Assembly (NCBI RefSeq): GCF_003449035.1
Contig: NZ_QRGB01000001.1
Span: 2,542,001-2,606,000, forward strand
Direction: 5' to 3'
DNA length: 64,000 nt
Origin: Pedobacter indicus
GTDB lineage: Bacteria > Bacteroidota > Bacteroidia > Sphingobacteriales > Sphingobacteriaceae
Part shown: one piece after another, positions 1-64,000 of the stretch
Position numbering within the stretch: position 1 is the stretch's first letter
Layout of the letters: every line of letters starts with the position of its first letter
Position numbers and translations under genes: made by a program
The notes under the pieces: generated by a model
The model's input: the letters and a program-made list of their open reading frames with translations, nothing else
Databases searched by the model: none
What the model was told of the DNA's origin: nothing

Positions 1-16
1 TCTTCCTGTTTTAAGT

Positions 17-973
17 TTATATTTTAAATCCTGAACTTTGATTTGTTCTTAATTGCATGCGTCGCCCTCCATTCTTTTTACTTTCATCTGCCGCAATAAT
101 AAACGCCATGATTTCAAGGGTTTCTTCTAGGCTAACTGGAGATTTCTTTTCCTCAAAAAAATTGATAATCTCAGAAGCTATTGGTTCGAAACCTTCGAAA
201 CCACCTAAAATAATATTTGATTTCTGTCCGAACACTACTCCTCCAAACCCATCGCTGCCCCTTCTTGCTCCTCTAAATGTTCCTATTCTTCCGTCACGCC
301 ATTGTCCAATTAAATAGTCATAGTTTTCATTATTAATTCTTTGGACACTTGTACACCCCGGCCCCATTATAGCAAAAAGCATCTCAATACCATTGATAGC
401 ATTCCAAAGTAAATCAGGTTCTGAACCATCAAAATGGGCTGGACTATAAGTATGCGCACCTAAAATTTTTCCTACCCTCCATTTACTTATCCAATTGTCT
501 AGTCGCCTAATACTATCTATAAACCTCAAAGAGGAAGAAGAGAAAACTGGCGTATTGTGACGTTTAGAAGAGCGATAAATTGACAGCGCGTCATCCCATG
601 ACCCAGCGAGAGGTTTATGGATAAATACTGGCTTGCCTGCTTCGATAGCTAGAAGCGCTTGTTCCCGATGCACGCGCCCATCATTACTTGTGATTATAAC
701 ACAGTCAACAAGTTGTAAGAGTTCTTTAATTGAATGCACTATATTCACACCAAGTCTTCTTAACGCTTCACTATATTCAGGAACTCTAGCACTTCTATAA
801 GTTAAATCTCTCGTTCCGTGGGGATAAGCCGCGGAGACACGATAACCGTAGTATTTCCCTTCGTCAGAGACTTTGTTAATTATCCTTGTTAATTCAACCG
901 ACAGCATATGGTCAAGTCCTATAATTCCAATACGTCTGCTTTCCCGGGGTGGCTTTTTGTTCATAATATTCAT
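17..973 (-). CDS. GFO/IDH/MocA-family oxidoreductase (paralogue of the gene at 10090)
   Basis: Predicted NAD(P)-dependent sugar oxidoreductase of 318 residues without a signal peptide, so probably cytoplasmic. The N-terminal Rossmann motif reads RIGIIGLDH (about residues 14-22). The family EKP motif is present as HKPLAG, keeping the lysine that polarises the substrate hydroxyl. It aligns along its whole length with the protein at 10090-10998; shared stretches include PVFSSSSLRFI, GIEMLF and GGFEG, so the two are paralogues. The stop codon is inside the window, so the gene is complete. It lies about 1.7 kb beyond the end of the main carbohydrate operon, across a decayed region, and may be a stranded duplicate. 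Substrate unknown. Confidence 0.85.
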   Translation of the reverse strand: MNIMNKKPPRESRRIGIIGLDHMLSVELTRIINKVSDEGKYYGYRVSAAYPHGTRDLTYRSARVPEYSEALRRLGVNIVHSIKELLQLVDCVIITSNDGRVHREQALLAIEAGKPVFIHKPLAGSWDDALSIYRSSKRHNTPVFSSSSLRFIDSIRRLDNWISKWRVGKILGAHTYSPAHFDGSEPDLLWNAINGIEMLFAIMGPGCTSVQRINNENYDYLIGQWRDGRIGTFRGARRGSDGFGGVVFGQKSNIILGGFEGFEPIASEIINFFEEKKSPVSLEETLEIMAFIIAADESKKNGGRRMQLRTNQSSGFKI

Positions 974-1113
974 AAATCTTAAGAGCTTAAATTAAGGACT
1001 GACCATGATCACAATGCAAATTATAATATTATTTCACAACCGAAATAGCAGCTTGTTTTCGAAGTTACATAAATACAGTTAAATATTACTGCAATAAAAC
1101 AAATATATATTGA

Positions 1114-1371
1114 AATATAAAAAGCATCGTTCACTTTATTGATATCCTTTACGCGGAAGCGGACGGGAATTATACGCATATCTATACGGTAGACCGAAAG
1201 TATACGCTGCGCGCTAACCTGAAGCGCACGCACCAGGAGGTGCTGAACCATGATTGGTTTAAGCGGGTGCATAAGTCTTTTGTGGTAAACGAACGCCACA
1301 TTGATAAGATTCTGCACACGCATGTGATGCTGAGGTCTGGTGAGGTGATTCCGGTGAGTAAGAATTATTGA
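1114..1371 (+). pseudogene. LytTR DNA-binding domain remnant
   Basis: An open frame from a stop at 1111-1113 to TGA at 1369-1371 encodes a recognisable LytTR domain C-terminal half: DILYAEADGNYTHIYT, then LRANLKRTHQEVL, then FKRVHKSFVVNERHI, ending VIPVSKNY. No receiver domain and no usable start codon precede it, and the upstream 140 bases are AT-rich with no related coding. Codon use is more GC-rich than the surroundings. It is best read as the 3' scar of a LytTR response regulator gene lost by deletion. A predicted reading frame on the opposite strand here is a shadow. Confidence 0.8.
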
Positions 1372-1422
1372 TTCACAAAGGTGCTGAAAATGATAGGTGG
1401 GGCTAGTGAGGGGGAAATTTCA

Positions 1423-1430
1423 TATATTTG
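1423..1430 (+). promoter_or_regulatory. Bacteroidota -7 box upstream of toxin-antitoxin pair
   Basis: TATATTTG matches the TAnnTTTG -7 consensus exactly. It lies 42 bases before the antitoxin ATG, giving an expected 5' leader of roughly 35 bases. No clear TTTG-type -33 element is visible at the usual distance, so the call rests on one box. Confidence 0.45.
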
Positions 1431-1472
1431 TGGTAGAGGCAAATATTGTCATTTTATTAAATATAAGAAGCT

Positions 1473-1700
1473 ATGAAATTAACGATAAATATCGAAGGGG
1501 AAGCCGCTGAACGAAAAATCAAGGCACTGCTAGATAAGTTAGGGGTGGAATATTCAATCGACAAAGATAGTCAGTCTTATAAATGGTGGGAGGATCAACT
1601 ACTGGTTCAAGAATTACATGAACGTTCTCAGCGGCTAAAATCAGGACAAGACGTAGGTGTAACTTTTGATGAAGTAAAACGCCGGTTAAATTCTAAATAA
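1473..1700 (+). CDS. Putative antitoxin of a type II toxin-antitoxin pair
   Basis: A 75-residue acidic-basic protein starting MKLTINIEGEAAERKI, directly upstream of a RelE/ParE-like toxin gene. The C-terminal end, GQDVGVTFDEVKRRLNSK, resembles the toxin-binding tails of small antitoxins. The two genes are 22 bases apart on the same strand, the usual antitoxin-first order. No DNA-binding fold can be assigned with confidence. The call rests mainly on gene size and context. The antitoxin would neutralise the downstream toxin and probably autoregulate the pair. Confidence 0.65.
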   Translation: MKLTINIEGEAAERKIKALLDKLGVEYSIDKDSQSYKWWEDQLLVQELHERSQRLKSGQDVGVTFDEVKRRLNSK

Positions 1701-1722
1701 ATAGATAGTATAATCAAAAAAA

Positions 1723-2040
1723 GTGTCGCTCACAGTTATTCTTTCTTCAGTTGCAGAAATGGAATTGCAGGAATCTTACGAATGGTATGAGTATAAACAA
1801 GCGGGATTGGGTGAAAGGTTTCTTGGACAAATTGAGGCATCGATTAATGCAATTGTTCTTAATCCCGAATTATATCCAATAAAAATTAGATCATTTCGCC
1901 AATACGTTGTATCCAAATTTCCATATATTATTGTCTATGAACTAATTTCAGAGCAACGATTAATACATATCCTTCATATATTTCATACTGATAGAAATCC
2001 AGTTAGAATTACGAAAAATCTTGGGAACTATGACAGCTGA
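1723..2040 (+). CDS. RelE/ParE-family toxin
   Basis: A 105-residue protein of RelE/ParE superfamily size and pattern. The N-terminal helix region AEMELQESYEWYEYKQAGLGERF matches the family's 'A..el..a..wYe....gLG.rF' layout, followed by I..NP..YP, then YVVSKFPYIIVYEL and a C-terminal strand region HILHIFHTDRNPV. It starts at GTG (1723); no ATG fits better. Such toxins either cleave ribosome-associated mRNA (RelE) or poison gyrase (ParE), and the sequence alone does not decide which. It forms a pair with the antitoxin gene just upstream. Confidence 0.8.
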   Translation: MSLTVILSSVAEMELQESYEWYEYKQAGLGERFLGQIEASINAIVLNPELYPIKIRSFRQYVVSKFPYIIVYELISEQRLIHILHIFHTDRNPVRITKNLGNYDS

Positions 2041-2196
2041 GCACACCTAGGTTCATCAAATCTAATAGGAAATTGTCTTTTGGATCTCGGCTTAGGAAAT
2101 GGGTAGGTTGAATTTGTGTCGAAGATAACCCTAATTTGGTTATTTAAACATCATAATTTTAAACCAGCGATTAATTGGAGTGCTGATTAAAGTGTA

Positions 2197-2544
2197 CTAA
2201 CCACTATGGGTATTTATAGAATCACGGTCACCCTCCTTCCTTCTAGGCCAATCTAGCTTCTCTGTTTGATAAGAGCTTTGAAACAAATAAATGAAAAGGA
2301 AAATAACTGAAAAAGAGGCAGCAATAGCAAGTACAGCCGGACGACGTTTTTTTTTATAGATGTTTTGTATTATGAAAGTCCAAATTCGTTTTTGAGTACG
2401 AATTTTATGCCCATCACTTGTCCACTTCCAATCGCTAGATTTTACTCGGTTTTCTAACCAGGATTCTACAATTTTTCTTTCATAATCCGTGCAGATGCCG
2501 TCTATATATTTTTGTAAAAGGACTTTGTAGTCTTTCTGCTTCAT
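2197..2544 (-). pseudogene. Truncated FecR-like anti-sigma factor
   Basis: The 115 residues contain the cytoplasmic N-terminal part of a Bacteroidota FecR protein (MKQKDYKVLLQKYIDG, then ERKIVESWLE) and one membrane segment (about residues 70-90, AVLAIAASFSVIFLFIYLF). After about 25 more residues the frame stops. The periplasmic FecR and DUF4974 domains, about 250 residues, are missing (compare the intact gene at 19082). No sigma factor gene accompanies it. It probably once served the adjacent SusC/SusD pair at 3901-8535. A short expressed protein cannot be excluded. Confidence 0.65.
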
Positions 2545-2727
2545 TGGATCATACGGTTTAATAATAGAAGCAATAAGAGCTCCTTAAATCTAAGAGCTTT
2601 TATTTATCAAACAGTAGACTATGAATCGGAAAATATTTTACAACTTCCTGTTTATCAGCAACAAAATATTATCATTTGTAAGATCATAATCGAAGGCACC
2701 TCACTCGAGGTAAATTTAGAGAATAGA

Positions 2728-3867
2728 TTATGGTTTCATTAAAAACTTCTCAAAAAAGGCATAAGCGATGTCATTTGCTTCTTTATCCGGTCGGTGCGTA
2801 GGCCGGTTAGTCATCCCTACCCGATCATCATAACCTAGTAGCTTGTTCACGGCTATAGTCGAATTCAACGGGATCCAGCGCTCTGGTGGGTCTTCAGATC
2901 CGCCAGACACCAAAAAAGGTCGCGGCGCCATCAGGGCATGCAATTCATGCAGATCATAACCGTTCTTAACAAGCTCTGGATAAAGGCCTTGTGCGGGGTT
3001 ATCTCCTGTAATGAGTGCTCTTTTACGCCAAGGTTTAGGATGATAGCCGAGATACCAGGGTTCCCAATAGTTGACCGCAATGCGACTTTCGTCGAATACG
3101 ATTCCAGGATCAGACCAAACGGCTGCAGCGAATTTGTCATAAAGCGTTGAGGCAAACATGGACCATTTTCCACCGAAAGATAAACCGATGATACCGATCT
3201 TGCTGCCGTCTACCTCTGGTCTTTTGGCCAATGCTTCCAGAGCATTGGCGCCGGCATAACCCAACATGGAAAGGGGCTCTACTTCAGCATGTTCGATACT
3301 GGGGTAATAGAGTGAATAGGTTTTGGCTTTGGTAGCTTCGGTGGTGCCGATGGAAAGACTAACGAAGCCTCTTTTGGTGAGCTGGTAGGCAAAGTCAAAA
3401 TGTGGTACGTCCCTGCCCTGCCCGATAGCGGTTTCGGGTTCGTAGAAGACGCTGATGACGGCTGGGCGCTTACCCGTTGTGGGGTTCTTGCCGGGAACAT
3501 CATCGTCCGGAACGAGCAGGTAGCCTTCGGTACTTTCATTAGGTAGCCACTTGAATCGTACTTTATACTGTGTAAAGTCTTCACGCTTGGTACTGCTGAG
3601 GATCTCGAGCTGCTGGTCGGTTATCACGTCCGGCCACTCGCCCATCAATTCCATCCACCGCTCGCGGATTTCCTTTCTGCGTTCTGCCCAGTCGGCTGTG
3701 GTTTTTACCTGCCGACCGTCGTAAAATTGAAGGACGTTCCGGTAGTCGCCAAATTTGCCCTGAAATTCGGGAGGTGGGGTGAAGTATTGGGAGATGTCTA
3801 AGGATTGCGCAAAGCTGCCGAAACAGCCTGCGCAAATAAATAAAAGGATACTTGATATTGTTTTCAT
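2728..3867 (-). CDS. Secreted alpha/beta hydrolase (dienelactone hydrolase / acetyl esterase-like)
   Basis: A 379-residue exported esterase-type hydrolase. The chosen start gives a signal peptide, MKTISSILLFICAGCFGSFAQ; an in-frame ATG 33 bases upstream would spoil it. The nucleophile elbow is GLSFGG (about residues 232-237). The acid residue is probably in GGSEDPPE and the histidine in THRPD near the C-terminus. It is the last gene of the minus-strand carbohydrate operon, following SusD by 33 bases. It may remove ester groups from the imported glycan or a related ligand; the substrate is not shown by the sequence. Confidence 0.8.
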   Translation of the reverse strand: MKTISSILLFICAGCFGSFAQSLDISQYFTPPPEFQGKFGDYRNVLQFYDGRQVKTTADWAERRKEIRERWMELMGEWPDVITDQQLEILSSTKREDFTQYKVRFKWLPNESTEGYLLVPDDDVPGKNPTTGKRPAVISVFYEPETAIGQGRDVPHFDFAYQLTKRGFVSLSIGTTEATKAKTYSLYYPSIEHAEVEPLSMLGYAGANALEALAKRPEVDGSKIGIIGLSFGGKWSMFASTLYDKFAAAVWSDPGIVFDESRIAVNYWEPWYLGYHPKPWRKRALITGDNPAQGLYPELVKNGYDLHELHALMAPRPFLVSGGSEDPPERWIPLNSTIAVNKLLGYDDRVGMTNRPTHRPDKEANDIAYAFFEKFLMKP

Positions 3868-3900
3868 TACTACATAATTTCGTTCTGAGCCAGTTAGCAC

Positions 3901-5421
3901 TTAAAACGTATAACCGGGATTCTGCTCCAAGGCCTTGTTCCGCTCCCATGCTTCGCGAGGTATGGGAAGAAGGATGGGCTGAGTTTGTAACCAAGGTTTG
4001 CTGTCTACATTAAGCTGTGCGAAATTTGGACGGTTTTCACGGATAAAATCGATAAAGCGCCCTCTTCGGTTAAGATCGGAGAAGGCTCCGGCTGATTCCC
4101 AGATAAACTCCATTCTTCTTTCATAGAAAATAGCATCGAGTACAGCATCCTTTCCTAAGGCGGTTGACTTGGCATCAAGTTCTGCTCGTTGACGGATCAG
4201 GTTAACTTGTGCCATAGCTTCGGCACTGCGGCCGACTTCATTCAGGGCCTCAGCATAGTTTAACAGGATTTCGGCATAACGCAAAACAGGTGCGTTGACA
4301 CCGGACATGCCGATGGTCGCTTTTTGCCAGTACTTGGTGGTTATATACCCGGTTTTAGACCATCCGTCTGGCACGCTGGTAGGCATAACAAAGTCTGGCA
4401 TATCTTGATGAGGTTCGCCCGGGCCAATGATAACATCCCAATAGCGTTCGTCTTTAATCTTACCGCTACCGTCTTTCTCAAAGGCATTTACCCAATGGCC
4501 TTGTGGAACGAAATTGCTCCAAGCTCCTGAACCTGTGAACTCAGATGGTGCGCCGCGTGGTGCGGTACGGTAAACAATGTTGCTCCCTTCGCCGTCATTT
4601 CCACCACGGAATTGGGTAGCAAAGACGATCTCTTCATTGGCTTCATTTTCTTCTTTGAAGATGTCTCTGAAGTTTTCAACCAAACCATAGTGACCTGAAT
4701 TGATGATCTCTTCACTGACACGAACTACATCAGCCCATTTCTCTTGCCACAGGTAGGCTTTGGCCAAGAAACCCTGAGCGGCACCCTTTGTAGCACGACC
4801 AAAGTCGTCGCCTTCCCAGGTTTCAGGCAATACGGCAATGGCTTCGGTTAGATCGGTTTCAATCTGTGCCCAAACTTCTTCTGCGGTAGCACGGGGAATC
4901 TCCATCTCGGAACTGGCATCAAGTTCTTCTAAAACAAGGGGTACGCCGCCGAAATAGTTGACCAGGCGATAGTAATAGATAGCACGCAGGAACTTGGCTT
5001 GTGCCAATATTTTTTCTTTAACATCGGCATCCAGCTCTTCCATCTGACTGACGCGTGATATCGTAAAGTTGGCGCGACTAACACCGGTATAGGTCTGCTG
5101 ATACATGTCACGGATTTTCGTGTTGCTGGCGGGAAGTGCCAATGTGTGGATTTCAATACGAGCTGCCGATCCGTCCATTTCATAGAGATCGCCACTCATA
5201 GCCCATTCAATATCAGCTGCATCAATCGAAACGCCATAGGTTTGGTTGGGTTGTAATTGTCCATAGACACCGGTTAGTGCTTGTTGGGCGTCTGATTCGG
5301 TTTGGAAAAAGTTAAGATCGGTTAACTGGTCTTTGGGGGTAAGTGTTAGAAATTCGTCGCCGCACGATGATACGATGCTGACGCAAATAATGGCTGTTAT
5401 ATATTTTATGATCGTTTTCAT
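3901..5421 (-). CDS. SusD/RagB-family glycan-binding lipoprotein
   Basis: Outer-membrane surface lipoprotein of 506 residues that caps the TonB-dependent channel encoded just upstream and captures ligand. The signal peptide ends at the lipobox SSCGDEF (Cys about residue 20). The sequence has SusD hallmarks: an N-terminal TPR-like region (FFQTESDAQQALTGVYG), FLRAIYYYRLVNYFGGVPLV, VLRYAEILLNYAEALNEVG, RRMEFIWE, and the C-terminal ALEQNPGYTF. Its length is typical. The gap to the SusC gene is 21 bases, consistent with cotranscription. Confidence 0.93.
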   Translation of the reverse strand: MKTIIKYITAIICVSIVSSCGDEFLTLTPKDQLTDLNFFQTESDAQQALTGVYGQLQPNQTYGVSIDAADIEWAMSGDLYEMDGSAARIEIHTLALPASNTKIRDMYQQTYTGVSRANFTISRVSQMEELDADVKEKILAQAKFLRAIYYYRLVNYFGGVPLVLEELDASSEMEIPRATAEEVWAQIETDLTEAIAVLPETWEGDDFGRATKGAAQGFLAKAYLWQEKWADVVRVSEEIINSGHYGLVENFRDIFKEENEANEEIVFATQFRGGNDGEGSNIVYRTAPRGAPSEFTGSGAWSNFVPQGHWVNAFEKDGSGKIKDERYWDVIIGPGEPHQDMPDFVMPTSVPDGWSKTGYITTKYWQKATIGMSGVNAPVLRYAEILLNYAEALNEVGRSAEAMAQVNLIRQRAELDAKSTALGKDAVLDAIFYERRMEFIWESAGAFSDLNRRGRFIDFIRENRPNFAQLNVDSKPWLQTQPILLPIPREAWERNKALEQNPGYTF

Positions 5422-5442
5422 AATATCTTTTGAATTTGAATT

Positions 5443-8400
5443 CTAGAGTGAGAGATTTAAACCAAAGCTAATCGTACGCGGCATAGGATATACACCATCA
5501 TCTATCCCTGCCCGGATGGGATTGGTGCTTCCCACCTCTGGATCAAAACCTGAATAATTGGTGAACGTGAAAAGGTTCTGCGCGCTGACGTATAGCCGAA
5601 CACTTTTGAATGTCTTGGTTCTTTCAAGCAAACCTGCCGGAAGGCTATAACCTAGAATCACATTCCGAATGCGCAGATAGTCGCCGTCTTCAATGTAAAA
5701 AGAAGAAGCGTTGGCGTAGTTACCATTGGAATCTACATATTTGAGTTGTGGGATTTCATTTTTTCCGCTTCCGGGTGTCCACCGGTCGAGAACCTCAATA
5801 GCGCTGTTAACGACGCCGGAACCACCGAAATATTTCATCGGGTAGGTTGAGAATTTATTGGAATGGAAAATCTGGTTACCGGCTACACCTTGCAACATCA
5901 GGTTAAAGTCAAAGCCTTTGTAAGTCAGGTCGAAATTAGCACCGTACATGATATCCGGCCATGGGGTTCCGAGTTCGACACGGTCGAGGTCAGTCAGCAG
6001 GTTATCACCATTGATGTCTTTGAACTTGAAGTCACCTGCTACCGCATTAGGCTGTAGGCTTCTATTGACTTCTTCGTTGGTCTGATAGATGCCATCTACC
6101 ACGAAGCCTCGATAGTAGCCGATGGGCCGACCTACTTCGGTGTAAGATGCGCTCATGCTCGTATATTGCAGTGTGGGTCCGTTGATTGGGCGACCGACAC
6201 CGAGACTTTTAACAACATTGGTAAGCGTGGAAAAGTTTCCGTTGATACTGAAATACAGATCACCAACGGTTTTCTGATAGCCTAATGCAAATTCAAAACC
6301 TTTGTTCTGCACTTCACCTCCGTTGACCGATGGTGCTGAAGCAAAACCAGCTTCATAGGAAACCGGTAGGTTTACCAGCATGTCTTTCGTATTTTTGATG
6401 TAGTAGTCGGCCGTCAAAGACACCGCATTTTCAAAAAGGGTGGCATCAATACCGATATTGGTCTGCTGTGTGGTTTCCCATTTCAGGTCGGGATTACCCG
6501 GTCTGGAAAGAGAGGCACCGAGTACCAGATCCTGGCTGGGGCCGAAAACGTAATTATCGCTCCCCGTGCCGCTACGGATGGTATTGAGATAACCGAAAGC
6601 CCCGATAGCATCGTTACCCAATTCACCCCAGCTAGCTCTGATTTTTAAGGAGTTCAAAAAGTTTGCATCGGCGAGGAATGCCTCATCGGAGATGTTCCAA
6701 CCGGCAGACACCGAAGGGAAATTACCCCATTTGTTGTTAGGGCCAAAATTGGATGATCCGTCGCGACGGATACTGGCTGAAAACAGGTACTTGTCTTTAT
6801 AGGCGTAATTCACACGGGCCAGATAGGAAGCGAGTGTATAATCTCCTTTTGTTCCGTTAGCTTCACGTAAATCTGACTTACTACCGTTGATGATTTGCAA
6901 TTGTTCGTTCGCAAACTCCCGACCGATGGCCGTGATCCAGTCAGTTTGGCTGCGCTGCGCTGTTTGACCCACTACAGCCGACAGGCTATGGTCACTGAAG
7001 GTTTTAGAGTAAGATAAGGTATTTTCGATAAGCCAGGTCATGTCTTCGGTCGCTGTTTCACTTAGATAAGCCTGTAGATTACGATAGTGTCCGCGATCGA
7101 CCGTAGGCTCCCACGCACGATTACGGTTGTTATCGTGATCGATCCCTACGCTGGATTTGAAGGTCAAATCGGGTATAATTTCATAGGTTCCAAATACATT
7201 TCCGAAAACGCGGCTGTTACGAAGTCGGTTGTCCATAGATTGTGCTCTGAGAACAGGATTATCACCTTGCGTAGTATAATAAGCTGAATTTCCGTCGATC
7301 ACAGAACCCGGTCCTAATGTCGGATAATATTGTTGTGCAAGGTTAAAAATACCACGATTCATGACCTGATTTTGCTGGCCTTGTCCCTGTGTATAGGTAT
7401 AGGCCAGGGAGCCGCCGAAGGAAAGCTTATCGCTTGCCGTTAGGTCAGCAGTAAAACGTCCCGTATAACGCGAATAACCAGTCTCGATCATCGTACCCTG
7501 CTGATCCATATACCCTAGGGAGGCAGATGCTTTCAGCTTTTCGGTGCCACCTGTTGCTCTAAAATCATAGTTTTGAATGGGTGCTGTGCGAAAAACCTGG
7601 TCGATCCAGTTGGTCCCTGCTCCGAAAGAAGCGGGATCTGCCCATTCCGGATTTGGTGTCATACCCGAATTGGTATACAGTTCATTGGCGAGCGTAGCAA
7701 ATTGTTCTGCGTTAAGAAACTCAGGACGTCTCCAAAGATCCTGCACCCCATAGGATGAATTTAAGGTGATGCGCGCCTGCCCTTCTTTACCGCGCTTGGT
7801 CGTGATGAGGATAACGCCATTAGCAGCGCGAGCACCGTAAATTGCCGCTGAGGCCGCATCTTTGAGCACTTCAATAGACTCAATATCAGCTGGATTAATT
7901 ACCGAAAGGCCGTCGATCCGATCGGAACTTCGGCTGATACTCATGGCACCGGCACTGATCGGAAAACCGTCGACTACATATAAAGGCTGATTGCCGCCAG
8001 TGGTTCCAACACCACGGATACGTACAGAAGCTGAACTGCCCGGCGCGCCGGAAGTCTGTGAGATGTAGACACCGGGAACTTTACCCTGGATAGCTGAAGT
8101 AAAACTGGGTGTCTGCACTTTCACAATATCCTCTGCTTTAACGGAAGAAATAGCACCTGTAAGATCCCTCCTGCGCTGTGTACCATAACCTACGACAACA
8201 ACTTCATCGAGATCTGAAATGGAAGCTTTAAGCACAACGTTGATGCTGCTTCCATCGACAACCCGCTCTTCACTAACAAAACCGATCATATTGAATACCA
8301 GTGTAGCACCATTTTCGGCCTGAATGGTATAACGGCCTTCGGAGTCAGTGGTGCTGGCCACCTGCGTTCCCTGCACCTGAACCGTTACGCCCGGCAAAGG

Positions 8401-8535
8401 CAGTCCGGTTTCATCCGAGACGGTTCCTCTAATCTGCTGTTGGATGTGTACCGACTTTGTCTTTTTCCCATGGGCGGTAACGTTACCGACATGAAAAGTA
8501 AAGAACAGAAATAAAAGAAATAGAGTGTGTTTCAT
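5443..8535 (-). CDS. SusC/RagA-family TonB-dependent outer-membrane transporter
   Basis: A 1030-residue TonB-linked outer-membrane transporter. It has a signal peptide (about residues 1-21), then a carboxypeptidase-like plug extension (IRGTVSDETGLPLPGVTVQV), the SusC signature DLDEVVVVGYGTQ, a plug domain (SVRIRGVGT, PLYVVDGFPI, AASAAIYGARAANGVILITTK) and a C-terminal beta barrel ending ISFGLNLSL. It lacks the N-terminal STN signalling domain found in the second SusC at 15470, so it is probably not directly coupled to a FecR/sigma relay. This fits the truncated FecR remnant at 2197. Imported ligand unknown. Confidence 0.95.
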   Translation of the reverse strand: MKHTLFLLFLFFTFHVGNVTAHGKKTKSVHIQQQIRGTVSDETGLPLPGVTVQVQGTQVASTTDSEGRYTIQAENGATLVFNMIGFVSEERVVDGSSINVVLKASISDLDEVVVVGYGTQRRRDLTGAISSVKAEDIVKVQTPSFTSAIQGKVPGVYISQTSGAPGSSASVRIRGVGTTGGNQPLYVVDGFPISAGAMSISRSSDRIDGLSVINPADIESIEVLKDAASAAIYGARAANGVILITTKRGKEGQARITLNSSYGVQDLWRRPEFLNAEQFATLANELYTNSGMTPNPEWADPASFGAGTNWIDQVFRTAPIQNYDFRATGGTEKLKASASLGYMDQQGTMIETGYSRYTGRFTADLTASDKLSFGGSLAYTYTQGQGQQNQVMNRGIFNLAQQYYPTLGPGSVIDGNSAYYTTQGDNPVLRAQSMDNRLRNSRVFGNVFGTYEIIPDLTFKSSVGIDHDNNRNRAWEPTVDRGHYRNLQAYLSETATEDMTWLIENTLSYSKTFSDHSLSAVVGQTAQRSQTDWITAIGREFANEQLQIINGSKSDLREANGTKGDYTLASYLARVNYAYKDKYLFSASIRRDGSSNFGPNNKWGNFPSVSAGWNISDEAFLADANFLNSLKIRASWGELGNDAIGAFGYLNTIRSGTGSDNYVFGPSQDLVLGASLSRPGNPDLKWETTQQTNIGIDATLFENAVSLTADYYIKNTKDMLVNLPVSYEAGFASAPSVNGGEVQNKGFEFALGYQKTVGDLYFSINGNFSTLTNVVKSLGVGRPINGPTLQYTSMSASYTEVGRPIGYYRGFVVDGIYQTNEEVNRSLQPNAVAGDFKFKDINGDNLLTDLDRVELGTPWPDIMYGANFDLTYKGFDFNLMLQGVAGNQIFHSNKFSTYPMKYFGGSGVVNSAIEVLDRWTPGSGKNEIPQLKYVDSNGNYANASSFYIEDGDYLRIRNVILGYSLPAGLLERTKTFKSVRLYVSAQNLFTFTNYSGFDPEVGSTNPIRAGIDDGVYPMPRTISFGLNLSL

Positions 8536-8562
8536 AATTTTTAGGATTTGAGTGGACTAAAG

Positions 8563-10086
8563 TTAATAATTTTTTAACTCGTTAACGTTAACGGAATCCA
8601 ATTTATTTCCAAAAGACGTTCTCACGTAATTCAATATTTTGTTAAGCTGATCGTCTTCTAGGAAGGAAAACGCGGGCATTGCAAAATCATAATCTTCTGT
8701 ATCGCGTCCGTTTTTTACAGTTTCGATCAATTGCTGGCCGTCTGCCACCACTGCTGAGTTGGCGAGCGGCGGATAGATATCCTTAAGTCCCTCTCCTTTT
8801 CCTTTGTGGCAGGAGAAGCAGTATTGCTGATAGAGGCTTTCGCCGGTAGCCAGTTCCTGACTAGACTCCTCCATTGTTTTTCCTTTCAATGGTTCTTTGG
8901 TAGCACGGTCGACACGCGCAATGCGCAAGATTCGGTCATCTTTCTCAGCAGGTTCAGTCATGGGGTTCCAGTCGTGATTGGATGTAGATATGTAGATATC
9001 GCCTGCGGGCGAGACACAAAGTGCGCGGATGCGGCCATACAGTTTCTCAAGAAAGATCTCCTCACGGATGATTTCATTTCCTTCATCATTGAGGTTCAAT
9101 ACACGAAGCCCCTGCCCTTTTAGCATAACGAGCAGGAGAGCATGATCCCATTCAGGGATTTGAGAGTTCTTTCTCGGATAATAATCAATATCCGCTGGCG
9201 CGATGGTAGGTGTCCAAGCCATTAGCGGCGGAATGGTATTGTGTTCCTTTTCGAAAGCACGTTCGAGTTCATTGTCGACCACACCTTCGATATTAGGGAA
9301 ACCATAGTTTCCGCCCGCTTGGATGAGGTTAACCTCATCTTCTGTTGCATCGCCATGTTCTGAAATATAGATGACTCCGTCTGGCGTTGTCGTCAATCCC
9401 TGCATATTTCTAAAACCCAGAGCATAGATCAATGAATTTGGGAAAGGATTATCGTCTGGAACCTTTCCATCCAGATCCATACGCAATATCTTACCATTGA
9501 TATTATCAAGGTTTTGGGGATGATCTTTTATGGCCTGGTCGCCCGTGGCCCAGAGGATTCGGTCGGTTCCATGGAATGCCAGTCGCGATCCCGTATGTCC
9601 GCGTCCGGCTGTATCCGTGAGTAGTATCTTTTCATCAACGAGGGTATCATTCTGATAAGTAAAGCGGGCCAGGATATTAAAACGAACACTATCTTCATTG
9701 AATTTTTTATAATGGAGGTAAACATACGGGTACTGATCCTGATCGGGATGCACGATAAAGGATTGCAGACCTTCAGGACGTTTACCGATAGGCAATTGCA
9801 AAACGAGGTGCTTTTCACCAGTTTCCGGGTTGACGCGATAGAGTGTACCCCGCTCTTCGCTCACCCAGATATAGTCGTCCGGTCCCCATACCAGTTCCCA
9901 AGGCACCAGCAAACTATCGGTAATTACGCTGACACCCAGCACGGTTGAGTCGAGTTGGATATTTTCCTCGATTTCCTGGGTAAAAACCTGTGCAGGCTTT
10001 TGCCGGCAACTCAGGATAGCGATGCTTGCGAATGCAAGGGCGATAAGGATATTTTTAAAATGTCTTTTCCTGTATTTTATTTTCAT
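8563..10086 (-). CDS. Sorbosone/glucose dehydrogenase-type lipoprotein fused to cytochrome c
   Basis: A 507-residue exported protein. The N-terminus carries a lipobox-like ILSCRQ, so it is probably lipid-anchored in the periplasm. Residues about 50-370 form a six-bladed propeller of the glucose/sorbosone dehydrogenase family (VPWELVWGPDDYIWVSE, HTGSRLAFH, YALGFRNMQGL, YISEHGD). Residues about 410-500 are a c-type cytochrome with the haem motif CFSCHKGKGEG and a likely axial Met in FAMPAFSF. Such proteins oxidise a sugar with PQQ and pass electrons to the haem. The gene is 4 bases from the GFO/IDH gene and 28 from SusC, which supports oxidative processing of the imported sugar. Confidence 0.88.
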   Translation of the reverse strand: MKIKYRKRHFKNILIALAFASIAILSCRQKPAQVFTQEIEENIQLDSTVLGVSVITDSLLVPWELVWGPDDYIWVSEERGTLYRVNPETGEKHLVLQLPIGKRPEGLQSFIVHPDQDQYPYVYLHYKKFNEDSVRFNILARFTYQNDTLVDEKILLTDTAGRGHTGSRLAFHGTDRILWATGDQAIKDHPQNLDNINGKILRMDLDGKVPDDNPFPNSLIYALGFRNMQGLTTTPDGVIYISEHGDATEDEVNLIQAGGNYGFPNIEGVVDNELERAFEKEHNTIPPLMAWTPTIAPADIDYYPRKNSQIPEWDHALLLVMLKGQGLRVLNLNDEGNEIIREEIFLEKLYGRIRALCVSPAGDIYISTSNHDWNPMTEPAEKDDRILRIARVDRATKEPLKGKTMEESSQELATGESLYQQYCFSCHKGKGEGLKDIYPPLANSAVVADGQQLIETVKNGRDTEDYDFAMPAFSFLEDDQLNKILNYVRTSFGNKLDSVNVNELKNY

Positions 10087-10089
10087 AAT

Positions 10090-10998
10090 CTAGATACTTT
10101 TCTCGGATATATCGATTTTTACTGGAACACCGCCTTGCTTTTTGCTCTCTTCGGCGGCAAAGATAAAGGCGAATATTTCCAGTGTTTCTTTGAGCGTGAC
10201 GGGAGGAATTTTGGTATCGAAGAATTCAACAATAGCAAGTGCCAAAGGTTCATAACCCTCGAAGCCGCCAAGATCGACCGGTCCCTGTGCTGAAAAAGCT
10301 GTCCCACCGAATGCGGTTTTTCCTTTACGGATGCCGCGGTAGGTGCCCACGCGGCCGTCCGCCCATAAGGCTGTTAAAAGATCATAATCGTCGGTCGCTA
10401 TTCGTTGCACCTGTACGCATCCGCTACCCATAACCGAAAATAGCATTTCGATCCCGTGAATGGCGTACCAGAGCAGTTCTGGCAGTGAGGGTTCGAAGCT
10501 GGCTGAGCTAAACGTGTGGGCTCCGATAATCTCTGCCTCTTTTGCTGTCTGTAACTCCTTTATCTTACTGATAAAACGTAATGACGAAGAAGAAAAGACA
10601 GGTGTATTGTATTCTTCTGCCGCTTTATAAATAGCCATCGCATCTTCAAGTGTACCGGCAAGTGGTTTGTCGATAAACAAAGGTTTCCCTGCCTGGATAA
10701 CAGGAAGAGCCTGTTCGAAGTGGACATGACCATCATTACTGGTCAGAATGACCTGATCAACTTCTTGCAGCAATTTCTCAATAGAATCGACAATCTGGAC
10801 ACCCATTTCGGTAACGGCTGTTGTGTACTTAGGAATATTCTTCTTTCTGTATTCCAAATCCTTACTGCCCTGCGGATAGGCATGAGTTACCTTATAACCA
10901 AGGTAATCTCCGCCTTTTTCCGAGTTAATTGCCGTTGTTAGGGCAACGGCATGCATGGCATCTAAGCCGATAATACCGATTCGTTTATTATTATTCAT
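10090..10998 (-). CDS. GFO/IDH/MocA-family oxidoreductase
   Basis: A 302-residue cytoplasmic NAD(P)-dependent oxidoreductase. The start at 10998 puts MNNNKRIGIIGLD at the N-terminus, the normal place for the Rossmann motif. The frame stays open to 11121 but that part overlaps the upstream gene and looks non-coding. The catalytic motif is DKPLAG. It is a full-length paralogue of the product of 17-973. The neighbours are another GFO/IDH gene upstream and a PQQ/cytochrome c dehydrogenase downstream, suggesting a multi-step redox pathway on one sugar. Confidence 0.85.
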   Translation of the reverse strand: MNNNKRIGIIGLDAMHAVALTTAINSEKGGDYLGYKVTHAYPQGSKDLEYRKKNIPKYTTAVTEMGVQIVDSIEKLLQEVDQVILTSNDGHVHFEQALPVIQAGKPLFIDKPLAGTLEDAMAIYKAAEEYNTPVFSSSSLRFISKIKELQTAKEAEIIGAHTFSSASFEPSLPELLWYAIHGIEMLFSVMGSGCVQVQRIATDDYDLLTALWADGRVGTYRGIRKGKTAFGGTAFSAQGPVDLGGFEGYEPLALAIVEFFDTKIPPVTLKETLEIFAFIFAAEESKKQGGVPVKIDISEKSI

Positions 10999-11041
10999 GT
11001 GGATAATGTCTCGTGCTATTCTATCAAATCGTGCTTTTTTA

Positions 11042-12271
11042 CTAAATAGAATACTCAGGTTTCCAATGTTGTGTTTCTCCTGTCTCCATGGCATCCAAGC
11101 CCATACAAATAGCAATAGCACTATCCCTTCCTGTACTTACGTTAGATAAGGGAGTTCCACCATCGGCTATACAGTTATAAAAATCTTGCAATGCGTAGAG
11201 TGTTGGCTCAACACGCTTTTCTCCTGGCTCCAGATAGGGTATTTGAACTTTCTTTCCCGGTTCATCATTGGTAAGCGTAGCACCGGTTACACCATCTACG
11301 ATTCCTAGAGTCTGCTTCGGATTTTTCGACTGGGTATATATAAAAGCATTGCTTCGACCAATTTCTATGGTAGCGTGCTGACCGATGACTCTGATTTGAT
11401 AAGGGTTGCCCTCGTTAGCGTAAACTGATGTATAGGCCGCCTTAACCTTGTTCTCGTACTCGTAAATCGTTCTTACATTATCATGTGTGGTTCGCCCATC
11501 GTCAAAGAAGTCAATTCCGCCAATTCCAACTGTTTTAGCGGGGCGGCTTCCGACAAGATAACCTACGATATCGATCTGATGGGCACAGAGTTCTGAAAGC
11601 GGGCCACCACAAAGATCGCGGTACAGGCGCCAATTAATGAGCTTTTCCTGACTTGGGTCTTTAACCGGATAGCGCCAGTCGGCCGCACGGTTGTATTGAC
11701 ATTCAACGCTATACCCTCCCAACGTGCCTTTTTGGATAATTTCTTTGACTTTATGGTAAAGTGGAAAGTTTCGGTATTGAAACCCAACTTGAAGAACCAG
11801 GTTGGATTCTCGCACACGACGCACCATATCTAATGCCTGTTTTATCGTAAAAGCCATCGATTTTTCGACATAGACATGTTTATTTCTTTCGAGTGCAGCC
11901 ACCGCCATGGGATAATGCAGGTATAAGGGCGTGGAAACAATGACGGCATCAACATTTCGATCTGCCAAGAGCTTCTCATAATCTGTATAACCTTTTGCTT
12001 TTTTTCCAGCTTTTTGCAAGGCTGCCTGGAGGTTTTCAGGAATCAGGTCACAACAGGCAACAACTTGTAGCTGCGGTACAGATTCGGCGATGGTATTGAT
12101 CAGTCCCAAACCCCGCTTCCCTGTTCCAATGACCCCGATCCGGACAGCTTTTTTAGAAGTTGACAAAAAGTTTTCCTGTGCAAATACAGACGAGGTTGAT
12201 GCAAGCATTCCGCTTAGTCCGACAGCGCTACTGGCTAAAAACTTTCTTCTATCGATTCGATTCGTTGACAT
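11042..12271 (-). CDS. Exported GFO/IDH/MocA-family protein with Tat-type signal
   Basis: A 409-residue oxidoreductase-fold protein. The N-terminus NRIDRRKFLASSAVG is a twin-arginine signal, suggesting export of a folded, cofactor-loaded protein. The nucleotide motif is RIGVIGTGKRG (about residues 44-54). The usual EKP motif reads EKSMA, so the lysine is kept but the proline is not. Members of this subgroup work on glycosides through tightly bound NAD, either as 3-keto-forming or hydrolytic (GH109-like) enzymes; which applies here cannot be told. It follows the M20 amidohydrolase gene by 51 bases on the same strand. Confidence 0.85.
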   Translation of the reverse strand: MSTNRIDRRKFLASSAVGLSGMLASTSSVFAQENFLSTSKKAVRIGVIGTGKRGLGLINTIAESVPQLQVVACCDLIPENLQAALQKAGKKAKGYTDYEKLLADRNVDAVIVSTPLYLHYPMAVAALERNKHVYVEKSMAFTIKQALDMVRRVRESNLVLQVGFQYRNFPLYHKVKEIIQKGTLGGYSVECQYNRAADWRYPVKDPSQEKLINWRLYRDLCGGPLSELCAHQIDIVGYLVGSRPAKTVGIGGIDFFDDGRTTHDNVRTIYEYENKVKAAYTSVYANEGNPYQIRVIGQHATIEIGRSNAFIYTQSKNPKQTLGIVDGVTGATLTNDEPGKKVQIPYLEPGEKRVEPTLYALQDFYNCIADGGTPLSNVSTGRDSAIAICMGLDAMETGETQHWKPEYSI

Positions 12272-12322
12272 AGCTTTTTATATATTGTATGTGATTTAAA
12301 TAATTATTCTAATTCGGTTCTT

Positions 12323-13720
12323 TTAGTCAGGATTTCGCATAAGGTCGATTACTGCTAGGCTCATACTCAGTATACCAATCTCTAAAGTCGGATTCAGTTC
12401 GGGTCTATATTTACTGGAATGCGTGAAATAGGTTGGTGCTTTACCCGTTTCCGGATCAATTTCCGGTATACTGCCAAGTGAATAAAGCAAAGTAGGTATG
12501 GACGGCTCACTGCGGGTATAGTGTCCGAAATCTTCCCCAACCATCAGTGGATCCAGCTCTTCGACATTCTCAGCGCCGACAAGTTGTCTGAAAACTTCTG
12601 CAATCTGTTGTGTTAACTGCGGATCGTTGTACACCGAAGGTGTGTACTGTTCGCGTGTCTTAACTTCGGGAAAGTCCTTTTCAGCTACACCGCTAGCGAT
12701 AGCAACACCTTCAGTGACCCTCTTGATTTTATCGAGCAACATTTGTCGTGTTTCGTCTCCATAGGAACGCATCGTCATCTCCAGATCAACTTCATTAGGG
12801 ATGATATTTCCGCTTGTACCGCCGTGGATGGAGCCGACCGATAATACAGCAGGAGTTTCGATGGGAGACAACTCCCGAGCCGTGATACTTTGGAGACCCA
12901 GTATAATTTTGGATGCCATAATGATCGGGTCGATGGTTTTCTCTGGCGCTGCACCATGCCCTCCTTGCCCTTTTACTTTGATGCTGATGTTATCGACATT
13001 GGCGAGCGCATGCCCCGAAGTGTAACCAAGTTTTCCGGCTGGAAGAACAGCATTGACATGCAGTGCCAGACCATAATCTGGTCTTGGAAAACGAGTATAG
13101 AGTCCGTCATCCATCATTGCCTTGGCCCCGGCTCCTTTTTCTTCAGCTGGTTGGGCAATGAATACCAGCGTGCCCTTCCATTGTGATTTCATCTGCTGCA
13201 ATACGCTGGCCACGCCAGTCCACACCGCCATGTGCATATCATGGCCGCAGGCATGCATCACAGGAATTTCGCTTCCCGTCGAATCTTTCACAGTAACATG
13301 ACTGGCGTAGGGAAGATTGGTTTCTTCTTTGATGGGTAAGGCGTCCATGTCAGCCCTGACGAGGACGGTTGGTCCCTGCCCATTTTCCATGACACCTACA
13401 ACTCCATAGCCGCCCACATTTTCAGTTACCTGAAAGCCTAGCTGCTGAAGTTGTTCTGCCATAAGCTTCGCCGTTTCTTTTTCGTGAAAAGAAAGCTCTG
13501 GGTTAGCGTGCAGATGCTTGTATAGCTTTTCGATGTCGGGAAGTTCGCGATCCACAATTCTTGTTGCCGTCTTGATTAATTTCGTTGGCAAGGGTGACTG
13601 TGCCAGTACCGGCTTATCAATGAAGATCAGGAATAAGACAGAAAGGCAAATAAGGGATAAATTGAATCCCCTATTTGCTTGCTGATGATGACTTATGTTC
13701 CTGTATTTTAAATCAATCAT
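12323..13720 (-). CDS. Exported M20-family amidohydrolase
   Basis: A 465-residue metal-dependent amidohydrolase/peptidase of the M20D type. A hydrophobic stretch (LSLICLSVLFLIFIDKPVLAQ) forms a signal peptide when translation starts at 13720; the frame is open 39 bases further, overlapping the SusD stop. Metal-binding signatures are HACGHDMHMA and AEEKGAGA, with further histidines in LHVNAVL and GHGAAPE. A dimerisation domain follows (about residues 230-350). Family members cleave N-acyl or peptide bonds of small molecules. It sits right after SusD, hinting that the imported ligand carries an N-acyl or peptide group. Confidence 0.88.
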   Translation of the reverse strand: MIDLKYRNISHHQQANRGFNLSLICLSVLFLIFIDKPVLAQSPLPTKLIKTATRIVDRELPDIEKLYKHLHANPELSFHEKETAKLMAEQLQQLGFQVTENVGGYGVVGVMENGQGPTVLVRADMDALPIKEETNLPYASHVTVKDSTGSEIPVMHACGHDMHMAVWTGVASVLQQMKSQWKGTLVFIAQPAEEKGAGAKAMMDDGLYTRFPRPDYGLALHVNAVLPAGKLGYTSGHALANVDNISIKVKGQGGHGAAPEKTIDPIIMASKIILGLQSITARELSPIETPAVLSVGSIHGGTSGNIIPNEVDLEMTMRSYGDETRQMLLDKIKRVTEGVAIASGVAEKDFPEVKTREQYTPSVYNDPQLTQQIAEVFRQLVGAENVEELDPLMVGEDFGHYTRSEPSIPTLLYSLGSIPEIDPETGKAPTYFTHSSKYRPELNPTLEIGILSMSLAVIDLMRNPD

Positions 13721-13733
13721 ACATATGGGTTTA

Positions 13734-15449
13734 CTACTTCCAACCCGGATTCTGTTCAAGGCTTGGATTTAACGTCAGCTGGTTTAATGGAAGCGGATTT
13801 AAATAGTCACGATTCACATCAAAACGGTAACCGTTTGGCAATGCGGCTTGGAAAGGATCCAGAAATCCATTTTCATCTGCTGGGAAAGAAGGAGTTATCG
13901 GAAACTGATCTTTTTTAGCACCTTTAGGTCTCTTGCCCACTATCAACTCGTCTGCTGCTGCCCAACGTGCGATATCATCCCAGCGAAGATCTTCTAATGC
14001 CATTTCCACTTTCCGCTCTCTTCTGATCTCATTGATTAGCGGAGAAAGGTCTGGGAAGTTCCAGTTCGGATCTGCAGTAATGTTGCTGATGACCAAATTT
14101 GGCATGCCAACCCGGTCGCGTAGCTTCTTAATGGTTTTATCTACATCGGCTTGGGTCGCTTCTCCCAATTCAGCTTTCGCCTCGATATAATTTAATAAAA
14201 CTTCTGAATAGCGATAAAGAGGCGTCGGCGTTTCTTCAAAATTCAAGTGATGATACGCCATAATCGGGTTATAATCTTTCCGACGTACATAACCAGCCGG
14301 AGCAGCATGTGTGGTATTGCTATAAAGCTTATTATATACCTCCTGCCACTTTTTTACATTGCCTTCTGCATCGATTTGCCAGTCATGTGAGGTGTTGAAG
14401 ATCGTCTGTTCAAATCGCGGATCGCGGTTCTCCATCTCTTTATTGATGTTAGCATAGCCTTGAAAAAGGTTGCTGACTGTAATAGGTTGACCGTCCGTAC
14501 AGAGATAGGAATCTGCTAAATCTTTGGTGAGACTGTAACCAGCTGGTGTTTCGAGACGATATAATTTACTGGTACTATGAATACCTTGACTTAAGTCCAT
14601 TTTTATCCAAAATAACACTTCAGGATTAGTCGCATAATCGCGTAAACCAAAAAGCTCATAATAATCATTGTCCGGATTGCCGGTTGTATAAATATCATAA
14701 AGTCCAGAATTCATAATCTGTTCAGCAGCTTCTATTGCCTTGTTAAAATACTTTTGAGGGTTAGGATTCGAAACCCCAAAAGCAGTACCTGCATGGTATT
14801 TTTCCCACGACCCCTCGTAAAGAGCAACACGCGATTGGATCAGTAAAGCAATCCATTTATTAACCCTCGTACCGTCATCTATCTTGCTTTCAGTCAAATA
14901 CATGGCGGCTGTATCGAGATGAGCAATGATTTTGTCGGCAACCTCGTTTCTCGGATTACGTCCTTCATACAACTCAGGCGATTCCGTCGTCAATACCTTA
15001 TCCAACCATTGCACATCGCCGAAGCTTCTCAATAAATCATAATAGAAGAAAGCTTTAAAGAAATGGGCTTCCCCAACGTATTGTTTGTATTCATCAAACT
15101 CGCCTTCTATGTTATGATAATTTTCAAAAAAATAATTGACACTACGAATCTTAGTATAATTTAACGCAGGTGCCGAATTCACTGTGCGGTTACCTTCGAG
15201 CCGACTATCAACGCCGGTTTGTGATATATACAGATCGCTATTCCGATCACCACCGGCTATCGTACGAATATTAAAAACCCCACGTTCATAAAATTGGTTG
15301 ACATAAAGTTTCGCATCATTTGGTTTCTCAAAGAAGAAATCCTCTGCCACTTCGTCTAATGGATATTTGTCTAAAAAATCTTCTTTGCTGCAGGCCATAG
15401 CAAAAAGACATACAGCAAGTAAACCGGTAATATATTTGAATTTATTCAT
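13734..15449 (-). CDS. SusD/RagB-family lipoprotein
   Basis: A 571-residue surface lipoprotein partnering the SusC at 15470. The lipobox is FAMACSKED (Cys about residue 20). SusD features are FFEKPNDAKLYVNQFYERG, AHFFKAFFYYDLLRSFGDV, YRYSEVLLNYIEAKAELGE, EIRRERKVEMALED and the C-terminal LNPSLEQNPGWK. It is somewhat longer than the other SusD in the window and only distantly similar to it, so the two SusCD pairs probably bind different ligands. Spacing to SusC is 20 bases. Confidence 0.93.
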   Translation of the reverse strand: MNKFKYITGLLAVCLFAMACSKEDFLDKYPLDEVAEDFFFEKPNDAKLYVNQFYERGVFNIRTIAGGDRNSDLYISQTGVDSRLEGNRTVNSAPALNYTKIRSVNYFFENYHNIEGEFDEYKQYVGEAHFFKAFFYYDLLRSFGDVQWLDKVLTTESPELYEGRNPRNEVADKIIAHLDTAAMYLTESKIDDGTRVNKWIALLIQSRVALYEGSWEKYHAGTAFGVSNPNPQKYFNKAIEAAEQIMNSGLYDIYTTGNPDNDYYELFGLRDYATNPEVLFWIKMDLSQGIHSTSKLYRLETPAGYSLTKDLADSYLCTDGQPITVSNLFQGYANINKEMENRDPRFEQTIFNTSHDWQIDAEGNVKKWQEVYNKLYSNTTHAAPAGYVRRKDYNPIMAYHHLNFEETPTPLYRYSEVLLNYIEAKAELGEATQADVDKTIKKLRDRVGMPNLVISNITADPNWNFPDLSPLINEIRRERKVEMALEDLRWDDIARWAAADELIVGKRPKGAKKDQFPITPSFPADENGFLDPFQAALPNGYRFDVNRDYLNPLPLNQLTLNPSLEQNPGWK

Positions 15450-15469
15450 GATTTCTCTTTTTTTAGGTT

Positions 15470-18400
15470 CTAAAATGTCAAGTTAATACCCACAGAAAAC
15501 ATCTGATTAATTGGATAAATTTCGCCCATATCAACCCCTCCGTCACGTGGATTAGAGGCGACAACCGTTTCCGGTTCATACAGACTTGGTAAACTCGAAA
15601 AGGTCAGTAAGTTCTCACCGGACACATAGATTCTAGCTCGATGAATAAAAAGCCTATCCAAAACGTTGGCTGGCAGTGTATAACCAACCTGTACATTTTT
15701 GAGGCGAACATAAGCTGCATTGAGTACGTAACGACTTTGATCGCGTATATTCTTACTGCGCTCCGCAGAAAAATAAGGTTTGGGGAAATAAGAGTCTGTA
15801 TTCGGCCCCAAAATATTGGATTCATCAGCCGGACGCCAATAGTCTAACATATTACCGCCTTTAAATAGACCCGAACTATTTGGTGCAGCCATTAAACCCC
15901 AAAAATATTCAGAAGTAGTATTCGGCAGGAAATCGCGCTTTCCAACACCTTGCCAGAACATATTAAAATCTAAACTCTTCCATTGAAAACCAGCCATCAG
16001 ACCGAAGTTATAACGTGGGCTGGTATTGGCAATTACGGAAAGATCTCCGTGGTCGTCAACCGTTCTACTACCCTCATTGATAATTCCATCACCATTCAAA
16101 TCTTTGTAAACAATGTCTCCTGGCCCCCATTTGGTATGATAAAAGGACTGATCGGGCATTTGTTCTCCCTCTTGCTGAATAATGCGATCTGTGGTTAGGC
16201 CCCATATTTCACCATAATCTTTCCCGCTATACCATCCGGTCACTAAAGGGGAAGATGTAGCGTATTCAAGAATAGTTGTTCGACTGTCCGCTACATTCAA
16301 CCGTACATTATAGGTTAAATCCTCTGAAATTTGATCTTTCCAACCAACCGTAAGCTCAAAACCCTTAGTCGAGAGTTTCGCATTGTTTGCTGACGGCACC
16401 GAGGCTCCAATTGTTGATGGCAACTGGATAGCCGCCCCGAGCATGTCTGATGTTACACGATTGTACCAGTCGAAAGTTAAGTCCAATTTTCCATTTAAAA
16501 ACATGGCGTCCAATCCAAAATCAAGCGTTGTAATCGTTTCCCAGGTGATATCCTCACTTAGCAAACCTGGTGCGCTAGCATACAAAGGGATTTCATTTCC
16601 TACGATATATCCTGGATTTGATGCGTTATCCAAAATACGTCGATACTGAATTGGGATCCTCGCCAAGTAGAGATAGTTAGCAACGTTTTGATTACCAAGC
16701 GAACCGTATGACCCTCTAATCTTTAGATTATTAACTTTGTCGCGAATAGGTTCCCAGAAATCTTCCTGTGAAATATTATAACCAGCGGATACCGACGGAA
16801 AGAAACCCCAACGATGATCTGGTGCGAAACGCGAAGATCCATCGTAGCGCGCTGAAACCTCCAACAAGTATTTTTCGTCAAAGTTGTAATTGATACGACC
16901 AAAGACTCCTTGAGTTGTCCAATGAGCCATATTATCATCGAGCGTAAAGTCTCCCGTTGCCGTACTAATGGACGGTATTTCTTCGGTTACAAGATCCATT
17001 TTGTAACCTGCCAGGCCTTTGGTTTTGTCAATATCTTGCTCGTAACCAACCATCCCTTTCAAATAATGTCCGCCCAATTGTTTCTCATAAGAAGTAAACA
17101 TACTCAAGAGGTTATATTCCCCTTGGCGAAGCGTTGAACGGTAACCCGACGCGGCCTCCCCTATATTTCCCCACGTGCCATTTGGAATGGGTACGGGTAC
17201 AGGCTTCGGATTCTGGGAGTTTGAGCCCCAACGGTAATTGTACTTAAAGGCGATATTGGTCTTCCACCCTTCAATAGGCTCTATCTCCGTACCTAGATTT
17301 AACCAAAGATCGTGACCCTCGTCAATGATTCTACCGCCGTTTTCCAATACAAGTATTAAAGGGTTGGCAATACTGCCATCAATGTTGTACATAGGCATTG
17401 TTGGCCAAAAGTCAATAAACTGCGACCAAGTATAGGTTCGTTCTAGACCTACCATACCGAGCGGTGTATTGGTTTTTGACCGTGCATAGCGGCTATTGAA
17501 AGAAAAGGACAACCAATCAGAAACTTCAGAGCTAAGATTCGCAAGGAGGTTATAACGTTTATAACCATCGTCACCCCAGGTAGAAGCCCCTGGCTGATCA
17601 AAAAAACCAGCATTCACGTAGAATTGATTCTTCGAGTCGCCACCGCTTAGTGTCACATTATGTTTTTGTTGCAAGAAAGATTGCTTGTAGTATTCACGTG
17701 TCCAATTGTAATTGGCATTACCGTCCCAGCGACCTCTCCATTGACTGGTTGGAGGGTTATCAGGGTCATATTCTGTGGGATAGGTTCCATCCAAATACCC
17801 TTTAATTCGTTCGATCTGACTTTCAGGGAATGTCGGATTAATACCAGCATTCGTGGCCGCCTGATTAAAAGCAGTAGCATAGGTCAATGAACTTTCCATA
17901 TCGGGCACATAAATGGGTACCGTCATAGACATGTTATTGCTGTATTCCACACGAACGGGCTGATCTTTCGCACCTTTTTTCGTGGTAATTAGAACTACAC
18001 CAAAAGCTGCTCTGGAACCGTAAACAGCAGAAGATGACGCATCCTTTAAGATTGATATATTTTCTACCGTTTCAGGGTCTATCAAGTTAATATTTGGTTG
18101 TTCCACCCCATCGACAAGAATGAGCGGGGTTGTGTTTCCTGAAATAGAGCCCACTCCCCTGATCTGCCACTTTTGTGTAGCACCGGGCTCGCCTCCAAAA
18201 CTATTAAGAGCGATATTTGTACTAGGTGCGACACCTTGTAGCAACATGGACATGTTTGGTGATGGGCGGTTAACCAACTCTTCGCCATCGACAACATCAA
18301 TCGCACCGGTCAGGTTAATTTTCTTTTGCATACCGTAACCGACAACGACCACTTCATTCAGGTCAGCGATATCAGCAGATAATTGAACATTGATCTGCGC

Positions 18401-18988
18401 GTCAGATGTTACTTGCCGCTCTACCGGAGCGAAACCAATCATGGAGAATACGAGGGTAGTATTTTCTCCGGGTACATTGATCCGATAAGCACCATCGGCA
18501 TTGGTTGTCGTACCAACTTGTGATCCTTTTACCTGTACAGTAGCGCCGGGTAAAGGAAGGCCTTCGTCATCGGCAACCGTTCCGGTAATCTCTCTTTGCT
18601 GGCGGACCGTGTTCTGAACAGCCTGTACACTGCTTGTTCTTGCCGGTCGTACTGCTTTGCGGACAGCAATGGTTTTATCCTCGATCACATAACTTAAATT
18701 ATTATCTCCCAAAAACTGGTCGAGAAATTGGTTAAGCGGCATGTTCTTCGCACTGACATCTATATTGGGCGTTTCCTCAATAATGGAAATATCACAAATC
18801 AGATTGTACTGCGTTTGTTTTTTAATTTCTTTGAAAACACTTTCGATAGAAGCATTTTTCTTCGAAAGAGTTATCGTTTGTGCCAAGACTTCTGCGTTAA
18901 CGTTAACGACACTCAGCAATAGAAACAAAATAATAAGTTTCATGAATATCAGATATTTAATAAGTGATATTTTGGTTATCTTTATCAT
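15470..18988 (-). CDS. SusC/RagA-family TonB-dependent transducer with STN domain
   Basis: Outer-membrane transporter of about 1172 residues. After a signal peptide (FMKLIILFLLLSVVNVNA) comes an STN (secretin/TonB N-terminal) domain (ITLSKKNASIESVFKEIKKQ to DNNLSYVIEDKTIAV), then the carboxypeptidase-like extension (EITGTVADDEGLPLPGATV), DLNEVVVVGYGMQ, plug and barrel, ending MFSVGINLTF. The STN domain lets ligand binding signal through the FecR anti-sigma factor to the ECF sigma factor encoded upstream. Several in-frame starts exist (19018, 18988, 18943); 18988 or 18943 give a sensible signal sequence. Confidence 0.93.
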   Translation of the reverse strand: MIKITKISLIKYLIFMKLIILFLLLSVVNVNAEVLAQTITLSKKNASIESVFKEIKKQTQYNLICDISIIEETPNIDVSAKNMPLNQFLDQFLGDNNLSYVIEDKTIAVRKAVRPARTSSVQAVQNTVRQQREITGTVADDEGLPLPGATVQVKGSQVGTTTNADGAYRINVPGENTTLVFSMIGFAPVERQVTSDAQINVQLSADIADLNEVVVVGYGMQKKINLTGAIDVVDGEELVNRPSPNMSMLLQGVAPSTNIALNSFGGEPGATQKWQIRGVGSISGNTTPLILVDGVEQPNINLIDPETVENISILKDASSSAVYGSRAAFGVVLITTKKGAKDQPVRVEYSNNMSMTVPIYVPDMESSLTYATAFNQAATNAGINPTFPESQIERIKGYLDGTYPTEYDPDNPPTSQWRGRWDGNANYNWTREYYKQSFLQQKHNVTLSGGDSKNQFYVNAGFFDQPGASTWGDDGYKRYNLLANLSSEVSDWLSFSFNSRYARSKTNTPLGMVGLERTYTWSQFIDFWPTMPMYNIDGSIANPLILVLENGGRIIDEGHDLWLNLGTEIEPIEGWKTNIAFKYNYRWGSNSQNPKPVPVPIPNGTWGNIGEAASGYRSTLRQGEYNLLSMFTSYEKQLGGHYLKGMVGYEQDIDKTKGLAGYKMDLVTEEIPSISTATGDFTLDDNMAHWTTQGVFGRINYNFDEKYLLEVSARYDGSSRFAPDHRWGFFPSVSAGYNISQEDFWEPIRDKVNNLKIRGSYGSLGNQNVANYLYLARIPIQYRRILDNASNPGYIVGNEIPLYASAPGLLSEDITWETITTLDFGLDAMFLNGKLDLTFDWYNRVTSDMLGAAIQLPSTIGASVPSANNAKLSTKGFELTVGWKDQISEDLTYNVRLNVADSRTTILEYATSSPLVTGWYSGKDYGEIWGLTTDRIIQQEGEQMPDQSFYHTKWGPGDIVYKDLNGDGIINEGSRTVDDHGDLSVIANTSPRYNFGLMAGFQWKSLDFNMFWQGVGKRDFLPNTTSEYFWGLMAAPNSSGLFKGGNMLDYWRPADESNILGPNTDSYFPKPYFSAERSKNIRDQSRYVLNAAYVRLKNVQVGYTLPANVLDRLFIHRARIYVSGENLLTFSSLPSLYEPETVVASNPRDGGVDMGEIYPINQMFSVGINLTF

Positions 18989-19039
18989 AACTAAAAGGCA
19001 ATTAAATAATGTAAGCAAGATTGTTTAAACTTTTGGTAG

Positions 19040-19071
19040 ACCGGGGAAGCTGCAACTACTCCGGTTTTTTT
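19040..19071 (+). terminator. Stem-loop with T tract, plus-strand orientation
   Basis: ACCGG (19040-19044) pairs with CCGGT (19061-19065), followed on the plus strand by seven T residues. It has the form of an intrinsic terminator reading rightwards, although no plus-strand gene precedes it. In the minus direction it lies between FecR and SusC, where it lacks a T tract and could only be an mRNA stem-loop. Confidence 0.35.
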
Positions 19072-19081
19072 ATGGTAAATT

Positions 19082-20254
19082 TTAATTCATAACATAGACC
19101 CTCCTTTTGTCTCCTTGAATTTGTATATCAAAGTGAACTGTACCAGCCAGCTCAATCATTTTTAAAACTTCTGAGATGGTTTCAAATTTGGACACAGAGC
19201 CCCAGATCATCTTGTTTCGCACAGCGTCTTTATAAATCACCTCAACATCATACCAACGTGCAATATCGTTCATGACTTTTTCAATACGCTCGTTATAGAA
19301 AATAAACTCTCCGTTTTTCCAGCCAATCGCTTCATCTAGGTCCGCCGTAAGCACACGGGTTTGTGAGCCGGGTTGGACAATGCTTTGCTGGCCAGGTTTG
19401 AGTTTCATAGAGCGGGAATCTGTGGATGAACGTACATTAACCGCACCCTCTAGCAACGTGGTTATCGCTGTTGCATCACCTTCGTATGTGTTAACATTGA
19501 AGTGAGTGCCCAAGACTTGCACTTCTTGGGTTTGTGACCTGACAATAAAAGGTTTGGCAGTCTTTCGATCAGCAAATTTGACTTGCGCAATTTCAAAATA
19601 AGCCTCACCACTGAGTTCTACAACCCTTTCTTCTGTGTCAAAACGACTGGGGTATCTTAATGTAGAGGCGGCGTTCAACCACACGCGGGACCCGTCAGGC
19701 AGGATAACCTGGTATTGTCCCCCTTTGGGTGTTGCGATCGTATTATAGCTTAATCCCTCAGATCCTGAGGATACCGGCGACGAATCGGCCACTTTTGTTC
19801 CATCAGTATAGACCAATGCATCGGTATCGATGATAATTCCCCCTTTTTCATCTGCGAGATCGATAATACGGCCGTCGGCGAGGGTGAGCCTGGCTTGATT
19901 CCTTCCCGGTTTGATATCTAGATCCTGGTCACTTAACTGAGCTACCGTGTAGGTTTGAGCGGGTGTCAATGAATTGAGATAAAAATAAACACCAATACCC
20001 ATTAATAAAATAATGGCTGCAGCAACAGAATAAAAGCTACGCAAACCTTTATTTCTAATTGATTTGATCCCGCTGCGGCTAAGCGTACCTTGCCAGATTT
20101 CAGACTTTAATTTGTTTAGATCAAGATCATCACCCAAGTCAATCTGCTCTTGAAGTTGGTCAAAGTACCATCGTTCTAACAAAGCTTTTTCTGCTTCGGA
20201 TGCGTTCCCGTCATTATATTTTCGTACTAGTAACCGAACTTCATGTTCTGTCAT
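19082..20254 (-). CDS. FecR-family anti-sigma factor
   Basis: A 390-residue inner-membrane signal transducer. Residues 1-70 are the cytoplasmic sigma-binding part, residues about 74-94 the membrane segment (FYSVAAAIILLMGIGVYFY). The periplasmic part holds a FecR domain (TPKGGQYQVILPDGSRVWLN, EAYFEIAQV, VLGTHFNVNTYEGD) and a C-terminal DUF4974 domain (FYNERIEKVMNDIARWYDVEVIY). It would hold the ECF sigma factor inactive until the STN domain of the SusC at 15470 reports ligand. The gene lies between its sigma factor and SusC, the standard order. Confidence 0.95.
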   Translation of the reverse strand: MTEHEVRLLVRKYNDGNASEAEKALLERWYFDQLQEQIDLGDDLDLNKLKSEIWQGTLSRSGIKSIRNKGLRSFYSVAAAIILLMGIGVYFYLNSLTPAQTYTVAQLSDQDLDIKPGRNQARLTLADGRIIDLADEKGGIIIDTDALVYTDGTKVADSSPVSSGSEGLSYNTIATPKGGQYQVILPDGSRVWLNAASTLRYPSRFDTEERVVELSGEAYFEIAQVKFADRKTAKPFIVRSQTQEVQVLGTHFNVNTYEGDATAITTLLEGAVNVRSSTDSRSMKLKPGQQSIVQPGSQTRVLTADLDEAIGWKNGEFIFYNERIEKVMNDIARWYDVEVIYKDAVRNKMIWGSVSKFETISEVLKMIELAGTVHFDIQIQGDKRRVYVMN

Positions 20255-20364
20255 AACTGTTAGCTTATACTCATAATTCAGATGGTTTCATCAAGGGTTA
20301 GGCAAGAGGAAACGATCAGTTAATTAGTATAAAAACAGTTGAAAATGAATTTGGGGGTAGAACA

Positions 20365-20979
20365 TTATGAAAAAAAGTAGAAAAACAAAAGAAGACCCAG
20401 ATGATTGATTTTCGGCTTGATGATTTTTAATGCATTCTGAATCTGTTTTTTGACTGTCTGATAGGATATGTTCAGTTTTGAAGCAATTTCTTGATGGGAT
20501 AGCTCTTCTTTACGACTAAGTTCAAAAATTTGCCGCATTTTAGGCGGCAAATTTTCAATTTCCTGTTCAATTATCATTTGCAATCGCTTTTCGTCGATGG
20601 TATCAATTGTGTGAGGCTCCACTGTGTTAACGAATGTCATAATTGACTGGATATAGTTCTGACGAACCTTATTCTTCTCAATCAGGTTAAATACGAAATT
20701 TCGAGAAGTACGAAAAAAATATCCTGCTAAATTATGATTAGATTGGATTTGATCCGCTTTTAACCAGAGCTTGCTAAAGATCTCCTGAACGCTGTCCTTA
20801 GCTTCTTCTTCGTCTTGCAGCATTTTGTATATATGGCTGTAAACGAAGGACCAATAACGATTGTAGATTTCTGTAAATGCTTCCTGATCGTGCTGTTTTA
20901 GTAAATCGACAAGCAATTCATCCGAATACGTAGAATATTCATCTAACGAAGGACGGAACCGCTTGATGGATCGATGCAT
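20365..20979 (-). CDS. ECF-type RNA polymerase sigma factor
   Basis: A 204-residue sigma factor of the Bacteroidota ECF group that pairs with FecR. Region 2 is seen as DLLKQHDQEAFTEIYNRYW followed by QDEEEAKDSVQEIFSKLW. Region 4 is LPPKMRQIFELSRKEELSHQEIASKLNISYQTVKKQI with its helix-turn-helix. The C-terminus ends in a hydrophobic tail (HLGLLLFFYFFS), common in this group. It is the first gene of the sigma-FecR-SusC-SusD run and should drive transcription of the SusCD genes on ligand detection. Confidence 0.95.
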   Translation of the reverse strand: MHRSIKRFRPSLDEYSTYSDELLVDLLKQHDQEAFTEIYNRYWSFVYSHIYKMLQDEEEAKDSVQEIFSKLWLKADQIQSNHNLAGYFFRTSRNFVFNLIEKNKVRQNYIQSIMTFVNTVEPHTIDTIDEKRLQMIIEQEIENLPPKMRQIFELSRKEELSHQEIASKLNISYQTVKKQIQNALKIIKPKINHLGLLLFFYFFS

Positions 20980-21044
20980 AGATTCACAATTCAGGTGTAT
21001 TAACTTCGAATTTACATAAAAGTCATGATAAATAAAAGTTGAAA

Positions 21045-21075
21045 CCAGACATGCCGCTTAAGCGGGCATGTCTGG
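21045..21075 (-). terminator. Strong hairpin at the 3' end of the GFO/IDH gene
   Basis: CCAGACATGCC (21045-21055) and GGCATGTCTGG (21065-21075) form an 11-bp stem around the palindromic GCTTAAGC. The stop codon of the 21058 gene lies in the loop. In the minus direction the hairpin is followed by GTTTCAACTTTTATTT, a modest T-rich tract. It probably ends the DUF1080-GFO/IDH transcript before the sigma factor gene. Confidence 0.6.
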
Positions 21076-22557
21076 AAGTGTAAAGCCGTTGTGATAGGTA
21101 TGTTTAATCCACTCTTCCGCCATTGCTTTGGCATTAAACTCTTCAGATTTTCTGTTGAAACGCGGATGCCCGTCGGTTACCACAAAATCATCGACCGTCA
21201 CGATGCTGATCTTGTCTGAGTCACTGATGTTGGTGAAGCGCATATTTTCACCGTCCCAAAGCAGATCGCGATGGAGTCCTTGCAACCTGACAGCCAAGAC
21301 ACCCATAACCACCATCTCATTAAATGGCCCCGAAAAGCCAAAATGAGAACTGGCTTCGGTTCGGTTCTTTGGGCTTTCTTTACTGGCGCGGACCCATTCT
21401 TGTTCGTGTGCGTTGGACTTCCAGATATCAGTAGCCAATTCCACACGTGGGTAGATCTGTTCTGGCTCGACAAAGTCTTCCATACGGCTTACTGGCAACA
21501 AGGTAGGGTTCATACCGAAACAATCACAAACAAGCTTTCCTTTGCTACCAATAAACAACAGGCCACCATCAGCATTTCCCATCATCTTGCCCTCTGGCAT
21601 TTCTTCGGGACGTTCTGGCATCAATCCACCATCGTACCAATATACATCGACCTCTGGCATGTTAACGTTTCCTTTACGTTCACGTGCAGGAAATGTATAT
21701 TTAACTAATTGTGCATGAGGTGGTGAGTAAAGATTACTTAAGGTTGAACTACCATTTACTTTGATTGGGTATTTTAAATCAAGTGCCCAGTAGATGGGGT
21801 CCATAATATGACACGCCATATCGCCTAATGCTCCGGTACCAAAATCCCACCAACCTCGCCAATTCCATGGTGTATAAACGGAATTATACGGTCGGTTTTC
21901 TGCTGGCCCGATAAAGAGATCCCAATCGAGTTGATCCGGAACTGTCATTGCTTCTTTGGGATTCTTCAATCCCTGTGGCCAGATGGGTCTGTTTGTCCAG
22001 CTGTGTACTTCGGTGACTTCACCAATAACACCCGATTGGATCCATTCTGCTATTTGCCTGCACCAGGCGAAGGAATTACCCTGATTTCCCATCTGCGTAG
22101 CAACCTGATGTTTCTCTGCGAGCTTCGTCAGTAAACGCGACTCATATACTGAATGGGTTAAGGGTTTTTGAACATAGGCGTGTTTGCCCAAGGTAATAGC
22201 GTGAGCCGCCACCCCGGCATGGGTATGGTCGGGAGTAGCAACCATAACCCCGTCGATTGATTTACCGATCTCATCAAACATAACCCTCCAATCCTTGAAT
22301 CGTTGGGCTTTGGGGTAATCATTAAAAGTCTTAGCAGCATATTTCCAATCGACATCGCAGAGTGCTACGATGTTCTCAGTATTCATATTGGTCAGGTTAC
22401 GGCGACCAACACCGCCCACACCGATACCGGCGATGTTCAGTTTATCACTGGGAGCCGTATAGCCTAAACTTTTTCCAAGAACATGACTGGATACGATGGT
22501 AAACCCCGCTGCCATACCGGCACTTTTGATGAATTTTCTACGTGACACTTCGCTCAT
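21058..22557 (-). CDS. Tat-exported GFO/IDH/MocA-family oxidoreductase
   Basis: A 499-residue oxidoreductase-fold protein with a twin-arginine signal (EVSRRKFIKSAGMAAGF). The Rossmann motif is NIAGIGVGGVGRRN (about residues 41-54), and the catalytic motif reads QKPLTHS. Residues about 190-330 carry the long insertion typical of the large Bacteroidota subfamily (WNWRGWWDFGTGALGDMACH). It is cotranscribed with the DUF1080 gene 34 bases upstream. In known 3-keto-glycoside pathways, such oxidoreductases oxidise the sugar at C3 and a DUF1080 protein then cleaves the keto-glycoside; the pair here fits that, as an inference from context. Confidence 0.88.
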   Translation of the reverse strand: MSEVSRRKFIKSAGMAAGFTIVSSHVLGKSLGYTAPSDKLNIAGIGVGGVGRRNLTNMNTENIVALCDVDWKYAAKTFNDYPKAQRFKDWRVMFDEIGKSIDGVMVATPDHTHAGVAAHAITLGKHAYVQKPLTHSVYESRLLTKLAEKHQVATQMGNQGNSFAWCRQIAEWIQSGVIGEVTEVHSWTNRPIWPQGLKNPKEAMTVPDQLDWDLFIGPAENRPYNSVYTPWNWRGWWDFGTGALGDMACHIMDPIYWALDLKYPIKVNGSSTLSNLYSPPHAQLVKYTFPARERKGNVNMPEVDVYWYDGGLMPERPEEMPEGKMMGNADGGLLFIGSKGKLVCDCFGMNPTLLPVSRMEDFVEPEQIYPRVELATDIWKSNAHEQEWVRASKESPKNRTEASSHFGFSGPFNEMVVMGVLAVRLQGLHRDLLWDGENMRFTNISDSDKISIVTVDDFVVTDGHPRFNRKSEEFNAKAMAEEWIKHTYHNGFTLPDMPA

Positions 22558-22591
22558 AATTTGTTATTTAATTGATTGATATTTTTGTATG

Positions 22592-23311
22592 TTATAAAAT
22601 CCTGATTTTTATGTTTTTATAATAAACAGGGCCACCGTGATCCTGTAACCCTATGCGTCCGCTTTGAACTTTAGCGTACGGAAGCTCAGCAAATTTACTC
22701 GCTGCAATTTGTTGTTTAAGCTCGTCAGAACCCAATTGATATTCAAGTATTTTCTTGTCGTTCAACCAGTGTTCAACAGCTCCTTGATTCACAATAATAC
22801 GCGTGTGGTTCCATTCACCTACAGCATTAGCCGCAGCTTCATCTGGAGCAAGCACATCGGAAAGTGCTCCGGTCTTTTGTTGTTCGGTCAGGTCAGCGGG
22901 ATAGTTCTCATTGTCAATAATTTGAAATTCCGGCCCAGTTTCATGGATTCGTTTGTATTCGGGGCTTTCGATGACATGATAAAAGATACCGCTATTCCCA
23001 CCTTCTTCGATCTTCCACTCTAATGAGAGTTCAAAATTTTCATATAGCTCGTCGGTTACGATATCCCCATTTTTGCCTTCGGTAAAAAGAACGCCATTCT
23101 CTACCCTCCACCCGGTGGCGGAGTCACCTAAGTAGCTGTGCCAACCTTCGGTAGAATTATCTTTTATAAGAAGTTTCCATTCGTTATCCTGTTTTTCTCG
23201 GATGTTTTCAATTTTTTTAGAGGAATTATCTTCCGCAGAATGGGAACTTGAACATGCGGCCAGAGGGAGCATTGCAATAAATAAGAACCCTTTAAGATTT
23301 ATTGGTTTCAT
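22592..23311 (-). CDS. DUF1080 (3-keto-disaccharide hydrolase-like) lipoprotein
   Basis: A 239-residue lipoprotein with lipobox LPLAACSSS (Cys about residue 20). The body is a DUF1080 concanavalin-like sandwich: W..LIKDNSTEGWHSYLG, WRVENGVLFTEG, FELSLEWKIEEGGNSGIFYHV, GPEFQIIDNENY, GEWNHTRIIVNQGAVEHWLN and the C-terminal GRIGLQDHGGPVYYKNIKIR. The family contains 3-keto-disaccharide hydrolases and many uncharacterised members. It is the first gene of a two-gene operon with the GFO/IDH gene downstream and has its own promoter box. Confidence 0.9.
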   Translation of the reverse strand: MKPINLKGFLFIAMLPLAACSSSHSAEDNSSKKIENIREKQDNEWKLLIKDNSTEGWHSYLGDSATGWRVENGVLFTEGKNGDIVTDELYENFELSLEWKIEEGGNSGIFYHVIESPEYKRIHETGPEFQIIDNENYPADLTEQQKTGALSDVLAPDEAAANAVGEWNHTRIIVNQGAVEHWLNDKKILEYQLGSDELKQQIAASKFAELPYAKVQSGRIGLQDHGGPVYYKNIKIRIL

Positions 23312-23328
23312 AATGAAGGTTTAGCGTT

Positions 23329-23336
23329 CAAAAGTA
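23329..23336 (-). promoter_or_regulatory. -7 box upstream of the DUF1080 gene
   Basis: On the minus strand the sequence TACTTTTG matches TAnnTTTG exactly and lies 17 bases before the ATG at 23311, giving a very short leader. A TTTG lies closer than usual, and no well-spaced -33 box is seen. Confidence 0.45.
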
Positions 23337-23474
23337 GGATATCATCAAAATGTGTCCGTACCCGAAATTACGGATTTATAATTGAATTTTACAAGAGTTT
23401 AGTGCAACTATCATTTCAGCTGAATCATACATGAAGTTTACGCCAAGATATCCATGGCTTTTTTATTTCTCTGA

Positions 23475-23504
23475 ATTGTAATTCCGGTTTTTTATGTAAG
23501 TTTG
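23475..23504 (+). promoter_or_regulatory. Promoter of the VWA/tubulin/actin-like operon, almost leaderless
   Basis: TAAGTTTG (23497-23504) matches the TAnnTTTG -7 consensus exactly, with ATTG (23475-23478) 18 bases upstream as a possible -33 element. The start codon at 23510 follows the box by only five bases, so transcription would begin at or beside the ATG. Confidence 0.5.
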
Positions 23505-23509
23505 AGTCT

Positions 23510-24964
23510 ATGAAATATCCTTACATTGTTCTGATTGCATGTTTCTGCTTTCTCATGACAGGATGCTATGAGAGACCAGCGAGTACAGAAAATCAAGTAT
23601 CAGAAGAAAGTAGCGCAGCGATTGCAGAAAATGACCTTGCCGCAGATGTCTCACCTGACACAAATGAGCAAGCAGAAAAATCGGATAGCGAGAAGCCAAC
23701 AAAAGTAGCGTTGTACATCGAAAATTCGGGTAGCATGAATGGATATGTGACCGGAAATACTGAATTTAAAAATGCAATAGGTGACCTGTTAGTTTTATTG
23801 AAATTTCACTACGGTGAGGAAAATATTCGTCTGTATTTTATAAATGACCAGATTCACCCCATCGAAGGAGTAAGTGATTTAACTAAGTTTGCTTCCTGGT
23901 TGAGCCCGGCGACTATGAAAGTAGGCAATACGGCCTCCAGTGACCTAAACCTTGTCTTTAAAGAAGTACTGGAAAACACGGATAATCAGACGCTTTCACT
24001 GCTGTTTTCAGACTTAATCTATTCAATTCAGGGTTCGAATACAGAAGAGCTGTTGAACTACCAGAAAAGTCAAACAAAAGACGCTTTTCTTTCGAAATCG
24101 AAATCAGGTGTTGAGTTACAAACCTCGATCATTCAGTACAATTCGAGCTTTAACGGTGGATACTGGGATAAGAATAATCAGCGCGTTGAGCTGAAAGGCG
24201 CTAAGCGCCCTTACTACCTGACCGTCACCGGCGAAGCGGATCGGGTGCTTGATCTGAATAAGAACATCAACCTGAAAGTAAAGGGCTTTGTAAATCAATT
24301 GACACTGACGACGGATGATTTCTCGGAAAACAACTATTATTCAGTCTTGACAAGCACCCATAATAATGGTCGCTTTAAACCGATCCGTAGCATGTCTTCA
24401 GGTAAATATGTTCGTGGGATTGAAGATGTAACTGTGAATGAACGTAGCTCCGCCCCTTTCTCTTTTGCAGTGGCAGTCGATCTTTCGAAGATGCCGGTTG
24501 AGGAGAGCTATAAGTTGGACACGGCTAATTACGAGGTTTTAGAGGGTAATTACATGATCGATTCGATCATGAAGATTGAGCAGGATGACATTCATTCTAC
24601 CGATTGGATTCGGATACAGGAAGCAAAAGCTACTCACCTATTTTTATTTGATGCGCAGGGTAAGGCCTTTTCAGATCTGACCTTTGCCATGAAAAAACAA
24701 ATTCCTTCTTGGGTTTACCATACAGACTCGGAAGATGACACAAGTGTTGAAGGCAGGGAAGCTAAAACCTTCGGGTTCAAATATTTGGTGGAAGGCGTTT
24801 CGGAGGCCTACGAAACGGTAGCCCAAAATAAAGATCATTACTTTGAAATAAAAGTTCCGGTCCGAAAAGCAACAGCAAGCAATACTGGAAAGATTTTTGT
24901 TGTGCTTGTGCTGCTTGCGGTAATCGGAGGCTTGGTTTACACCTATTTGAAAAGAAGAAAATGA
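23510..24964 (+). CDS. VWA-like lipoprotein with C-terminal membrane segment
   Basis: A 484-residue envelope protein and first gene of a seven-gene operon. A signal peptide ends in the lipobox FLMTGC (Cys19). After a low-complexity linker rich in Glu, Ser and Ala (residues about 20-64), a von Willebrand A-like fold begins: KVALYI, then a metal-site motif ENSGS (residues 71-75), where Glu replaces the usual first Asp of DxSxS. A later LLFSDLIYS supplies the expected Asp. Residues about 459-480 are a single membrane helix (FVVLVLLAVIGGLVYTYL) with a KRRK tail, so the protein may be tethered at both ends to the inner membrane. Its role is unknown. Adhesion or sensing for the downstream cytoskeletal proteins is an inference. 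Confidence 0.75.
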   Translation: MKYPYIVLIACFCFLMTGCYERPASTENQVSEESSAAIAENDLAADVSPDTNEQAEKSDSEKPTKVALYIENSGSMNGYVTGNTEFKNAIGDLLVLLKFHYGEENIRLYFINDQIHPIEGVSDLTKFASWLSPATMKVGNTASSDLNLVFKEVLENTDNQTLSLLFSDLIYSIQGSNTEELLNYQKSQTKDAFLSKSKSGVELQTSIIQYNSSFNGGYWDKNNQRVELKGAKRPYYLTVTGEADRVLDLNKNINLKVKGFVNQLTLTTDDFSENNYYSVLTSTHNNGRFKPIRSMSSGKYVRGIEDVTVNERSSAPFSFAVAVDLSKMPVEESYKLDTANYEVLEGNYMIDSIMKIEQDDIHSTDWIRIQEAKATHLFLFDAQGKAFSDLTFAMKKQIPSWVYHTDSEDDTSVEGREAKTFGFKYLVEGVSEAYETVAQNKDHYFEIKVPVRKATASNTGKIFVVLVLLAVIGGLVYTYLKRRK

Positions 24965-25374
24965 ATGAAATTTTTGCCCCATTGTACGAAGGCTGGGGGT
25001 TATTTTGGTTAGGCGACTTTTCTAACGACCTTTATAGTAACAACTTATATACACCGGTGGGATTGACCATGTTGGTTTCATCGATTATATGGATGGCGAT
25101 TTACTATTACGTTATAGACCATCCGCGTTTTGCAAAAGCTTGGCATTGGCTGGTGTGGATTTTAGTTTTATGTGGAATTAATTTCGCAGTGGCCAATTAT
25201 GTTTCTTTTTCACAGCTGACCGAATTGTATACGGGACAGGAAAAAGATGTCCCTTATTACTCGGAGTTCACAACATTCTCTTTTGTGAACGCTTTGTGGA
25301 CATTCATTGTGGCTTTTGCAGTATCTTTACTCATTAAGGGCAAGTCGGTTATGTGCCGACGGACACCTTTTTAA
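24961..25374 (+). CDS. Small membrane protein of the VWA/tubulin-like operon
   Basis: A 137-residue protein with three predicted membrane helices (about residues 33-51, 63-81 and 108-126). The first 30 residues are aromatic-rich (LYEGWGLFWLGDFSNDLY). Its ATG overlaps the stop of the VWA gene by four bases (ATGA), indicating translational coupling and a likely physical partnership. I recognise no named family. It may anchor the tubulin-like protein to the membrane or form a small channel; neither is shown by the sequence. Confidence 0.75.
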   Translation: MNEIFAPLYEGWGLFWLGDFSNDLYSNNLYTPVGLTMLVSSIIWMAIYYYVIDHPRFAKAWHWLVWILVLCGINFAVANYVSFSQLTELYTGQEKDVPYYSEFTTFSFVNALWTFIVAFAVSLLIKGKSVMCRRTPF

Positions 25375-25389
25375 TTCGATTATAAAAAA

Positions 25390-26826
25390 ATGGCTAAACT
25401 CTATTTATTTGGAATTGGGGGTACAGGGTCACGAGTAATTAAATCGTTGACTATGTTACTCTCTGCAGGAATAGATTTTAATGGATATGAATTGGTGCCT
25501 ATTATCATCGATCCGGATTCAGCAAACGGAGACGTGACACGGACAGTCGAGATATTAAAAGCGTATCAACATATCCATGAACGGATCAATAAAGAAAAGA
25601 AGGCCGAAAGCAGCTTCTTCAATACGCCTATTTCGGGAATATCTCAGAATTTCAGACTAGAAATAAAAGGCAGTCATAATGAAGAGTTCAGGGAATATAT
25701 CGGCTATTCTGAGCTCAGCGAAAACAACAAGGCTTTGATCTCTATGTTGTTTTCGGAAGATAACCTTCGCGCTGATATGGAGGTCGGTTTTAAGGGGAAC
25801 CCGAACATTGGCTCAGTTGTACTGAATCAATTCAGCGAATCGGAAGATTTTGTGAAGTTCGCATCTGACTTCTCAGCAGGTGACCGGATCTTTATAATTT
25901 CTTCAATTTTTGGAGGTACCGGGGCTGCTGGTTTTCCCTTACTATTAAAAAACATTAAGAATGCTGATCATACGCTGCCTACTTGGGCGCTGTTAAAGGA
26001 AGCACCGATCGGAGCGATATCCATCCTGCCATACTTCGGTGTTTGGCCTGACCCAAAGTCTAAGATCGACAAGGCGACCTTTATCTCGAAAACCAAGGCA
26101 GCACTTGATTATTATAACAAAAATGTATCAGGTAACAATTCACTTAATGCACTTTACTATATTGGTGATGAGGTAAATAAAGATTATGAAAATCATGAAG
26201 GGTCAACATTTCAGAAAAACGATGCTCATTTCATTGAACTGGCTTCGGCTTTGGCAATCGTTGACTTTGTGGCAACGGATGACTCTTATCTGCAAAATGT
26301 GAACGGCCGTGCCACTACCCCACTTTACAAAGAATACGGTGTTCTTAATGACGCTGAAACGCTAACCTTTGGAGACTTGGGCAACGGATCTCAACATCGT
26401 CTCCGGGAAGCGCTGACAAAGTTCACACTATTTAATTTATATACTGAAAATCATATTCATTCGTCTCTTGATCTACCCTGGGCAACCGGCTCGGTTAAAA
26501 TAGACAGGCAATTTCTCGGACAACCATTTTTCAACACCTACATCCGCAGCATCAACAAACATTATTGGGAATGGCTAACCGAGTTAAAACGCAATAAACG
26601 GAGTTTTGCTCCTTTTGACCTCAAGGTTGGCTACAACAATCTCTTTGAGCTGGTTGCGGGAACAAAAGCGAAAAAAGGCCTGTTTGAACGGGGGTCTAAC
26701 TACTCTCGAGTCGATTATGTACTTTCGAGGACGGAGCCTAAGGTTAAAGCGAAAAGTCAGGACACATTCTTCATTGAGTTGTTTGACAAAGCTTTAGAGG
26801 ACGTGACAAGGGAAAAATTCGGATAA
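25390..26826 (+). CDS. Tubulin/FtsZ-superfamily GTPase-like protein (Tubulin_2 type)
   Basis: A 478-residue cytoplasmic protein. The N-terminus LYLFGIGGTGSRVIKSL (residues 4-20) is a nucleotide-binding glycine loop of tubulin-superfamily form. VPIIIDPDSANGD (36-48) follows as the next strand and turn. IISSIFGGTGAAGFP (169-183) corresponds to the tubulin signature (T4) loop GGGTGSG. KTKAALDYYN (234-243) sits where the nucleotide-contacting helix is expected. It is longer than FtsZ, with an extra C-terminal domain (about 320-478). It lies 15 bases after the small membrane protein gene and upstream of an actin-like ATPase gene. Families of this superfamily linked to VWA proteins have been proposed to remodel membranes. 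Polymerisation here is inference. Confidence 0.8.
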   Translation: MAKLYLFGIGGTGSRVIKSLTMLLSAGIDFNGYELVPIIIDPDSANGDVTRTVEILKAYQHIHERINKEKKAESSFFNTPISGISQNFRLEIKGSHNEEFREYIGYSELSENNKALISMLFSEDNLRADMEVGFKGNPNIGSVVLNQFSESEDFVKFASDFSAGDRIFIISSIFGGTGAAGFPLLLKNIKNADHTLPTWALLKEAPIGAISILPYFGVWPDPKSKIDKATFISKTKAALDYYNKNVSGNNSLNALYYIGDEVNKDYENHEGSTFQKNDAHFIELASALAIVDFVATDDSYLQNVNGRATTPLYKEYGVLNDAETLTFGDLGNGSQHRLREALTKFTLFNLYTENHIHSSLDLPWATGSVKIDRQFLGQPFFNTYIRSINKHYWEWLTELKRNKRSFAPFDLKVGYNNLFELVAGTKAKKGLFERGSNYSRVDYVLSRTEPKVKAKSQDTFFIELFDKALEDVTREKFG

Positions 26827-26853
26827 GTATTAAGCGAAAAATCAGAAGACGAC

Positions 26854-29800
26854 ATGTCAAAAGTTTTTAGATTTCATAACGGTAATAATAATATTGAGGA
26901 CTGGCAGGTTACGGAAGCTTATGGTAGTAATGCTATCAATGCTATTCAGGATCCTGCCGGGGAATCGGCTAGCAGAGAGATCACGTCGATACCGAGCCCT
27001 TTCGCTCGTATGGACCTGATTCAAACTGCATTCAGGCGTTTGAACGAGAGTCGAAACATCGATGGTGATTCTATTTTTCACAAGATGGTCTCAGATACAC
27101 TGGATGTCGCTGAGTTGTTCTTTAATCTTGATCGCTTTCAGGATCGATTAAAATTGGTTGTTTGGGACCGGAGTCAGGATCTCAACCAATTATTGAACTC
27201 TTCAAACCCGAAGCATAAGCGCTTGGGCGAAACACTGAAGCTCTACCTGGATCAGGATCGGGATGCCCATAATTTCGACCAACTGAACAGCATCTATTTG
27301 CTAAATTACTATCAGGGAGGGCCGCATAAGATGAATATCATCGGTGGTACGTCCCCATCCACTTTATTCTTTACTTCAGCAAACGATCTGAGTTATGTAA
27401 ATATCCAGTTCGGTATTAAACGCGTGTTTTCAACGCTCTATCAACCTCTTTACCAGCGCGACATCGAGTTCCAAAAATACATGTTTGGTTTGCAGAAGCA
27501 CTTCCCCGGCTTTCAGACGAAATTTAAAGAACTGGACGGCTATCTCAATGAGAATTACGGGCAACTGCGTGACGATGTAAAGCAGGCGGTTCAGGACGCA
27601 ACAGAGGCTGATTTTAATAATGCTTATACGCCGATTACAATCGGCGGGGATGGAAATATGGTGGAGGTACTGGGCTTTCCTTTACGGAAAAAGGTCGCGA
27701 AACCCACCAATATTGCTGAGCAATCTGATTTTGTAATCGCTTCTGACAAATACGAGGGATTAAAACCCTTGGTTTTGCCGAATGAGAAATTCACAAATCG
27801 CCTGCAATATACAACTGATTATTGGGACGCCAACTTAAAGGCACCCCATGTTGATGCGAACGATTTAAGTGAAAGAAAACTACCTTTTGTTGGTGATCAA
27901 TACCCCTACCTTACCATCTCGGATTTATTAGAACCGTATTTGATACGGACTGTATATCCACTTCAGAAATCGGCCTATTTCGATGGAAACCTGTCAGCAG
28001 AAAAATCGTTCACAAAAGGTTTTCTTTTACCATTGAAGAAAGAGTTCTTCGATTATTTCGATACGAACTTTCTAACAGGTCATACGGCCAATGGACAACC
28101 GGTCTTTGAGATGCGCCTTGGAGCTGGCGGTGGAGTGACTGTAACTTTGAGAATTCCGGTGAAGAAAGGCTCTGTTTCATTCCAACGTATCTACTATCCG
28201 TCAAGCAATGACTTAAGTATAGAAAAAGCTGATATTGAAAACAATAAGGGAATTATTGTAGAGAATCAGTTTAGCTTAACAACCTTCCCTTTTTATCGAC
28301 TGCCACAAGAATACAACCATGTTTATCGCATCGCACTGATGGATCGGGATGTTCTGCCATTGACCAAATCACGAAAGTATTCACTGAAGTTTTTTAAAAA
28401 CCATTCTGCGGAGAATGCTGATCCGGGCGAGAGCAAAGAAACGAAAGTAAAAGCAGAAAAAACACGCTCGAAAAAATCAGCAGATGGGCTTAGTTCACAC
28501 TTCTATGTTCTGGAAGATGGTTTTGATTATATGGTGCTGAATGATGGTGCCGGGCACCAAGGGGTCGTACTGCCTTTGTTTAAAGAAATCGAGCCCGGAA
28601 CGGAAAAATTTACTTTTGCAGTAGATTTTGGGACAACGAATACGCATGTTGAATATCGGAAAAATGATTTAGACCCGCAGCCTTTTGAAATTACGGATGA
28701 AGATCTGCAAATGGCCAGCTTACATGATCCAAAGGTTGAAGAGACCGATATATCACTCTCAGGAACAGGCGCTACGGCGCTGATATTAACACTACCCCAT
28801 GAGTTTTTACCTCTTAAAGTGGGCCGGAAACTGCAGCACTCCTTCCCTACACGTACTGCAATCCACTACAATGATGCGACGGATTTTTCAAGTTCAACAT
28901 ACGCTTTAGCTGATCTGAATTTGTCTTTTACTTATGAGAAGGAGCTGATACCGAAGAATGTTAAGTTTGACACAAACCTGAAATGGTCGGATTTCAAAGC
29001 AAATACAAAAGAACTCAAAAAGGTTGATGCCTATTTTGAGAACCTAATGCTATTGATTCGGAACAAAGTGATCTTGAATGGAGGTGATCCGGATCAGACG
29101 GATCTGGTTTGGTTCTACCCTTCCAGCATGTTGCCGTTTAAAATCGGCATGATGGAATTTAAGTGGGAGAACCTATTCAACCGCTACGTAACGAATAAAC
29201 GTTCACCAATGAAACTTTCTGAGTCGATCGCACCGTTCTATTACTTTAAGAACCGATTGGGGGTAACAGCTACTGAAAGACCGGTTGTATCAATCGATAT
29301 TGGTGGAGGGACATCCGACATGGTGGTTTACACAAAAAACCGTCCTGAAGTATTGACATCTATGCGTTTCGCAGCTAACACAATTTTTGGGGATGGCTAC
29401 AATTCGAACCCTGCACTGAACGGCTTCGTGAAAAAATACACCGAAAAGTTTAAGGATTTGGGAATTGTATCGTACTATTTACCGAAGCTACAGCGCTCAG
29501 ACGACATTGCCGGTTTCTTTTTCTCATTGGAAAACAACCGGGATCTTCAAAAACGGAACATCGATGCTTCTTTTGCCAAAGAATTGAGACAGGATGCTGA
29601 CTTTCGAATTGTATTTTTGATTTTCTATTCTGCCATTATCTACCACCTGGCTAAACTGATGAAGGCAAAGGGACTGGAAATGCCAGCCTACATCACATTT
29701 TCCGGGACGGGCTCTAAAGTGATCGACTTTGCCGACCCGAGACCGAAATTGAAAGGCTTAAGTAAGTTGACAGAAGCAATTTTCCTGGATATTTATCAGG

Positions 29801-30387
29801 CTGCGGAGGAAGGATCAGATGATGAGCAACAAACAGGCGACGACCGACCGACTGAAGAGCAAGACATTTTAGCGGCTTCAGCCGATGCTTTGGCTGCGAA
29901 CAAAGCGGCGCACCCGATGAGCGGATTTATCGACCTGAAACAATATGAGAATCCGAAGGAAATTACCTGTAAGGGCGGTTTGATGATCGATGAGGATATC
30001 GACATCGACGATATCAAATCAGTGCTGCTCGGCGATGTAAACAATACACTTTTAGAGGATAAACCATTGGATTATTCAGCTATAACGAATGAGTTGATAA
30101 ACAATATACTATCAGAGTATAAAAACTTTGTAGAGATGTTCTTCAGGCTGCATAAGAATTTAAATTTTTCGAAAGAATTTGGCGCTAATCCGTCCACGAT
30201 CAAATTGGCTAAAACAATCTTAACCAGCAAGGCAAAGGAATATTTACTGCTGGGTATTGAGCAGCAGCAGAAAGAACTGATCGAAGACCAATCTGTAGAA
30301 ATTTCAGAAAGTTTATTCTTTTACCCGCTGGTGGGCGGACTGAACAAGTTGGCATACGATATCTACGAGGAAGAGCTTGCTCAGTAG
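26854..30387 (+). CDS. Giant protein with Hsp70/actin-like ATPase domain
   Basis: A 1177-residue, probably cytoplasmic protein. Residues 1 to about 525 match no family I know. A Lys-rich linker (about 525-547) leads to an Hsp70/actin-fold ATPase: phosphate-1 motif AVDFGTTNTHVEY (about 589-601), phosphate-2 motif VSIDIGGGTSDMVVY (about 812-826) and adenosine motif ITFSGTGSKVIDF (about 947-959). An acidic linker (about 983-1003) and a helical C-terminal region follow. All three ATPase motifs look intact, so ATP binding is likely. Large proteins with this fold include the SrfB virulence-associated family, a possible relative. It follows the tubulin-like gene by 27 bases, an unusual pairing of tubulin-like and actin-like nucleotide switches. 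Confidence 0.8.
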   Translation: MSKVFRFHNGNNNIEDWQVTEAYGSNAINAIQDPAGESASREITSIPSPFARMDLIQTAFRRLNESRNIDGDSIFHKMVSDTLDVAELFFNLDRFQDRLKLVVWDRSQDLNQLLNSSNPKHKRLGETLKLYLDQDRDAHNFDQLNSIYLLNYYQGGPHKMNIIGGTSPSTLFFTSANDLSYVNIQFGIKRVFSTLYQPLYQRDIEFQKYMFGLQKHFPGFQTKFKELDGYLNENYGQLRDDVKQAVQDATEADFNNAYTPITIGGDGNMVEVLGFPLRKKVAKPTNIAEQSDFVIASDKYEGLKPLVLPNEKFTNRLQYTTDYWDANLKAPHVDANDLSERKLPFVGDQYPYLTISDLLEPYLIRTVYPLQKSAYFDGNLSAEKSFTKGFLLPLKKEFFDYFDTNFLTGHTANGQPVFEMRLGAGGGVTVTLRIPVKKGSVSFQRIYYPSSNDLSIEKADIENNKGIIVENQFSLTTFPFYRLPQEYNHVYRIALMDRDVLPLTKSRKYSLKFFKNHSAENADPGESKETKVKAEKTRSKKSADGLSSHFYVLEDGFDYMVLNDGAGHQGVVLPLFKEIEPGTEKFTFAVDFGTTNTHVEYRKNDLDPQPFEITDEDLQMASLHDPKVEETDISLSGTGATALILTLPHEFLPLKVGRKLQHSFPTRTAIHYNDATDFSSSTYALADLNLSFTYEKELIPKNVKFDTNLKWSDFKANTKELKKVDAYFENLMLLIRNKVILNGGDPDQTDLVWFYPSSMLPFKIGMMEFKWENLFNRYVTNKRSPMKLSESIAPFYYFKNRLGVTATERPVVSIDIGGGTSDMVVYTKNRPEVLTSMRFAANTIFGDGYNSNPALNGFVKKYTEKFKDLGIVSYYLPKLQRSDDIAGFFFSLENNRDLQKRNIDASFAKELRQDADFRIVFLIFYSAIIYHLAKLMKAKGLEMPAYITFSGTGSKVIDFADPRPKLKGLSKLTEAIFLDIYQAAEEGSDDEQQTGDDRPTEEQDILAASADALAANKAAHPMSGFIDLKQYENPKEITCKGGLMIDEDIDIDDIKSVLLGDVNNTLLEDKPLDYSAITNELINNILSEYKNFVEMFFRLHKNLNFSKEFGANPSTIKLAKTILTSKAKEYLLLGIEQQQKELIEDQSVEISESLFFYPLVGGLNKLAYDIYEEELAQ

Positions 30388-30432
30388 ACGCATTTGAAAG
30401 TTTATACGTTATATTAAGATAATTAACTGAAC

Positions 30433-31035
30433 ATGGATTTTATAACCACGATATTACCGGCCATCGTTGTTGTCTTCCTGATTATCATCCAGGGTTATTT
30501 GACACAACAGGCGATGAAAAATAAATATGCCAAACCACTGGAAAAAAAAGTGGAGGATTTGGAATTGGACATGGCAAAGAAGGACCATGAGATCAAGAAA
30601 TTGACAGAGACGATGCTCGCCTTACAAACTGAATTGGAAAAGATGGCACAAGATACAATCAACCTACTCCATCAAAGTCCGCAAAAGCAAGCGCCGAAAG
30701 AAGAAAAACCAGTCTTAAGAGACTTTTACATGTCGACCCCAAATAAAGACGGGAGCTTTAACAGCGCTTCGTATAGTGAGCGCTTCTTACCTTCCGTTTC
30801 CATCTATCACTTTATACCTTTGAACGAATCAGAGGCAGAATTTGAATTTGAAAGTGATGAGCAGGGTACGCGTGATGCATTAAACTTCTCACAGTCGTAT
30901 ATCGAACCCGTGTGCGATGAGGAAAACGATGTAACGCCTGATAGTAAAAAGGTGGTGACCCTGCGTAAGGGATTGGCGGAAAAAACCAATGGCAGCTGGA
31001 TTGTAAGACAAAAGGCCGTAGTCATGTACTCTTAA
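30433..31035 (+). CDS. Membrane-anchored coiled-coil protein
   Basis: A 200-residue protein with an N-terminal membrane helix (about residues 6-24, TILPAIVVVFLIIIQGYL), then a coiled coil (about 34-75, KKVEDLELDMAKKDHEIKKLTE). A C-terminal globular part of about 110 residues contains SESEFEFES-like acidic strands and a Trp near the end. No family recognised. It lies in the same operon, 45 bases after the actin-like gene. The layout suggests a cytoplasmic coiled coil tethered to the inner membrane, perhaps a scaffold for the operon's nucleotide-switch proteins. Confidence 0.7.
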   Translation: MDFITTILPAIVVVFLIIIQGYLTQQAMKNKYAKPLEKKVEDLELDMAKKDHEIKKLTETMLALQTELEKMAQDTINLLHQSPQKQAPKEEKPVLRDFYMSTPNKDGSFNSASYSERFLPSVSIYHFIPLNESEAEFEFESDEQGTRDALNFSQSYIEPVCDEENDVTPDSKKVVTLRKGLAEKTNGSWIVRQKAVVMYS

Positions 31036-31064
31036 TAAGGTAAATTTCAATAAATAAAACAACG

Positions 31065-31331
31065 ATGATTGCAATTGTTATAGGAATTGGGTTGATAGCG
31101 GTGGGAATGCAGCTGTATTTCTTTTTGAAAACACTGGGTCAAAGCAAATCATTGACAAGGTTGGTTCCTCCAGTAAAGGATTTAAAAACAGTTAAAGTGT
31201 TTGTTCCTGATCAAGACAACCTTGATTCAGAAGAGGTGCTGCTAAAGAAACACAAACATGTAGTAAGTCCGGAACAACGAATTCCTGAAGAAAGTTTCTT
31301 TGAACATTTGATTCGCTCGGAAGAAAAATAA
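31065..31331 (+). CDS. Small single-pass membrane protein
   Basis: An 88-residue protein with one N-terminal membrane helix (AIVIGIGLIAVGMQLYFFL, residues 3-21) and a charged soluble tail (SEEVLLKKHKHVV). It has no recognised domain. It lies 29 bases after the coiled-coil gene and 4 bases before the next gene, so it is embedded in the operon. Its reality rests on tight spacing and a convincing membrane segment at the start. Confidence 0.6.
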   Translation: MIAIVIGIGLIAVGMQLYFFLKTLGQSKSLTRLVPPVKDLKTVKVFVPDQDNLDSEEVLLKKHKHVVSPEQRIPEESFFEHLIRSEEK

Positions 31332-31335
31332 GAGG

Positions 31336-32439
31336 ATGGGATATATCGAAGTAAAATTAATTGAAGCGCCAAAGAACTGGTCGAAAGACAAAAAGACGCT
31401 AATTACGCAAGTAAATGATTATCTGCTAAAGAACCGTGGTTTGATCGGTGACTTCAATCAATTGAAAGGATTGATTGACCGAAAGTCAGATGCGCTTGAT
31501 AAAGACATTAAAAATAATGTAACGCTACCCCTCTACATCGGCTTGGTTGCGGCATTGGTGATCTTAGTCATCGCATTTTTAAGTGTACCATCGGTAAGCT
31601 CGTTAGATACGAAAACTTTAACGACGTTGTTTTCGGTTTTGAAAATTGCTTTGGTGATCAGCATTTTCGGCTTTTTGCTCAGTGTCATATCCTGGGGGTT
31701 TATTTACCGAAAGGCCGCTGCTCAAAATGAACAACAGAAAATGGCTATCTATGATTTCATTAACCAAGAAATGAATCAGCAGCTATCTCACAACATTACG
31801 TCGAGTATCTATGCGCTGCAGAGCAAAATGGAAATATTTACGAATCGTTTTGAAAAAAGTACAGGAGCTTTTCACCAAATTATTCAGGAGATGAAAAGTG
31901 CTTTCCAGCAGCAGGCGGATTACATGAAGGAACTAAAGAGCACGGACCTGAGCGAGTTAAGCGAACACAATATTAAGGTTATTCAGGAGATAAGAACCAG
32001 TAGCAAGGAATTTGACAAGTTACACGAATACCTCAAACAGACCAATGCCTTGGTGGAAGGAATGAAGGCCCTAAACACCAATCTGGAAGTCCGCGAAAAA
32101 CAATCTACAGCGCTTGAAAGGATTTCTAATTCGGTTGATAGCAACATTGAATTGAACAAGCAAATGATCGAGGTACTTCATTCAGATTTAAGGGAAATAG
32201 AGACCCGAAAAAAATACATGGCAGATGCCGTCATCAATGTAGACCATGCTTTACAAAAGGCTCTGGACGAACTAGCAGCGAGTACGCAAGCAAAATTGAA
32301 CCATGTCCGAGAACTGACGATCAAAGAAGAACACGCTATCGAAAAACGCTTAGCAACGCGTGATAAACGTCAGGAAAAGCGTCTAGAAGAGTTAATCGCT
32401 TCCCTTCAATCTCTTACCGAAGCGTTAAAATCAAAATAG
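31336..32439 (+). CDS. Two-pass membrane protein with long coiled coil
   Basis: A 367-residue protein with two adjacent membrane helices (about residues 65-86, LYIGLVAALVILVIAFLSV, and 101-125, LFSVLKIALVISIFGFLLSV), then a long helical, coiled-coil region to the end (about 140-365). That region is rich in Gln, Glu and Lys, with repeats such as LKSTDLSELSEHN and KEEHAIEKRLATRDKRQEKR. Topology puts the coiled coil in the cytoplasm. No family recognised; it resembles exported-ring or chemoreceptor-like scaffolds only in general form. It is the last gene of the operon; a terminator-like inverted repeat follows. Confidence 0.7.
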   Translation: MGYIEVKLIEAPKNWSKDKKTLITQVNDYLLKNRGLIGDFNQLKGLIDRKSDALDKDIKNNVTLPLYIGLVAALVILVIAFLSVPSVSSLDTKTLTTLFSVLKIALVISIFGFLLSVISWGFIYRKAAAQNEQQKMAIYDFINQEMNQQLSHNITSSIYALQSKMEIFTNRFEKSTGAFHQIIQEMKSAFQQQADYMKELKSTDLSELSEHNIKVIQEIRTSSKEFDKLHEYLKQTNALVEGMKALNTNLEVREKQSTALERISNSVDSNIELNKQMIEVLHSDLREIETRKKYMADAVINVDHALQKALDELAASTQAKLNHVRELTIKEEHAIEKRLATRDKRQEKRLEELIASLQSLTEALKSK

Positions 32440-32454
32440 CTTTCATGTCATCGC

Positions 32455-32510
32455 AATATATCCGGTAATTAAGCGATATTATTAGGTATCACCTAATTAC
32501 TGGATATATT
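32455..32510. terminator. Bidirectional terminator between convergent genes
   Basis: A 17-base inverted repeat with one mismatch (32455-32471, AATATATCCGGTAATTA; 32494-32510) spans the gap between the plus-strand operon end and the minus-strand CpsB-like gene, and overlaps the latter's stop codon. The arms are AT-rich at their base, so both strands have U-rich tails. Confidence 0.6.
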
Positions 32511-33243
32511 ATAATTGTTGATTTTTGTATTCGATTTCTTCTAGTTGGGTGGCAACTTTTGAAGGAACCGAAAAGTGCTGCATATTCTTAAGGTGACGTG
32601 TATGATGCATATCCGTGCCGATATAGTCGATCATCTTAGCATCCAATAGGCGAAGAGCTATTTCTTGCTCCCTCTTTCCATAATATCCGATAAACGAAAG
32701 GGCATTGCATTGCAACAGACAATGTCTATCTAAAAACGGCTCTAGTCTTGAGAAGCTTTTATCTACATAATGGTAACGTTCAGGGTGTGCAAGCAATGGT
32801 TGGTAACCGTGAGTCTGGAGTTGAAAAAGAATATTTTCGAGATTAGGCGGTGTATCCATAAACATTGTTTCAATCAGAACGATGTTATTACCCATAGTCA
32901 GCAGCTTTTTTGCTTCTACCAAGGCTGGAAAGTTTTCATCCAACATGTATTCAGCTGCAAAACTAATCGGTATTGTATATCCTCCTTTTTCGTTTAGTTC
33001 GGCCTGAAGAAGCTGCCAGGCACTTTCGATACTATCAGGCGTATTAGGATGTATATCACTAATCACGTGAGGGGTTGCAATCAATTTCTGGTAGCCTAAC
33101 TGAATAAGGCCATCGATTAACTCGATTGAATCCTCAACTTGATCTGCTCCATCATCTATCCCTGGGAGGATATGCGAATGCATATCCGTTTTCAGGATTT
33201 CACCAATAGAAAAGCTTGTCTTTTTATTGAATATAGAGAACAT
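32509..33243 (-). CDS. CpsB/CapC-family PHP-domain tyrosine phosphatase
   Basis: A 244-residue PHP-fold metal-dependent phosphatase. Metal ligands are visible in order: DMHSHILPGIDDGA near residue 20, ATPHVISDIHPN, EYMLDE, LLAHPERYHY and GTDMHHTRHL. Family members dephosphorylate the tyrosine cluster of polysaccharide co-polymerase kinases during capsule or exopolysaccharide synthesis. No export genes lie beside it here, so it acts on a partner encoded elsewhere. It has its own promoter box and is convergent with the preceding operon. Confidence 0.9.
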   Translation of the reverse strand: MFSIFNKKTSFSIGEILKTDMHSHILPGIDDGADQVEDSIELIDGLIQLGYQKLIATPHVISDIHPNTPDSIESAWQLLQAELNEKGGYTIPISFAAEYMLDENFPALVEAKKLLTMGNNIVLIETMFMDTPPNLENILFQLQTHGYQPLLAHPERYHYVDKSFSRLEPFLDRHCLLQCNALSFIGYYGKREQEIALRLLDAKMIDYIGTDMHHTRHLKNMQHFSVPSKVATQLEEIEYKNQQL

Positions 33244-33266
33244 TTAATCTTTATAGTTTTTTTTTG

Positions 33267-33274
33267 CAAAGATA
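33267..33274 (-). promoter_or_regulatory. -7 box for the CpsB-like gene
   Basis: On the minus strand TATCTTTG matches TAnnTTTG exactly, 24 bases before the ATG at 33243. A TTTG lies 22 bases upstream of the box as a -33 candidate, inside the 3' end of the neighbouring gene. A run of nine A residues sits in the short leader. Confidence 0.5.
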
Positions 33275-33288
33275 AAAGATTAAATCAA

Positions 33289-35955
33289 TCACCGATCAAA
33301 AGTCAACCAATCCAACGTAAACATATGCTCGTTCGGCTCTTGATCTTTTTTGAAAACAAAATACAGGTCATTGATTCCACCCGGATCTTTTACCGGAGTG
33401 CTTACTTTTATGAATTTGCTCCAGTCGCCCGTATTCTTGTAATCGAGGGTGCTTATTACTTCCCCCGTTGGTGAACCCACCCGAACTTCTAAGGTAGCAT
33501 CAATATTCAAAGAAGAATAGAAGTAGCTGATTTGCTTAATACCCGTCAAATCAATTTGTTTCAACATAAACCAAGATCCGTTATGAATGCTACCCAACTG
33601 TTTGTCGGTTCGACCTATGCGATCTACCTCATCAGCATCCTCAGCCTCAACCATATTTGATCGTAATACCAATGCGTCCGTTCCTGTTAATGGAACAATC
33701 GCCCCTCCTCCATCTGTGTAAGAAGCCTTCAGAACGTAGCGTCCTCTTTTTCCTTGATCTTGATGTTTATTCAATGCTACCGAGCCTTTCATTGGCAAAT
33801 CAAACAGTTCAGCTTGGCCAGCGAGGGATAGTATGTAACGAACCATTTCCTTCGCATCATTTTCTGATACTTGAGGATGCCCGTTCATATAGTGTTGTCC
33901 CCAATTACCACTACCACCTTTGATGATTTTATCGGCTAGTTGATCTACGACATCCTGGTTCTCATAGCGTTGAGCGATCTGAACAAAATTTGGCCCTACA
34001 GATTCTTCTGTCCATTGATGACAGGCCTGGCAATCGCTTTCTCGAATTAGACTCTCACCCAAAGGAACGGGTACAGGCATCTGATGACCCGGTGTGTTTT
34101 CTTGCCTTGACACCATTGGCACATAGGCAAAACTAATATGAACCCTATCTTCAGCAATCTCCTCGTCTTCTGCATCTTTCACACTCACTTCGTAAGGTAA
34201 AGTTTTATCATCAAAGAAGAAGCTTCTATTGCCGTTGGTCTGAATATTAACCTCTGGCAGGGTGTTGCCTACTTTTATTTCTATAATCCCCGTTGATTCA
34301 GCACCAGCCGCGTCGGTGACAATCTGCCTAACCTGATAAACTCCATGTTGCTCAAAGGTGTACAACGGAGAAGCTTCCGTAGACTGTACTTCTGTTCCTT
34401 CGAAAATCCATTGATAGCTGTGCTCATCGTCTGAATCGGGATCGTAATTATTTTCACCGCTAAATTTAACGGTAAGCGGCGCGATTCCCACTGTATCGGA
34501 AGCTGTCGGATACGATTCCGGCGCCCTGTTCCCACCATTATATTCGATGCGCACTAGTCTTGCATCAACATTGTCTATTCCATAAACCGAGCCGTATTCT
34601 AACATATAAAAAGCCCCGTCTGGTCCCATTTCAAGATCCATTGGCCTTCTAAAATCGCCATTTGTTTCCATGAAACGCTCCATGCTCACAAAATTATAAT
34701 CTTCATCAAGACGCACGGCGAAGACCCAACTTCTCATCCAATCATAAATGAATAGCGCCTTGTCGTAATATTTAGGAAATTTAACGGATGACTCCAGGTT
34801 CTCATCGAAATGATAAACCGGTCCGGCCATCGCATTTCTCCCTCCTTCGCCCACGAGAGGGAATTCTGCTGATTGCTGATAAGGGTACCAGATCAAAGCC
34901 TTTTGCGCTGGCGGCAATTCCCGCAGACCGGTATTGTTTACCGACTCATTGATCGGTTTTTCAGCATTGAACAACTCGCCCAGCTCCTTAGTCTCAAAAT
35001 TATAATCAGGATACGGCTTACTATCGCCTACGAAATACGGCCAACCATAGTTACCCGCCTGCTTTGCTTGGTTAATTTCATCATAGCCACGTGGACCATT
35101 ATCACCGTCATTTCCAGCATCCGGACCAACTTCACCCCAATAGAGGATAGATGTTTCTTGATCTACGGAAATACGGTACGGATTTCTCGTACCCATCACA
35201 TAAATCTCAGGCCTTGTTCCTTCTGTCCCTTCAGGGAAAAGATTACCTTTAGGAATCGTATAAGTACCGTCTGCTTCAGGATGTATTCTTAAAACCTTTC
35301 CACGTAAATCATTTGTGTTTCCCGAAGACCGTTGCGCGTCGAAGGTAATCCGCCCTTCAATCTCGTCAATAGGCGCATACCCCCCAGAAGCGAAGGGAAC
35401 GGTATTGTCGCCTGTTGAAAGATACAGATTCCCATCTTTATCCCATGTTAAAGAACCACCGGTATGTGCACTGACTTCACGTTCGATTGGTATTTCGAGG
35501 ATAACGGTTTCAGAAGAAAGATCCAACTCATCGTTTTCTTTCAACACAAAACGGGAAAGGCTTTGACGTGCTGGTAGCTTGTCTGGCGTGTAGTACACAT
35601 ATACAAAGCGATTTTTTTGAAAATTTGGGTCAAGTGTTAACCCCATAAGTCCATTACCATACACTTCGTCCGGGTCCTCGGGCAGCAAAGCGAACGTATG
35701 AATCAAGGTAGTTTGTCCGTCATTCGGGTCATATTTCGAAAACTGACCATGGCGCTCTATAAAGAACACCTTCCCGTCTGGTGCCACTGCAAGTTCCATA
35801 GGCTCATTGAGATCATCTGATAGGATAACTTTTGTAAAACGGTTATCTTCAGGCTTTTTGAGCGGATCATCTTGATTTTCAGACGCGCAGGATGCAACAA
35901 AAAGGAGCAATAGAAAAGAGCAAATCCTTTTCGCAATTGTATAGGAATAGTTCAT
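33289..35955 (-). CDS. Multidomain PQQ-type sugar dehydrogenase with PKD, cytochrome c and CBM-like domains
   Basis: An 888-residue exported lipoprotein (lipobox LFVASCASE). Domains in order are: a glucose/sorbosone dehydrogenase propeller (about 40-470; HTGGSLTWDKDGNLYLSTGD, MGTRNPYRIS, GNYGWPY), a PKD domain (about 485-575; DPDSDDEHSYQWIFEGT), a cytochrome c with haem motif CQACHQW (about 641) and axial-Met region YMNGHPQVS, and a C-terminal CBM6-like jelly roll (about 755-888; GSWFMLKQIDLTGIKQISYFYSS). It would oxidise a sugar or polyol at the cell surface or in the periplasm and pass electrons to the haem. It is monocistronic, between terminator and promoter signals. Confidence 0.9.
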   Translation of the reverse strand: MNYSYTIAKRICSFLLLLFVASCASENQDDPLKKPEDNRFTKVILSDDLNEPMELAVAPDGKVFFIERHGQFSKYDPNDGQTTLIHTFALLPEDPDEVYGNGLMGLTLDPNFQKNRFVYVYYTPDKLPARQSLSRFVLKENDELDLSSETVILEIPIEREVSAHTGGSLTWDKDGNLYLSTGDNTVPFASGGYAPIDEIEGRITFDAQRSSGNTNDLRGKVLRIHPEADGTYTIPKGNLFPEGTEGTRPEIYVMGTRNPYRISVDQETSILYWGEVGPDAGNDGDNGPRGYDEINQAKQAGNYGWPYFVGDSKPYPDYNFETKELGELFNAEKPINESVNNTGLRELPPAQKALIWYPYQQSAEFPLVGEGGRNAMAGPVYHFDENLESSVKFPKYYDKALFIYDWMRSWVFAVRLDEDYNFVSMERFMETNGDFRRPMDLEMGPDGAFYMLEYGSVYGIDNVDARLVRIEYNGGNRAPESYPTASDTVGIAPLTVKFSGENNYDPDSDDEHSYQWIFEGTEVQSTEASPLYTFEQHGVYQVRQIVTDAAGAESTGIIEIKVGNTLPEVNIQTNGNRSFFFDDKTLPYEVSVKDAEDEEIAEDRVHISFAYVPMVSRQENTPGHQMPVPVPLGESLIRESDCQACHQWTEESVGPNFVQIAQRYENQDVVDQLADKIIKGGSGNWGQHYMNGHPQVSENDAKEMVRYILSLAGQAELFDLPMKGSVALNKHQDQGKRGRYVLKASYTDGGGAIVPLTGTDALVLRSNMVEAEDADEVDRIGRTDKQLGSIHNGSWFMLKQIDLTGIKQISYFYSSLNIDATLEVRVGSPTGEVISTLDYKNTGDWSKFIKVSTPVKDPGGINDLYFVFKKDQEPNEHMFTLDWLTFDR

Positions 35956-36040
35956 GGGGTTAAAATGCTATTTAAAAAAGATGCGGAACGAATATAGAAT
36001 AATGATATTAGAAATACAAAAACCCTTTTGTTTAAGCACA

Positions 36041-36069
36041 AAAAAAGCACTGCCAGTCAGTGCTTTTTT
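36041..36069 (-). terminator. Intrinsic terminator downstream of the 36098 gene
   Basis: AAAAAAGCACTG (36041-36052) and CAGTGCTTTTTT (36058-36069) form a perfect 12-bp stem with a five-base loop and T tracts on both strands. It lies 28 bases past the stop of the minus-strand lipoprotein gene. Confidence 0.85.
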
Positions 36070-36097
36070 GATTTTTTCAGTTTATGGATAAGCTCAA

Positions 36098-37093
36098 TTA
36101 GAATTTCACTTCAGGGAATTCACCGTCCCATTTATCGTCCAACCCCACGTCTTGTATGAGATTAGGAAAGGTGAAGATTGTCCCTTTCAATTTAGTAACC
36201 TTGTTACTCTGAATAAGAACATTCGGAACGGTTATCTCTCGAACCAACTCTCCCGATTCATCGTAAGCGGCAATTTTAACTACAACTGCCTCTGGTGTGC
36301 TTCCTATCTCCTCTTTGAGGATAAAATACGTCGATGTGCTGAAGACACCATCTACTACATCCTCAGGGGATACAGTTACTCTGTAAAAGGTTTGATAAGG
36401 AGTATCGTCAGCACCTCTGGTTTCATGGAAACCATCTTTATAAAATGGGTTGAAGTATTTGGCTGTGTTTTCAATTGTAATATCCAAATGACCCTTAAGA
36501 TCGGTGATACCTTCTTCTAAATTGAGATCTAGACGCCCTACATAACGGCTCAATTTAATGTTTGAGATTGCTTCATTGGTGATTTTGAGTGATAATATTT
36601 TCATAGCTGAAAATGCTTCTTTTACTTTGGGCGAAACTCGGACACCAATTGAGCTTGCACTTTGTATTTGTGTCCATTCTATCGACTCTTCTTCTCCAAG
36701 TTTAACCCCGTGCATGGCTATATATATTCTGTTTCCTGTGACTTCTGGATCAAAATATTTTTCATAAGTACCAAAATGCTCATCATCCGCGTATTGCCGT
36801 TCGTGATGAATAGGTTCTGCATTCACATCTGCATACACATAAATATCCAATACATTGATATGATCTCTTAGATCAACGCTTCCCGATCCGGGAGTCGCTG
36901 AGAATATACCCTTCTCAGCAGAGGCTGTTGATGGTTTGGGGAATGGTACGAGTTCTTGCTCAAAACCATCAACCTTAATTGAAACGAAAACCTTATCATC
37001 CAGTCCCTCCTTATCGGGGACCGGTGTTTCGTTGGAACACGCGGATAAAAGACCTACCATAACAAGTCCAAAAAGAATTTTAAATTTTGCCAT
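36098..37093 (-). CDS. Lipoprotein of unknown function (fimbrillin/Mfa-like pattern)
   Basis: A 331-residue lipoprotein. Starting at 37093 gives a clean lipoprotein signal (MAKFKILFGLVMVGLLSACSNE); the open frame reaches back to 37168. The body has a strand-rich pattern recalling FimB/Mfa2-type or fimbrillin-like proteins of Bacteroidota: INVLDIYVYAD, NRIYIAMHG, VGRLDLNLEEGI and a C-terminal NKVTKLKGTIFTF. The resemblance is in general layout only, so the assignment is tentative. It stands alone, with a terminator behind it and the divergent M1 peptidase gene in front. Confidence 0.7.
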   Translation of the reverse strand: MAKFKILFGLVMVGLLSACSNETPVPDKEGLDDKVFVSIKVDGFEQELVPFPKPSTASAEKGIFSATPGSGSVDLRDHINVLDIYVYADVNAEPIHHERQYADDEHFGTYEKYFDPEVTGNRIYIAMHGVKLGEEESIEWTQIQSASSIGVRVSPKVKEAFSAMKILSLKITNEAISNIKLSRYVGRLDLNLEEGITDLKGHLDITIENTAKYFNPFYKDGFHETRGADDTPYQTFYRVTVSPEDVVDGVFSTSTYFILKEEIGSTPEAVVVKIAAYDESGELVREITVPNVLIQSNKVTKLKGTIFTFPNLIQDVGLDDKWDGEFPEVKF

Positions 37094-37302
37094 AGTTTTT
37101 AAATATAGTGTTGTTTTAAATATTTGTTTTATTTTCATATTTACTCCTATAAACTGAAAATGAGACAAACATTTAAAAGCTTTCTGTCATTTCATAATAA
37201 AAGCAAGACTATCTAACGATGTTAGCAATTGCCCCTATTAAAGTCCGATTACGACAAGCGACCGCAATTTTTAAAATCGAATTAAATTGCGATTTTTGAA
37301 AG

Positions 37303-38961
37303 ATGAAATGGATCGTAAATCTACTCCTTTTATCGGTTTTGCTTCTGCCTTTGCAAAGTGATGCTCAACTTCTTCATGCGTCAAACAAATTTACACGGGC
37401 CGACTCGCTTCGTGGCACGCTAAGCCCGCTACGAACCGCTTATGATATTCAATATTATCACCTGGATGTTCGCGTAGATATTGACAAACGCTTTATCAGT
37501 GGATCTAACCTTTTTAAATTCAAGGCGACACAAGACTTTGATCGTCTGCAGTTCGACTTGTTCGACAATCTGAAAGTTGAAAAGGTTACCTACAGAGGGA
37601 AAGAGCTACCTTTTTCAAGAGAATTCAACGCTGTTTTTGTAGATTTCCCATCTCAAATAAAAAAGGGGGTCGTTGATTCTTTTCGCGTGCACTATTCGGG
37701 AAATCCAATTATAGCAAAAAGAGCGCCCTGGGATGGAGGCTTTGTTTTTACCCGGGATAGCAATGGGAAACCCTGGGTATCCACGGCTAACCAGGGTCTT
37801 GGGGCGAGCAGCTGGTGGCCAAACAAAGATCATCAGGGGGATGAAGTAGACAGCCTGCTGATTAGTGTTTCAGTTCCAAAGGACTTGGTTAATGTATCAA
37901 ATGGACGTCTGCGTGGCAAAACAAAATTAAAAAATGGATACATCCGATACGATTGGTTTGTAAGCAACCCGATTAACAATTATTCGATTTCGCTAAACAT
38001 CGGCGACTATGTGAAACTCGAGGACACCTTTAACGGTGAGGAGGGGCCATTGGATTTGACTTATTGGGTACTGAAAGAAAACCTACAGAAAGCGAAAGTA
38101 CATTTCCCGAAGAATGTAAATCCGATGTTGGAGGCTTTCGAACATTGGTTTGGTCCCTATCCCTTTTACGAAGACAGCTACAAACTAATCGACGCGCCCT
38201 ATTTGGGAATGGAGCATCAAAGCGCGGTCACATATGGGAATAAATATCAAAACGGCTACTTAGGTCGGGACATGTCTGGCACGGGTTGGGGTTTGAAATG
38301 GGATTTTATCATAATTCACGAAAGTGGGCATGAATGGTTTGGTAACAATATTACTGCAAAAGACCTTGGCGATATGTGGATCCACGAGGCATTTACTAAT
38401 TACTCGGAGGCCCTCTATATTGACTATGTTTTCGGTAAACAGGCTGGTCTGGAGTATATACACGGCAACCGAAAAGGAATACAAAACGATCGCCCCTTAC
38501 AAGGTCCTTATGGAGTAAATAAAGAAGGTTCTGGCGATATGTATGTAAAAGGCGGTGTATTTCTGAACATGTTACGTACGATAATTGACGACGACGAAAA
38601 GTGGAGGCAGATCTTACGAGGATTAAACAAGGAATTTTATCATAAAACAGTTGATTACGAGGATATTGAAAAATACATATCTACTAAATCCGGCATCAAC
38701 ATGAAGTCTATTTTTTCTCAATATCTACAACATACGGGTATTCCCACGCTGGAACTTCAATGGGATGAAGGTAAATTGTATGGTCGGTGGATTGCTGAAG
38801 TTGAGGATTTCTCAATGCCTGTAAAAATCAAGGTTAAAGGAGGTGAATATCAGTTTTTCAACCTTAATCAAAAATTCTCTGAAATAATTTTACAAGACGC
38901 TGAGAAAGATCTTATCGAAGTAGATGTGTTTAATTATTATATTGGCGTCCTATTTAACTAA
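37303..38961 (+). CDS. Exported M1-family metallopeptidase
   Basis: A 552-residue zinc aminopeptidase-type protein with a signal peptide (about residues 1-21). The zinc site is HESGHEW (His339, Glu340, His343) with the third ligand Glu362 in IHEAFTNY, exactly the HExxH-18-E spacing of the family. The substrate-binding motif is GMEHQSAVTYG, the counterpart of GxMEN. Its length matches M1 members lacking the long C-terminal helical domain. It lies 26 bases before a TMEM220-like gene and the ebo cluster, but that small gene has its own promoter box, so cotranscription is not certain. Confidence 0.92.
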   Translation: MKWIVNLLLLSVLLLPLQSDAQLLHASNKFTRADSLRGTLSPLRTAYDIQYYHLDVRVDIDKRFISGSNLFKFKATQDFDRLQFDLFDNLKVEKVTYRGKELPFSREFNAVFVDFPSQIKKGVVDSFRVHYSGNPIIAKRAPWDGGFVFTRDSNGKPWVSTANQGLGASSWWPNKDHQGDEVDSLLISVSVPKDLVNVSNGRLRGKTKLKNGYIRYDWFVSNPINNYSISLNIGDYVKLEDTFNGEEGPLDLTYWVLKENLQKAKVHFPKNVNPMLEAFEHWFGPYPFYEDSYKLIDAPYLGMEHQSAVTYGNKYQNGYLGRDMSGTGWGLKWDFIIIHESGHEWFGNNITAKDLGDMWIHEAFTNYSEALYIDYVFGKQAGLEYIHGNRKGIQNDRPLQGPYGVNKEGSGDMYVKGGVFLNMLRTIIDDDEKWRQILRGLNKEFYHKTVDYEDIEKYISTKSGINMKSIFSQYLQHTGIPTLELQWDEGKLYGRWIAEVEDFSMPVKIKVKGGEYQFFNLNQKFSEIILQDAEKDLIEVDVFNYYIGVLFN

Positions 38962-38974
38962 AGTTAATATTTAG

Positions 38975-38982
38975 TATATTTG
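38975..38982 (+). promoter_or_regulatory. -7 box directly before the TMEM220-like gene
   Basis: TATATTTG matches TAnnTTTG exactly, ending five bases before the ATG at 38988. No convincing -33 element is present. The spacing would make a leaderless mRNA, as at the VWA operon; a chance match in AT-rich sequence is possible. Confidence 0.35.
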
Positions 38983-38987
38983 AGTGT

Positions 38988-39353
38988 ATGTTTTTGACAA
39001 TTCTGAATATCATTTTCTTTTTGAGTTTTTTACTCTTCGCGTATTTTAATTTAAATGATAAGGACTCTTGGTTATGGGTGGGAATCTATGTTATTGCTGC
39101 GGTTCTGTGTGGTCTTGTCGTATTTGACCGAACCTACCCTTCCGTTTATTTATTTGTCATGGGTTTTTACTTTGTGTATGCAATCTTCCTTTTCTTCTCA
39201 AAAGATGGTGTATGGGATTGGTTCACGAAATATAAAAGACAAAGTATTGTCGAAAGTATGCAGGCGACGAAACCTTATATTGAAAAAACACGTGAGTTTT
39301 TCGGCCTGCTGATCATCACGGGAGCATTAGCTCTTAATTATATCTACGCCTAA
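38988..39353 (+). CDS. TMEM220-like membrane protein
   Basis: A 121-residue membrane protein with four predicted helices (about residues 3-20, 28-45, 52-70 and 103-119). The N-terminal pattern FFLSFLLFAYFNLNDKDSW followed by VFDRTYPSVYL and a C-terminal REFFGLLIITGALALNYIY matches the TMEM220 family of small membrane proteins, whose function is not known. It lies 27 bases upstream of eboA on the same strand and may be part of that transcript. Confidence 0.7.
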   Translation: MFLTILNIIFFLSFLLFAYFNLNDKDSWLWVGIYVIAAVLCGLVVFDRTYPSVYLFVMGFYFVYAIFLFFSKDGVWDWFTKYKRQSIVESMQATKPYIEKTREFFGLLIITGALALNYIYA

Positions 39354-39379
39354 AAATCAGGCAGTTAATACTATTAAAA

Positions 39380-40096
39380 ATGTACAAATACGATTTCAAT
39401 AGGTTAAGTCAATTGTTTTTTTCACTGATACAGGAAAACGTGAATGAAACCACATTAGACTGGCTTGAGGAAAAGTCAGAAGCTGTTAAAGGAAGAGATT
39501 CTTTTAGTAAGTTACCGGTTGCATTTTCATTGATAGCTAGAAAGGTAAAAAAAGATCCTTTACAAGTAGACGAGCAGACAGCAAAAAATATTGAAGATGT
39601 TATCCCTAACTTATCAGTCTCGCATTGGTCTGTACGTCGCCTTGTTAGAGTTTGGCTGCTAATGCAAGTGAATCCGACAAACCAAAAACAATACACAGAA
39701 CAAATACAAAGCCTATTCAATAACGCCGACATGAACGAGTTGGCAACACTATATGCTGCACTTCCGATTCTTGCTTATGCAGAACACTGGCGGAGTCAAT
39801 GCGCTGAAGGTATTCGAAGTAACATAGGCGATGTGTTAGACGCGGTAATTATGGACAATCCCTACCCTGCTGACTATCTAGATGAAGATGCATGGAATCA
39901 ACTGGTTCTTAAGGCATTCTTTACAGAAAAAGAAATCAGTCGGATTGTTGGCCTGAAGAAACGTGTCAATGAAAAGTTAGTTAAAGCATTACGAGATTAT
40001 GCAGATGAACGACGTTCTGCAGATAGAGAAATTAACCCTCAGTTATGGGAGATAGTCAATCTTATACAAGAGAAACAAACTGAAAACAAATTCTAG
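39380..40096 (+). CDS. eboA: EboA-like protein
   Basis: A 238-residue all-helical protein with no signal peptide, first gene of a complete six-gene ebo order (A to F). The sequence itself has few diagnostic motifs; SHWSVRRLVRVWLLM and LYAALPILAYAEHW are the most conserved-looking stretches. The identification rests on size, position and the five downstream genes, whose families match eboB to eboF in order. Ebo clusters occur in cyanobacteria, some proteobacteria and Bacteroidota. In scytonemin-producing cyanobacteria they are needed for export of a precursor to the periplasm, but the general product is unknown. Confidence 0.75.
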   Translation: MYKYDFNRLSQLFFSLIQENVNETTLDWLEEKSEAVKGRDSFSKLPVAFSLIARKVKKDPLQVDEQTAKNIEDVIPNLSVSHWSVRRLVRVWLLMQVNPTNQKQYTEQIQSLFNNADMNELATLYAALPILAYAEHWRSQCAEGIRSNIGDVLDAVIMDNPYPADYLDEDAWNQLVLKAFFTEKEISRIVGLKKRVNEKLVKALRDYADERRSADREINPQLWEIVNLIQEKQTENKF

Positions 40097-40118
40097 ATAC
40101 TTAAAATAAAAATAGATC

Positions 40119-41105
40119 ATGTGTAGTAGCCACTCCGTAGGGGAAGATAGAAAGAACTTTGGCGAGCGTACGCCACTTAACTTAAATGATATTAAAGGAA
40201 TGCGCTTTTTTGATCCGCATATCCACGTATCGTCGCGAACAACCGACGATTATCAAGCAATGTTTGATGCTGGAATTGTAGGAATCATAGAACCCGCGTT
40301 TTGGCTTGGGCAACCCAGAACCGGCTTATCGAGTTTTAAGGATTATTACAGCAGTTTAATTGGATGGGAACGCTTCCGTTCATCTCAATTTGGGATAAAG
40401 CATTATTGCACCATCGGCTTAAACTCTCGCGAAGCAAACAATATCGAATTGGCGGAGCAGGTAATGGAGCTACTTCCGTCCTTTATCTACAAAGAAGGAG
40501 TTGTCGGGATCGGAGAAATCGGCTTCGATGACCAAACTCCGGCCGAGGATCGCTTTTACCGAGAGCAATTGGAACTGGCAAAAGAAGCAGAACTTCCTGT
40601 ACAGGTACACACTCCGCACCGTGATAAAAAACAGGGGACAACACGTAGTATGGATATCGCTATCGAACATGGAGTTGATCCGTCCTTTGTAATTATCGAT
40701 CATAACAACGAAGAAACAGTCAAAGAAGTTCTTGATAGAGGGTTTTGGGCTGCATTTACGATTTATCCGTTTACGAAAATGGGTAATGAACGTATGGTCG
40801 AAATCGTGAAACAATATGGCGCTGAAAGAATCATGATAAACTCGGCAGCAGATTGGGGTATCAGTGACCCCTTAGCTGTGCCCAAGACGGCTGCATTGAT
40901 GAAGGCAATGGGTGTGTCCGAAGAAGACATTAAACTAGTTACCTACAAAAATGCAATCGCTGCCTTCGCCAAAAGTGGGCAGCTCGATGAAAGCGATTTC
41001 CTTACGGAAGGCGCCATTGATCAGAGTCAAAAATTTGAAGGAAATACCATTTTAAGGGGCGGACAGCAACCGCGTCCGGATAAGTCATCGATCATAATCA
41101 AGTAG
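40119..41105 (+). CDS. eboB: EboB-like TatD-family metal-dependent hydrolase
   Basis: A 328-residue TIM-barrel metallohydrolase of the TatD group. Metal ligands appear as FDPHIHVSS (His34, His36), GIGEIGFDD, VQVHTPHRD, FVIIDHNNEE and INSAADWG. The chosen start at 40119 follows eboA by 22 bases with an A-rich region before it; a start at the internal Met at 40200 (MRFFDPHIH) would also leave an intact domain. It is second in the ebo cluster. Reaction unknown. Confidence 0.82.
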   Translation: MCSSHSVGEDRKNFGERTPLNLNDIKGMRFFDPHIHVSSRTTDDYQAMFDAGIVGIIEPAFWLGQPRTGLSSFKDYYSSLIGWERFRSSQFGIKHYCTIGLNSREANNIELAEQVMELLPSFIYKEGVVGIGEIGFDDQTPAEDRFYREQLELAKEAELPVQVHTPHRDKKQGTTRSMDIAIEHGVDPSFVIIDHNNEETVKEVLDRGFWAAFTIYPFTKMGNERMVEIVKQYGAERIMINSAADWGISDPLAVPKTAALMKAMGVSEEDIKLVTYKNAIAAFAKSGQLDESDFLTEGAIDQSQKFEGNTILRGGQQPRPDKSSIIIK

Positions 41106-41115
41106 AATATCCATC

Positions 41116-42003
41116 TTGAAACGAATACACGCCTATCTGCTCTTAATGAGACCAGCTAACATCGTTACGGCAATTGCCGATGTTCTAGCAGGAATTGCAA
41201 TTTCGGGAATCCTGTCGATGATGACGACAACGTCAGCTCCTATGGAAATACTGTTGCTATGCATCTCTACAATTGGGCTCTATGGTGGTGGTATTGTCTT
41301 TAATGATGTTTTTGATTATAAGATTGACATGGTTGAAAGACCCGAACGGGTTATTCCGAGCGGTAAAATCTCAATTGGCGAGGCCACAGGTTTAGGTATA
41401 GTACTTCTGCTCATAGGTATTATCGCTGCTCTCCTTGTTAACACGACAGCATTTGTTTTGGCTATACTGACCAGCATTGCAGCTCTCACTTATAATCGTT
41501 GGGGGAAGCATCATTCTCTGTTGGGACCGCCCAATATGGGATTGTGTCGGGGATTAAACTTGCTGCTCGGGGTAAGCATACTTCCGGCAATGGTATTTGA
41601 CTTATGGTACATCGCTATCGTACCAATAATTTATATATCGGCAATAACAATGATCAGTCGCGGCGAAGTTCACGGCAGTAGTCGAAAACCATTATACTCT
41701 GCTGCTTTATTATATGGTTTGGTTATTTTGATGATTTTGTGGTTCGCGTGGAATCAACAGAAACAGCTCGTTGCTATACCATTCCTACTTGGTTTTGCGT
41801 TTATGATATATCGACCGCTATTGAAAGCTATACAATTGCCTACCGGCCCCGCGATAGGCAAATCGGTAAAAGCGGGTGTAATAGCCCTTATTTTAATGAA
41901 TGGAGCATGGGCTGCGGCAGGAGGTCAGTGGTTGTTGGCACTGGTAATAGTTGCCCTCTTACCATTCTCGCTATGGTTATCTAAAATATTCGCGGTAACC
42001 TAA
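41116..42003 (+). CDS. eboC: EboC-like UbiA-family prenyltransferase
   Basis: A 295-residue membrane protein with about eight or nine helices and the UbiA first aspartate motif NDVFDYKID (residues 63-71) followed by RPERVIPSG. Such enzymes transfer a prenyl chain to an acceptor in the membrane. The second Asp-rich motif of classical UbiA proteins is replaced by a MISRGEVHGSSRK segment (about 176-188). The frame begins at TTG (41116), 10 bases after eboB; the first ATG (41146) would begin MRPANIV and cut into the start of the first helix, so either is possible. It is the likely membrane step of the ebo pathway. Confidence 0.85.
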   Translation: MKRIHAYLLLMRPANIVTAIADVLAGIAISGILSMMTTTSAPMEILLLCISTIGLYGGGIVFNDVFDYKIDMVERPERVIPSGKISIGEATGLGIVLLLIGIIAALLVNTTAFVLAILTSIAALTYNRWGKHHSLLGPPNMGLCRGLNLLLGVSILPAMVFDLWYIAIVPIIYISAITMISRGEVHGSSRKPLYSAALLYGLVILMILWFAWNQQKQLVAIPFLLGFAFMIYRPLLKAIQLPTGPAIGKSVKAGVIALILMNGAWAAAGGQWLLALVIVALLPFSLWLSKIFAVT

Positions 42004-42006
42004 TAA

Positions 42007-43206
42007 ATGTTAAAAAACGTTATGGATTATATACAACAAGACTTTAGTGTTCATTTTAGTTATAAAGTATTTTTTACTGAATTTCTTTTTAATGAAAAGA
42101 ACTACTTATTCAGAGATTTACTAAAAAGTGTTCACGAAGAAGGCACAACGAGAAAGATTTTATTTGTTATTGATGAAAACATTATAGCTCATTTCCCACA
42201 ACTTAATGAGCAAATAGATTTCTATTTTAAAGATCTTCCCTTTATCAACTTAATTGCTGAAAAAATAATCGTGGCCGGTGGTGAAGTAGCTAAAAATGAG
42301 GAACGATATTTAGACCTCATTATTGATGCAGTAAACAGACATGGGGTCGATCGACACTCGTATATTGCCGGTATCGGTGGTGGTTCGGTATTAGACCTGA
42401 CAGGGTATGCCGCTGCGATTGCTCATCGGGGTATAAAATTAATTCGTATTGCAACAACCGTACTGGCACAAGATGATTCGGGGGTTGGTGTTAAAAATGG
42501 AATTAACTATCAGGGAAAAAAGAATTTTCTAGGGACTTTTGTACCCCCATTCGCGGTATTCAACGATTATCACTTTTTAACTACGCTGAGTGATAGGGAC
42601 TGGAAAGCGGGTATTTCTGAAGCGATTAAGGTAGCGCTTATCAAAGATGCAGGTTTTTTCGATTGGCTAGAGAAAAACGCGGGATTGCTGGCTAAGCGAG
42701 ATAAGCTAAGCATGCAATACATGATCAAGCGCTGTGCGGAACTTCATATGGAACATATCGCAGGTGGTGATCCTTTCGAATTTGGTTCTTCCCGACCGCT
42801 TGACTTCGGTCATTGGAGTGCGCATAAGCTAGAACAGCTAACTAATTTCGAAGTACTGCATGGTGAAGCGGTCGCTATGGGAATCGCGCTCGATACAGTC
42901 TACTCAAATCTCATTGGAAGTCTATCAGACACGGAGACAAACCGTGTAGTCAACTTATTGAAAGCAATTGGCTTACCCTTAACCCACAGGTATATGAATT
43001 TAAACAGCATAGATGATCCTATCTTTAAAGGTCTAAATGAGTTTAGAGAACACTTAGGCGGAAGGTTGACCATCATGCTTTTAAAAACAATTGGCACTGG
43101 ATATGAAGTTCATGAACTAGATCCAGCTGTAATCATAAAAGCATCTCGGTTTTTAAAAGATGTACATGAATCTCAAAATGAACAAAAACAACACATGTCA
43201 TGTTAA
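42007..43206 (+). CDS. eboD: EboD-like 3-dehydroquinate synthase-family protein
   Basis: A 399-residue protein of the dehydroquinate synthase-like fold. It binds NAD through GIGGGSVLDLTGYAAAI and has the metal-site region DWKAGISEAIKVALIKD, with histidines in DFGHWSAHKLE and EVLHGEAVAMG. The lysine and histidine pattern is that of sugar-phosphate cyclases, and the protein is about 30 residues longer than AroB. It is likely to cyclise a sugar phosphate other than DAHP. It starts 3 bases after eboC and its end overlaps eboE by 7 bases. It could be mistaken for aroB; the cluster argues against that. Confidence 0.85.
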   Translation: MLKNVMDYIQQDFSVHFSYKVFFTEFLFNEKNYLFRDLLKSVHEEGTTRKILFVIDENIIAHFPQLNEQIDFYFKDLPFINLIAEKIIVAGGEVAKNEERYLDLIIDAVNRHGVDRHSYIAGIGGGSVLDLTGYAAAIAHRGIKLIRIATTVLAQDDSGVGVKNGINYQGKKNFLGTFVPPFAVFNDYHFLTTLSDRDWKAGISEAIKVALIKDAGFFDWLEKNAGLLAKRDKLSMQYMIKRCAELHMEHIAGGDPFEFGSSRPLDFGHWSAHKLEQLTNFEVLHGEAVAMGIALDTVYSNLIGSLSDTETNRVVNLLKAIGLPLTHRYMNLNSIDDPIFKGLNEFREHLGGRLTIMLLKTIGTGYEVHELDPAVIIKASRFLKDVHESQNEQKQHMSC

Positions 43207-44411
43207 TAGACTCTGTCCATCTAAGCTATTGCACAAATATTCACGCCGGCGATAGCTGGAGCGAACATTTCGAAGCATTGAAATCGAACTTGCCGCGCAT
43301 CAAAGAAAAGCTATCGCCCAAACAGGCTTTTGGCATTGGACTACGTGTTTCAAATCTTGCCAGTCAAGAACTTCAGAGTGAAGAGAACTTCGAACAATTT
43401 AAAAAATGGCTGGAAGAAAATGACATGTATGTCTTCACGATGAATGGATTTCCTTACGGGGAGTTCCACCGTGAAAAGGTTAAAGAAAACGTTCACACGC
43501 CTGATTGGACCAGCACTGACCGGCTTTTTTATACATTGAGGCTGATTGGTATTTTAGTCAAACTTCTTCCTGAAGGAATGGACGGGGGAATATCAACATC
43601 GCCGCTAAGCTATAGACACTGGTTCTCAACACCTACTGAACGTGAAAATGCTATGCAGACCGCAACGCGAAACATCGTTGAGGTAGCTGAGCAGTTATAT
43701 CGTGTTAAATCTGTTAGTAACAAAACATTACACATCGATATTGAACCGGAACCGGATGGATTATTAGAGACTGGCGACGAGTTTTTAGACTGGTATAATA
43801 ACTATCTGATCCCTCTCGGGCGAAAACATTTTAAAGACAAATTTAAGTTAGGCGAAGATGAGGCTGACAGCTTGATTAAAGATCACGTCAGATTATGTTA
43901 TGACGTATGTCATTTTGCTTTAGGGTATGAAGACCATAAAGAAATGATATTGAAGCTTGAAAAAGAAAACATCCAGATTGGGAAGTTCCAGATCAGTGCT
44001 GCACTCAAAGCTAAACTTCCCGAGGATGGGGATACAAGAAAAGAAATAATTCAAGCATTCTCCGAATTTGATGAATCCACGTACCTACACCAAGTTATTG
44101 CTAATACAAAGGATGGAGTTAAATTAAGATATAGGGATTTACCTGAAGCAATAGCGGACGACAACAATAAAGGCACTACGGAATGGCGAGCACATTTTCA
44201 TGTGCCGGTATTTTTGGCTGACTATGAGCTTTTACAGTCTACTCAAGAAGACATCTTAGAGGTTCTCGACCTTCACAAAGAGAAGCAGCGCACCCCTCAT
44301 ATTGAAGTAGAAACCTATACTTGGAGTGTATTACCCGAAACATTAAAACTGCCGCTGGACGAGTCGATTATTCGAGAATTACAATGGGTACGAGACGAAC
44401 TTATGAAATAA
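43200..44411 (+). CDS. eboE: EboE-like TIM-barrel protein
   Basis: A 403-residue protein of the xylose-isomerase-like TIM-barrel type. Candidate catalytic or metal residues lie in SYCTNIHAGDSW (near the start), HIDIEPEPDGL (about 181-191), YDVCHFALGYED (about 236-247), IGKFQISAAL and HFHVPVF (about 331-337). Its length and the N-terminal YCTNIHAG pattern fit the EboE group, described as metabolite-traffic proteins. It overlaps eboD by 7 bases, indicating coupled translation, and is 4 bases from eboF. Confidence 0.83.
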   Translation: MLIDSVHLSYCTNIHAGDSWSEHFEALKSNLPRIKEKLSPKQAFGIGLRVSNLASQELQSEENFEQFKKWLEENDMYVFTMNGFPYGEFHREKVKENVHTPDWTSTDRLFYTLRLIGILVKLLPEGMDGGISTSPLSYRHWFSTPTERENAMQTATRNIVEVAEQLYRVKSVSNKTLHIDIEPEPDGLLETGDEFLDWYNNYLIPLGRKHFKDKFKLGEDEADSLIKDHVRLCYDVCHFALGYEDHKEMILKLEKENIQIGKFQISAALKAKLPEDGDTRKEIIQAFSEFDESTYLHQVIANTKDGVKLRYRDLPEAIADDNNKGTTEWRAHFHVPVFLADYELLQSTQEDILEVLDLHKEKQRTPHIEVETYTWSVLPETLKLPLDESIIRELQWVRDELMK

Positions 44412-44415
44412 AAAC

Positions 44416-45780
44416 ATGATGAATAAAACAGTTGTTATTGATATAGTAGGACTTTCTTCGTCGGTGATAAGTGAACATACACCTTTTTTAAAAGACTACA
44501 GCAAACGGAAAAACCTTCGGACTATCAAGCCCATGTTACCTGCGGTAACAACTTCTGTCCAGTCAACTTATTTAACTGGAAAATGGCCAAGCGAACACGG
44601 TATAGTAGGAAACGGATGGTATGATCGGACGGATAACGAACAAAAATTCTGGAAGCAATCGAACAAACTAGTGCAAGCTGAAAATATTTGGGATCGAGCA
44701 AAACGTGAAGATCCGACTTTTACGGTATCTCAAATGTTTTGGTGGTACAATATGTACTCTACAGCTGATTACACCTGTACACCTCGCCCTAATTATTTGG
44801 CGGATGGTCGAAAAATACCTGATTGTTATGCGAAACCTTCTTCGCTACGGGATGAGCTGCAAGATAGGCTCGGACAGTTTCCACTGTTTAAATTTTGGGG
44901 TGCTGGTGCTAATATTGAATCGACCCGTTGGATCGCAGATGCTTCCAAGATCACCGATGATAAATACGACCCTACCCTCACCCTTATCTATTTACCTCAT
45001 CTTGACTACTGCCAACAGAAATTTGGGCCAGATCTTTCAAAAATCTCAAAAGAGCTAAATGAAATAGATTCCGTTGTCAAAGACTTAGTAGAATTTTACG
45101 AACAAAAAAATGCCAATATTATCTTATTGTCTGAATATGGCATTTGTCCTTCCAATAAACCTATTCATTTGAACCGCCAATTTAGAAAAGCGGGGCTACT
45201 TAATATAAGAGTTGAAAGAGGTTTGGAACTTATGGACATGGGCGAGTCGAAGGCTTTTGTGATCGCAGACCATCAAATAGCTCACGTATATATTAACGAC
45301 GACTCAGTTCGGCAGAAAGTCCAGAAAATTCTGGAAGATACTCCTGGAATTAACCTTATCTTGGATAAAACGGCTCAGAAAGAGTACCATATTGATCATG
45401 AGCGGTCAGGCGATCTTGTTATTATGGCTGATCCAGATTATTGGTTTACCTATTACTTCTGGCTGGATGATGCTGTAGCCCCTGACTACGCGCGCTGTGT
45501 TGACATCCATAAAAAACCGGGTTATGACCCTGTGGAAGTATTTATGACTTCGAAACTTCGGGCAGGCTATAAACTGTTGCGGAAGAAACTAGGGTTTAGA
45601 TATGTACTGGACATCGTTCCGTTAGATGCAACATTAATCCAAGGCTCTCATGGAAGCACGGCCATCGACGACCAATACCATCCGATATTGATCACCGAAC
45701 AGCCAGTAGACTATCAAGACATTAAGGCGATCGATGTCTATGAAATTATTTGGAACGAATTGCACCGGCGGAATCCATAA
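44416..45780 (+). CDS. eboF: EboF-like alkaline-phosphatase-superfamily protein
   Basis: A 454-residue protein of the type I phosphodiesterase/nucleotide pyrophosphatase fold. An N-terminal Asp (VIDIVG, about residue 9) and the catalytic Thr region PAVTTSVQSTYLTGKWPSEHG (about 44-64) are present. LPHLDYCQQKFG and the C-terminal GSHGSTAIDDQYHP supply other metal ligands. The usual DHG motif reads SEYGI, so two metal ligands are altered. It has no signal peptide. It is last in the ebo cluster, 43 bases before the universal-stress gene, and probably removes or transfers a phosphate or nucleotide group in the same pathway. Confidence 0.83.
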   Translation: MMNKTVVIDIVGLSSSVISEHTPFLKDYSKRKNLRTIKPMLPAVTTSVQSTYLTGKWPSEHGIVGNGWYDRTDNEQKFWKQSNKLVQAENIWDRAKREDPTFTVSQMFWWYNMYSTADYTCTPRPNYLADGRKIPDCYAKPSSLRDELQDRLGQFPLFKFWGAGANIESTRWIADASKITDDKYDPTLTLIYLPHLDYCQQKFGPDLSKISKELNEIDSVVKDLVEFYEQKNANIILLSEYGICPSNKPIHLNRQFRKAGLLNIRVERGLELMDMGESKAFVIADHQIAHVYINDDSVRQKVQKILEDTPGINLILDKTAQKEYHIDHERSGDLVIMADPDYWFTYYFWLDDAVAPDYARCVDIHKKPGYDPVEVFMTSKLRAGYKLLRKKLGFRYVLDIVPLDATLIQGSHGSTAIDDQYHPILITEQPVDYQDIKAIDVYEIIWNELHRRNP

Positions 45781-45822
45781 AAAATAGTAACTTTAAAGTA
45801 TATCCTAAATAGCAGCTTATAC

Positions 45823-46671
45823 ATGGAAAAAATATTAGTACCGACAGATTTTTCAAATAATTCGAAATCAGGTCTTCGTTTCGCCATACGCCTTGCAGCC
45901 CGTAATAAATCAACGCTGGTTTTTGTGCATACAACTCAGATCAAAAGGGAGCTAAAAGAAGCTGATGAAGCAGAGTTTGAAAAGCACAAACAGGAACAAA
46001 TAGAAAAAAAACGCGATAAGCTTCAGCGTTTCATTCAAGGAGTTTATCGTTCGTTAAAGATGGATGAAGGAGAATATACTTGTGAGATTATTGAGGGCAT
46101 CAAAGCCGATGTCAGTCTAATTGATTACTGTAAAAAATACAGCGATATTGCTTTTATTGTGATTAGCACGCGCGGAGCGAGCTTTGTAAACAAAGTATTA
46201 GGGACAAATACAGGTAACTTAATCACAAAATCGCCAGTACCGGTCATTGCTGTTCCTAAAGACTACCGCTCAAAACCTTTAAGAAACGTTCTCTATTCTA
46301 CGGATCTAGAAAATCTACAAAGAGAATTTGATACCGTCTTAGAATTTGCTAAGCCCCGTGGACTCTCTGTCGAGGTATTGCACTTCGCTACACCTTCTAG
46401 TCTAGACCATCAAAATGAACTGAATAACCTCGAGCTAACAGCAGGTTATCCTGTAAAAATATGGAAAGAAAAAGCTGACATCAATCATTCGATGATCCAT
46501 AACCTTCAGCTGCAGATCGATAAGATTAAACCGTCTATGGTGGCCCTATTTACAAACCAACAGCGAACTTTTTTCGAAAAACTATTTCTTTCGAGCATGG
46601 CAGAAGCACTTTCGTTTAAAAGCCAAGTGCCATTGCTGGTATTCAACAAACAAGTGAATTTTAAAAATTGA
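45823..46671 (+). CDS. Universal stress protein family (tandem domain)
   Basis: A 282-residue cytoplasmic protein with two Usp domains. The first (1 to about 145) has the complete nucleotide-binding signature (KILVPTDFSNNSKSGLRFA at the start and GTNTGNLITKSPVPVIAVP at the end). The second (about 150-280) is degenerate, with LRNVLYSTDLENLQ and AEALSFKSQVPLLVF. It follows eboF on the same strand and its 3' end overlaps the convergent CBM9-like gene by 11 bases. A possible -7 box (TAACTTTA, near 45787) has one mismatch. Probable role in stress adaptation. Confidence 0.88.
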   Translation: MEKILVPTDFSNNSKSGLRFAIRLAARNKSTLVFVHTTQIKRELKEADEAEFEKHKQEQIEKKRDKLQRFIQGVYRSLKMDEGEYTCEIIEGIKADVSLIDYCKKYSDIAFIVISTRGASFVNKVLGTNTGNLITKSPVPVIAVPKDYRSKPLRNVLYSTDLENLQREFDTVLEFAKPRGLSVEVLHFATPSSLDHQNELNNLELTAGYPVKIWKEKADINHSMIHNLQLQIDKIKPSMVALFTNQQRTFFEKLFLSSMAEALSFKSQVPLLVFNKQVNFKN

Positions 46672-47314
46672 AATTTACTTGACCGAAGTATTCAGGCAGG
46701 TGAAAATTAGGTTCATCGGCCTGAATTGGCGACCAAGAAATGTAATGTGGTTCCGGAAGCATATCTCCACATTTATAAAAGTTAGCCATTGCTTTTCTTC
46801 CTTTCAAGCTGGACACACTTTCCTCTTTAAAAAGCTCTATGGGGATATAAATCATAAGGCTCCATTTAACATCTTCACCTCTGCCATTCTTAGAGATATT
46901 TGAAAAAGTTTTAATTTGGTGGATGCGTTCTGAAGACAGGCGCTGTCTTTGAGTTTTGTCATTCGTTCCATAGCCTACTAAACCAATACCGATAGCATTA
47001 AACTCGAGGTTATAATAATGTTGATCAGAGAAGGAAATAAAAAACTCAACGCAACTATCTTCGTAAACAGGCTGATTACTTTCGTAATTATTTATCCGTA
47101 ATACACTTTCCTGAACATCGAAGCGAACAAAAATAGCCTCTTCGCTATAAGCGATATTAAATGTTACATTCGGTTTATACGGAAAGTCAACCCAGGACAC
47201 ACAGTCTAGCTTATGCGTTGGTAATTGTTCAGCTAGCTTTTTAAGTAGATCCTTATCGGGATCTAGTTCGTCCGAAAAACTTACATCCAGTGTTTTCATA
47301 TTCTTAATTTTCAT
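46661..47314 (-). CDS. CBM9-like carbohydrate-binding family protein
   Basis: A 217-residue protein with the fold of family 9-like carbohydrate-binding modules: VSWVDFPYKPNVTFNIAY, IFVRFDVQESVLRI, EDSCVEFFISFSDQHYYNLEFNAIGI and a C-terminal YISWSPIQADEPNFHLPEYFG. No signal peptide is seen, so it may be cytoplasmic or a degenerate enzyme-associated module. Its first ATG overlaps the kinase stop by 11 bases; a second ATG at 47299 lies just after it. It is probably cotranscribed with the kinase and under the same LacI-type control. Confidence 0.78.
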   Translation of the reverse strand: MKIKNMKTLDVSFSDELDPDKDLLKKLAEQLPTHKLDCVSWVDFPYKPNVTFNIAYSEEAIFVRFDVQESVLRINNYESNQPVYEDSCVEFFISFSDQHYYNLEFNAIGIGLVGYGTNDKTQRQRLSSERIHQIKTFSNISKNGRGEDVKWSLMIYIPIELFKEESVSSLKGRKAMANFYKCGDMLPEPHYISWSPIQADEPNFHLPEYFGQVNFNF

Positions 47315-48425
47315 CTACCGCTAAAGTATATTTAGCTGCTTCAGTTTGAATAATTTCCTCCAGTTCATTTTGATGCAATTCAACTTCATTTGCAAGTTTT
47401 AGCTGCGCCCGTGTTCTCTGAAGGTTATGATGTTCATGTTGGATTTTGTAATACGTATCGCCTTCTAAATAATCAGTCAGAAACCGAACCGACTGCATGT
47501 ATGGAAAAAGTAGTACCCCTTGCAACAAAGAGCTCACTTCATTCTTCGTTAGAAACTGATGAGCCGCTTCTAAGTAACCTTTAGTATAGGCTCTGAATAA
47601 TGGAATATTTAGCTGAATCTTAGAAAGGTCAGCTTCATCCTCAGCAGCCCTGTTAATAATGGTTCGAATAGCATCTCCAAAGTCGTAAGCCACATAACCA
47701 GGCATAACGGTATCTAAATCAATAACGCATTGTGCTTTATCATTCTTATCGAGCAATATATTGTTGAACTTCGTATCATTGTGTGTAATTCTCAAAGGCA
47801 GTTCGCCACGAGCTGCCATTTGAAGAATGGTGCCCATTTGATTCTCGCGTTCAAGAATATATTTTATTTCGGTTTCTACATCCTTTTTTCGGTTAGCTAT
47901 ATCGTTTTTGAGCGCGGTATGGAAATTTCTTAGTCGAAATTCTATGTTGCAAAAGTTAGGTATCGTATAATCTATTTTCCCAGGATCAAGATCCGCCAAC
48001 ATGGCCTGAAAGTTACCGAAAGCTCTCCCTCCTTCCTCAGCCTGACTTTCCGTTTCAAGAATATCATAACTTCGGGTATCCTTAATAAGAATCATCAAGC
48101 GCCAATATTTATCATCTTCATCAATATAATATAGCTTCTGATCTTTTGTAGGGATAATCTTCAATACCTTTTGATCGATATCTGGATGATCTGTCATTTT
48201 TTTCTGAAGATGATCGGTTACTTTCTTTATATTGTCCATTAGCACCTCAACATCCTTAAAAACGAAATTATTAATGCGCTGTAAAAGATATTCCGGACCC
48301 TCAGCCCGATCTGTTGAAACTCGATAGGTGTCATTGATATGTCCTGACCCAAATTCAGTAATTGAAACTGGATTCCCTTCGATATTAAACTGTTCTGCAA
48401 TTTTTAAATTTGAAGAAATCCCCAT
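47304..48425 (-). CDS. Aminoglycoside phosphotransferase-fold sugar kinase (NahK-like)
   Basis: A 373-residue kinase of the aminoglycoside/choline phosphotransferase fold. The catalytic loop is ITHNDTKFNNILLDKNDKA (about 213-231), where the Asp of HND is the catalytic base, and the metal-binding Asp is in VIDLDTVMPGYVAYDFGD. The N-terminus ITEFGSGHINDTY and YLLQRINNFVF resemble N-acetylhexosamine 1-kinases. With the GH109-like gene divergent beside it, the kinase probably phosphorylates a released N-acetylhexosamine at C1 or a related sugar. The exact substrate is inference. Confidence 0.8.
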   Translation of the reverse strand: MGISSNLKIAEQFNIEGNPVSITEFGSGHINDTYRVSTDRAEGPEYLLQRINNFVFKDVEVLMDNIKKVTDHLQKKMTDHPDIDQKVLKIIPTKDQKLYYIDEDDKYWRLMILIKDTRSYDILETESQAEEGGRAFGNFQAMLADLDPGKIDYTIPNFCNIEFRLRNFHTALKNDIANRKKDVETEIKYILERENQMGTILQMAARGELPLRITHNDTKFNNILLDKNDKAQCVIDLDTVMPGYVAYDFGDAIRTIINRAAEDEADLSKIQLNIPLFRAYTKGYLEAAHQFLTKNEVSSLLQGVLLFPYMQSVRFLTDYLEGDTYYKIQHEHHNLQRTRAQLKLANEVELHQNELEEIIQTEAAKYTLAVDEN

Positions 48426-48531
48426 TATATACTTATAGATTTTGCTTTTTTCATTTGTTTCTTGATGTCACTTATTGGACAGGGTTGCAATATCCGATTT
48501 TGAATTTTATTTTCATAGTTTAAAAAAAACG

Positions 48532-48541
48532 CAATCGATTG
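48532..48541. promoter_or_regulatory. Putative LacI-family operator 1
   Basis: CAATCGATTG is a perfect palindrome with the central CG typical of LacI-family operators. It lies between the divergent kinase and GH109-like genes, upstream of the only LacI-type regulator in the window (50013). Confidence 0.6.
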
Positions 48542-48562
48542 ATCGTAAAACTTTACTTTGCG

Positions 48563-48572
48563 CAACCGATTG
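48563..48572. promoter_or_regulatory. Putative LacI-family operator 2
   Basis: CAACCGATTG differs from operator 1 in one base and is centred 31 bp from it, about three helical turns, so two dimers could lie on the same face. A near-consensus -7 box (TTACTTTG, 48553-48560) lies between the operators. Confidence 0.55.
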
Positions 48573-48633
48573 ACTTTGTAACGATCTGTTTCTAATATTA
48601 GGATTGTATCTATCTGGATCGTACTTTTAACGC

Positions 48634-49986
48634 ATGGATAGAAAAACATTTATAAAAACAGGAGGTATTGCTGCTGCGGGGTCAACAGTACTTAGTCCCC
48701 AAAATATCTTTGCTAAATCAAAAAAGGGTATCATTCGCTTAGGGTTTATTGGTGTCGGGATGCGCGGTCGAAACCACGTGGCGATAGCATTAAATCGTGA
48801 CGATGTGAATGTCGTTTCTATATGTGACACGCAGGAAGATTCTCTTGCTAGATGCCGAAAGCAATTTAAAGAAAAAAGCAAGAAGGCTCCGAAGGAATAT
48901 ACTGGCGGATTGGATGCTTATAAAAGAATGTTGGAGCGGGAGAAGCTAGATGCAGTAATTATTTCTACTCCATGGCAATTTCATCACGAACAAGCGATCA
49001 ATTCTATGAAAGCCGGTGTCTACGTTGGTTGTGAGGTAATCGCAGGCTTGACATTAGATGAGCACTGGGATATCGTGAAAACTTCTGAAGCTACGGGAAT
49101 ACCTTATATGTGTTTGGAGAATGTTGCTTATCGGAGAGACGTCATGGCGGTTTTAAACATGGTTCGTCAGGGTCTGTTCGGTGAAATCATCCATCTTGAA
49201 GGTGGTTATCAACACGATTTGCGGGAAGTACTTTTTAACGATGGCAAACAACCCTATGGCGGCGGAGTTGAATTTGGGGACAAGGGTTATAGTGAGGCGC
49301 AATGGAGAACGCAATTTAATATTGATTTAGACGGCGACCTATACCCTACTCATGGCTTAGGCCCAGCAATGCACTTTGCTGATATAAATCACGGGAACCG
49401 AATTACCAAAGTTGTTTCATTTTCGAGTAAAGCACGTGGTTTAGCAGACTATATCGAAAAGAAATCACCAGGACATCCAAATGCTAAAATCGATTTCAAG
49501 AATGGTGATATCACCACATCGCTTATGACTTGTGTTAATGGAGAAACAATTGAGATAAAGCATGATGTGCACCTAGCCAGACCTTACTCTATCGGTCTGC
49601 GTGTTCAAGGAACGAACGGTATCTGGATGGACGTTAACCAAGGGATGTATATCGAGGGAAAAGCCGCAAAAAGTCACGTTTGGGACAAAGCTGATGAATG
49701 GATAAAGAAATATGATCACCCTCTCTGGAAAAAATACGAGCATCTGGCAACCGGATCGGGACATGGTGGAATGGACTGGTTTGTCGACAATGCATTCTTT
49801 GAGTCGGTAAAACAACAGAGACAAACACCTATTGATGTGTACGATTCAGTAACAATGAGCGCGTTATTCCCATTGTCAATACAATCAGTTAAAGAAGGCA
49901 ATAAAACACTTGATTTTCCAGATTTCACCAACGGGAAATGGAAAACAAGTAAACCTGTCTTTGCGTTGGATGACAGCGGTTTTTAA
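48634..49986 (+). CDS. GH109-like GFO/IDH-fold glycosidase
   Basis: A 450-residue protein of the GFO/IDH fold. The N-terminus MDRKTFIKTGGIAAAGS is a Tat-like export signal, although with RK rather than RR. The NAD motif is IRLGFIGVGMRGRNHV (about 34-49). GH109 enzymes use tightly bound NAD in a redox-hydrolytic mechanism on alpha-N-acetylgalactosaminides. The conserved-looking segments GCEVIAGLTLDEHWD, ATGSGHGGMDWFVD and HGLGPAMHFADINHG fit that family. The divergent NahK-like kinase and nearby LacI regulator suggest an N-acetylhexosamine pathway. Hydrolytic activity is not proven. Confidence 0.83.
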   Translation: MDRKTFIKTGGIAAAGSTVLSPQNIFAKSKKGIIRLGFIGVGMRGRNHVAIALNRDDVNVVSICDTQEDSLARCRKQFKEKSKKAPKEYTGGLDAYKRMLEREKLDAVIISTPWQFHHEQAINSMKAGVYVGCEVIAGLTLDEHWDIVKTSEATGIPYMCLENVAYRRDVMAVLNMVRQGLFGEIIHLEGGYQHDLREVLFNDGKQPYGGGVEFGDKGYSEAQWRTQFNIDLDGDLYPTHGLGPAMHFADINHGNRITKVVSFSSKARGLADYIEKKSPGHPNAKIDFKNGDITTSLMTCVNGETIEIKHDVHLARPYSIGLRVQGTNGIWMDVNQGMYIEGKAAKSHVWDKADEWIKKYDHPLWKKYEHLATGSGHGGMDWFVDNAFFESVKQQRQTPIDVYDSVTMSALFPLSIQSVKEGNKTLDFPDFTNGKWKTSKPVFALDDSGF

Positions 49987-50001
49987 GCGAGTTTAATTAC
50001 T

Positions 50002-50053
50002 TAAGTTACCCTTTACAATGAATCCAAATGGATAAGTTTTGAAGGGTAACTTA
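50002..50053. terminator. Inverted repeat between convergent GH109-like and LacI genes
   Basis: TAAGTTACCCTT (50002-50013) and AAGGGTAACTTA (50042-50053) form a perfect 12-bp stem with a 28-base loop, overlapping the LacI stop. No long T tract follows, so termination is plausible but not certain. Confidence 0.45.
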
Positions 50054-51026
50054 TTAGCTTATTGTCAACACCCTGTCGTTCATTGATTAAATCAAAAAGG
50101 ATGGCTGCGGCCTTTTCTGCTTGTTTGCCAGCGAATTGTTCAATAGACGCCATGGGTTTATTCTCTATATGGTTCCAGATTGGAAAGTTTGAAAAACTGA
50201 TAAACGAAACATCCTGATTAATATTTAAACCTCTCTCTTTCGCAACTTTCATTGTATCCAGCGCTACGTAATCACTAAAACAAATAATTGCTGATGGTCG
50301 GTTTGGAAGTGCAATCAATTCACTCATCACCCGCTTGTTATCCTCTTCACTGAGATCACTCGTAAATACGTAATCTTTATTAAAAAGAATATTGTTTTTC
50401 TTTAGCCCTTGTTTATACCCTTCCAAGCGTTCTTTACTCGCCAGCAAGGTTTTCGGGCCATTGATCAGTGCAATCTGATTATGTCCACATGAAACAAAGG
50501 TATCGATAGCCTCCATAATTCCTGGTTTGAGATCTGATACAATACGGATCACGTCAGCACGATCAGGAACACAGTCAAAAAACACGATCGGAATGCCAGC
50601 TTTCCCCAGTGTTTCGATAAATTCAAAATTGGACGTATTCTTGCCTACCGATACGATAATACCATCAACCCGGTGTTTACGTAACGTTTCGAGAATCCGA
50701 GACTGGCGCTTTTCATCATCCAAAGATTGCCCAAGTATTACTGTATAATCCTCTTCAGTTGCTTTATTCTCAATTGCGCTAATTGCAGTGCTAAAAAAAG
50801 ATTCTGATAAACTCGGTAATACCACACCGATCGTGAAGGTTTTTTGTTGCTTAAAGAAAATAGCCCGATTGTTTGGTTCATAATTAAGCTCTTCTGCCAG
50901 CTTCTTGACCCTCATTGTTGTCACTAAGCCAATGCTGGGGTGATCCTTTAAAGCTCTGGAAACAGTTGATGTTGATAATTTCAATCTTTTGGCTATCTCT
51001 TTTAGGGTCGGTGGCGCGTTCTTCAT
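50013..51026 (-). CDS. LacI-family transcriptional regulator
   Basis: A 337-residue regulator. The N-terminal helix-turn-helix reads TLKEIAKRLKLSTSTVSRALKDHPSIG (about 6-32), with hinge helix VKKLAEELNYEPN. The effector domain is a periplasmic-binding-protein fold (TIGVVLPSLSESFFSTAIS; DGIIVSVGK; ALINGP; SAIICFSDYVALDTMK). It is convergent with the GH109-like gene and is the likely regulator of that gene and of the divergent kinase through the two palindromes at 48532 and 48563. The inducer is probably a sugar released by the pathway. Confidence 0.93.
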   Translation of the reverse strand: MKNAPPTLKEIAKRLKLSTSTVSRALKDHPSIGLVTTMRVKKLAEELNYEPNNRAIFFKQQKTFTIGVVLPSLSESFFSTAISAIENKATEEDYTVILGQSLDDEKRQSRILETLRKHRVDGIIVSVGKNTSNFEFIETLGKAGIPIVFFDCVPDRADVIRIVSDLKPGIMEAIDTFVSCGHNQIALINGPKTLLASKERLEGYKQGLKKNNILFNKDYVFTSDLSEEDNKRVMSELIALPNRPSAIICFSDYVALDTMKVAKERGLNINQDVSFISFSNFPIWNHIENKPMASIEQFAGKQAEKAAAILFDLINERQGVDNKLISYPSKLIHLDSL

Positions 51027-51063
51027 AGCTTGTTATTGAGTCATCCAATTTAATAAAAAAAAC

Positions 51064-52494
51064 TCACTTAAGAGAAAAGTAATACATATCCCGATTCCCA
51101 CGTAAATCCAGTTTTTTATTAAGTACTGACTTCCTAGTATCAACTCCCTTTCGGGTCATTAGCAAATTATTCCCATTCGTAAAAGTACCCGTTTCAGCGT
51201 AATGCAGAGCCTCTCTCAACAAAGGGTCATTCTGATCACCCCAATTTTTGGTCAAATCTTCAGACACATCTTTATCCACTGGCATCCCCTCATAATAATC
51301 TGTTTCACCATCTGCGTTAATAGTCTTAAACGAAACCGCATAAAGATCATTTTGCATAATAGAAACAGCATAAAACCCAACAGGCTTACCATAGGTAGTA
51401 CCCTCACCTATTAACTGTACATCAGTATATGGTTTTAAATTATTTATAAGGAGCTCACTTGCTGACGCAGTACCCTCTGTAACCAAAAAGTAGATCCGTG
51501 TTGGATTCAGTGAATTCGTCTTTTTAAAATTTACCGGGCCAAAAATAGGTTCATTTCGCTCCTCGTCATCGTTCTTCAGAATTTCATTAGTACCATAACG
51601 GTACATCAACGAACTGTTGGACACCGCCAAAGGCGCCAACAAGTTGGATAAATCTTCGGCAGTGATAACTGCGCCTCCCCCATTATAACGAAGATCGACA
51701 ATAACTTCCTGAACACCCGCACCTTGAAATTCATCACAAACCTCCCGAAGTCTTTTCATTACCTCCGTTTCCCTTCCTAAATCATCTTTTGTAGAAACAA
51801 AAGATTCAAGAACAAAATATCCTACTTTTTTTTCACCAACGGCATAGATATTCGAATAAAATACTGGATCCAAAAAGAAAACTTTGCGCTCTAGAGAAGT
51901 TGTCACTGTAGTTCCATCCGGCTTTTTAAGTTCCAGGCTAATTGACTCCTCATCCAGTGCATTAAAAATAAAGGCATAGTCGTTCGGCTCGTGCAGCCTA
52001 TTATCCAAATTTGAGTTACCATTAATAGACAGGATATGGAAACCGCGCTCGATACCAGCCTCATCTGCCGGCGAACCTGGATAAACCATTTTCACATACA
52101 GATCAGTTTCATTCTGATACCGGACATCAAAGCCAAAACTCCCTAACCTTCCCTCTCTGATCTCTTGATCCACCGCACCACTACGGTCAAGAAAACTAAA
52201 ACGATCGAGCTTTATACCGGTTACAGGATCTTTAGAGTATTCCGTTAGAGCCGCTAACACATGTTCAGCACTCTTATAGTTTTTGGTCGGAAAACTAGTC
52301 GGGAGTTGCTCTTGCCAAAGGTACATGTAATAGGTATAGAGATAGACCGAGTCCTTTAATTTATCTTCTCTGGTGTTTTCACGAACGGGTTTAGGTAAGA
52401 CACGAGGAACTTCTGTCTTCGAACATGATGGAAAGAGGAAGACACAAACTAAGGTGAAAAGCATCAATGATCGAACCAACCCCAATAGTGACAT
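51064..52494 (-). CDS. S41-family C-terminal processing protease, lipoprotein
   Basis: A 476-residue lipoprotein protease. The signal peptide ends in FLFPSCSKTE. A PDZ domain (about 110-200; YPGSPADEAGIERGFHILSING) precedes the S41 catalytic domain: VIVDLRYNGGGAVI, TEGTASASELLINNL with the likely nucleophile Ser, and LIGEGTTYGKPVG with the likely Lys. A short region follows to the C-terminus (MTRKGVDTRKS). Such proteases process or degrade periplasmic proteins. It ends the likely run of genes from the LolD-like ATPase, through the small protein and the HAD-like gene. Confidence 0.9.
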   Translation of the reverse strand: MSLLGLVRSLMLFTLVCVFLFPSCSKTEVPRVLPKPVRENTREDKLKDSVYLYTYYMYLWQEQLPTSFPTKNYKSAEHVLAALTEYSKDPVTGIKLDRFSFLDRSGAVDQEIREGRLGSFGFDVRYQNETDLYVKMVYPGSPADEAGIERGFHILSINGNSNLDNRLHEPNDYAFIFNALDEESISLELKKPDGTTVTTSLERKVFFLDPVFYSNIYAVGEKKVGYFVLESFVSTKDDLGRETEVMKRLREVCDEFQGAGVQEVIVDLRYNGGGAVITAEDLSNLLAPLAVSNSSLMYRYGTNEILKNDDEERNEPIFGPVNFKKTNSLNPTRIYFLVTEGTASASELLINNLKPYTDVQLIGEGTTYGKPVGFYAVSIMQNDLYAVSFKTINADGETDYYEGMPVDKDVSEDLTKNWGDQNDPLLREALHYAETGTFTNGNNLLMTRKGVDTRKSVLNKKLDLRGNRDMYYFSLK

Positions 52495-52497
52495 ATT

Positions 52498-53115
52498 TTA
52501 GTCCATTAATAAGGAAACATCTAGAAAATCAATACCCAAGTCATGACAAACACTCCGATCATGATCTGAACGTCCAATAAATAGCAAATTGCTCTGCTTT
52601 AGTTTATTTTCCTCAAGCAAATACTGTAAAGGTTCCTGCTTTTTTACGATTTTAATTTCATCATAAAAGTACACTTTCAGATATTTTTCCAAGCCCTCCC
52701 AGTCCGTATACTTGATTTTATTAAGCTGTATCAAAGGATTACCTTTCGTTAAGATAAATATATCCTTTCGCTCATCGCGAATGGAGCGAAGGAGCCGAAG
52801 CAAATTCGGGTATAAAATCAAGCGGAGCGGCAGTTGGGCATCGACCGCCATTTTATTGAAATTGGCCCGATACTTTTCGTCGATTCCAAATACTTGCGAA
52901 GCGCGATCAAACAGATCCTCTGTCCCATGAGCTTCATATGCTTTCTTGAGAAAAGAAGTCAACTCGGCAGCAAGGGGCGTACCTTCCGTGTATTCTAATA
53001 AGTTTGCGAAAAGATAGTAAACCTGCAGATCATAATCTTTTACCGGATAAAGCACATCATCCAATTCGAACACAAAAGCAGATTTTCCGATTCCTATCTC
53101 CGACAATTCAATCAT
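52498..53115 (-). CDS. HAD-like protein with altered nucleophile
   Basis: A 205-residue HAD-fold protein. Motif I reads FELDDVLYPVKDY at residues 16-28, where canonical enzymes have FDLDDTLY; the nucleophilic Asp is Glu here. Motif II/III regions (FILTKGNPLIQLNKI, and KQSNLLFIGRSDHDRSVCHDLG) look normal. The Asp-to-Glu change suggests weak or absent phosphatase activity. The gene overlaps the small gene upstream by four bases and ends 4 bases before the S41 protease gene. Confidence 0.78.
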   Translation of the reverse strand: MIELSEIGIGKSAFVFELDDVLYPVKDYDLQVYYLFANLLEYTEGTPLAAELTSFLKKAYEAHGTEDLFDRASQVFGIDEKYRANFNKMAVDAQLPLRLILYPNLLRLLRSIRDERKDIFILTKGNPLIQLNKIKYTDWEGLEKYLKVYFYDEIKIVKKQEPLQYLLEENKLKQSNLLFIGRSDHDRSVCHDLGIDFLDVSLLMD

Positions 53116-53408
53116 ATCAGCTGGATATTAAATTCTTCAAATAGCATCTTTTGAGGCTCCACCGTTCTCCTTTCTTCCTCCGAAAGGAGAACCAAAGCTG
53201 TTGCATTATGATCTAAACAGCTTTTTAATAGCTCATGAATAAATGTGGAGGCCTCAGGTGCAGGCAATTGGATATATTTCCCCATTTTAATTAGTAAAGC
53301 CGGCACCGGTCTGGAATCTGCAAAAATAATTTCTGCATCCGGATATTTCTTTGTTTGCTCCTGTGCTTTTGCACTGGTACCTTCGGTAATGATAACGGTC
53401 TTTTTCAA
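53112..53408 (-). CDS. Small protein resembling a pre-ATP-grasp domain
   Basis: A 98-residue cytoplasmic protein with a Rossmann-like alternation: KKTVIITEGTSAKAQEQTKK, DAEIIFADSRPVPALLI, NATALVLLSEEERRT and ending LFEEFNIQLI. This layout resembles the N-terminal domain of ATP-grasp ligases, but no ATP-grasp domain follows. It overlaps the HAD-like gene by four bases, suggesting coupled translation. It may be a stand-alone subunit or the shortened relic of a longer gene. Function unknown. Confidence 0.6.
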   Translation of the reverse strand: MKKTVIITEGTSAKAQEQTKKYPDAEIIFADSRPVPALLIKMGKYIQLPAPEASTFIHELLKSCLDHNATALVLLSEEERRTVEPQKMLFEEFNIQLI

Positions 53409-53416
53409 AAAGCTTT

Positions 53417-54076
53417 TTATATATTGTCTACTATTTCACCGTCTTTCATATGCACAATCCGATCTGAAATTCCGGCTAACTCTTCATTATGAGTTACGAT
53501 GACAAATGTTTGATTCAATTTATCGCGCAACTCTACAAAAATCTGATTTAGTGCCCGTGCATTATCTGAATCAAGGTTACCGGACGGCTCATCTGCTAAA
53601 ACAACCGCCGGGTTATTAATCAACGCTCTAGCTACTGCGACACGCTGTTGCTCCCCTCCAGATAGTTCGGCAGGCTTATGATCTGTTCTGTGTGAAAGGT
53701 TAAGTAGCTTCAAAAGCTCCCTAGCACGAGATTCACTATCTTTTTTTGATCTTTTCGCTATAAACGCAGGCATACAGACATTTTCCAAAGCAGTAAACTC
53801 AGGAAGCAAATGATGAAACTGAAAAATAAAACCGATATTCTTGTTTCGGAAGTCGCTCAGCTTTTTTGTTGACAGTTTACTTAATTCTGTTCCGTTTATC
53901 TCAACCGAACCTGAATCCGGAGAAGCTAACGAGCCTATGATATGAAGTAATGTGCTTTTCCCGGCTCCAGAGGCTCCCACAATACCCACAATTTCACCTG
54001 TATTTACCTCTAAGCTCACCCCCTTCAATATCTGGAGCTTGCCGTATGATTTATAGATACCTTTTGCACTTAACAT
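53417..54076 (-). CDS. LolD/MacB-type ABC transporter ATP-binding protein
   Basis: A 219-residue ABC ATPase. Walker A is GASGAGKST (about 34-42), the Q loop is [12 protein letters not shown], the signature is [15 protein letters not shown] (about 138-152), Walker B is [13 protein letters not shown] and the H loop is VIVTHNEEL. The overall length and the [18 protein letters not shown] segment are typical of LolD-like lipoprotein-release ATPases. No permease lies next to it, so its partner is encoded elsewhere. Lipoprotein release (lolD) is likely but not proved. Confidence 0.85.
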
Positions 54077-54206
54077 GGAGCGAAGATAATACTAATTTAT
54101 AATTAGATAAAAATGCTTAATTCTTTTTAATATTCAAATAAATAGCAGCTATGTCGATTGATTAAGTGGATTAAAAGACTTACTTTTACTGCAAATTTTT
54201 TAAAGC

Positions 54207-55397
54207 ATGAATATTCACGAATACCAAGGTAAAGCAATTTTAAAAAGTTTCGGTGTACGTATACAAGAAGGAATTGTAGCCGAAACACCTGAACAAGCTG
54301 TAGAAGCAGCCAAGCAATTAAAAGAAGACTTTAACTCTGACTGGGTTGTAGTAAAGGCACAAATCCATGCAGGTGGACGAGGAAAAGGCGGTGGTGTAAA
54401 GTTGGCTAAGAATCTGGATGAAGTAAGAGAGAAATCTTCAGAAATCATCGGAATGCAACTGGTTACTCCACAAACTGGACCTGAAGGAAAAAAAGTTAAC
54501 AAGGTGTTAATTGCTCAAGATGTTTATTACCCAGGTGAGAGTGAAACCAAAGAGATTTACATGAGCGTACTTTTGGATCGTGCAAAAGGCCGTAATATAA
54601 TTATGTACTCTACCGAAGGTGGAATGGATATCGAAGAGGTTGCTGAAAAAACACCTGAACTAATCTTTAAAGAAGAGATTGATCCAAAGGTAGGACTACA
54701 GGGTTTTCAAGCAAGGCAAATCGCTTTCAATTTAGGTCTGGAAGGAGCGGCACATAAAGAAATGGTAAAATTTGTTGCTGCGCTTTATAAAGCATACGAT
54801 GCCACTGATTCATCTTTATTTGAAATTAACCCTGTATTAAAAACTTCCGATAACAAAATCCTAGCGGTTGACGCAAAGGTGAATTTAGATGAAAACGCAT
54901 TGTACCGCCATAAAGATTACTTAGAAATGCGCGACTTCGCAGAGGAAGACCCAACAGAAGTTGAAGCTGACAAGTCAAACCTTAATTACGTAAAGCTCGA
55001 CGGTAACGTAGGTTGTATGGTAAACGGTGCTGGTCTTGCTATGGCTACAATGGATATCATTAAACTAGCGGGTGGCGAACCAGCGAACTTTCTTGACGTA
55101 GGTGGGACAGCCAATGCAGAGACTGTTAAAGCGGGCTTTAATATCATCTTAAAAGACCCGAACGTAAAAGCAATTCTGATCAATATTTTTGGAGGGATAG
55201 TTCGTTGTGATCGTGTAGCACAGGGAGTTATCGATGCCTACAAAGACATGGGCAATATCCCCGTTCCTATTATCGTACGATTACAAGGCACCAATGCCGA
55301 AGAAGCAAAAAAATTGATAGACGAGTCTGGACTGGAGGTTTACTCAGCTATTCTTTTGAAAGAAGCTGCTGACTTGGTAACAAAAGTTCTTTCGTAA
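54207..55397 (+). CDS. sucC: Succinyl-CoA synthetase beta subunit
   Basis: A 396-residue ATP-grasp subunit of the TCA-cycle enzyme that makes ATP or GTP from succinyl-CoA. The N-terminus [16 protein letters not shown] and the motifs [52 protein letters not shown] and [13 protein letters not shown] are characteristic. No alpha subunit (sucD) lies nearby, so sucC is separated from its partner. A perfect terminator hairpin follows. Confidence 0.97.
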
Positions 55398-55427
55398 AAC
55401 CAGCAAAATAGAAAAACGAATAATACG

Positions 55428-55459
55428 CAAATAAACCTCCGCTAATGGAGGTTTATTTG
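55428..55459 (+). terminator. sucC terminator hairpin
   Basis: CAAATAAACCTCC (55428-55440) pairs perfectly with GGAGGTTTATTTG (55447-55459) around a GCTAAT loop, 31 bases past the sucC stop. A short T-rich tract follows. The hairpin rules out the in-frame ATG at 55445 as the asnS start. Confidence 0.75.
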
Positions 55460-55489
55460 TTCTTAAGAGACAATAAAACAAATCAAATC

Positions 55490-56935
55490 ATGAAGCATAC
55501 AAGAATAAAGGATGTACTGGATTCTGATGACTTAGGGAAAGAGTTTACGGTAAAAGGCTGGGTGAAAACGTTTAGAAACGATCAATTTCTTGCTTTGAAC
55601 GATGGATCATGTCTCAGCAACCTTCAGATCGTTATCGGCATTGATAAGTTCGAAGAAAAAAAAATAAAAAAATTACATACTGGCGCCGCTGTTGCTGTCA
55701 CCGGTACTCTTACCGAATCATTGGGAAAAGGACAACGTGTTGAGCTGAAAGCGGAAAAGTTGGAGATATTGGGTGAAAGTGACCCGGATAAATTTCCTTT
55801 ACAACCTAAAAGACATAGTCTAGAGTTTTTACGGGAAATAGCACATTTACGGTTCCGTACAACCACCTTCAATGCAATCTTTAAAGTCCGAAATGCACTG
55901 GCATTTGCTATTCATCAGTTTTTCAATGACAAAGGTTTTGTCTATATCCACACGCCAATTATCACGGGTTCCGACGCTGAAGGTGCGGGTGAGATGTTTC
56001 AGGTTACAACACTTGATATAAATAACCCTGCACGTAATGATAAGGGAGAGGTTGACTACAAAGAAGATTTTTTCGGCAAGCCAACGAACTTAACTGTTTC
56101 CGGACAATTAGAAGGGGAATTAGCGGCAATGGCTTTGGGTAATATCTATACCTTCGGTCCTACTTTCAGAGCTGAAAACTCCAATACAACAAGGCATTTA
56201 GCCGAGTTTTGGATGATTGAACCAGAAATGGCTTTTTATGACAATAATGACAACATGGATCTCGCTGAAGAGCTCTTAAAATATGTCATAAAATATGCGC
56301 TGGAGAAATGCCCAGATGAAATTGAGTTTTTAAGAAATCGTCAAGTAGAAGAAGACAAGAAGAAACCTCAAAACGAGCGTTCGCCGATGGATTTAATTGA
56401 AAAATTAGAATTCTGCCTGACAAGCGATTTTGAACGAATTTCGTATTCAGAGGCTATTGAGATTCTTAAACGTTCTAAGCCAAATCAGAAAAAACAATTC
56501 AAATACCTGATTGACGAATGGGGAGTTGATCTTCAATCGGAACATGAGCGTTACCTAGTAGAAAAGCACTTTAAAAAACCGGTTATCCTTTCAGATTATC
56601 CTGCTGACATCAAAGCTTTTTATATGCGGCAAAATGAAGTTGATGAAGAAGGAAGAAGAACTGTTGCAGCCATGGATATTCTGTTCCCTGGTATCGGAGA
56701 AATCGTTGGCGGATCCCAACGGGAAGAACGTTATGATGTGTTAACCGATCGGATGGATGAGATGAACATTCCAAAGGAAGAAATGAAATGGTTTCTCGAT
56801 ACCAGACGCTTTGGAACAGCTCCACATGCAGGATTTGGTCTCGGCTTTGAACGTCTAGTTCTCTTTGTAACCGGTATGACCAATATACGTGACGTTATAC
56901 CATTCCCTCGTTTTCCAAAAAGCGCTGAGTTTTAA
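55490..56935 (+). CDS. asnS: Asparaginyl-tRNA synthetase
   Basis: A 481-residue class II tRNA synthetase that charges tRNA-Asn. It has an N-terminal OB-fold anticodon domain ([21 protein letters not shown]), motif 2 ([21 protein letters not shown]) and motif 3 ([16 protein letters not shown] followed by DVIPFPR). The start at 55490 ([12 protein letters not shown]) is the usual N-terminus; the frame opens earlier at 55445 inside the sucC terminator. An insertion of about 90 residues in the catalytic domain (about 265-360) is usual for the group. A 17-bp terminator hairpin follows. Confidence 0.95.
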
Positions 56936-56973
56936 TAACAGATCATAAATAATAGATCGCGCTAACACTCTCA

Positions 56974-57020
56974 TTAAAATGAGCTAATGGATGGATCAGG
57001 AAACCATTAGCTCATTTTAA
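56974..57020 (+). terminator. asnS terminator hairpin
   Basis: A perfect 17-bp inverted repeat, TTAAAATGAGCTAATGG (56974-56990) and its complement at 57004-57020, with a 13-base loop and AT-rich ends that give U tracts in both directions. Confidence 0.75.
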
Positions 57021-57053
57021 TTGTTAATGAAGAAACACTCAACAGCTACTAAA

Positions 57054-57674
57054 ATGTTTATAAAAATCTATGAAGAAAACCCTAACCCTAAAAGTATCGA
57101 CCAAATAGTCGATATCCTAAGGAAAGGTGGCGTCATCATCTACCCAACCGATACTATTTATGGTATCGGTTGCGACATAACAAATCAAAAAGCAATCGAA
57201 CGTGTCTGCCGGATTCGCGGATTAAACAAAAATAAAGCAAACCTCTCTTTCATTTGCAATGACCTCACATCAATTTCGCAGTATACCAAACCTTTGGATA
57301 ATGCAACATTTAGATTGTTAAAACGATCATTACCAGGACCATTTACATTTATTTTCAATGCTAGCAGCCAGGTACCTAAACTTTTAAGTTCGAAAAAGAA
57401 GACTGTCGGTATCCGTGTCCCCGACAATAACATTTCCCGTGAAATTGTAAAGCAACTCGGTAACCCCATCGTATCCACATCAATTCACGATGAAGATGAA
57501 GTTATCGAATACTCAACAGATCCTGAATTAATTTACGAAAAATACGGATCAATCGTAGACGCCGTCATAGATGGCGGTTACGGAAAGAATATCCCCTCAA
57601 CAGTTGTAGACTGTACAACCGGCGATTTCGAGGTCATAAGACAAGGAGAGGGCGATCTGACAATGTACATTTAA
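57054..57674 (+). CDS. Sua5/YciO/YrdC-family protein
   Basis: A 206-residue YrdC-domain protein. The chosen start (MFIKIYEENPNPKSIDQI) matches the usual N-terminus; open-frame starts at 57021 (TTG) and 57027 lie at the end of the asnS terminator. The core includes GGVIIYPTDTIYGIGCDI, RIRGLNKNKANLSFI, LPGPFTFIF and VGIRVPDN. The family makes threonylcarbamoyl-adenylate for the t6A tRNA modification, or belongs to the related YciO group. The lack of the C-terminal Sua5 domain fits a TsaC/YciO-type protein. It is convergent with trpA. Confidence 0.87.
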   Translation: MFIKIYEENPNPKSIDQIVDILRKGGVIIYPTDTIYGIGCDITNQKAIERVCRIRGLNKNKANLSFICNDLTSISQYTKPLDNATFRLLKRSLPGPFTFIFNASSQVPKLLSSKKKTVGIRVPDNNISREIVKQLGNPIVSTSIHDEDEVIEYSTDPELIYEKYGSIVDAVIDGGYGKNIPSTVVDCTTGDFEVIRQGEGDLTMYI

Positions 57675-57722
57675 TGCCAATGCTCACCCATTTAATGTCG
57701 ACGCTCATCGCTCATTCTGCAC

Positions 57723-58493
57723 TTATGCTTTTAACTTTTCGATAAAAGGAGAGATTTTATCCAAATAGTCGTCTGTTTCCAATTGCTTGACGAATGCGGT
57801 ACCAACGATAGCACCATCAGCAACCTCAGCTGCCTGTCTAAAACTTTCGCTATTTGATATTCCGAAGCCAATAACAAATGGATTCTTTAAATTCAACTGC
57901 TTAATCCGATTAAAATAAGCCAATCTATCTTCTGATATATCAAGATTTTTGCCAGTTGTAGATGATGAAGAGAGCAAATAAATAAACCCGGTACTAAGTT
58001 CATCTATTTTACGAATTCGCTCATCACTGGTTTGTGGAGTTACTAAAAATATATTGCTTAATCCGTTTTGTGCAAATACGTCCTGGTACAATTCTTCATA
58101 TTCATACATAGGTAAGTCAGGAATAATAACTCCATCGACACCCACTCTCGCACAGGACTCACAAAATCGCTCAACCCCATATTGGATTACAGGATTTACG
58201 TAACCCATCAAGAATACGGGAATAGTAACCCGTTTTCTTAAATCAGCTAACTGTTCAAACAAGACATCCAATGTCATTCCATTCCTCAGTGCCACCTGAG
58301 AAGCATGTTGGATAACCGGACCATCGGCTAGCGGATCAGAATAAGGGAAACCGATCTCCAAAAAGTCAACACCCGAATTTTCCAAGCGCTCTGCAATTTC
58401 AAGCGTACTGTCCAACTTCGGATACCCAGCTGTATAATAGATAGATAGACGATTTTTATCTTCTGTATTAAATAGTTCTTTTATTCTATTCAT
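57723..58493 (-). CDS. trpA: Tryptophan synthase alpha chain
   Basis: A 256-residue TIM-barrel subunit that cleaves indole-3-glycerol phosphate to indole. FLEIGFPYSDPLADGPVIQ carries the catalytic Glu and Asp, and PVFLMGYVNPV, GVIIPDLP and GFIYLLSSSSTTG are family landmarks. The phosphate site is VIGFGISNSES. It is the last gene of the partial trp operon, 33 bases after trpB. Confidence 0.97.
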   Translation of the reverse strand: MNRIKELFNTEDKNRLSIYYTAGYPKLDSTLEIAERLENSGVDFLEIGFPYSDPLADGPVIQHASQVALRNGMTLDVLFEQLADLRKRVTIPVFLMGYVNPVIQYGVERFCESCARVGVDGVIIPDLPMYEYEELYQDVFAQNGLSNIFLVTPQTSDERIRKIDELSTGFIYLLSSSSTTGKNLDISEDRLAYFNRIKQLNLKNPFVIGFGISNSESFRQAAEVADGAIVGTAFVKQLETDDYLDKISPFIEKLKA

Positions 58494-58526
58494 TTTATGA
58501 ATCTTAAGTTAAACGCAACCAACATA

Positions 58527-59708
58527 TTAAAGCGAAAAATACTTCATATAATTATCAAGGTCTTTATCTCCCCGGCCAGATAAACACACGATTATATGAT
58601 CGTCTTTTTGAAACCTCATTTTCTCCAATTGTGCCAATGCATGTGCGCTCTCAATTGCCGGGATAATCCCTTCCAGCTGAGTCAAAAGTAAGCCTGCTTG
58701 CATTGCTTCATCATCGGTGATACTTACATATTCTACGCGTCCGGTCTCATGTAAGTAAGCGTGTTGAGGTCCAATTCCCGGATAATCCAACCCGGCAGAA
58801 ATTGAATAAGGCTCGATAACCTGACCATCTTCCGTCTGCATCAAAATCGTCCGGCTACCATGGAGCACCCCCTCCTTCCCTAGTACAGAAGTTGCTGCAG
58901 ATTGCCCGCTATGTACACCTTTTCCTGCCGCTTCAGCTGCGATGAGTTTTACACCTTCATCATCCAGAAAATGATAGAACATACCAATTGCATTACTCCC
59001 ACCTCCTACGCATGCCATCACATAATCAGGAAGTTTTCCTGTTCTATCCATAATCTGTTGCTTTGCTTCCGATGAGATGATCGACTGAAAGCGAGCAACC
59101 ATATCAGGGTAAGGATGTGGTCCTACGACAGAACCTATGATGTAGTGCGTATCTACCGGATTATTAATCCAGTCACGGAGAGCCTCATTGGTCGCATCTT
59201 TCAGAGTCTTACTTCCAGATTCTGCGGCAATGACTTTCGCTCCCATCATCTTCATTCTCGCCACATTGGGTGCTTGACGCTCAATATCTACCGCGCCCAT
59301 ATATACCACACATTCCAGACCCTTTAAAGCACAGACTGTCGCTGTTGCAACCCCGTGTTGGCCGGCACCCGTTTCAGCGATAATTCGCTTTTTACCTAAA
59401 TGCTCAGCCAATAATATTTGCCCAATCGTGTTATTAATCTTATGTGCACCAGTATGGTTCAGATCCTCTCTTTTTAAATATATATTGGCTTGATACCGCT
59501 CTGACAAACGCTCCGCTAAATAAAGTGGTGAGGGCCGGCCAACATAATCATGGAGCAGCTTATCGAAATCACGCCTAAAGTTTTCACTCTCCATAATCTT
59601 AATATACTCCTGCCTAAGTTCTTCCACATTCGGATACAACATCTCAGGAATATAGGCTCCTCCAAACTTACCATAGTAGCCTTTATCATTAACTTGGTAT
59701 TTACTCAT
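58527..59708 (-). CDS. trpB: Tryptophan synthase beta chain
   Basis: A 393-residue PLP enzyme that joins indole and serine. [17 protein letters not shown] contains the PLP lysine, [15 protein letters not shown] follows, and the phosphate-binding loop is [15 protein letters not shown]. The N-terminus [16 protein letters not shown] is that of the classical TrpB1 group, consistent with a partner TrpA encoded next. It lies between trpF and trpA. Confidence 0.97.
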
Positions 59709-59725
59709 TATCTTTGTTTTTAATT

Positions 59726-60337
59726 CTATTTTAAAACTGACTTCAGTAAAGTAATGTCCTTTACACCGGGCTCTACTTCGAACCGGGAATTGATATCAAT
59801 ACAATAAAGCCTTCTATCTTCTAACGCTTTTGCACCATACAATGTATCCTTGTCGATTCCTCCGCTCAGAAAATAAGGCGTTTCTTCCTTATAGTTCCCT
59901 AAAACACCCCAATCAAACCGCTTTCCCGAGCCACCATATGAGATCGTTTTCGTATCAAAAAGAAAATAATCCACTACTTGCGTATAGCTCTTCAATTGAT
60001 CGAAATCAAAACCTTGGTCCACACCAAAAGCCTTTATTAATTCCACGTTCTTTTCGCGAACACGTTGGCAAAACTCCGGGCTTTCATTCCCATGCAATTG
60101 CACAGCATCGAATTGATAACGCCTGAGCACGTCGTCAATCGCTTGCTCTGTGGCATCAACAAATACAGCAACCTTCTTAATCTGTTTTAAATCATTCAGA
60201 AAGTCGAGATTACGATCCCCTATATAGCGCTTCGATTTTGGATAAAAGATAAAGCCCATATAATCGGGGCCTAAAGCTGCAACATCCAACACATTAGCTT
60301 GCTCTCGTAGACCGCAAACTTTCGTTTTTACATTCAT
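59726..60337 (-). CDS. trpF: Phosphoribosylanthranilate isomerase
   Basis: A 203-residue TIM-barrel isomerase. The N-terminal [14 protein letters not shown] has the catalytic Cys, [12 protein letters not shown] and [15 protein letters not shown] are family motifs, and FDTK supplies the catalytic Asp, with SGGIDKDT near the phosphate site. Its start overlaps the trpD stop by four bases, and trpB follows 17 bases after its own stop. trpC, which normally lies before trpF, is absent. Confidence 0.95.
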
Positions 60338-61323
60338 TGTTTTAATAGCGCTTTAAATTTGTTAAGTGCATGCCCCCCTAACAAGGACTCTTCTGCTTTA
60401 TAGTAACAATCGCCAAAAGACGCTTGCTGATCAATCGTATTAATAGCAATTGCCGCATTCACTAACACCACGTTGTTCTGAATATCATTCCCTTCCCCGC
60501 TTAAAATCTTTTTAAATATTTTTGCAGCCTCTTCAACAGTTTCTCCACCACGAATTTCTTTTGGATCAATTACTTCAAAACCTAGTTCTTTTACTTTAAC
60601 TATTTGTTCAGCCTGGTGGGTAATAATCTTATAGTCTCCAGTTAACGACACCTCATCATATCCATCCAAAGCGTGAATAATACTAAATTGCTTATCCGTC
60701 TTCTGATATATATAACCATATAAACGCGCCAGCTCCAAACTAAATACACCTACCGATTGGTACACCGGATTTGCCGGGTTAATCATCGGCCCCAACATGT
60801 TAAAGAAAGTTTTAACGCCAAGCTCCTTCCGGATCGGAGCAACACTCTTCATCGCCGGGTGAAAAAGCGGCGCATGGAGAAAACATATATTCGCTTCGTC
60901 CAATGATCTTGAAATCTCATCCTGATCGTTAGAAAACTGGTAGCCCAAGTACTCCATGACATTCGAGGAACCACAACCAGATGACACGCCATAATTACCA
61001 TGTTTCGCTACTTTATGTCCGGAACCGGCTACGATAAACGACGCTAAAGTGGAAATATTAAACGTATTTTTTCCGTCGCCCCCAGTACCGCATAAGTCGA
61101 TTAATTGATAACCGTTGTAGTCGCGCTTTAAACTCAGGTCATACATGGAGTCCCTAAAGCCCGCCAACTCCTCTTCACGAATCGAACGCATACTGTATGC
61201 AGTCATAAAAGCCGCTATTTGTGAAAGATTATACTTTCCGGTAGCAATATTAGTTAAGATTTCATGGGCTTCCTTCCGACTAAAGCTGCGATGCTCAAAT
61301 AGGTGATTTAAAATTTTTTTCAT
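60334..61323 (-). CDS. trpD: Anthranilate phosphoribosyltransferase
   Basis: A 329-residue enzyme joining anthranilate and PRPP. The PRPP motif is LCGTGGDGKNTFNIST (about 79-94), followed by KHGNYGVSSGCGSSNVMEYLG and FFNMLGPMINPANP. It is the first structural gene behind the leader peptide and terminator. trpE and trpG, which normally precede it, are not in the window. Its ATG lies only 9 bases after the attenuator T tract, so read-through of the terminator directly sets its expression. Confidence 0.97.
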   Translation of the reverse strand: MKKILNHLFEHRSFSRKEAHEILTNIATGKYNLSQIAAFMTAYSMRSIREEELAGFRDSMYDLSLKRDYNGYQLIDLCGTGGDGKNTFNISTLASFIVAGSGHKVAKHGNYGVSSGCGSSNVMEYLGYQFSNDQDEISRSLDEANICFLHAPLFHPAMKSVAPIRKELGVKTFFNMLGPMINPANPVYQSVGVFSLELARLYGYIYQKTDKQFSIIHALDGYDEVSLTGDYKIITHQAEQIVKVKELGFEVIDPKEIRGGETVEEAAKIFKKILSGEGNDIQNNVVLVNAAIAINTIDQQASFGDCYYKAEESLLGGHALNKFKALLKQ

Positions 61324-61331
61324 TTTCGTTC

Positions 61332-61361
61332 AAAAAAAAAGCTTGTCGTTTATCGACAAGC
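61332..61361 (-). terminator. trp attenuator terminator
   Basis: On the minus strand, GCTTGTCG-ATAAA-CGACAAGC (61361-61341) forms a perfect 8-bp stem with a five-base loop, followed by nine T residues (61340-61332). It lies between the Trp-rich leader peptide and trpD, the position of an attenuator. Confidence 0.88.
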
Positions 61362-61410
61362 CTCTGTTCCTTATTATAAAATATTAATGTATAGAAGTCA
61401 TGTCACAAGG

Positions 61411-61458
61411 TTATCCTTTGTGCCACCACCAGTTAATATTTACGTTATTATTATTCAT
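61411..61458 (-). CDS. trpL: trp leader peptide with three consecutive Trp
   Basis: A 15-residue reading frame on the minus strand, MNNNNVNINWWWHKG, ends 50 bases before the terminator stem. Three adjacent TGG codons are what ribosome-stalling control by tryptophan requires. Just after them CACAAAGG and CCTTGTG can pair across the stop codon as a 1:2 (pause) hairpin. When tryptophan is scarce a ribosome stalled at the Trp codons would disrupt this hairpin and favour read-through into trpD. An exact antiterminator pairing was not worked out. Confidence 0.88.
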   Translation of the reverse strand: MNNNNVNINWWWHKG

Positions 61459-61473
61459 TCTCTGTTATGAAGC

Positions 61474-61505
61474 CAAATATGAATAATAATTTTGAAACAT
61501 GCAAA
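61474..61505 (-). promoter_or_regulatory. Putative trp operon promoter
   Basis: On the minus strand TTTG (61505-61502) and CATATTTG (61481-61474, one mismatch to TAnnTTTG) are separated by 20 bases, the usual Bacteroidota spacing. The -7 box lies about 15 bases before the leader peptide ATG. Confidence 0.55.
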
Positions 61506-61525
61506 CATTTATAAAAATGCCTCTA

Positions 61526-61855
61526 TTATTCCGTTATCGCCGTATCAATTGCATCCAAAGAATCCATTGTTGCACTATCAACGGGTGTATCGTCTAACAC
61601 AGTTGCATTATTTTCTACAGAGCGGATACCTCTCGTTTTTCTCGCTGCATTTTCGGCAACAATCCGATCCACCTCATTTTCAAACTGACCACTAAATGTT
61701 GCTACCCCATCTTCGACAACAACATCCACCCCTGCTGGCAAGCTTTCCTCAATCGCCTGTTGTGCCTTCACATCCGTTTTATTAGGAGAAGAACAAGCAA
61801 AAATCAATAGACTCACCATCATTAATACCGGAAAAAAGAAATTGAACTTTTTCAT
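61526..61855 (-). CDS. BON-domain lipoprotein
   Basis: A 109-residue lipoprotein with lipobox LLIFACSSP (Cys21). The mature part is one BON domain (DVKAQQAIEESLPAGVDVVVEDGVATFSGQFENEVDRIVAE and IRSVENNATV), a phospholipid-binding fold often found in osmotic-shock proteins. The C-terminal tail is acidic. It lies just upstream of the trp promoter on the same strand and is probably monocistronic. Confidence 0.85.
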   Translation of the reverse strand: MKKFNFFFPVLMMVSLLIFACSSPNKTDVKAQQAIEESLPAGVDVVVEDGVATFSGQFENEVDRIVAENAARKTRGIRSVENNATVLDDTPVDSATMDSLDAIDTAITE

Positions 61856-62029
61856 AATACTTGAATTTTAGGTTTTAAGGCTATGTAGGTTTTTGATTTG
61901 AATATAGTAAAAAAGTTCCTAAGTAACAAGCTTTTAGTCAGAATAAAGACAAAAAGTATCACTAATATGAAAGATAATTTTGATTATCACCTCAAAATTG
62001 GATAGATTTATATTCTAATCATCATAACT

Positions 62030-62638
62030 ATGATTGCTGTTTTGACGGGTGACATCGTAAATTCATCCAAAATTGATATTAATGAATGGCTACCTCTGCT
62101 AAAAAAAAGTCTTTCACAATTTGGCGAAACGCCTGCCGATTGGGATATTTATCGTGGGGACAGTTTTCAACTAAAAATAAACAAACCTGAAGGAGCCCTT
62201 CAAGTCGCTCTAGCTATCAAAGCATCTATTAAAACAATTAAAGATCTTGATATTAGAATATCGATCGGGTTTGGCGATATTAACCACTCCGCAAAGCGCG
62301 TCACGGAATCCAACGGCAGTGCATTTATCTATTCGGGAGAAAAGTTTGAAACCTTAAAAAAGGACAAGATAAACCTGGCAGTCAAAAGTGATAGGCAAGA
62401 TTTCGATTCCGATATCAACATGTTCCTGCGCTTGGCTCTGCTTATCATGGATCACTGGACTGAAAATTCAGCCGAAATCGTCAGCTTAGCTCTCAAATAT
62501 CCAGAAAAATCACAAGCGGAGTTGGGTGAGTTGATCGGTATTAAACAGAACACCGTCAGTACGCGACTTAAGCGATCGGCTTTTGAAGAAATACTCGCAA
62601 TGGACGCTTTATTTCGCGATAAACTAAAGAGACTGTAA
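62030..62638 (+). CDS. SatD-family protein
   Basis: A 202-residue cytoplasmic protein. The N-terminus AVLTGDIVNSSKID and YRGDSFQLKI, followed by IRISIGFGDI and SGEKFETLKKDKINLAV, fit the SatD family, a cyclase-like fold. A C-terminal helix-turn-helix segment (KSQAELGELIGIKQNTVSTRLKRS, about 163-186) suggests DNA binding. Its stop overlaps the next gene's start by one base. SatD was first linked to acid tolerance and secretion in streptococci; the biochemical role is not known. Confidence 0.82.
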   Translation: MIAVLTGDIVNSSKIDINEWLPLLKKSLSQFGETPADWDIYRGDSFQLKINKPEGALQVALAIKASIKTIKDLDIRISIGFGDINHSAKRVTESNGSAFIYSGEKFETLKKDKINLAVKSDRQDFDSDINMFLRLALLIMDHWTENSAEIVSLALKYPEKSQAELGELIGIKQNTVSTRLKRSAFEEILAMDALFRDKLKRL

Positions 62639-63366
62639 TGATCGTATTATTAAAACTGCTATTCGCGCACCTTTTGGGGGACTTTATCCTGCAACCAACC
62701 AAATGGGCCAAAGCCAAAGAGCAATTGAAAATCAAAGCATACCAGCTATATATCCACATCGCGATCCATTTTGCATTGGTGATGCTCTTCATGTGGAACT
62801 GGAATTTCTGGCCGTGGGCACTGATTATCGCCAGCAGTCACCTGATCATCGATAGCCTAAAGATCTATCTACAAACAAAGAAAAATGCGAGACTGCTGTT
62901 TTTCATCGATCAGTTATTACACCTTTTGGTAATTTTAACGATCTGGGTTCTCTATAGACAAGACGTCTTGGCTTGGTTTCAAACTGTCGACCAGACCACC
63001 TTTACTCAAGTTATGCTTTGGACGCTCACCTTTGTTTTTTTAACAAAACCCTTGTCGATCGCCGTTCGGATTTTCATCTCAAAATGGACGCCTGATACAG
63101 CAAATAAAGAAGATGACTCCTTAGAAAGCGCAGGCGAATATATAGGCTACCTAGAGCGTTTACTGATCTTCTTATTTATCGTAATCGATCACTGGGAAGG
63201 TGTTGGTTTTCTTTTGGCTGCGAAATCTATTTTCCGCTTCGGCGACCTTACTGCTTCCAAAGACCGCAAGTTGACAGAATATGTCCTCATCGGAACGCTC
63301 GTAAGCTTCGGCAGCGCTATCGCCGCTTCGCTTCTATTCAAATATGGTCTAGCTTTAATCAGCTAA
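62638..63366 (+). CDS. DUF3307-family membrane protein
   Basis: A 242-residue membrane protein of about six helices. The N-terminus LLKLLFAHLLGDFILQPTKWAK and HIAIHFALVMLF match the DUF3307 pattern, whose conserved Asp and His residues lie in the membrane. It is translationally coupled to the SatD gene (ATGA overlap) and the two families are found together widely, so they probably act as a pair of regulator and membrane partner. Confidence 0.85.
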   Translation: MIVLLKLLFAHLLGDFILQPTKWAKAKEQLKIKAYQLYIHIAIHFALVMLFMWNWNFWPWALIIASSHLIIDSLKIYLQTKKNARLLFFIDQLLHLLVILTIWVLYRQDVLAWFQTVDQTTFTQVMLWTLTFVFLTKPLSIAVRIFISKWTPDTANKEDDSLESAGEYIGYLERLLIFLFIVIDHWEGVGFLLAAKSIFRFGDLTASKDRKLTEYVLIGTLVSFGSAIAASLLFKYGLALIS

Positions 63367-63371
63367 GAAAG

Positions 63372-63398
63372 GCAATCGTCAGTTCAATGGATGATTGC
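63372..63398. terminator. Hairpin between convergent DUF3307 and amylase genes
   Basis: GCAATCGTC (63372-63380) and GATGATTGC (63390-63398) form a 9-bp stem with one G-U pair in the 12-base gap and the amylase 3' end. No clear T tract follows, so this is tentative. Confidence 0.35.
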
Positions 63399-64000
63399 TA
63401 TAGATATGATATTCGCCAGCTTTTAATATGGTTTCTAATTTATCCTCCTGAAGTATAATTTCATCCCCATTCACATAGTCTGTCCAGCTACCCGATTTTA
63501 TCGGAATGACAATCGTCTGTTCCGTGACATCGAAATTACCGATAACCCAAACTTCATTTTCGCCTTGCTTCAAATGGATTGTTTTTACAGCACCAGAAAC
63601 CTCATATTCCACGACGTCCGTACCAAATATCGGATTATTGATTTTCATTCGAATGTATTTAGCAAAAGCTTCCTTTAGCTTATTGCGATCCTCATTCTTT
63701 AAGTAATTCCAGAGAACTGGTTTCTCACCGGTGCGACCGTTCTGATCAATTGACACATCGTAGCCTACCTCACCAAATTGCCATATCATTTTCGGGCCTG
63801 GTGCTGCCATTAAAAATGCAACCACCATTTCCTGTCGTTCAAGCGCAGTTTTCAAATTCTTCACGTCATAACTCCCCGCTGAATTCCCCCATTGCAAGTT
63901 TTTATACATCATGCGTTCTTCGTCATGGCTTTCCATATAGCTTATCAAATGATCAGCTACCGGCAAGCCCCGGTTTGAATAAAACATACGTGACAAATCT
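63379..64000 (-). CDS. GH13 alpha-amylase family protein, C-terminal part
   Basis: At least 205 residues of a GH13 glycosidase whose 5' end lies beyond the window. YMESHDEERMM is the conserved region IV with the catalytic-site His and Asp. GPKMIWQFGEVGYDVSID follows, as in maltogenic amylases. A C-terminal beta domain of about 80 residues (DVVEYEVSGAVKTIHLKQG to AGEYHIYSNHPLN) ends the protein. It would hydrolyse alpha-1,4-glucans; because the N-terminus is missing, location and exact specificity cannot be given. Confidence 0.88.
   Translation of the reverse strand, partial: DLSRMFYSNRGLPVADHLISYMESHDEERMMYKNLQWGNSAGSYDVKNLKTALERQEMVVAFLMAAPGPKMIWQFGEVGYDVSIDQNGRTGEKPVLWNYLKNEDRNKLKEAFAKYIRMKINNPIFGTDVVEYEVSGAVKTIHLKQGENEVWVIGNFDVTEQTIVIPIKSGSWTDYVNGDEIILQEDKLETILKAGEYHIYSNHPLN

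Follow-up and report, generated by a model that had tools for sequence, protein, structure and literature searches.

The trpD half of the tryptophan pathway and the element before it

Within the window (the whole stretch of Pedobacter indicus DNA analysed, 64,000 nucleotides long) four genes of tryptophan biosynthesis follow a candidate attenuator on the minus strand in the order trpD, trpF, trpB, trpA: trpD, encoding anthranilate phosphoribosyltransferase (60334–61323; TIGR01245, 305 bits), trpF (59726–60337), trpB (58527–59708; TIGR00263, 601 bits) and trpA (57723–58493; TIGR00262, 236 bits). The trpF candidate is matched best in NCBIfam by NF002298 (163 bits, under that model's cut-off of 215), and each of the 13 families listed for it is TrpF or a bifunctional protein containing TrpF. 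The best-matching named relative, Albibacterium bauzanense (Sphingobacteriaceae), has a trpD that is 84% identical. Tryptophan is scarce in the pathway enzymes themselves: TrpD, TrpE, TrpA and TrpC contain none, TrpF and TrpB one residue each, and TrpG three.

Directly upstream, in the same direction, is a small gene for a lipoprotein-like product that matches OsmY weakly (61526–61855, minus strand). A consensus scan found no terminator between this gene and the trp promoter and leader, and read-through from it into the trpD leader is possible. Further upstream, on the plus strand, 62030–62638 encodes a 202-residue protein with a weak match to the sigma-70 family at residues 121–183, adjoined by a gene for a hydrophobic protein (62638–63366).

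The element before trpD is on the minus strand throughout. It begins with a -33-like TTTG (61502–61505, the top-scoring site upstream of the leader) and, 20 bases from it, the -7 element CATATTTG (61474–61481; consensus TAnnTTTG). Together, TTTG-N20-CATATTTG matches the consensus at 9 of 10 positions; the pair is of the Bacteroidota type and not a sigma-70 promoter. It would place the transcription start at 61469 and give the leader an 11-nt 5′ UTR. A sigma-70 candidate (ATGACT/TATAAT) between the leader ORF and the terminator was rejected: eight such sites occur compared to 4.5 (sd 1.8) in shuffled sequence, and the Bacteroidota-type pair fits better.

The leader ORF (61411–61458) has its ATG at 61458 and its TAA at 61413–61411, and encodes the 15-residue peptide MNNNNVNINWWWHKG. 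Its three tandem TGG codons, the putative sensor, occupy 61423–61431; the second and third are invariant columns in an alignment of 30 sequences (A1). The stop codon lies in the loop of a hairpin whose core (helix 1:2, 61404–61422; CACAAAGG-AUAA-CCUUGUG) is defined by folding and covariation and may act as pause or anti-antiterminator. In the minimum-energy fold this hairpin reaches further, the bases of the Trp codons being paired with CAU and ACU of region 2. Region 2 itself (GACAUGACUUCU, 61393–61404) forms the 5′ side of an antiterminator (2:3): when the nascent RNA is folded without region 1 it pairs with 61365–61355, that is, with region 3 (61355–61365), which by folding is common to the antiterminator and the terminator. 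An AU-rich spacer separates the stop-codon hairpin from the terminator hairpin. The intrinsic terminator 3:4 with its tail spans 61332–61365 (hairpin 61365–61337, nine T at 61340–61332). Its perfect 8-bp core, GCUUGUCG/CGACAAGC, becomes 12 pairs when the A/U extension is counted, with the loop AUAAA (-16.1 kcal/mol, z -5.67). Eight bases lie between the last T and the trpD ATG (61323). The complete 147-nt leader RNA is stable (-31.9 kcal/mol, z -4.67), and none of 200 shuffled sequences equals it.

A reading of this stretch made from its letters (hereafter the sequence-only reading) had pointed to a promoter-like pair, a 15-residue leader with three TGG in a row, a possible pause hairpin over the stop codon and an 8-bp terminator with nine T, and all four are borne out at these places. 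It had also called for folding of the leader and for comparison with relatives, and both agree with it. Absent from its account were the antiterminator (61404–61393 with 61365–61355), the split of the operon and a second attenuator before trpE.

Tandem Trp codons compared to chance

Three consecutive TGG were rejected as sole evidence: the pattern occurs 43 times on both strands of the 3.47-Mb genome, compared to 35 times for a reversed control pattern. Seven of the 43 sites are in frame within a short ORF (ATG start, 45 codons at most); in two of these seven a strong terminator (-15.7 and -15.8 kcal/mol) lies within 150 bases after the stop codon; of the remaining five, three have no terminator and two have hairpins of -4.4 and -2.0 kcal/mol. 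The two sites combining a short ORF with a strong terminator adjoin trpE and trpD. This combination exceeds chance.

A second candidate attenuator before trpE

In the same genome trpE, trpG and trpC lie apart from the trpD half (contig C1, 538942 onward). Directly before trpE is a second candidate attenuator (L003 1520–1660, equivalent to G000:C1:538801–538941), with a leader peptide of M(M)NNTYTTSWWWCNK ending at its stop codon, a terminator arm ACCCGACG and a terminator of -15.7 kcal/mol. By these features both halves of the pathway carry a Trp attenuator, the one before trpE being built differently in regions 2 to 4. The position of an attenuator before trpD is thereby explained: the operon is split, with a separate sensor usually standing before each half.

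The Bacteroid-trp model (RF01692) matches the trpE-side element with 31.2 bits (E 0.2), which is chance level, and as evidence by itself this match was discarded, since 7 of 14 control genomes also match at that threshold; it counts only because a leader and a terminator adjoin it. The match of RF00513 to the trpE copy is likewise weak (23.3 bits, cut-off 41).

Distribution in the Sphingobacteriaceae

Leaders were sought in 61 genomes of the family as ORFs of at most 45 codons containing WW, and the terminator was taken as the best hairpin with a T run within the same segment. Fifty genomes have a strong trpE match and 49 of these also a strong trpD match. Among 48 trpD upstream regions of at least 300 nt, 41 contain a WW leader (WWW in 31) and three more a WxW leader (G012, G020 and G054); among 50 trpE upstream regions, 40 contain WW (WWW in 28) and six more WxW (G007, G013, G022, G035, G049 and G060). 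The replacements for WW are WLW, WRW, WCW and WQW. In the 48 genomes where both upstream regions are readable, WW is found at both halves in 35, and WW or WxW at both in 44; such a leader is absent from either half in four (G002, G008, G027, G043). Named Sphingobacteriaceae loci, which overlap with the genome sample, give the same picture for trpD: WW in 67 of 69 and WWW in 63 of 69, the two misses being L083 and L086.

For the comparisons below, the leaders were reduced to 96 distinct sequences before trpD and 39 before trpE, many of them closely related (28 and 28 after thinning). Identical sequences, L096 (183 nt upstream), L087 (trpD at the contig end) and other outgroup loci were left out of the trpD set. 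Outside the Trp codons the peptide is highly variable, save for a frequent adjacent His (60 of 96).

Some members of the family depart from this pattern. In G002, G027 and G043, all of one genus (g3), the tandem Trp codons are gone at both halves and a strong hairpin with a T run is kept before trpE; in G002 and G043, which match L083 and L086, one is kept before trpD too. Attenuation has perhaps been lost or changed in this genus. Eight small genomes of 1.7–2.0 Mb (G005, G010, G030, G033, G046, G048, G058, G059) give no trpD match and only a weak trpE-like one, and are perhaps those of tryptophan auxotrophs. In G020 the trpD match (C77:51092–52071) falls into two pieces that overlap, and the second contains an internal TAA, which suggests either a disrupted gene or an assembly error. 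About 340–440 bases upstream of trpE in G013, on the opposite strand, is a segment resembling Flavo-1 RNA (L177 401–496; 38.4 bits, cut-off 42).

Covariation in the three helices

In 30 aligned leaders from the 96 of the trpD class, changes on both sides occur in five of the seven pairs of helix 1:2 and in four of the eight core pairs of 3:4. Taken together, nine of 15 pairs have changed on both sides, and none of 500 shuffles matches the covariation score. In the terminator 98.3% of alignment cells are paired; sliding the partners by one to three columns reduces the paired cells of 1:2 and 3:4 from 92.8% to 51% or less.

For the antiterminator the two classes differ. In the trpD class 86.6% of cells of 2:3 pair (53% or less when slid), but with both-sided changes in two of five inner pairs the covariation is slight; the inner helix, GGCAA with UUGCC, is largely conserved (96.7% of cells paired). 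In the 39 leaders of the trpE class 68.9% of cells pair (41% or less when slid), six of nine pairs have changed on both sides (reached by 14 of 500 shuffles) and the covariation score is reached by none of 500; further pair types in this helix are no better than in shuffles (404 of 500).

An alignment-free test, in which the partner segment is exchanged among the 28 thinned leaders of each class, gave 0 of 10,000 for 1:2 and for 3:4 in both classes. For 2:3 it gave 1 of 10,000 in the trpE class (negative controls 7690 and 3216 of 10,000), compared to 210 of 10,000 in the trpD class (203 of 5000 in an earlier version), where the negative controls gave 433 (1:3) and 9086 of 10,000. Covariation of 2:3 in the trpD class hardly beats the 1:3 control and was dropped as an argument. 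Covariation thus supports 2:3 for the trpE leaders. For the trpD leaders it does not clearly do so, and there the case draws on conservation and folding together with the evidence from the trpE class.

Folding with the ribosome in place

To model the switch, RNA was left free ahead of the ribosome up to the end of the terminator 5′ arm, and the probability that this arm is held by upstream RNA was scored for a ribosome whose P site is occupied by the first Trp codon ("at Trp") or by the last sense codon ("at stop"). The arm is held with a probability of 0.86 at Trp and 0.25 at stop in the trpD class (n = 96), and of 0.80 and 0.17 in the trpE class (n = 39), compared to 0.31 and 0.50, respectively, without a ribosome. 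All of the 96 trpD leaders and 38 of 39 trpE leaders score higher at Trp than at stop. The at-Trp value is also above that without ribosome for 91 of 96 and 29 of 39, respectively, and a difference in the opposite direction is never larger than 0.05. Dinucleotide shuffling of the upstream RNA lowers the at-Trp value to 0.53 (trpD) and 0.49 (trpE). Given that more RNA is free without a ribosome, and that shuffles reach only these values, the length of free RNA is not the full reason for the effect.

For the trpD leader of the window the arm is held with a probability of 0.79 at Trp, 0.31 at stop and 0.53 without ribosome; two of 30 shuffles reach 0.79, and its 2:3 fold is no better than shuffles (z -0.98, 25 of 200). 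Judged from this one leader, the ribosome-position effect is thus only mildly convincing. In other Bacteroidota families a leader with a terminator is found in 30 of 31 loci scanned (not in L278), and the at-Trp value is the higher of the two in 28 of these 30; in the two exceptions, L077 and L283, the ORF chosen by the script differs from the WWW leader.

Geometry provides further information. From the start of the first Trp codon to that of region 2 the median distance is 26 nt in the trpD class and 22 nt in the trpE class, whereas the stop codon precedes region 2 in the trpD class (median offset +7) and comes after it in the trpE class (-15.5); the scan covered 108 trpD and 40 trpE leaders, of which 12 and one were later dropped as outgroup or duplicate. 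The distance to region 2 is kept from the Trp codons and not from the stop, as expected if a stalled ribosome sets the switch.

Promoters and probably leaderless trpE leaders

A promoter scoring at least 9 of 10 precedes 39 of 96 trpD-class and 36 of 39 trpE-class leaders, where base shuffles predict 3.5 and 2.3. Two of the 36 trpE leaders have no in-frame ATG in reach; in the 34 that could be placed, from the loci L118–L147 and L167–L186, the -7 box is followed by the first in-frame ATG at a distance of 4 to 9 bases, although several have a further ATG downstream and the true start may differ. The corresponding distance is 5 to 18 bases for the 39 trpD-class leaders with such a promoter, and mostly 5–7 or 16–18 bases for 22 placed RF01692 loci of other families. 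In the window, 4 of 17 genes have a score of at least 9, a control too small to lean on.

The Flavobacterium psychrophilum study from which the consensus derives places the -7 box at -12 to -5 (PMC9723704). With the box in this position the trpE leaders would have 5′ UTRs of 0 to 5 nt, and the trpE-side leaders are probably leaderless. Leaderless transcripts make up 5.5% of mapped mRNAs in F. psychrophilum according to the same account, and about 3.7% of 5′ UTRs are reported to be shorter than 10 nt in Bacteroides thetaiotaomicron (PMC7366714). To judge from the promoter positions, leaderless translation, which these sources report for only a few per cent of Bacteroidota mRNAs, may serve for sensor peptides.

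Relation to known attenuators

The E. coli trpL attenuator works by stalling at Trp codons and by the helices 1:2, 2:3 and 3:4. The E. coli element (RF00513, Trp_leader) and the element before trpD are alike in both the stall and the helix set; they differ in that the latter has a Bacteroidota promoter, a predicted 5′ UTR that is very short or absent, and two copies on the halves of the operon. RF00513 gives no match in the trpD region among Rfam matches at E up to 5.

Closer to hand is RF01692, Bacteroid-trp, which matches the trpD leader over its full length (1–131) with 47.9 bits; E ranges from 6.3e-5 to 3.8e-4 with the number of bases searched and is 1.7e-4 over the whole genome. The gathering cut-off is 49 bits, and the 64-kb window contains no match at that level. 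The features of the family are nonetheless all present: a leader with Trp codons (WWW), a hairpin at its end, the terminator arm AGGCUUGUC, a position upstream of trp genes and a host in the Bacteroidota. Judged by score and features, the trpD element is a divergent member of this known family; the sequence-only reading was right that an attenuator stands before trpD, but the class of element had already been described. Bacteroid-trp dates from 2010, when it was reported as a candidate cis-regulatory RNA in Bacteroidetes (Weinberg et al., PMC2864571); later papers note it before the F. psychrophilum trp operon (PMC6414381) and suggest leader-peptide attenuation for that species' amino acid operons (PMC9723704). 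Of the 29 best-scoring RF01692 loci taken from other genomes, 28 are followed by trpE and one by trpB; in P. indicus trpD follows. At its curated cut-off RF01692 misses the leaders in the P. indicus genome, in 39 relatives' upstream regions and in six matching family genomes of 296 sampled; at E up to 3 it matches 8 of 19 relatives' trpD upstream regions (none over the cut-off) and 0 of 20 trpE upstream regions.

A model of our own (R1) was built from 30 chosen leaders of the 96 in the trpD class, 23 of which have a GGCYUG arm; the model is rich in such rows, and matches to outgroups with AGGCUUG are therefore favoured. Run against the whole P. indicus genome, R1 picks out the trpD leader with 78.9 bits, ahead of 12 matches of 18.6–28.7 bits. 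The trpE leader is absent from these genome matches (29.6 bits when scored apart), and R1 thus does not show homology of the two leaders. R1 scores at least 43 bits in 23 of 29 RF01692 loci of other families and no more than 41.1 across 50 Sphingobacteriaceae trpE loci; before trpE in ten loci with an intact operon (L076–L082, L084, L085, L088) it scores 26.6 to 50.9 bits, so that the ranges overlap. By these measures, the matches of Rfam's own model included, trpD-class leaders resemble intact-operon attenuators more closely than they do the trpE-class leaders of the Sphingobacteriaceae.

Terminator arms contain GGUUG in 53 and GGCYUG in 37 of the 96 trpD-class leaders; in the trpE class they contain CCCG or CCUG in 36 of 39 and AAGCUUGUC in three. 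Among 30 leaders from other families, 16 have AGGCU and five (L267, L282, L284, L288, L289) have CCCG, like the trpE class. That the trpD switch is ancestral and the trpE switch derived is not proved: CCCG arms occur outside the family, in these five of 30.

Beyond the phylum, the trpL1 leader of the actinobacterium Streptomyces lividans also has WWW, a leaderless transcript before trpE and a second Trp attenuator in the genome, which stands at trpS (PMC8079986). In a literature search with thin coverage of subscription journals, none of the papers listed deals, to judge from title and opening of the abstract, with two attenuators of a split trp operon in Bacteroidota, which is a weak negative.

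Mechanism and rival explanations

We conclude, with a probability of roughly 0.93, that the trpD element is a trpL-type ribosome-mediated transcription attenuator heading the trpD-F-B-A half of a split operon. It has conserved tandem Trp codons (WWW) in a leader ORF and a terminator just before the first structural gene; for the antiterminator the evidence is folding, seen in all 96 trpD-class leaders with a shuffle control. Transcription would start about 11 nt before the leader ATG. When charged tRNA-Trp is scarce, a ribosome would stall at the three Trp codons and cover region 1, leaving region 2 free to pair with region 3, the 5′ arm of the terminator, so that polymerase would continue into trpD. 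When tryptophan is plentiful, the ribosome would reach the stop codon and cover region 2, terminator 3:4 would form, and transcription would stop 8 bases before trpD. The second attenuator would control trpE-G-C by the same logic, both halves reading the same signal. Translation of the leader, stalling, read-through and the response to tryptophan are all inferred here. The sequence-only reading had spoken of direct evidence for ribosome-mediated attenuation; this is indeed the best explanation and the comparison is strong, but the support is comparative and not direct.

One rival is that the leader is a relic, the terminator merely insulating trpD-F-B-A from the lipoprotein gene at 61526–61855 and the WWW peptide no longer serving as sensor. 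No terminator was found between that gene and the leader, and the leader hairpin could therefore be its terminator; furthermore, G002, G027 and G043 keep a hairpin and T run before trpE (G002 and G043 also before trpD) with no tandem Trp codons. Yet the Trp codons and helices 1:2 and 3:4 are conserved across genera while most other positions of the peptide change, and the predicted dependence on ribosome position is found in 96 of 96 leaders, which leaves this rival a very slim chance. A terminator with a competing antiterminator is also common to mechanisms in which an RNA-binding protein, a small-molecule riboswitch or a T-box acts and the ORF is incidental. We regard these as next to negligible: neither the Rfam matches of the region (E up to 5) nor those of the window (gathering level) include a riboswitch or T-box family, and three in-frame Trp codons are similarly spaced from region 2 in both classes (26 and 22 nt). 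Lastly, the terminated leader RNA or the peptide might, besides its role in cis, also act in trans on other mRNAs, as is reported for the Sinorhizobium meliloti trp leader (PMC7298713). That precedent is all that speaks for it, and with peptide and leader poorly conserved outside the functional parts we give such action a slim chance.

The trpL-type attenuator before trpD is real, almost certainly functional and of a known kind. Its mechanism is textbook; the arrangement is a natural experiment, with one signal and two differently built attenuators in one cell, a pair retained in most sampled genomes of the family after an interleaved split. The pair also provides an internal control for how attenuation is tuned by the number of Trp codons, the distance to region 2 and the presence of a 5′ UTR.

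Operon order in other Bacteroidota and origin of the split

The outgroup comprised 32 further regions and ten earlier ones from other Bacteroidota families, among them nine (L290–L298) fetched because RF01692 matched them. All but one of the 42 have trp genes; the exception is L295, whose RF01692 match of 34.9 bits with no trp gene probably arose by chance. In all 41, trpC follows trpD, and trpG precedes trpD in 40, the exception (L268) being a region that starts with trpD close to the end of a contig. Most have the order E-G-D-C-F-B-A, and B-E-G-D-C-F-A in L285; contig ends cut some regions, L271 has a gap of about 3 kb from trpF to trpB, and in L276 no trpF, trpB or trpA lies within 4.5 kb after trpC. 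WW leaders precede the first trp gene in 31 of 41; of the ten loci where none was found, L268, L273 and L275 lack upstream sequence (contig ends) and L281 has 163 nt of it. WW-containing ORFs before trpD in the outgroup (L284, L079, L080, L085) overlap trpG.

The Sphingobacteriaceae partition, E-G-C versus D-F-B-A, is interleaved with respect to this order. A single cut of the usual order cannot yield it; duplication followed by complementary loss can, and would account for both attenuators at once. Alternatively, trpC may have moved or one half may have been transferred. Trees do not decide on horizontal transfer: those for E-G-C and for D-F-B-A (FastTree, midpoint-rooted, with 15 Sphingobacteriaceae loci each, mostly from different genomes) each place the family in one clade with support 1.0. 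Its nearest neighbours are L280, L081 and L269 (0.88) in the E-G-C tree, and in the D-F-B-A tree a mixed group of 22 (0.78), with L269 and L081 next (0.95); these differences between the trees appear too weak to decide.

Tentatively, and with a good deal more doubt than confidence, we suggest that attenuator-E-G-D-C-F-B-A was duplicated in the ancestor of the Sphingobacteriaceae and that the copies lost complementary genes. The pair of attenuators would then have diverged, the trpD copy remaining near those of intact operons with a short 5′ UTR and the trpE copy acquiring a different switch sequence, translated from a leaderless transcript. Two sensors of different build would then respond to the same tRNA signal, one serving the branch-point enzymes and the other the remaining enzymes. 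Since most trpD-class leaders have an arm other than AGGCUUGYC, the odds of this scenario are slightly lower.
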